Source: a virus
Strand: one strand, 5' to 3'
DNA length: 22,948 nt
Virus record (IMG/VR): IMGVR_UViG_3300030328_002384
Coordinates: 1-22,948 of that record
In this document: positions 1 through 22,948 of the stretch, piece after piece
Layout: each line of letters opens with the position of its first letter
Position numbering within the stretch: the stretch's first letter is position 1
Position numbers and translations under genes: made by a program
Notes under the pieces: model-generated
Seen by the model: the letters and a program-made list of their open reading frames with translations, nothing else
What the model was told of the DNA's origin: nothing
Database searches by the model: none

Positions 1-1140
1 ACTAAATTCAGTACTTGATAAATCAAGACCATCACCTGCTGTATAAGTAGTTCCTGCATCTGCAGCCCACTCAGGTGCTGTTGCACCAGAATTCATCTTT
101 AATACTTGACCAGCAGAACCCTTTGCTAACTTAGCAAGAGTATTACTACCAGAAGCATAAATTACATCGCCACCTGTATAACTTGTGAGTCCAGTACCAC
201 CATCAGTTTCATCTAATGTTCCTGTGATACTTGATGCACCTAAGTCAACTGCTATTTCAGTTGATTCAATTACAAGACCACCATTAGATTTTAAGTCTGC
301 TGCTACATCTACTGTACCACTAACTCCACCACCTGTTATACCATCTCCTGCAGTTACACCTGTTATATCACCAGTAGTAGCTGCTACCCATTCTGGAGCA
401 GTTGCACCAGAGTTCATAGCTAATACTTGATTAGCAGAACCTTTGGCTAATTTAGCTATAGTATCTGTACCAGAAGCATAAAGTATATCTCCTGCTGTTA
501 CACCTGTTAAACCAGTACCACCATCGCCTACAGCTAATGTTCCAGTTATAGAAGAAGCTCCTAAATCTATTGCTACTTCTGTAGACTCAATAACTAATCC
601 ACCGTTAGCTTTCAAATCTGTACTAAAGGTTGTTCCTGATAAGTCGAGACCATCACCAGCAGTATAAGTTGTATTAGTATCGGTAGCTGCGATAGTAATA
701 GAACCTGCACCAGGTGTTATTGTTACATTAGTTCCTCCAGTTAAACTAGCTTTAGTTAATGTATTTCCTGTTGTATTACCTATAAGTAATTGACCATTTG
801 TGTATGTTGTTTGACCTGTACCACCATCACTAACTGCTAAAGTTCCTGTTATTGAGCTAGCAGCTAAATCTAATGCTAATTCTGTTGACTCTATTACAAG
901 TCCACCATTAGCTTTAAGGTCAGTGCTAAATGTTGTCCCTGATAAATCTAAACCGTCACCTGCAGAATATGTAGTATCTGTATCTGATTTCCATTCTGGT
1001 GCTGTAGCTCCAGAGTTCATAGCAAGAACTTGTCCTGCTGTACCTTTTGCTAGTTTTGATAATGCAGTTCCTGTTGAGAAATATACTAAATCACCAGCTG
1101 TAAATGAAGATAATCCAGTACCACCATTTGTAGTTGGAAG
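1..1140 (-). repeat. Degenerate tandem coding repeats in the tail fibre gene
   Basis: Full-length copies of the GATAPEW module lie at about 990-1135, 385-527 and 66-205. A shortened variant (DGGTGQTTYTNGQLLIG) lies at about 735-830. Copies of the NGGLVIESTE module lie at about 838-970, 535-670 and 211-330, and a new copy begins at the left edge. The protein repeats are far better conserved than the DNA, which differs mainly at third codon positions. This points to old duplications under protein-level selection rather than recent copying. Confidence 0.8.
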
Positions 1141-1863
1141 AGTACCTGTTACTTCATCTGCTAAATCTATACCACCAGTTTTAATAGATACTGCACCAGA
1201 TGCTACAGTAAAGTTTGCTGTTGCGAAACTTGCAATACCTTTATTAGATGTAGTTGCATCTTCTCCCGCAATAGTAAGTGTTGTACCTGTAGCAGATGTA
1301 TCAATACCTTCGCCACCTGTAACTGTTAATGATTCAGAATCTAAATCAATGTCTATTGTTCCTGAATCTGATATTAAATCTAAATCTTGTGCTGTAACAT
1401 TATCATCAACATACTTCTTAATAGATTGCTGTGTTGCTAAGTGTGTAGCAGAGTCAGATGCCATATCATCTTGGTCTTTTACTACACCTGTAGTTACTAC
1501 TGCTGTACCTGCTTCATTAATTATTGTATTAAGTCTGTCATGTACATCATCAAACATTTCTGCCATAGCAACGAAACGTACTTTTGCTCCAATAGAGTGA
1601 GCATTTAACCCACCACCATATGTATCAATGTTTCTTGTTGCAGTTAAGTTAACACCAGTTTTAGCTGATATATAAACATACTCTCTTGTTGAATCACTAT
1701 CTGGGTCTATTACTAAATAAAATCCTGAAGTTCCAGAACTAAAATCTGCAATGCTTCCAGGAGAAGCTGCAACAGATACTGTTTGGTCTGATGAACTTGC
1801 AGAAAGAGCAGAAATTAATGTACTCTCGTATGCGTTTTGTAATTGCGTTTCTCTTGCTACCAT
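1..1863 (-). CDS. Repetitive tail fibre protein (3' end beyond window)
   Basis: The frame opens with ATG at 1863-1861 (MVARETQLQNAYESTL), just after the upstream gene's stop, with AGGA a few bases before it. It runs without a stop through 621 codons to the left edge, so the C-terminus is missing. The N-terminal 130 or so residues are non-repetitive and probably attach the fibre to the tail. From about residue 240 the protein is built from two alternating modules rich in Gly, Thr, Ser and Ala. One reads like GGTGLTxxTAGDxxYxSG...LAKLAKGxAxQVLxMNSGATAPEW. The other reads like AGDGLDLSGTTFSTDLKANGGLVIESTE...SSITGTL. Such beta-rich repeats are typical of trimeric phage fibre shafts. It is the last visible gene of the late operon, a normal place for a receptor-binding fibre. 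Seen: repeats and open frame. Inferred: fibre role. The receptor-binding tip is not visible. Confidence 0.85.
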   Translation of the reverse strand, partial: MVARETQLQNAYESTLISALSASSSDQTVSVAASPGSIADFSSGTSGFYLVIDPDSDSTREYVYISAKTGVNLTATRNIDTYGGGLNAHSIGAKVRFVAMAEMFDDVHDRLNTIINEAGTAVVTTGVVKDQDDMASDSATHLATQQSIKKYVDDNVTAQDLDLISDSGTIDIDLDSESLTVTGGEGIDTSATGTTLTIAGEDATTSNKGIASFATANFTVASGAVSIKTGGIDLADEVTGTLPTTNGGTGLSSFTAGDLVYFSTGTALSKLAKGTAGQVLAMNSGATAPEWKSDTDTTYSAGDGLDLSGTTFSTDLKANGGLVIESTELALDLAASSITGTLAVSDGGTGQTTYTNGQLLIGNTTGNTLTKASLTGGTNVTITPGAGSITIAATDTNTTYTAGDGLDLSGTTFSTDLKANGGLVIESTEVAIDLGASSITGTLAVGDGGTGLTGVTAGDILYASGTDTIAKLAKGSANQVLAMNSGATAPEWVAATTGDITGVTAGDGITGGGVSGTVDVAADLKSNGGLVIESTEIAVDLGASSITGTLDETDGGTGLTSYTGGDVIYASGSNTLAKLAKGSAGQVLKMNSGATAPEWAADAGTTYTAGDGLDLSSTEFS

Positions 1864-1864
1864 A

Positions 1865-3865
1865 TTATCCTAAGTTACTTACAGCCAATGTACCTACACC
1901 TAACAATCTTGTTATAGATGTAGTAGTACTTTCAGCCCTAACACCTCTTATTCGTATCATACAATACTGCGTGACAGAACCTCTTGTTCCATCTTCAATT
2001 ATAGGATACTGAACAGATTCTACCACACCTCTTATGGTTTCACTAGGTTCATACAAAATTAATGTAACTGAATCTCCTTCTTTATTCTTTAATGACTGAT
2101 AGATAGTTTCACCTAGTCCATTAATCCTAAGTCTCTTTCTATTAGGTCTTTCTATTTGGTCAGATAAATTAATAGGTATTGTTACAACTACAAGTTCTGG
2201 TCTTGGTAGCGCTCTTATAGCTGCTGACCTAAATTCAGGAGAGGATGTAAATGTAGTATTAGATTTTAAAACTATCTTTGCATTAACATATCTAGCAGTT
2301 CTGTTAAGTTCGTACTCAACTCCACCTGTACCAGCTACAGATTGTCCAACTAATTCCCAGTTAGCACTATCTACATCATCAACTGTATCGTAAGCTGTTG
2401 AAATATATACATCTATTTGTTTACCACCAGATAATTCATTATGTTCTACTTCAATACCAACCCATTGCTTTTGTTCCGAAGTAAAGAAATCAGCATTAGG
2501 TAGTATAATATAACCTTCAGTTTCAAAAATAGTAGAGCTTTCTTTATAGATATCTTTTCCAGCTCCTACAATTATAAATTTTCCATTAGCTTGAGTGATT
2601 CCTGTAATTTCTGAACCTGTTCCTATTTCTAAATCTCTAGCTAATCCTGCAGTTGGTAAGTAATATCTCCATAAATAAGATTTACTTCCAGATTCTTTAA
2701 TACCCATATAGATACTATCTCTAGTTCCAAACATATGTTTAGGAGAAGCATCTATTCCTGATATAACCCATTCTTTAATTAATTGTCTATCAGCTAATAC
2801 ATACAAATCATCTGCAACTGTTAACTGAGACCTATATAATCTTCCAGTATTTGTACTAACTTCTTTAGTACCAAATAGAATTATTCCTTCAGCAGCTGCA
2901 ATACTGTGTACTTCTTCAAATGGAACATGCGTTTGACCTTTTAATGTCATTGTTCCAGCTATATCTTTTATAGAATATATATTTCCATCAGTACTAGAAG
3001 CTAATACCACCGCACCTGCATCTACTACTGATGTAATATCATATGTATTCTCTGAAACAACTATTGAAGAACCTGTTGCTAGGTCAGAACCTGACCAAGT
3101 CTTACCAAAAGGATTAACTGCCCATAGATATTCTGCTGTTGTTGTCTTACCACTAATAAATAATTGTCCTTTTGTAAACCATATACCTGTTAAACCACCA
3201 GAAGAAGACATTCCTGTAGTCTCTTCGGTCCATGTTGATGAACCATCAAACTTAATTAACTCTGAATTACTTGTACCATTAGCAGTTGTAAGATACAAAC
3301 CATTACCAAATGTAGCTATACCAGTAAAGTTATAGTTTATTGTTAAAGCTGAGTATGATGAATCAGATACTTCTGCCCAAGTAGCACCATTATCTGTTGA
3401 TTTGTATACTTTTGTAGTATCAGTTAGCCATAATTTACCATCTTGTGTCCTTGCTAAATAGTTATTAGAACCTGCTAAATCATTACTACCACCTCTAACA
3501 TTTATTTCATCAGTTGTATATAGTAAATGAACCTTATAACTACCTTCTTCATCTCCGTGAAATACATCAATACCTTTTGAATCAAAGAATTTAGTAACAT
3601 CATCTTCTTCTCCATTTCTTTTATGAGCTGTATCTAATCCTTCACCACCAGAAAAGTTATTTCTAGAGAAAATCTGTCCTACGTTAGTAGTAATATCTTC
3701 AGGATTAACTGCTAAGTTAATATCTTGTTGAGGAAATTCTGCTGATTGTACTGTCATTGTCCTATCTGGACCAGTAGCAGTACGCATTAACATATCGTCT
3801 AACTGTAAGTTATACCCTTTTCTTTTTGGGTCTGTGATTTCAGATGCTAATGGAACTCTAGGCAT
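1865..3865 (-). CDS. Tail protein with Asp-box beta-propeller
   Basis: This 666-residue protein (MPRVPLASEITDPKRKG) is probably a virion tail or receptor-facing protein. Residues 156-163 read STDNGATW, a good Asp-box (BNR) motif of the kind found in sialidase-like beta-propellers. The surrounding 120-450 segment has many short beta-like strands ending in TW, LW or YLW, consistent with propeller blades. No sialidase catalytic Arg triad was recognised, so an enzyme role is not claimed. The C-terminal 200 residues form a separate beta-rich part, with segments such as NGLGETIYQSL and CMIRIRGVRA. Its start overlaps the stop of the upstream connector-like gene by one base (TAATG), and one base separates its stop from the fibre ATG, so the three are probably translated together. 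Position between connector and fibre suggests a nozzle or hub. It could instead be an adhesin. Confidence 0.65.
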   Translation of the reverse strand: MPRVPLASEITDPKRKGYNLQLDDMLMRTATGPDRTMTVQSAEFPQQDINLAVNPEDITTNVGQIFSRNNFSGGEGLDTAHKRNGEEDDVTKFFDSKGIDVFHGDEEGSYKVHLLYTTDEINVRGGSNDLAGSNNYLARTQDGKLWLTDTTKVYKSTDNGATWAEVSDSSYSALTINYNFTGIATFGNGLYLTTANGTSNSELIKFDGSSTWTEETTGMSSSGGLTGIWFTKGQLFISGKTTTAEYLWAVNPFGKTWSGSDLATGSSIVVSENTYDITSVVDAGAVVLASSTDGNIYSIKDIAGTMTLKGQTHVPFEEVHSIAAAEGIILFGTKEVSTNTGRLYRSQLTVADDLYVLADRQLIKEWVISGIDASPKHMFGTRDSIYMGIKESGSKSYLWRYYLPTAGLARDLEIGTGSEITGITQANGKFIIVGAGKDIYKESSTIFETEGYIILPNADFFTSEQKQWVGIEVEHNELSGGKQIDVYISTAYDTVDDVDSANWELVGQSVAGTGGVEYELNRTARYVNAKIVLKSNTTFTSSPEFRSAAIRALPRPELVVVTIPINLSDQIERPNRKRLRINGLGETIYQSLKNKEGDSVTLILYEPSETIRGVVESVQYPIIEDGTRGSVTQYCMIRIRGVRAESTTTSITRLLGVGTLAVSNLG

Positions 3866-4881
3866 TATATACCTGGGTTATGTGTACCGTTGATAGAAAC
3901 TGATTCTGGGTATCTAGCTCTTAAATTCTTTCTAGCCTGTTGTATAAGTATTTGTTGATATTGAAGTAATGAATTTCTTATACTTGTTGATGAACCTACA
4001 GGATAAACAGCTGCCTGTAATGATTCTGTTATATAATTCTGTGTTGCCATTGGTATATCTCTACCAGAGATTATCTGTGCTGCTACTCCTGCCATAACTA
4101 TTGGCTCATATTCTGTCTCTAATCCCATAGAAGATAATGTTGTTGATTCATTAGTAGGTGCAATAAACTTCTTTTTAAATGTAACATAGGCTGAATGTCC
4201 TGAAGAAATATTATAAAACTGTAATGCATTAATAACTGAAGGACCACTTGAATATGTTTTAGTTCTTTCAGTACCATCATCATCTGTATAAGTAAATGGA
4301 TTTGGTAACTGTATTAATTGTACTGATACAGGTGAAAATATACTTCCTGTTGAATCAGAACCAGATGCAAACTCTGTATATTGAGATATAGCTTTTATAG
4401 GATTAACTAAATAATTATAAGTATCTTGGTCTGTACCATGTGTTCCAAGTAATACATAACCAGTACCAGCAGTAGCAGTTAATGTTTCAACAGCGAATAA
4501 AGTTGGATAAAGATTTTCTACTTGGTCTGATATAGCATCGAATACTACCTTACGTGTAAAAGGAGGGTTTATTTTTAATAAATCACCTGTTGAATGTGAA
4601 GCAATAGTAGTACCACGTGCAGCTCTTACCACAGTTAACTGTGATGATGAAGTATTTAAAGAAGAAACTAGCATTAGTTCTTCTCCAACTTCTACATATG
4701 CACCAGTACCTAACGCATCTTCTTCTTCAGAAGTAAGATATGTTGAATCGTAGTCAATTATTGTATCACTTGTACTATCAGTAACAGCATCTTTTAATAC
4801 TGTAAATGATGATACATCATCGTTAGGTTCTAGATACTCTCTAAAAACCCTGTCTATTAGATGTCCTACGTTTACACTCAT
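3865..4881 (-). CDS. Head-tail connector or neck protein, candidate
   Basis: This 338-residue protein begins MSVNVGHLIDRVFREYLEP. The N-terminal part has a short beta-rich segment (EVGEELMLVSSL...LTVVRAARGTT) followed by NPPFTRKVVFDAISDQVENLYPTLF. This resembles the layout of phage adaptor or tail-tube-like proteins that contact the portal. The C-terminal 100 residues (from about GLETEYEPIVMAGVAAQIISGRDIP) look helical and end in a Gln/Arg-rich helix. It follows the capsid and small beta-rich protein genes and overlaps the propeller protein gene by TAATG. A start site AGGT lies upstream of the ATG. Family assignment comes from remembered pattern and position only. A minor head or tail-terminator role is also possible. 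Confidence 0.5.
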   Translation of the reverse strand: MSVNVGHLIDRVFREYLEPNDDVSSFTVLKDAVTDSTSDTIIDYDSTYLTSEEEDALGTGAYVEVGEELMLVSSLNTSSSQLTVVRAARGTTIASHSTGDLLKINPPFTRKVVFDAISDQVENLYPTLFAVETLTATAGTGYVLLGTHGTDQDTYNYLVNPIKAISQYTEFASGSDSTGSIFSPVSVQLIQLPNPFTYTDDDGTERTKTYSSGPSVINALQFYNISSGHSAYVTFKKKFIAPTNESTTLSSMGLETEYEPIVMAGVAAQIISGRDIPMATQNYITESLQAAVYPVGSSTSIRNSLLQYQQILIQQARKNLRARYPESVSINGTHNPGI

Positions 4882-4888
4882 AGTAAAC

Positions 4889-5221
4889 CTATAAACTAAC
4901 TAATATTAAATCTATCGTTCTTGCTCCGCCTTCAGTAGATGCAGATATTAATTTAATATATCCACCTACTGCATAAGCATGTGTGTATGGGTCTACTACA
5001 GTCCAATCATCTACTGCTTTAGTAAATGTTAATGCACCACCTGCTGATGTTTTAACATCATGAAAGTTTGTGCCATCAAGACTAAATTGTACAGAAACTG
5101 TTGCTCCTGTAAACGTTGCAGGGAATTTAATTCCTGCTATTGCCATACCTAAAGTATCTATTACATCTGATGCTGTTGCTCCACTTGCTATACTTGCGGT
5201 TTTTGCTATTGCTTTACTCAT
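4889..5221 (-). CDS. Small beta-rich virion protein, possible capsid decoration protein
   Basis: This 110-residue protein (MSKAIAKTASIASGATASDVIDTLG) lies directly after the major capsid gene and seven bases before the connector-like gene. The pattern SxxIDTLGMAIAGIKFPATFTGATVSVQFSLDGTNFHDV, then a hydrophobic beta run and a final YIKLISAS...RTIDLILVSL, matches a type of small beta-sandwich protein common next to phage capsid genes. These are usually annotated as hypothetical or minor structural. A decoration or head-surface role is the natural guess from its place. It has few charged residues and no enzyme motif. AGGA lies upstream of the ATG. Gene reality is well supported; function is an inference. 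Confidence 0.6.
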   Translation of the reverse strand: MSKAIAKTASIASGATASDVIDTLGMAIAGIKFPATFTGATVSVQFSLDGTNFHDVKTSAGGALTFTKAVDDWTVVDPYTHAYAVGGYIKLISASTEGGARTIDLILVSL

Positions 5222-5240
5222 ATTTTCCTAACTATAGCAG

Positions 5241-5274
5241 AACTTTGGAAAGGTATTGCTACTCCTCCAAAGTT
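5241..5274 (-). promoter_or_regulatory. Hairpin between capsid gene and the next gene
   Basis: A 9-bp inverted repeat (AACTTTGGA at 5241-5249, TCCAAAGTT at 5266-5274) encloses a 16-nt loop in the gap after the capsid stop codon. No T-run follows on the minus strand, so a classical intrinsic terminator is unlikely. It may be an RNA-processing or stability element that lets capsid mRNA accumulate above downstream genes. Confidence 0.45.
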
Positions 5275-5294
5275 TCTACTAAATTTTTTAACTA

Positions 5295-6422
5295 TTAAGC
5301 AACGTCATTAATCATACAATGGTATGAAGGAGGACCGAAGTCGTATCCCATTTCCATGTAGACTGCTTTAGCTACTCTTGCGTAATCATCTTGGTCAATA
5401 TCACGAACGAACACAGTACCAAATCCTGGGATATTGGTAAACACTGGTTGTACGAATGCAAAGTCCACAATAAATGCTTTGTTTGCAGGCATGATATTAG
5501 GGTCAATGACCATCATACCTATTGAACCGAATGGAGTAACAACTGTATCGATGTCAATACCAGCGATATTTCTATCTCTAGGTAAGACAGCGGCAGTTAA
5601 TGCTCCTGAAATAGCACCATCAACTGTTAGCTCTTTGTTAAGGTCTAACAATTGTTGTGGGCTGACACAAAGTACAGGGTTAATCATTGGTGCAGAAGCA
5701 TCATAAAGCCTCTTTAAAGCACCAGCAATTGTATCCCAGTGTAGTTTTTGGTCAGTTCCAGAACCTGTTCCAAGTGTATCGTTATAGTAAATGTTACCAT
5801 TGATACCCCCAGCGGCTACTGTGTTATTAGCATTAGCATTAAGAGCTAAGTATTCTGCTAGTCCACGCATTTCTCTTGTACCAGCACCTGGTGTTGTATT
5901 AGCACCATCTGCAAATGTACCGTTGAATGCGAACCATTCTACTTCTCTTGCTACTTTTTCCATTGCTAGAGTTAATTGCTCTGCAAATTCATCAACAATT
6001 GGATTTCCACCAGCGAGTGCTAGCTTGTCTCCAGCTGTGACTGTTCCATCACCATCTGATGAAGCTGCTATGTTAGCAGATAAATCAAACGGGTTTTGGT
6101 TTCCGTATGACGCCATTGCTGTGTATGTCATCTTGACACCTTTATGGAATACCTGCGTTACACCTGTAAATGCGACTCTATCTCTACCTAAATATTCAGT
6201 AGGTTGGTCTCCTTCTTTACCTTTAGTAGGTTCAGAAGAAACAGTTGCATTGTCAGCTGCTTGGATTTGCCAGAATGTAGAGTTAAGTACTTTACCTCCG
6301 TTTAATCCACCAGTTGCAGATAAGAAAGGTGTTCTTTGACCACCGACACGGAATAGCTCGCCCGAAAAGTTATTAACCTTTTGAGCGTAAATTGAATCAT
6401 TAGTCAGCGTTATAGCTGCCAT
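5295..6422 (-). CDS. Major capsid protein
   Basis: This 375-residue protein (MAAITLTNDSIYAQKVNNFSGELF) is the likely HK97-fold capsid subunit. Length, position directly after a scaffold-like gene, and a very strong Shine-Dalgarno (GGAGGT) eight bases before the ATG all fit a highly expressed shell protein. The central segment EQLTLAMEKVAREVEWFAFNG, then GTREMRGLAEYL, and the late TVVTPFGSIGMMVIDPNIMP followed by FVRDIDQDDYARVAKAVYMEMGYDFG, resemble the DUF5309/SU10-type major capsid proteins. In that family a conserved helix with E..xxG precedes a TxFG beta segment. Family placement is remembered, not searched. No maturation protease lies beside it in this window, so prohead processing may be absent or encoded elsewhere. 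Confidence 0.85.
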   Translation of the reverse strand: MAAITLTNDSIYAQKVNNFSGELFRVGGQRTPFLSATGGLNGGKVLNSTFWQIQAADNATVSSEPTKGKEGDQPTEYLGRDRVAFTGVTQVFHKGVKMTYTAMASYGNQNPFDLSANIAASSDGDGTVTAGDKLALAGGNPIVDEFAEQLTLAMEKVAREVEWFAFNGTFADGANTTPGAGTREMRGLAEYLALNANANNTVAAGGINGNIYYNDTLGTGSGTDQKLHWDTIAGALKRLYDASAPMINPVLCVSPQQLLDLNKELTVDGAISGALTAAVLPRDRNIAGIDIDTVVTPFGSIGMMVIDPNIMPANKAFIVDFAFVQPVFTNIPGFGTVFVRDIDQDDYARVAKAVYMEMGYDFGPPSYHCMINDVA

Positions 6423-6455
6423 AATGTACCTCCGTTATTATCTTGTATTAAACTA

Positions 6456-6929
6456 TTACTTGTTTTTTTCTTGTTCGAGTAATGACAACCTAGCTGCAAT
6501 ACTTGCTTTAGGGTCTCCTGTAGCAACTATCTTTTCTAGTTGTTCCATCACATCTGTGGGTACTTCTGATTTAGAATTTGCATCAAGTGCAGCTACTCTA
6601 GCGCGAGCATCATCTTGGGCTACTGGTACTTCCTCAGTTTGTGGTATTTCTTGATTAATTCCACTAGCTTCAAAACCATATTCGTCTTTAGCAAACTGTG
6701 CGATAGCTTCTTTTTCGATTGGGCCATCATACACTTGTTTTAACGCCTTACCGAAACCTTTATCAGTCGTAAGTCCAATCTCTCCGAAGACAGAATCAAG
6801 CTCTTTTTGTTCATAAGAAGCTATCTTAGCTTCTGCAACTTTAAGCTCTTTGTCCTTACGCTCTATAGTTTCTCTCATTTGTTTTGCACCAGGTGATTCC
6901 TCTCCTGCTACATCAAATTCATTTTCCAT
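6456..6929 (-). CDS. Capsid scaffold-like protein
   Basis: This 157-residue, strongly charged protein (MENEFDVAGEESPGAKQMRETIERKDKELK) has an N-terminal helix or coiled-coil stretch at about residues 17-45, rich in Glu, Lys and Ala. An acidic, Pro-containing middle (SGINQEIPQTEEVPV) and a short basic end (EQEKNK) follow. Size, composition and place immediately before the major capsid gene are those of a phage scaffolding protein, which guides procapsid assembly and then leaves. It starts after a strong site, GGAGGTACGAAATG, and is the first coding sequence downstream of the structured leader. The last codons contain a run of seven A on the coding strand. No protease domain is seen. Confidence 0.7.
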   Translation of the reverse strand: MENEFDVAGEESPGAKQMRETIERKDKELKVAEAKIASYEQKELDSVFGEIGLTTDKGFGKALKQVYDGPIEKEAIAQFAKDEYGFEASGINQEIPQTEEVPVAQDDARARVAALDANSKSEVPTDVMEQLEKIVATGDPKASIAARLSLLEQEKNK

Positions 6930-6934
6930 TTCGT

Positions 6935-7122
6935 ACCTCCTCTATGTGTTTACCTAACAGACAAGACCATAGGCATCCTGCCGTGGTGCTACCTTACCAC
7001 TTGACTTATAATCTGGTAGCTTAAAGTTATAAGTCCATTACTCTACGTATTTAATACAAGCTTCCAACGTAGGCCTGAAAGCTGGTTTGATGGTCTATTT
7101 ACAGCGGACCTCTCAACGCATA
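6935..7122 (-). ncRNA. Structured leader RNA upstream of scaffold and capsid genes
   Basis: No open frame fills this gap. Read on the minus strand, AGACCAT (7096-7090) pairs with ATGGTCT (6970-6964), closing a domain of about 130 nt. Inside it lie three hairpins. The first is CCTACGT-type, ACGTAG (7072-7067) with CTACGT (7048-7043). The second is a 9-bp stem GACTTATAA/TTATAAGTC (7035-7027 with 7011-7003). The third is a 5-bp stem GTGGT/ACCAC (7000-6996 with 6987-6983). The loop of hairpin two contains GCTACC (7020-7015), and the loop of hairpin three contains its exact complement GGTAGC (6993-6988). This allows a loop-loop or pseudoknot contact. A TATAAT box lies just upstream and the scaffold gene's Shine-Dalgarno just downstream. 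It matches no riboswitch, tmRNA or tRNA pattern I know. Pairing is seen directly; function is unknown. Confidence 0.6.
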
Positions 7123-7127
7123 AAACT

Positions 7128-7133
7128 ATTATA
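7128..7133 (-). promoter_or_regulatory. -10 box (TATAAT) for the capsid transcript
   Basis: A perfect TATAAT lies on the minus strand, nine bases past the stop of the upstream gene. A start point near 7121 would make the structured leader the 5' end of a scaffold-capsid mRNA. No good -35 hexamer is present at 16-18 bp, so the box may need an activator or may be partly fortuitous in AT-rich DNA. Confidence 0.45.
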
Positions 7134-7141
7134 CACTAAAT

Positions 7142-8176
7142 CTATGTAAGACCAGTTACTTTGTCACCTTTTTTTCTAGAGCCAGTAACAAATGAACTTG
7201 CTGATATAGCTTCATTTGCGGCTTTTTGTACTGCAGACATAGCTTCTGTATTACCTATAGCTGCTTCAGCTAATGTATCTACATTAACATTTCTTCCTAA
7301 CCCAGCTGCTTGTGATATTATAGGTTCGGCATTGCTGTATATATTCTTAGCTGTTTCTCTTGTTAATCCTTGTTTTCTATATCTCTCAAATTTACTAAAT
7401 TCAAATGAATAACCTTTAGATGTAGCTTCTGCACCTATTTGTAATGTAGCAATATCATTATTAAGTATTGCATCTTGTATATCTGGATTTAATAATCCAG
7501 CTAATATAAGTTCTGGTGTGACACCTTCTATACCATGTTGTTGTGCATATAATTCAGCAACTTGAGGTATGTCATCAATTACTGCATCATATACTATATT
7601 AACACGTGTATCAAACTCTTCTGGACTAACTAAGTTAGTTATCATTGTTTCAAATTGTTTATCAAATGCTTCTGCATAAGGTATGCCAAACTCAGCTAAT
7701 GTATTTCTAAAAGATGCTTTATTAGACATAGCTTCTAATTCAGTCATAATTAGAGTTCCATCATCTCTAAGTAAGTAACCAAACATATCTTCATACATAG
7801 GTTCTTTTCTTAACATTCCAATTGCAATATCTTTATTACCATAAGTTACCCAAAACTCTGCATATTTATCAATGAATTTTTGAGGAAACATTGAGAATAA
7901 AGACTTAGCTAAAGCAGCTCCTGTACTTGAAGAACGTCCACTTGCTGTGTCAGAAACACCAGACATAGCTGAATCTACATCAGAATAAAAACTTACATCA
8001 TCTGTACCTGTATATATAGAGCCACCTTCTCCACTTCTTCCTGCCATTGCTTCACCAGGATTAGTTGTATAACCAGCTTTAGCTAGTTCTGCGGCTCTTT
8101 CTTCTGATACTTCATAATAGTTTTGTCCATCTGTTCCTTGACCATAACCTAAGTCGCTTCTATAAACTCTAACCAT
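7142..8176 (-). CDS. Virion-associated protein of unknown function (344 aa)
   Basis: Not recognised. The protein begins MVRVYRSDLGYGQGTDGQNYYEVSEERAAELAKAGY, a compact basic-aromatic start, then a Ser/Gly-rich linker (about residues 45-85). A long helical region follows, including QKFIDKYAEFWVTYGNKDIAIGMLRKEPMYEDMFGYLL. The Ala-rich end reads AAIGNTEAMSAVQKAANEAI and finishes in a Lys/Arg-rich tail (GSRKKGDKV). It overlaps the previous gene by eight bases (ATGGTTAG), so it is translationally coupled. Being the last gene of the giant-protein cluster and before the capsid unit, it could be an internal head or ejection protein, in the way short-tailed phages have three or four such genes. No catalytic motif or membrane segment is evident. 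Confidence 0.6.
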   Translation of the reverse strand: MVRVYRSDLGYGQGTDGQNYYEVSEERAAELAKAGYTTNPGEAMAGRSGEGGSIYTGTDDVSFYSDVDSAMSGVSDTASGRSSSTGAALAKSLFSMFPQKFIDKYAEFWVTYGNKDIAIGMLRKEPMYEDMFGYLLRDDGTLIMTELEAMSNKASFRNTLAEFGIPYAEAFDKQFETMITNLVSPEEFDTRVNIVYDAVIDDIPQVAELYAQQHGIEGVTPELILAGLLNPDIQDAILNNDIATLQIGAEATSKGYSFEFSKFERYRKQGLTRETAKNIYSNAEPIISQAAGLGRNVNVDTLAEAAIGNTEAMSAVQKAANEAISASSFVTGSRKKGDKVTGLT

Positions 8177-9401
8177 TAGGAACTCCTGTTCTTATATTGT
8201 AATCTCTTGCTCTTACAACATTTGCACCACCTGGATTAGAACTTCCACCTAAACTAGTATTTATATCATCAAAGAAATCAATACTTGTTTTTTGATATCC
8301 TCTATCTAATCCTATTTGTCTTGCTATTTTATTCTGTTCATTAATATCATTAGTTTGTACCATTTCCATAATACCTGGGTCATCAAATTCTGGTACAATA
8401 CCCCATATAGTTTGAGCTATACTAGAAACATTAGTCATAATACTTGTCCAAGCAATTTCTCTATCCCAATTAGAATTGAAAGCAAATCTTGCGTCTTTTA
8501 ATTCTTCTATAAAATTTTCTGCAAATGCTGGGTCATTAGTATAACTTCCTGCTAAGTAATCTAATCTATCTAAATATGGTTCATGTAATTGTTTTGGTAG
8601 CCAAGTATCTAATAATTTAGTTATTTCATCTACACCTTTATCACTTATAGTGACACTACCTCTATCTAAAACATCTTGAAATTCTTCAGATACTTCATAA
8701 ATAGAATTTCTTTGTGTAGCAGCAGTTAATTCTGCAGTTGCTCTTACAGTAGTCCAAGCACCTTTAGATAATTGTTCTGCTACCCAATTAATACTATCTT
8801 CATCTAAGTTAGATTCTAAGGCTTCCAATGTCTTTTTTACTGTTATAACATTATCAGCAACTAATTCCTGTCTACCTAATGGGTCATTTTGATATTTAAC
8901 AGCTTGATTGTATTCTGCTTTAGAATATCCCATTTTTGTTATCATCCCGCTATCACCAAATAATTTATTTTCAGCATCTAAATCTAAATTAGATAACCAA
9001 TTGATAGGGTCTTCAATAATATATTCAATAACTAAATTTTTATATTCTTCTTTTTTAGTCCAAGGTAAATTAGTTTCAATACTTACTATCTTATTTATAA
9101 GCGAATCAATACTTGTATCTGAATCTTGTAAGTCAGACAAAGGTCCTGCATTAAATACAGTCCCATTTTTAATTAATTCGTCCCATTGTGATGTACTTAA
9201 AAATTGAAATCCTTCAACATCATTAGACATAACACCGTTTCTATCATAAGTAACTTTACTTACATCAGATAATGTTGGAATATCTTTAACATCTATAGAC
9301 CAATAATAAATATTGTCATTGTATTCATATGCTAAATAAAAATTGTCACCAACTTGTATTAAAGTTGTTCCAATAGGTCCATAAGTTATTTGTTTAGACA
9401 T
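8169..9401 (-). CDS. Virion-associated protein of unknown function (410 aa)
   Basis: Not recognised. It begins MSKQITYGPIGTTLIQVGDNFYLAYEYNDNIYYWSID, a short beta-rich, aromatic N-terminus. From about residue 90 onward it is mainly acidic helical sequence. The C-terminus is a Gly/Ser/Asn-rich stretch (SLGGSSNPGGANVVRARDYN) that looks flexible. The start shares one base with the stop of the upstream gene (TAATG) and its end overlaps the next by eight bases. The 412, 410 and 344 residue genes therefore form one coupled set following the giant gene. Similar lengths hint at a shared assembly, but no clear sequence repeat among the three was seen. A virion internal protein is the working guess; a tail component cannot be excluded. 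Confidence 0.6.
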   Translation of the reverse strand: MSKQITYGPIGTTLIQVGDNFYLAYEYNDNIYYWSIDVKDIPTLSDVSKVTYDRNGVMSNDVEGFQFLSTSQWDELIKNGTVFNAGPLSDLQDSDTSIDSLINKIVSIETNLPWTKKEEYKNLVIEYIIEDPINWLSNLDLDAENKLFGDSGMITKMGYSKAEYNQAVKYQNDPLGRQELVADNVITVKKTLEALESNLDEDSINWVAEQLSKGAWTTVRATAELTAATQRNSIYEVSEEFQDVLDRGSVTISDKGVDEITKLLDTWLPKQLHEPYLDRLDYLAGSYTNDPAFAENFIEELKDARFAFNSNWDREIAWTSIMTNVSSIAQTIWGIVPEFDDPGIMEMVQTNDINEQNKIARQIGLDRGYQKTSIDFFDDINTSLGGSSNPGGANVVRARDYNIRTGVPNG

Positions 9402-10639
9402 TATCTACTACCCTGTAACCATTTCATATATGTATATTCTGCATCTTGTATTTGTTGAGCTTCATCAGATAATGTTTGTTGTTGTTCAGCTCCTTCATCA
9501 ATCTCATCATATACTTCATCTACTGGGTTTTCTACATTAAATTCAGGTTTTAATCTATCAAATGTTACAAAACCACCATATTCTTCTCTAAGTCCTTGAC
9601 CTGTTCCTTCTCTTTTAAAATATGTTTGCATTACTTCACCAGCTCTAATAAATTTATCTTGAGCTACTAGAGCATCTACATAACCTGACCAATCTTGTGC
9701 AACAGAATTAATAAACTCTTCTTTTAGTTCATCAGTTAACGGTCTTTTATTTACTTGTTGATAATAATCTTCAAAATCTTCAGCTAATGTAGTCATATTA
9801 GGAAATATATTATCTGTTCTTATTTTTGTAGCAGCTTCTATATCCATAGTTCTTTTTGCTATATCTTCTTCAGCTTGTTTTTTATCTAAAAAACTTAATA
9901 ATCCATTAGCAAAAATTTCTTTACTTGTAATATATTTTGTACTTACAGGTTCTCCCTCTTTTATCTCTAGACCACCATAAAAACTATTTATATTAGGATA
10001 AAATTTAAAATCTAATTTACTTTCTTCTACAGTTTCTACAAATGCATTTCTATTTGGAGAATTAGGATACCATTCAGTATATTCATTATCTATATATTTT
10101 AAAGCTTCAGATATTAATGAATTAGTAATTATCCCACCAACACCATTAACTTCATTACCTAGTTCTTCTACGGTAATATATCCACTAGCTATTGCAGCAT
10201 CTTGTATTGCCATCAAAGCATTCTGGTCTGTATTTATTGTTTGAACAAAACTATCTGCAAAATTAGCTGCAGGAAAAAACTTACCTTCTCTAACAGTTTC
10301 TATTTGAGGTAAACCATCTTTAAATACTGGTTCACCAGCTTCATCTGTAACTTGTATTATTCTACTATCAGGACCAATATATCTCTGATTTCCAGATGAG
10401 TCTATGAACTCTCTACTTCCTGCTGGTACATAATTACTAAATGCTTTTAATATATTACTTTTAATTACATCCGAACTATTGTCACTTCCTAAGTGTAATA
10501 AAATTAATTCAAAATCATTTGCTCCTACATATTGAGAATAGTCATTATTAAGATTTTGAAATGTAAAGTTACTAAAAGAATCAGAAATCTTCTGTATCTC
10601 TCCTTCTAGTTCTTTTCTTTCAGCGTCTGTTAAAGCCAT
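9401..10639 (-). CDS. Virion-associated protein of unknown function (412 aa)
   Basis: Not recognised. It starts MALTDAERKELEGEIQKISDSF, a predicted helix, and is overall acidic and helical. A likely coiled segment lies near residues 255-300 (DKKQAEEDIAKRTMDIEAATKIR). A Glu/Gln-rich C-terminal part (EIDEGAEQQQTLSDEAQQIQDAEYTYMKW) follows. It has no signal peptide, membrane span or enzyme motif that I can see. The ATG shares a base with the stop of the 2011-codon gene (TAATG), which suggests expression at a fixed ratio to it by translational coupling. Such coupling fits proteins that assemble together, for example an internal core. Confidence 0.6.
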   Translation of the reverse strand: MALTDAERKELEGEIQKISDSFSNFTFQNLNNDYSQYVGANDFELILLHLGSDNSSDVIKSNILKAFSNYVPAGSREFIDSSGNQRYIGPDSRIIQVTDEAGEPVFKDGLPQIETVREGKFFPAANFADSFVQTINTDQNALMAIQDAAIASGYITVEELGNEVNGVGGIITNSLISEALKYIDNEYTEWYPNSPNRNAFVETVEESKLDFKFYPNINSFYGGLEIKEGEPVSTKYITSKEIFANGLLSFLDKKQAEEDIAKRTMDIEAATKIRTDNIFPNMTTLAEDFEDYYQQVNKRPLTDELKEEFINSVAQDWSGYVDALVAQDKFIRAGEVMQTYFKREGTGQGLREEYGGFVTFDRLKPEFNVENPVDEVYDEIDEGAEQQQTLSDEAQQIQDAEYTYMKWLQGSR

Positions 10640-13600
10640 TATCCTTCTCCAATAATAGGTGGTTCAGTAATTTGTGTACCAAAGTCTATTTTTTCTTTAT
10701 TTAATGCAGTATTATAGTTCATAAAACGAGAATCATTAGACATTAATCTAATTATAACGTTCATATACACAGGATAAAATTCTGGATACAATCCAATTGT
10801 GTAATAAGCAGCTTGTGCTACTTGTTTTCTTATAATTTGTGCATCTTCAGTTTTTGATGTTCTCCACCATTGAGTTGAATAACCTGCATCAACTGATATC
10901 TTTTCAGCTTCAGACCAAAAATTTTCATAAAAGTATTTAAAGCCTTGACCAGCTTCAGTACTTTGTGCAAATGTGTTTGTTCTCCAAACATCTCTCATTT
11001 CATTAAATCTAGTTATAGTACTTGGAGTTTCTGTTTGTCCGAATTCATTTCTATAACCTGGTTTTAAATCCATTAACGCTAAATTGAAAGCTTGAGACAT
11101 TAATTCTTTTTCTTTAGTAGATAAATTAGTATTTAACTCTAATTGTTCTTTAAAATTTTTAAACATTACATATCCAGAAGCATTATTAGCATTTGGAATA
11201 TAATCTCTAGGATTTAAAGTAGCTCTTTCTACTACATCTTGCCAATTTTGTTCTGCTAAAGGATTATCTGATTTTAAAAATTGTAAAGTATTTGGCATAG
11301 CTTTTAATTCATCTCTATTATTTTTTTGCCATTGTATTACTTTTGCATCAAAGCTAACACTGTCAGTACCTTTTTGTTTTTTAGTTTCTAAAATATATGA
11401 ATGATTAATACCAAATGTATTAAAAAAGTCTTTTCCTGCTGCTTGATAGTCTCCTGCATGTTTTTCAACTAACTTTTGATGTTCGTTTGCTAGAACACTT
11501 ACACCAAACCATTTTCCATTCTTATCTTCTAGTACTAATTCATACATAGCACCTGTTAAGAAACCGAATTGTGATGCTGCTCTAAATAAATTTAACCATC
11601 TTCCTTGATGTGCAGCGTATCTCATAATTGCTAAATCTAATACTGCAGGAGTAAGAACACCTTTTGGAACATCTATAGGTAAATTGTTATTATCAAGGTA
11701 TTGTCCAGCTAATGCATCAACACTTTCCTCAAAAATTTTCCTTTCACCATTCCAATCAACAAAGATATCTTTTATATACTTATCTAATTCACCAGATTCT
11801 AATAATTTAATTTCACTATGAGATTCTTTAACACCATCAAATACAGTAATTGTTGAATCTGCACGCATATTTTCTACCTTACTATCCATAGTAAATTTTT
11901 GTAATTCTAAATCATCATCTAACCATGTATCACTAAGTGTTTCTGTAATTAAATCTAATCCACCTTTACTTCCTTTAAGTGCAGCAGAAGTTTTTTGTAA
12001 CCAAGCGATATCTCCACCTTTTAGTGCATCCATAAAATTATCAGGTGGTGGGAATTCTCCAAAAAATTCTTCTGTAAGTTCTACAGATGCGGGTGTTTTA
12101 TCAAATAATAACTTAGCACCAAAAGCGACAATTGAATTTGTATTAGGAAAGCCTTGACTTGCTATCATGTTTACACCAGAAGAGAAACCTTTCATAATTG
12201 TTCTAAAAGTAGAATCTTCTCCGAATAAAAAGTTATTAAAAGAATTATTCATTGGCATAAGAAACATATCTTCACCAGTATTTTTATCTTTATGAAAGGA
12301 ACCTTGTCCTGAATAAGTATAGGTCCCACCTACAGCTCTATTAGCTTTAGCAACTAAACCAGCTTGTCTTATAAAATAAGGATTTTGTATTGATAGCTTT
12401 GACCACCTTTTTCCAAGTTCAAAAAATATTTCTGGGAAAGGAAATGCATTTCTAAATACTTCTGAAAATCTATGTCTTTCACTTGCATCATACAAAATAG
12501 ACTTCATTTCAGATAATGCATAAGAAGATGCTTCTTTACTCCAAATTTCAAAATCATCAATTTTTCCACTTGTTGTATTTTTAATGTCTTTTAATTTCTT
12601 AATTACTTTATTAGGTATAGCTGCTGTAACAGCTTCATCAATAAATTTTTGTTGGACTTTTGGTGTAAACATTTCAAAATGACTACTTAATCTTAACCAT
12701 CTATATTGTTTGAATGTTGTACTTCTATGTAACATTGCTAAAGGCTGTGTTAATAAAAATTCAAATTGTGCATCTAAAAAGTAATCATACTTTTCTAACA
12801 TTTCAGCATTTCTTTTTGTATCAGGTACATCAGGTATTAAAGCTTTACCAAAATCAAATAACTTATCTTCAGTTCCTGGAATAATTTCATCTATAAATTC
12901 TTTATACCCTTTTTTCATATTTAATTTTTTAATAGAACCGAAGTTCTCAAATAAATTATCATAAGAAGGTGCCAATTTAACTGTTTTTCCACTTGGAGTA
13001 TTCATAATTCCTGTCCAAATAGATTCTCTTAATTCATTACTACCTGAGAATGAGAATGAATTATCATACCAATGTGTTCCTGCTTTAGCACCAGAAGTAT
13101 ATTCACCCCAATGAACACCTACTTGAGTAGGCATACCTGTTCTAAATCTTATTTCACCTTCTTTTTCAGCTAAATAGTTAATAAACTTATCTGTATTCTT
13201 TCTTAAATTCCTATATGTATCTCCAGTATTATCTATTAAATCTTGTATTAATCTTGGAGCAGGAGGTAATTTTACTTTTACACCGTCTACAGAAATAATA
13301 CCATCAGGTGATTTAGCCCACTCCATCAAAGAATCAGACCATCCTAATCTTGCTACTACTCTTGTTATAGGGTCATTACGTAATTTAAGATGTTGAAATA
13401 TATATCCATCTAAAGCTTTAGGGTGGTCTGATGAAACAGGTACATAATTTATATCTGACTTGTTAATCATATTCCTAGTATTAAAACCTTGTCTATTTAT
13501 ATTAATTCCAAGAGCCTCATGATAAATTACACTCATTGTTATTTCATTTACATCTTCACCTGAGTTTATAATTTTTTCCATTACTTTTCTAATAGGCGCT

Positions 13601-16600
13601 CTTTTAGGTAATTGTCCATATGAATACATCCAATTAGTAAAATTGAATGGATGGTCAAAAATAGAATCTAAAGTAGGATGTACAAAAAATCCTATTTGTT
13701 CTTCAAGTAAAACTCTTTCTGTTAATGAAGGTTTTAGAATTGCTCTAGGTTTAAACCAGTTATTATTCCATTGGTCAAATGACCAAGTAAATATATCTTC
13801 TTCAATTTTTCTACTAGGAATTTTTAAACCTTTAAAAAATCCATCTTCTTTAATATTATCTTTAATCTTTTTTAAAGCTTGAGGTGTTATTACATCATCA
13901 ACTGTATCAGGTAAATCAGTAAATAATCTTCCTAATGTTCTTTGTAACATACGATTATTATTTAATGACGCACCGTTATCAGCTGCTTCAGATAATTTAG
14001 ATATAGTAGGAATAAATATAGTTTCTCCTGTTTCTGGATGTCTCATAGTTCCTGTCCATTCAGAGTTTAATTGTCTACCTAAAGGGTCTACAATATAATT
14101 TTTTAATTGAGTTTCAGAGTTATCTGCTAAGTCAATCCTTCTTTGTACTATTTGACTTCTTTTTTCTCCTTTACGTGCAGCTATTAATTTAACATCAGCT
14201 TTTTTCAATTTTCTTGCAAAATCATTAACTGTTTGTACAGTCCATTTTGGAATAGATTGAAATTCATCAATTAACATACCTGCTTCTTTTTCTGGGTAAC
14301 CAATATTACTTAAATGTCTAACGAGAGTAGTAAATGCTTTACCTCTATTAGCATACGATAAAGTATTATTAGGTTGTAATGAAAACCATTTTTTCCAAAA
14401 ATAACTCATACCATCTGTAAACTCATGAAAGAATCCCATATTTCTAGCTAAACTTGAATTACCTGTTTTATTCCATTGCCTAAATTCATCTTGAGATAAA
14501 GTTTTATTTATATTAGTTAATTCCATCTTCTTTTGAGGATTACGTAATTTTTTATAAGCTCGAGTAGGAAATCTAGCTACATTATCTAAATAATTTAATG
14601 CCTTGCTACCTCCTCTTCCTATTAAACTTCCAGCTGAAGGCATCATTATATTTTTACCAGTAAGTTTATTAACTCCAGTACTAAGTATTTTAGATTGTCT
14701 TAAAGGACTTTCCGTTAATTTGAATGGCATATCCATTCTTGGAAGTTTTACACCTGCATCACTATAAATTTTTGTAAATAATTTCTCCATTTCATCAATG
14801 TTTTTAATTCTTTTAATTTCTTTTTGAACTGCTTCTGGAAATTTACCTATAAAATTATCTGTTGCTATTTTGTAACTATTATCTAACTTTGTATATTTAT
14901 TTAAATTACCATTAAGTCTTAAGCTATTTGCAATTTTAGGACCAGTAGTATTAAAAATACCATTTGCCCTACCACCAAACAAACCATAATCTTTTTTGTA
15001 CTGAGCAGTTTGTCTTTTAGAACTCTTTATTTGTTTTTGTAATTCAGGAGAATATTTTTTATATTTTCTTATTGGAGTTGCATAATCAAATGTATTTAAA
15101 AACTCATCAATGTTATCTACAGATTTACCAGTTAAAGGATTAACTTTATTATTAGTAACATACTCACTAATCATTTCTCTTTTTTTAATATGACTATATA
15201 AAGAAGCATCATCTATGCTCTCAAGTTTATTTACATTCTTTGTTAAAAACTGTAGTTTTTTTGCAAATTTAATTCCTTTATTAAATATAATTTCAGGAAT
15301 TATTCTTTCTGAACCATCAATTAAACCTGATAGTTGATTGTATTCATTAGAACCTACATCATATAACAATGAGGCCTGGTATCTTCCAGAAGAATAAGGT
15401 ATTTGTATTCCTAATAACTCATTTTGATTACGTTGTCTAACTTGTTCATATTGCTCAGCTGCTTCAGGTGTATATATAAATTGCCTACCAGCAAATGCTT
15501 TTATTTCATTTGGATTAACCAAAGAGTTCCAATGTATTTCACCATCATTATTTCTACCTATTATTGCTCTTCCATTATCTTCATAGAATGCTTTTGCAGA
15601 TTCCTCAAAAGAAAATCCTTTTTGAACCATGTCTGCAACTATTGCACTATCTTCAGCAAACATACTTTCTCCTATTAATACATTATCCCTATTAAAATTT
15701 ACAGGTCTCCCAGAAACAACTTCTTCATGGATTTGTGCAATTACAGGTTTACCCGCTCTTTTTCTAGCTTCATTTGCATAACCTAACCATGCTTTTGTTT
15801 CTTCTATCCAATTACCTTCATAACCTAAATCAGTTACTTTTGTATCAGCAAAATCTATTGGTACATATTGTTGTGACCATTCTTTAGTTTTACCAGTTTC
15901 CATATATCTGTCTAATGCATTTAATTGTTGTGCATAGGCTAAGATTCTATTATTAAATAAAGCTCTATTACCAGGTACTAATAGATTTACTCCTGGTATA
16001 CCCATAGCTACCTTTTCTAAAGGATTTAAATTTTCAAACTCTTTACTTCCTGGAATCTTTACTAACTCATCTGTCTCTTTATCTCTTATTAATTGTGGTT
16101 TCTCAATTGAACTTCTATAACTAGGACTGTATCTTACAAATATATCTGACATCGCATTAAAAGTTTCTGCAATTAATACTCCTGTTTGTGTTTTCCCAAG
16201 AATAGGTGCAGATGGTGTAAAGTCAATAACACCTATTGGTGTTTCTACTTCACCACCTTTATCAACATAATTACTACCCCAAATTAATTTATTAACTCCC
16301 CAAAGTGCTGATGAAAATCCTCCGAATGTCAGAACATCTATATAGTTAAAAGTCATATTGTCAGCAAAATCTTTTGTTTGATATTCTTTTTTAGATTCTT
16401 CATAAGCATTCGCAACCTGTATTGATTGTTGTTCTATATAATTATCATTTAAATCTACAATAGATTGTGAATCTATAGGAAGTTCTTCATCACTAAACTG
16501 TGCAAGATTCATTGTAATTTCTACAGGTAAATTACTAAACATTTCATTAATAGCTTCAAATCTATTTAAAAATCTAGGATTTTGGTCTATTAAATCATTA

Positions 16601-16674
16601 ACTTCTTTTAGTCGCATCTGCTCTATACGAGCTAGTTTAGCTATAGCTGCTTGTTCTAAATAATTACTACTCAT
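10639..16674 (-). CDS. Giant virion protein (2011 aa), candidate internal or ejection protein
   Basis: This single uninterrupted frame takes up more than a quarter of the window. It begins MSSNYLEQAAIAKLARIEQMRLKEVNDL, a helical start. A hydrophobic stretch at about residues 108-133 (TFNYIDVLTFGGFSSALWGVNKLIWG) could insert in a membrane. Residues 530-760 are rich in Lys and Arg. Around residue 1415 comes NAFPFPEIFFELGKRWSKL, a type of segment I associate with large internal proteins of marine phages. No lysozyme, transglycosylase, protease or polymerase motif was recognised. The start lies three bases after the previous stop without a good Shine-Dalgarno, implying coupling. In T7-like phages the comparable role is played by gp15/gp16, which build a conduit for DNA entry. 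The equation is by size and neighbourhood only. A virion RNA polymerase was considered but no motif supports it. Confidence 0.75.
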   Translation of the reverse strand: MSSNYLEQAAIAKLARIEQMRLKEVNDLIDQNPRFLNRFEAINEMFSNLPVEITMNLAQFSDEELPIDSQSIVDLNDNYIEQQSIQVANAYEESKKEYQTKDFADNMTFNYIDVLTFGGFSSALWGVNKLIWGSNYVDKGGEVETPIGVIDFTPSAPILGKTQTGVLIAETFNAMSDIFVRYSPSYRSSIEKPQLIRDKETDELVKIPGSKEFENLNPLEKVAMGIPGVNLLVPGNRALFNNRILAYAQQLNALDRYMETGKTKEWSQQYVPIDFADTKVTDLGYEGNWIEETKAWLGYANEARKRAGKPVIAQIHEEVVSGRPVNFNRDNVLIGESMFAEDSAIVADMVQKGFSFEESAKAFYEDNGRAIIGRNNDGEIHWNSLVNPNEIKAFAGRQFIYTPEAAEQYEQVRQRNQNELLGIQIPYSSGRYQASLLYDVGSNEYNQLSGLIDGSERIIPEIIFNKGIKFAKKLQFLTKNVNKLESIDDASLYSHIKKREMISEYVTNNKVNPLTGKSVDNIDEFLNTFDYATPIRKYKKYSPELQKQIKSSKRQTAQYKKDYGLFGGRANGIFNTTGPKIANSLRLNGNLNKYTKLDNSYKIATDNFIGKFPEAVQKEIKRIKNIDEMEKLFTKIYSDAGVKLPRMDMPFKLTESPLRQSKILSTGVNKLTGKNIMMPSAGSLIGRGGSKALNYLDNVARFPTRAYKKLRNPQKKMELTNINKTLSQDEFRQWNKTGNSSLARNMGFFHEFTDGMSYFWKKWFSLQPNNTLSYANRGKAFTTLVRHLSNIGYPEKEAGMLIDEFQSIPKWTVQTVNDFARKLKKADVKLIAARKGEKRSQIVQRRIDLADNSETQLKNYIVDPLGRQLNSEWTGTMRHPETGETIFIPTISKLSEAADNGASLNNNRMLQRTLGRLFTDLPDTVDDVITPQALKKIKDNIKEDGFFKGLKIPSRKIEEDIFTWSFDQWNNNWFKPRAILKPSLTERVLLEEQIGFFVHPTLDSIFDHPFNFTNWMYSYGQLPKRAPIRKVMEKIINSGEDVNEITMSVIYHEALGININRQGFNTRNMINKSDINYVPVSSDHPKALDGYIFQHLKLRNDPITRVVARLGWSDSLMEWAKSPDGIISVDGVKVKLPPAPRLIQDLIDNTGDTYRNLRKNTDKFINYLAEKEGEIRFRTGMPTQVGVHWGEYTSGAKAGTHWYDNSFSFSGSNELRESIWTGIMNTPSGKTVKLAPSYDNLFENFGSIKKLNMKKGYKEFIDEIIPGTEDKLFDFGKALIPDVPDTKRNAEMLEKYDYFLDAQFEFLLTQPLAMLHRSTTFKQYRWLRLSSHFEMFTPKVQQKFIDEAVTAAIPNKVIKKLKDIKNTTSGKIDDFEIWSKEASSYALSEMKSILYDASERHRFSEVFRNAFPFPEIFFELGKRWSKLSIQNPYFIRQAGLVAKANRAVGGTYTYSGQGSFHKDKNTGEDMFLMPMNNSFNNFLFGEDSTFRTIMKGFSSGVNMIASQGFPNTNSIVAFGAKLLFDKTPASVELTEEFFGEFPPPDNFMDALKGGDIAWLQKTSAALKGSKGGLDLITETLSDTWLDDDLELQKFTMDSKVENMRADSTITVFDGVKESHSEIKLLESGELDKYIKDIFVDWNGERKIFEESVDALAGQYLDNNNLPIDVPKGVLTPAVLDLAIMRYAAHQGRWLNLFRAASQFGFLTGAMYELVLEDKNGKWFGVSVLANEHQKLVEKHAGDYQAAGKDFFNTFGINHSYILETKKQKGTDSVSFDAKVIQWQKNNRDELKAMPNTLQFLKSDNPLAEQNWQDVVERATLNPRDYIPNANNASGYVMFKNFKEQLELNTNLSTKEKELMSQAFNLALMDLKPGYRNEFGQTETPSTITRFNEMRDVWRTNTFAQSTEAGQGFKYFYENFWSEAEKISVDAGYSTQWWRTSKTEDAQIIRKQVAQAAYYTIGLYPEFYPVYMNVIIRLMSNDSRFMNYNTALNKEKIDFGTQITEPPIIGEG

Positions 16675-16677
16675 AAA

Positions 16678-17073
16678 CTAAAAAGGTTTTTGAGCGTTTC
16701 TAGTATTTCTCAGTTGTGCGATTAATAAGTTATTTTCACTTCTTTTTTCTAATACATCTAATAAGATATCTACATCATCCTTAAGAAACATATTATTATT
16801 TAAACCACCTTCAAGCATTGTTCCTTTAGTAGCAGACTCAAATTGTCTATCAGTTGGAGCATCAATATTAACATTTGGAAAATTCTTTACATTAGGTAAA
16901 CCACCAGTAGCAGCTACATTATTTTCTATTTGTTGTCTACTACCATAATCTCCACCTGGAGCAGCAACAGGAGCAGAAGGATTCCCATCTGTTCTTTGAC
17001 TACCTTTACCTATACCTGAAACTGCATTTTTAGCAGAAGGTGTTGGCTTTCTGTATCCTCCACGACCTGGCAT
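16678..17073 (-). CDS. Small Gly/Pro-rich protein adjacent to portal (131 aa)
   Basis: The protein begins MPGRGGYRKPTPSAKNAVSGIG and its first 75 residues are low-complexity, rich in Gly, Pro, Ser and Asn, with basic residues near the start, so probably disordered. The last 50 residues (MFLKDDVDILLDVLEKRSENNLLIAQLRNTRN) look helical. Proteins with a GGYR..P...SG.G..S.RTDG...P opening are familiar next to phage structural genes, but their function is not known to me. It has a good site (GAGGTGAT) and shares one base with the stop of the 54-residue gene. It may be a minor head protein, or a linker for the giant protein that follows. Confidence 0.6.
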   Translation of the reverse strand: MPGRGGYRKPTPSAKNAVSGIGKGSQRTDGNPSAPVAAPGGDYGSRQQIENNVAATGGLPNVKNFPNVNIDAPTDRQFESATKGTMLEGGLNNNMFLKDDVDILLDVLEKRSENNLLIAQLRNTRNAQKPF

Positions 17074-17237
17074 TATATATCACCTCTATCAGTATAATCT
17101 TTAGTTATAAATATAATAATCCCACTAACAGGGTAAATTATATTTTCTACATTCTCTGAGAGAATATCAAATTCGTCTTGTACTCCGTATTCGTTGTACA
17201 CCATATCCCAGAACTCCACATCTGCATAGTCTTCCAT
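17073..17237 (-). CDS. Small acidic protein between portal and Gly/Pro-rich gene (54 aa)
   Basis: This short frame starts MEDYADVEFWDMVYNEYGVQ and ends in a hydrophobic run IIYPVSGIIIFITKDYTDRGDI. The start shares one base with the portal stop (TAATG), and its stop shares one base with the next start (TAATG). Two such exact junctions in a row are strong evidence that it is a real, translated gene. The first 32 residues are acidic. The IIYPVSGIIIFI stretch is short for a membrane span but could be a buried strand or helix. No family recognised. Confidence 0.7.
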   Translation of the reverse strand: MEDYADVEFWDMVYNEYGVQDEFDILSENVENIIYPVSGIIIFITKDYTDRGDI

Positions 17238-19012
17238 TACCCACCTAATGCCTGTGCAATGCTAGGCGGAGGACCTTGTGGTGGCAAAGCCTGTCCACCT
17301 ATCATCGCTTCTTGTTCTGGTGAAAGCTGTGGTTCTTCAGGTGTATAAAATTGTTTCATAATATCTGTTATAGCATTAGGGTTTTCATAAATTGCTATTG
17401 CAGCCATAGTAGCTGAAGGGTCTCCTTGTGCAGACCTAGCAAGTATTGAATCAAATAAAACACCTTCTGCTTTATTCTTCCTAATACGTTCTTGAACCTT
17501 TTGTATATTTTCTAAACCATCTATGTTATCTTGTAAAGTTTCTGTGTCTATAACACCTGCTTGTAATAATTGTAAACCAGTAACAATCTTTTGTGGTTCA
17601 TCAAAACCAGCCATAACACCATAGATACGTCTAGTTCTTGTATCTACAATATCTTTTAATGGATTATAATTTTCTGTAAAAGCACTACCATTAAGAAAAC
17701 CTTTCATAGGTTTCTTTCTTTCTTCGGTTGTGTAAGCCAGAACCATATCCATTTCTAATCTTTTAGCATCCATTTCCTGGATACCTTTTTTAATTATTTC
17801 TCTGTATTCATTTATCATTAATGACATAGCGCCATTAAGTTCTTGTAAACCAGCTCCTGTTACAAATGAATTAGGTGACTGCGCATCATCAGTAACAGGA
17901 TAACCACCTACAAGCCTCAATTGTCTTTCTAATCTATCTATTTGTTGAAACAACTGATAAGGCATGTTGTTCTGTGGTTTGCTGACTTGAGTACCAGGAG
18001 ACAAATAGTTTACAGCAAATCTGCCTTTTCTATATTGTCCTGATTCAAGTTCACCTGATATATTTGTTTCTGTGAAGACAGCATCTTCCATTGCGATAGC
18101 AGACATAATATTTATCTTTGCCATCATTCCCATCAAACCAATTACATGGTCATACTGACCTTTTAGTTGGTCAAAAGAAACTCTCTTCATAAAAACAAAA
18201 GGAGTAGTTGTTAATGGATTAGGAATAAAATCTAATATTTTTCTTTGTTCTGGGAATACTATATAAGTACCACCCATATCATAATATTCAATTATTCTTA
18301 ATCCAGCTCTTGTATTATCTTCCCAATCTTGTGAATTGTTAGTATCGTAACTTAAAAAGTTTGTAGGTACTGGTGTGAAATCATTATTATCCAAATCATC
18401 ATCATCACCTTTTAAAATATCTTTTGCATGTTCTGGATATATCTGAGCTAATTTATATCTAGGTATTCTTCTGATAACAGCCATTTCTCTTGGTTGTTGG
18501 TCTGGACCAAAGTTCCCAGGGAAAGTATCATAAGGGTCTCTTAATTCAGCTGAAGGATATACATAACCATTTTCATCTACTTTTGTTGATATAACCCAAG
18601 CACAGTAACCATAACCAGGTAACCATCTAGAAGCTTGTTGTAACTGTCCAGATAAATTTTGACCTTCATCATAAGCTGTTACAATTCTTTCTAATTTTTC
18701 AGCTAAGTATTTACTTCTTTCAGAATCATTGTCATTAGGAATATCAACTCTAACTTGTGGTATTCCTGATATTTTCTGTGCAAGTCTATCTATTCCTGAT
18801 TGTAATAAGTTAGGAGCAGGTAATAAGTCAGCATCTCCAGCATCCATAGAATTACCTAATAAAGCAGTTAAACCATCGACACCACCATTCAAGATAGACT
18901 TAATTCTACCTTTTTGTATCTGTCTTTCTTGTACTGCTTTTCCTGTAACTAATTCAGAAGCTGAATCAATTATCTCATCATAACTTTTTAAATCTAAACT
19001 TTCTATCCCCAT
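17237..19012 (-). CDS. Portal protein
   Basis: This 591-residue protein (MGIESLDLKSYDEIIDSASELVTGKAVQERQ) is the expected dodecameric vertex through which DNA passes. Support is its place straight after the terminase (ATG overlapping the terminase stop) and portal-like size. The order of parts also fits: a helical wing start, a mixed alpha/beta clip and stem region (GYCAWVIS, LRDPYDTFPGNF), and a long helical crown. FDQLKGQYDHVIGLMGMMAKINIMSAIAMEDAVF then VTGAGLQELNGAMSLMINEYREIIKKGIQEMD is typical of portal stem and crown helices. The C-terminal tail is Pro/Gln-rich (PQLSPEQEAMIGGQALPPQGPPP) and probably flexible. No fused protease or lysin-like domain is seen. The match is by pattern and synteny. 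Confidence 0.85.
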   Translation of the reverse strand: MGIESLDLKSYDEIIDSASELVTGKAVQERQIQKGRIKSILNGGVDGLTALLGNSMDAGDADLLPAPNLLQSGIDRLAQKISGIPQVRVDIPNDNDSERSKYLAEKLERIVTAYDEGQNLSGQLQQASRWLPGYGYCAWVISTKVDENGYVYPSAELRDPYDTFPGNFGPDQQPREMAVIRRIPRYKLAQIYPEHAKDILKGDDDDLDNNDFTPVPTNFLSYDTNNSQDWEDNTRAGLRIIEYYDMGGTYIVFPEQRKILDFIPNPLTTTPFVFMKRVSFDQLKGQYDHVIGLMGMMAKINIMSAIAMEDAVFTETNISGELESGQYRKGRFAVNYLSPGTQVSKPQNNMPYQLFQQIDRLERQLRLVGGYPVTDDAQSPNSFVTGAGLQELNGAMSLMINEYREIIKKGIQEMDAKRLEMDMVLAYTTEERKKPMKGFLNGSAFTENYNPLKDIVDTRTRRIYGVMAGFDEPQKIVTGLQLLQAGVIDTETLQDNIDGLENIQKVQERIRKNKAEGVLFDSILARSAQGDPSATMAAIAIYENPNAITDIMKQFYTPEEPQLSPEQEAMIGGQALPPQGPPPSIAQALGG

Positions 19013-20913
19013 GGTGCTTCATTCATATCTGTAACTTTGTAATCTCCATAACTTGGTTCATAATCTGTTCCTACATCTGCTAATCGTTCTTTTTGCAAGC
19101 GTCTGAAAACTTTCATAGGAAACCAACTTGCCATAACTATATCAGTTTTTTCCTTGTTTCGCTTAGAAACAGGTTTTCCATCAAAGTATAACAGTTGTTG
19201 TCTATATTTCTGTATCTTTGCGTTAGATTCTCCATCTCCACTAGGTAGATGAATTTTTCTATTATCAAACAAATCAGCCATAGCTCCTACACCATAGAGA
19301 GGGTCATGTTTATTTTTTCCTGTTAGGTGTCCTTGAACTTGTATACCACTACGTAGTGTGAATTCTTTAATTGCATCATCCTGTCTTATAGCAGATTGAA
19401 AACCATTTTCTTCTACTATCCAATGTCTACAATCATACTTTTGTAACCAATCAGACATTTGGTCAAGTGCAGCTCTTACTCCTCCACCTTTTCTATTTTC
19501 TAAATCTACTAAATATAATTCACCTCTATATGAATCAATACCCCATAGTACTGATGCCTGGAATCCTGATGATGCAGGGTCTAATCCAGCAACTAGATGT
19601 AAGTTTTGATAAACCTGTCCCATAACTAAATCAGGTCTCATACACTGGTCAATCATATTCATAGTAAAGATTTGTGTACCTTCAACATAAGTCTGGTTAT
19701 AGTAAACCATTTCAAATATCTGCCTACCTCCTGTAGATTCAGCAGCTTCTAATCTAGACATTAACCATTTGAAAGTTCTTTTAGTAGGCCATAATACACA
19801 ATCAAGATGTTCTTCTGGAGAATGTTCAGGTAAATCACATTCTAGTTTATGTGCTGATTCAACTATAGAAGTAAAGTTATCTGATTCTAAAAGATGGTTA
19901 TATAAATCATCAGGATGCTGTCTTGAACCTATAACCACTACAGCAGTGTGTTCCTCTTTTCTTGAAGATAATGTTGTTGTCCACCATTGTCTTGTAGATT
20001 CTCTTGCACCAGGTTGCTGTGTAGTTTGATGGTCCTCAATGTCATCTGCAATTATTAAGTCACAGTCTCTTGATAGTATCTTTCCACCTTTACCTACAGC
20101 TACCATAGTTGGAGATTTGATTCCTGCTACTGTTCTTGTACCTACAGTAAATTGATTCTGACTCCAATTCTTTCCTGACCTATTATCAGGTTTGAAATTA
20201 GTTCCTGGGGGACAGTATGCATCTCTTAACTCTTCGTTCGTATCAAGCACGTCTAGGACTGCGCTAAGGGCATTCTTAGCTATATCTTCGTTTCCACCTA
20301 CCCACATGATACGTATGTTCGGATTCTTACATATCTGATAAACAGCGAAGTGAATTAATAGTTCTGTCTTTCCGTGTCTAGGGGGACTTAGTATCAAAAG
20401 CTCCTTACCGTTCTTTATTGAATCAATAATATTATTTATCCATTTTTCATGAAAGTCAGCTGTTTCATACTTCTTACCCAACTCCGTCCTGAAGTATTTT
20501 TCGCGAAAGCTAGAAAAATTTACTAAGTTCTTTTGAGCTTCTTCAGATACTTCCCAGTCTTGGGCAGCAAGGGAGTTCCTGGTGTCGATTTTATAGGCAG
20601 CTGCCATACGGGAGACTGTAGCCGAGCTAGTCTCAAGGAGCAAAGATACCTCAGCTACACTAATGTCTCCATTAGCTAGTAAGTCTGCGTAACCTTCACT
20701 TACAAAAGATTGGTAATACTGACCTCTCCGTACACTAGCGTAATCGCCATCATCAGATTTTAGTTCTTTATTAATTGGTTTTACAACCTTGTCGTTATGT
20801 CGCTTGTCAGATGCAAATTGTCTTTTCTGGCATCTGGGAGAACAAAATTTTCTCTGTTTACCCTTAAGATGCTTCCTGCAGCCTTGAGCTATACATACAA
20901 CATTTTTTGTCAT
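19003..20913 (-). CDS. Terminase large subunit with N-terminal zinc-finger/HTH extension
   Basis: This 636-residue motor packages DNA into the prohead. The ATPase shows Walker A SPPRHGKT at residues 176-183, Walker B LIIADDIE at 286-293 and a motif-III-like VVVIGSRQHPDD near 325-336. The nuclease half has its first metal-binding Asp in AGLDPASSG (D445) and later acidic positions in VEENGFQSAI and KTDIVMASW. The first 115 residues are extra relative to a minimal large subunit. They carry four Cys (7, 12, 24, 28) in a short basic motif ending CSPRCQKR, then a helix-turn-helix-like stretch (DISVAEVSLLLETSSATVSRMAAAYKI, about 83-109). No separate small subunit lies in this window, so the extension may do the DNA recognition. 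AGGAAG precedes the ATG. Its stop overlaps the portal start. Confidence 0.92.
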   Translation of the reverse strand: MTKNVVCIAQGCRKHLKGKQRKFCSPRCQKRQFASDKRHNDKVVKPINKELKSDDGDYASVRRGQYYQSFVSEGYADLLANGDISVAEVSLLLETSSATVSRMAAAYKIDTRNSLAAQDWEVSEEAQKNLVNFSSFREKYFRTELGKKYETADFHEKWINNIIDSIKNGKELLILSPPRHGKTELLIHFAVYQICKNPNIRIMWVGGNEDIAKNALSAVLDVLDTNEELRDAYCPPGTNFKPDNRSGKNWSQNQFTVGTRTVAGIKSPTMVAVGKGGKILSRDCDLIIADDIEDHQTTQQPGARESTRQWWTTTLSSRKEEHTAVVVIGSRQHPDDLYNHLLESDNFTSIVESAHKLECDLPEHSPEEHLDCVLWPTKRTFKWLMSRLEAAESTGGRQIFEMVYYNQTYVEGTQIFTMNMIDQCMRPDLVMGQVYQNLHLVAGLDPASSGFQASVLWGIDSYRGELYLVDLENRKGGGVRAALDQMSDWLQKYDCRHWIVEENGFQSAIRQDDAIKEFTLRSGIQVQGHLTGKNKHDPLYGVGAMADLFDNRKIHLPSGDGESNAKIQKYRQQLLYFDGKPVSKRNKEKTDIVMASWFPMKVFRRLQKERLADVGTDYEPSYGDYKVTDMNEAPWG

Positions 20914-20948
20914 TTAACTAACTTCCTGTAGATGTTTGCGTAGTTACA

Positions 20949-20954
20949 ATTATA
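20949..20954 (-). promoter_or_regulatory. -10 box (TATAAT) for the terminase transcript
   Basis: A perfect TATAAT on the minus strand lies 36 bases before the terminase ATG. A weak -35-like TTGTAT lies about 17 bp upstream. Transcription from here would start the late operon. Sigma-70-type reading assumed; the -35 match is poor. Confidence 0.45.
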
Positions 20955-21150
20955 TGGTAACATAACTCCAAATACAAACATTGAACATGAGTATTTTATT
21001 ACAGGTAAAGGTGCGACCGAGACGCAGAAAGCTTAGAATCGATAATACGATAAACTAGAAAGACAAACTAAGTACCCGAGGATAAAAAAAATTGTTTAAT
21101 CAGGCCTTTCCCCCCTATGCTCGCTACTGCCCAAAAAGACTGTAGCCACT

Positions 21151-21262
21151 TACTGTATACTGAATTACCAGCATATATTTTTAGACATACATATAACATA
21201 GACAACGTCAAGGTTAACACTGGTAGGTCAATTAACACTCAGTGAGATACTGTATACAGTAT
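21151..21262. promoter_or_regulatory. Repeated operator-like word and 16-bp palindrome
   Basis: The 10-mer TACTGTATAC occurs at 21151-21160 and again at 21248-21257. The second copy lies inside a perfect 16-bp palindrome, ATACTGTATACAGTAT (21247-21262). Related words are GTACAGTATC (21286-21295) and the GATAC/GTATC sites further right. Palindromes of this kind are usual binding sites for dimeric phage repressors. No repressor gene is visible in the window. Confidence 0.55.
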
Positions 21263-21325
21263 TAGGTAATGCTTTTCCATAGTAGGTACAGTATCTAACA
21301 GAGTGTTACATATTATACCTACCAG
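21220..21325. repeat. Nested interrupted inverted repeat
   Basis: Three pairs of arms lie around nearly one centre (about 21271). CTGGTAGGT (21220-21228) pairs with ACCTACCAG (21317-21325). TAACACTC (21233-21240) pairs with GAGTGTTA (21301-21308). AGATACTGTA (21245-21254) pairs with TACAGTATCT (21287-21296). The last two share an exact centre and the first is off by two bases. The order is kept, so this is one large imperfect palindrome rather than chance short matches. It could be a protein-bound control array or a cruciform origin element. Confidence 0.65.
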
Positions 21326-21400
21326 ATATAGTATCCTTTACATTAAAGCACACCATATGTAGTTGAATGACATACCTTTACTAGCTTAAGGATACTATAT
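21326..21400. repeat. 13-bp inverted repeat pair
   Basis: ATATAGTATCCTT (21326-21338) and AAGGATACTATAT (21388-21400) are exact reverse complements 49 bp apart. The left arm begins right where the nested repeat ends. Both contain the GTATC/GATAC core, so they may be two more binding sites of the same protein facing each other. Confidence 0.6.
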
Positions 21401-21417
21401 AAGATACAGAGTATCTT
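21401..21417. promoter_or_regulatory. 17-bp palindrome, candidate operator
   Basis: AAGATAC and GTATCTT flank AGA. It directly adjoins the right arm of the preceding inverted repeat and shares its GATAC core. A second, different dyad ATGTAT-TTCTT-ATACAT lies at 21452-21468. Both are upstream of the first early gene, where a repressor site would be expected. Confidence 0.5.
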
Positions 21418-21485
21418 TAACCTGTCAGCTTGATAACTAAACCTTTCTTGAATGTATTTCTTATACATACGCCATAGTAATGTCT

Positions 21486-21584
21486 GCCATTGCTTTCGCT
21501 ATTGTCTGTAGAATTTCGTCTTTCTAGGTATAGAAGACAGAAATTCTGTACTTCGTACAAGACAATAAGGAGCGAAAGAATGGC
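21486..21584 (+). promoter_or_regulatory. Three-way-junction RNA hiding the start of the first early gene
   Basis: The outer stem is GCCATT (21486-21491), CTTTCGCT (21493-21500) and ATTGTCT (21501-21507), pairing with AATGGC (21579-21584), AGCGAAAG (21571-21578) and AGACAAT (21560-21566). That is 21 pairs with only a one-base bulge (G21492) and a four-base AAGG bulge. Two inner hairpins meet it. One is GAATTTC/GAAATTC (21511-21517 with 21540-21546), with further pairs to a GGTA loop. The other is TGTAC-TTC-GTACA (21547-21559). The right strand of the outer stem includes the AUG and most of the Shine-Dalgarno. Pairing is read directly; a switch, thermosensor or RNase III site are possible roles. 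Confidence 0.7.
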
Positions 21585-21858
21585 TAAGAATCCATTAACT
21601 ATTTGTGGCGCATGTGAGAAAGAAATACAATTCACATCAGAAAGGCCACAGTTATCATTTAAAGATAAGACAGGTAATATAAGATACTCTTATGCATTTA
21701 TGCATAGAGATTGTCCTAGTTTAGTTGCACCTGTACATCAGACCGAAGGATACCTTTGGGCTGTAAGTAACCAAGGTAAGCAACTAACTAATCAAGCTAG
21801 AACTTTGGCTGATGCCGAAGTGATAGCTGAGCCTAAACAAATGGCTTTAAATGTATAA
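21580..21858 (+). CDS. Small Cys/His protein, possible zinc-binding early protein (92 aa)
   Basis: The start chosen is ATG 21580 (MAKNPLTICGACEKEIQF), because AAGGAG sits at 21567-21572. An upstream in-frame ATG at 21490 lies inside the hairpin leader and lacks a site. The protein has CGAC (Cys-x2-Cys) near residue 9 and HRDC (His-x2-Cys) near residue 47, flanking a beta-rich middle (GNIRYSYAFM). This could bind zinc in a treble-clef-like way. The C-terminal 35 residues are likely helical (GKQLTNQARTLADAEVIAEPKQ). It is the first gene of the rightward block and is under the structured leader, so probably expressed early. Function unknown; a host-takeover or transcription-modifying role is a guess from size and place. 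Confidence 0.7.
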   Translation: MAKNPLTICGACEKEIQFTSERPQLSFKDKTGNIRYSYAFMHRDCPSLVAPVHQTEGYLWAVSNQGKQLTNQARTLADAEVIAEPKQMALNV

Positions 21859-21864
21859 CGTATC

Positions 21865-21897
21865 AAATACTGGTTTGATTATGTCAGGCCAGTATTT
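21865..21897 (+). promoter_or_regulatory. Intergenic hairpin
   Basis: AAATACTGG (21865-21873) pairs with CCAGTATTT (21889-21897) around a 15-nt loop, right after the first early gene's stop and before the next ribosome-binding site. No T-run follows, so it is more likely an RNA-processing or stability element than a strong terminator. Confidence 0.5.
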
Positions 21898-21917
21898 ATA
21901 TAATTGAAAGGAATAAA

Positions 21918-22112
21918 ATGTATCAAGAAAAAGTATATCAAAGAGTTTTTCTAGGTAAAAAGAGAAAAACTAGGCAAGAATTAGAATATAGAATTCAATT
22001 AGTAAAAAAGATATTTGATTGGCTTACCTATAAACTTTATAAACTACATAAAAAGATAAATTATAAATATGTAGAAGTAACTTATTACGAAAATGAGTAT
22101 AAATATATATAG
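21918..22112 (+). CDS. Small basic protein (64 aa)
   Basis: The frame MYQEKVYQRVFLGKKRKTRQELEYRIQLVKKIFDWLTYKLYKLHKKINYKYVEV has many Lys, Arg and Tyr, and its central part reads as an amphipathic helix. It starts after TTGAAAGGAATAAA, the same type of site used by the later genes here, which is the main reason to accept so short a frame. Composition suggests nucleic-acid or membrane-surface contact, but no family is recognised. The AT-rich codon use makes chance a residual possibility. Confidence 0.55.
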   Translation: MYQEKVYQRVFLGKKRKTRQELEYRIQLVKKIFDWLTYKLYKLHKKINYKYVEVTYYENEYKYI

Positions 22113-22115
22113 AAA

Positions 22116-22183
22116 GACTGTCTATATAAATATATATTCTATATGGAAGAATATATATTTATATCTACGACAGTCGTGGATAT
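22116..22183 (+). promoter_or_regulatory. Long hairpin with a competing alternative hairpin
   Basis: One fold pairs GACTGTC (22116-22122) with GACAGTC (22169-22175) and the 15-mer arms 22125-22139 with 22149-22163. The other pairs ATATCTACGA (22161-22170) with TCGTGGATAT (22174-22183), using one G-T pair and a CAG loop. Bases 22161-22170 belong to both, so the two cannot form fully together. This is the layout of an attenuator-like switch before the 110-residue gene. No T-run follows. Confidence 0.55.
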
Positions 22184-22209
22184 AACAAGCTATATGAAAG
22201 GATATAATT

Positions 22210-22542
22210 ATGGCAAATCCAATACCTTATAACGTACAATGTGCGTTAACAGGAGAAATATTGACAGAATGGAGCCAAGTAACTCCAATTCATCAATTTT
22301 CAAAAAGTATAAAAGGTAGTAGAGTCTACTTTTTACATATCGATAAAACGCAACCAGAGGTTGCTGAATTATTGGAAACTATTAGAAATGCCCAGACTAC
22401 ACTTTGGGAAATTCATAACCAAAGCCCAACTTCATTAAGAGGTAAGGCTTTACTTGAAGCTGACCAAGAAGTAGCAGAGAGTATTTCTGACGGTGATTCT
22501 ATGAACGAGATGTCAGAAAGAGACCTTGTAGAAGTCGAATAA
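22210..22542 (+). CDS. Small acidic early protein of unknown function (110 aa)
   Basis: The protein MANPIPYNVQCALTGEILTEWSQVTPIHQFSKSIKGSRVYFLHIDKTQPEV has a beta-rich first half and a helical, acidic second half (EADQEVAESISDGDSMNEMSERDLVEVE). Its first half loosely recalls the 92-residue protein two genes upstream (Cys near the start then GxI, and a later aromatic strand followed by an H-x2 motif). An old duplication that lost Cys residues is thinkable but weak. The site GAAAGGATATAATT precedes the ATG. The acidic tail is typical of small early phage proteins that bind host enzymes, which is an inference only. Confidence 0.65.
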   Translation: MANPIPYNVQCALTGEILTEWSQVTPIHQFSKSIKGSRVYFLHIDKTQPEVAELLETIRNAQTTLWEIHNQSPTSLRGKALLEADQEVAESISDGDSMNEMSERDLVEVE

Positions 22543-22550
22543 TATATCTA

Positions 22551-22587
22551 AATATAAACTGCTGTTTTTCGGACAGCAGTTTATATT
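22551..22587 (+). promoter_or_regulatory. Strong intergenic hairpin
   Basis: AATATAAACTGCTG (22551-22564) and CAGCAGTTTATATT (22574-22587) form a perfect 14-bp stem with loop TTTTTCGGA. It starts eight bases after the stop of the 110-residue gene. The downstream sequence (ATTTAGTAATATAAA) has no T-run, so termination would be at best partial. An RNase III-type processing site is an alternative. Confidence 0.6.
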
Positions 22588-22618
22588 ATTTAGTAATATA
22601 AATACTGAAAGGAATAAT

Positions 22619-22903
22619 ATGCAATGTATGAGATGTAAAGATAAATTTGGTTCAATACATAGTAATCATCATATGATAGATATGAATTTACAAATGGACT
22701 TTCCTATAGATTTATGCAATAAACATAGGAATTTTAAACCTAATAAATATATTGTCTGGATAGAAAGTACTTACTTTACATATTGGACTGTACCTAAATC
22801 AAATAAAAGAATTTATGGTGATACATATAAAGAAGGTTTAAAAAGATATTTTAGGTTTAAAGGTTGGCAAATGGCTAACCATAAAGGACCTTACTATAAA
22901 TAA
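22619..22903 (+). CDS. Small Cys/His protein, possible zinc ribbon (94 aa)
   Basis: The protein opens MQCMRCKDKFGSIHSNHHMIDMNLQMDFPIDLCNKHRNF, with Cys-x2-Cys at residues 3 and 6 and Cys-x2-His at about 33 and 36. That pairing fits a small zinc-binding knuckle. The rest is rich in Tyr, Trp and Lys (YIVWIESTYFTYWTVPKSNKRIYGDTYKEGLKRYFRF), suggesting a nucleic-acid-contacting beta surface. The ATG follows ACTGAAAGGAATAAT. No named family recognised. It could be a DNA-binding or host-protein-binding early factor. Confidence 0.65.
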   Translation: MQCMRCKDKFGSIHSNHHMIDMNLQMDFPIDLCNKHRNFKPNKYIVWIESTYFTYWTVPKSNKRIYGDTYKEGLKRYFRFKGWQMANHKGPYYK

Positions 22904-22918
22904 TACTGAAAGGAAACT

Positions 22919-22948
22919 ATGATAAAACTAGACGACATGTTAAATCAG
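22919..22948 (+). CDS. Start of next early gene (cut by right edge)
   Basis: Ten codons are visible (MIKLDDMLNQ), beginning after TACTGAAAGGAAACT, the same ribosome-binding motif as the previous gene. Too short to identify. Confidence 0.5.
   Translation, partial: MIKLDDMLNQ

Follow-up and report, generated by a model that had tools for sequence, protein, structure and literature searches.

The mRNA leader ahead of the scaffold and capsid genes in the window (the whole 22,948-nt stretch of viral DNA analysed here) folds into four H-type pseudoknots in series, PK0–PK3 (nt 7119–6942, minus strand). The fold is conserved across a large set of related phage sequences, acts on the RNA strand of the capsid operon, and has a fixed place between a promoter and the start of the scaffold gene. 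A functional structured RNA at this position had been proposed in a first-pass annotation of the window, and the present results support that proposal while replacing most of the fold that had been drawn for it. The anatomy of the leader, a chain of pseudoknots, is near certain. As to function, about an even chance is given to its being a cis-acting 5' leader of the scaffold-capsid mRNA that would protect the message and set its translation.

Locus and gene context

The leader lies in a 212-nt non-coding gap on the minus strand, between the stop of a 344-aa gene (nt 7142) and the start of a 157-aa gene (nt 6929); the coordinates of its elements are given in Table 1. The 157-aa product is acidic and all-helical, with a predicted long N-terminal helix (13–50; pLDDT 69, moderate confidence), and its sole match is PHROG 7813, a family of unknown function. 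In Bernal13, the nearest cultured relative by capsid protein, the position in front of the homologous capsid gene is taken by a gene annotated as scaffolding, and the gap at the matching place is just 68 nt. By gene position, the 157-aa protein is a well-supported candidate scaffold.

Table 1. Elements of the leader and flanking genes in the window (position 1 is the first nucleotide of the window)
Feature	Position	Strand	Sequence or remarks
-10 box	7133-7128	minus	TATAAT
PK0	7089..7119	minus	
PK0 stem a	7119-7117 / 7106-7104	minus	GCG / CGC
PK0 stem b	7114-7107 / 7095-7089	minus	GA..GGTC / GACC.TC
PK1	7043..7083	minus	
PK1 stem 1	7083-7077 / 7065-7059	minus	AGCTTTC / GGAAGCT
PK1 stem 2	7072-7067 / 7048-7043	minus	CTACGT / ACGTAG
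PK2	6988..7035	minus	Known from clade A
PK2 stem 1	7035-7027 / 7011-7003	minus	GACTTATAA / TTATAAGTC
PK2 stem 2	7020-7015 / 6993-6988	minus	GCTACC / GGTAGC
PK3	6942..6982	minus	
PK3 stem 1	6982-6976 / 6966-6960	minus	GGCAGGA / TCTTGTC
PK3 stem 2	6972-6968 / 6946-6942	minus	CTATG / CATAG
Shine-Dalgarno of scaffold gene	6940-6935	minus	GGAGGT; identical in all 30 aligned clade A relatives
Scaffold-like gene, 157 aa	6456..6929	minus	Directly upstream of capsid gene
Major capsid protein, 375 aa	5295..6422	minus	Pfam SU10_MCP, E 5e-40; PHROG 1328, major head protein

Fold of the leader

The alignment of clade A, the group of relatives that includes the window (see below), displays four successive a-b-a'-b' patterns, each of which is a classical H-type pseudoknot. 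In the window the chain begins 8 nt past the -10 box and stops 1 nt short of the Shine-Dalgarno sequence. The TATAAT and GGAGGT that had been reported to begin and end the region were both found, on the minus strand. The exact complements GCTACC and GGTAGC are likewise present on that strand, but they form stem 2 of PK2 instead of the loop-loop kissing contact envisaged earlier, and in place of three local hairpins the conserved fold has four pseudoknots in a row. A 7-bp long-range closing stem had also been proposed. Its complementary segments exist (AGACCAT, nt 7096–7090; ATGGTCT, nt 6970–6964) but their pairing is not conserved: only 74.3% of cells are paired, there is no covariation, and 424 of 500 shuffles reach its score. 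Such a stem would, moreover, break PK0 and PK3.

Support varies from knot to knot. Covariation in PK0 is modest in clade A, where two changed pairs are seen in stem a and the fourth pair of that stem is often not formed, and is strong in clades B and C. Stem 2 of PK1 changes from A-U to G-C in 7 of 30 clade A relatives. Stem 1 of the same knot is almost invariant in clade A and shows no doubly changed pair in either A or B; both of its sides are replaced in B and C, and its support comes mainly from this replacement between clades. In PK2, all cells of stem 2 are paired (100%, with 3 doubly changed pairs) and stem 1 has 3–4 doubly changed pairs. PK3 is also paired in 100% of cells, with 5 doubly changed pairs in stem 1 and 3 in stem 2, the latter stem being nearly invariant in clade C. 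Overall, each knot keeps its two stems paired in clades A, B and C alike, and almost every stem covaries in at least one clade. A separate feature is seen in the loops of PK1, where columns 55 and 66 of the clade A alignment change together (AA, GT, CT) in mostly non-complementary combinations, reflecting either a tertiary contact or a lineage effect.

Relatives and clades

A scan of IMG/VR with the capsid protein of the window gave 80 loci at 70–96% identity, and three more scans, with capsid proteins of other clades as queries, enlarged the leader set. The result was 139 distinct related leaders from marine metagenomes, of which 57 (including the window) belong to clade A, 38 to clade B and 40 to clade C, the remainder being a mosaic pair (L210 and L224) and two outliers (L196 and L227). 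Two more loci belong to a metagenome-assembled genome assigned to Actinomycetota (isolate RS345, about 1.1 Mb), which hints at a streamlined marine actinobacterium as host, a binning error being possible.

Clades B and C retain PK0, PK1 and PK3 with different sequences. Stem a of PK0 is GCG/CGC in clade A; CCCTG/TGGGG, TTTTG/CGAAA or CTGCG/TGCAG in clade B; and GTGCC/GGCAC or GTACC/GGTAC in clade C. Stem 1 of PK1 is AGCTTTC/GAAAGCT in A, GGTCTTG/CAAGACC in B and GATAGG/CCTATT in L224, while in C it is an 8-bp stem of freely varying sequence. The two mosaics have an A-like PK0, a PK1 in which an A-like stem 2 is combined with a new stem 1, and a C-like PK3, and they do not have PK2; the knots seem to be exchangeable modules. 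The two outliers represent two additional leader types, for which three or four knots are predicted and which show no clear sequence similarity to any of the three clades. They may contain a PK2-like knot, and are too few in sequence number for a covariation test. Conservation is higher in the leader than in the scaffold gene in each clade (A, 0.863 vs 0.730; B, 0.806 vs 0.737; C, 0.798 vs 0.729). Across the group the knot architecture persists although its sequence is replaced, a pattern that indicates selection on the fold.

The same turnover bears on whether the leader could be a riboswitch or ion sensor, in which binding of a ligand to the knots would switch capsid expression. Pseudoknots are common in riboswitches and parts of each clade are invariant, but no core sequence, and hence no pocket, is shared by clades A, B and C, and the leader contains neither a conserved anti-Shine-Dalgarno strand nor a terminator. 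This reading is considered very unlikely.

Statistical support for the fold

A conventional nested fold of the leader (-51.8 kcal/mol) is not significant (z = -0.82; 39 of 200 shuffles equally or more stable) because a nested model cannot represent the knots. With a pseudoknot-aware score, the leader of the window has z = -4.3, a value reached by none of 60 shuffles, and in a scan of 912 windows on both strands it was the best-scoring of all. Of three long phage records, two likewise have the leader as their top-scoring segment, and each record contains a single occurrence of the clade motif. The underlying search is alignment-free, and finds in single sequences the best chain of H-type pseudoknots using Turner stacks and a fixed penalty. 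It recovered four knots in the window, L024 and L018, three in clade B and L210, and three or four in L196 and L227. Outside clade C the z values range from -3.6 to -6.9, with 0 of 60 shuffles as good; clade C gives just -1.4 to -1.9, which is not significant and, together with the small number of column pairs that pass the pairwise test below, counts against the leader model.

Covariation among homologues, whose absence the first-pass annotation had named as a refutation, was found. In the tree-aware null model used, each column's substitutions are placed independently on the clade tree, with 400 simulations per test. Cells paired and doubly changed pairs both exceeded expectation in clade A (50 bp: 98.2% vs 87.9 +- 1.9% paired; 20 vs 5.8 doubly changed), clade B (36 bp: 96.9% vs 85.9%; 13 vs 5.4) and clade C (32 bp: 96.4% vs 80.3%; 17 vs 6.05). 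None of the 400 simulations matched the observed helices in any of the three clades, sliding the 3' partners by 1–3 columns lowered pairing to 30–48%, and the enlarged clade B and C sets had the same outcome. In a separate count of 30 distinct clade A sequences, 97.4% of cells were paired with 19 doubly changed pairs, compared to 8.9 in shuffles (0 of 500 as good) and 3–6 with slid partners. A strict all-against-all column test passed one loop pair in A (columns 55–66), one stem pair in C, and four stem pairs plus one non-stem pair in B; it has low power because the sequences are closely related, and the helix-level tree-aware test was used in its place.

Across all stems, read on the coding strand, there are 226 G-U cells and 28 A-C cells. 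Since G-U pairs work solely in RNA of the coding strand, the fold must operate in the capsid operon's RNA transcript and not in DNA. The G-U excess, the tree-aware tests and the pseudoknot-aware z together refute the idea that the complementarity is due to chance, or that the element works at the level of DNA as protein sites or cruciforms; the unremarkable nested fold, taken alone, would have favoured that idea, which is now extremely improbable.

Position relative to the promoter and start codon

A -10 box is found at the matching place in nearly every relative. Its distance to the first nucleotide of PK0 is 6–8 nt in clade A, 7–11 nt in clade B and 7 nt in 35 of 35 members of clade C, and from this spacing transcription is predicted to start at or beside the first PK0 nucleotide. 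Many members of clade C also have a TTGAC -35 element, and clade B has an extended -10.

Scanning every IMG/VR contig for exact motifs yielded 170 distinct occurrences. A scaffold gene follows in 160, six are too near a contig end, and four (L096, L296, L297 and L363) are chance matches within unrelated coding sequence, so that the element is upstream of a scaffold gene in 160 of 160 genuine occurrences with room to check. A leader peptide was also considered and set aside: a three-codon frame, MDL, occurs in 45 of 56 clade A leaders, but the other 11 lack it or carry an altered version, so it is not general.

The element is compact, highly conserved and located beside the capsid genes, as might be expected of a separate structural or packaging RNA similar to the prohead RNA of phi29, either released from the mRNA by cleavage or terminated ahead of the scaffold gene. 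An RNA with its own role in assembly or packaging had been among the earlier suggestions. It is disfavoured, and appears highly improbable, as no terminator was found inside the leader before the scaffold start codon, PK3 of the window ends a single nucleotide before the Shine-Dalgarno sequence, and every genuine copy that could be checked continues into a scaffold gene.

At the downstream end, PK3 stops 11–13 nt from the start codon in clade A and 17–22 nt from it in B and C. The Shine-Dalgarno sequence is strong and not visibly sequestered, its complements being weak, G-U-rich and without a shared place across the clades. These two features would suit a knot that promotes initiation by contact with the 30S platform or with a ribosomal protein, even while host translation is failing. 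Against such ribosome recruitment, the strong Shine-Dalgarno of clade A should suffice alone, and the clades have no common sequence for one ribosomal site to read; it is regarded as rather improbable.

Proposed function in the capsid mRNA

Under the cis-acting leader model, transcription from the promoter just upstream would begin at the first strand of PK0 or no more than a few nucleotides from it. The RNA would then fold into three or four H-type pseudoknots that lead up to the scaffold gene's Shine-Dalgarno and start codon. The knotted 5' end, with few free nucleotides, would slow 5'-end-dependent decay by RppH, RNase E or RNase J, the host and its RNases being presumed. The last knot may hold the ribosome-binding site open beside a rigid structure, with a probable effect on translation. 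The product would be a long-lived, efficiently translated mRNA for the capsid genes, which are needed in largest amounts late in infection. Both RppH and RNase E require single-stranded 5' ends, and 5' structure stabilises mRNA (reviewed in PMC3997798). Counting against the protection reading, the conservation of the knots exceeds the need of a mere steric block. A single 5' hairpin is, furthermore, usually enough for mRNA stability, while three or four knots are kept here.

The main rival is an autoregulatory operator, in which free scaffold (or capsid) protein would bind the knots and shut off its own translation, tying capsid synthesis to assembly. It is viewed as possible but doubtful. The type of leader equals the type of scaffold in 137 of 139 nearest neighbours, also when close relatives are left out, and the two mismatches are the two single-member types, which pair with each other. 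Capsid proteins up to 97% identical, by comparison, lie behind different leader types, and T4 gene 32 provides a precedent for such control (PMC3014915). However, the upstream gene is equally tightly linked to the leader type (135 of 137), so that plain linkage can explain the match between leader and scaffold. The scaffold is also acidic (net charge -8 to -12), and no RNA-binding domain was found in it. A related and unlikely proposal is a sensor of capsid assembly, in which modular knots, gained, lost and swapped between phages, would be read by free scaffold or capsid protein and would throttle translation according to the amount of unassembled protein.

A number of loci (L050, L068, L081, L158 and others) carry capsid proteins that are 96–97% identical behind unrelated types of leader and scaffold, a sign that recombination often occurs between the scaffold gene and the capsid gene.

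Comparison with known systems

The leader matches no Rfam 15 family, and the first-pass annotation had likewise recognised none: covariance models gave nothing near the gathering score for the window, L024 (clade A), L064 (B), L050 (C) or L196, and matches at relaxed thresholds were chance only. A search of 50,697 phage records with the leaders produced no match for clades A and C; the single match of clade B to a cultured phage lies inside a replication region and is due to chance. In the open-access literature, to which the search was confined (subscription journals being outside its scope), no description was found of a row of pseudoknots filling a phage mRNA leader.

The gene 32 leader of T2, T4 and RB69 likewise has an H-type pseudoknot upstream of the ribosome-binding site (PMC3014915). 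There, a single knot located 67 nt ahead of the start codon nucleates gp32 on an A+U-rich tract; the leader of the marine phages differs in being taken up by three or four knots and in preceding a gene for a capsid scaffold. According to a 2010 review, T4 gene 32 was possibly the only viral pseudoknot in translational autoregulation (PMC3014915). Several H-type pseudoknots in a row also occur in tmRNA, up to four in E. coli, with some lineages losing one (PMC1168896). Unlike the leader, tmRNA stands alone as an RNA molecule, carrying a tRNA-like end and a reading frame for the tag, and ARAGORN found no tmRNA, i.e. no tRNA-like domain and tag frame, in the window; the pseudoknot chain common to the two is shared architecture, not homology. 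Tandem pseudoknots are present in a viral 5' untranslated region in foot-and-mouth disease virus (PMC10231256). That is an animal RNA virus with knots far from the start codon, and no relationship is implied. In the leader of T7 gene 10 (major capsid), a strong promoter leads into a capsid gene and 5' structure raises mRNA stability and expression. That leader has a simple hairpin and an A/U-rich enhancer, and is not known to contain a pseudoknot chain. Pseudoknots in phage leaders and pseudoknot chains elsewhere are each known; their combination appears to be new.

The chain is conserved in a large and widespread group of uncultured marine phages, and offers a compact natural system for studying how pseudoknots protect mRNA or control initiation, as well as the way in which phages adjust the amounts of their capsid proteins. 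It also illustrates how pseudoknot-rich RNAs escape nested-fold scoring and Rfam-style searches: by the nested test alone (z about -0.8), this leader region would have been dismissed.

Other features of the window

Nucleotides 1–1863 encode a tail-fibre-like protein with repeated segments, e.g. GTLPTTNGGTG and GDGLDLSGTTFSTDL. A 2011-aa protein without a Pfam match is encoded between the portal and capsid genes (nt 10639–16674). A short A/T-rich hairpin-forming stretch at nt 22113–22178, with weak matches to microRNA models on both strands, is probably a simple palindrome between early genes.
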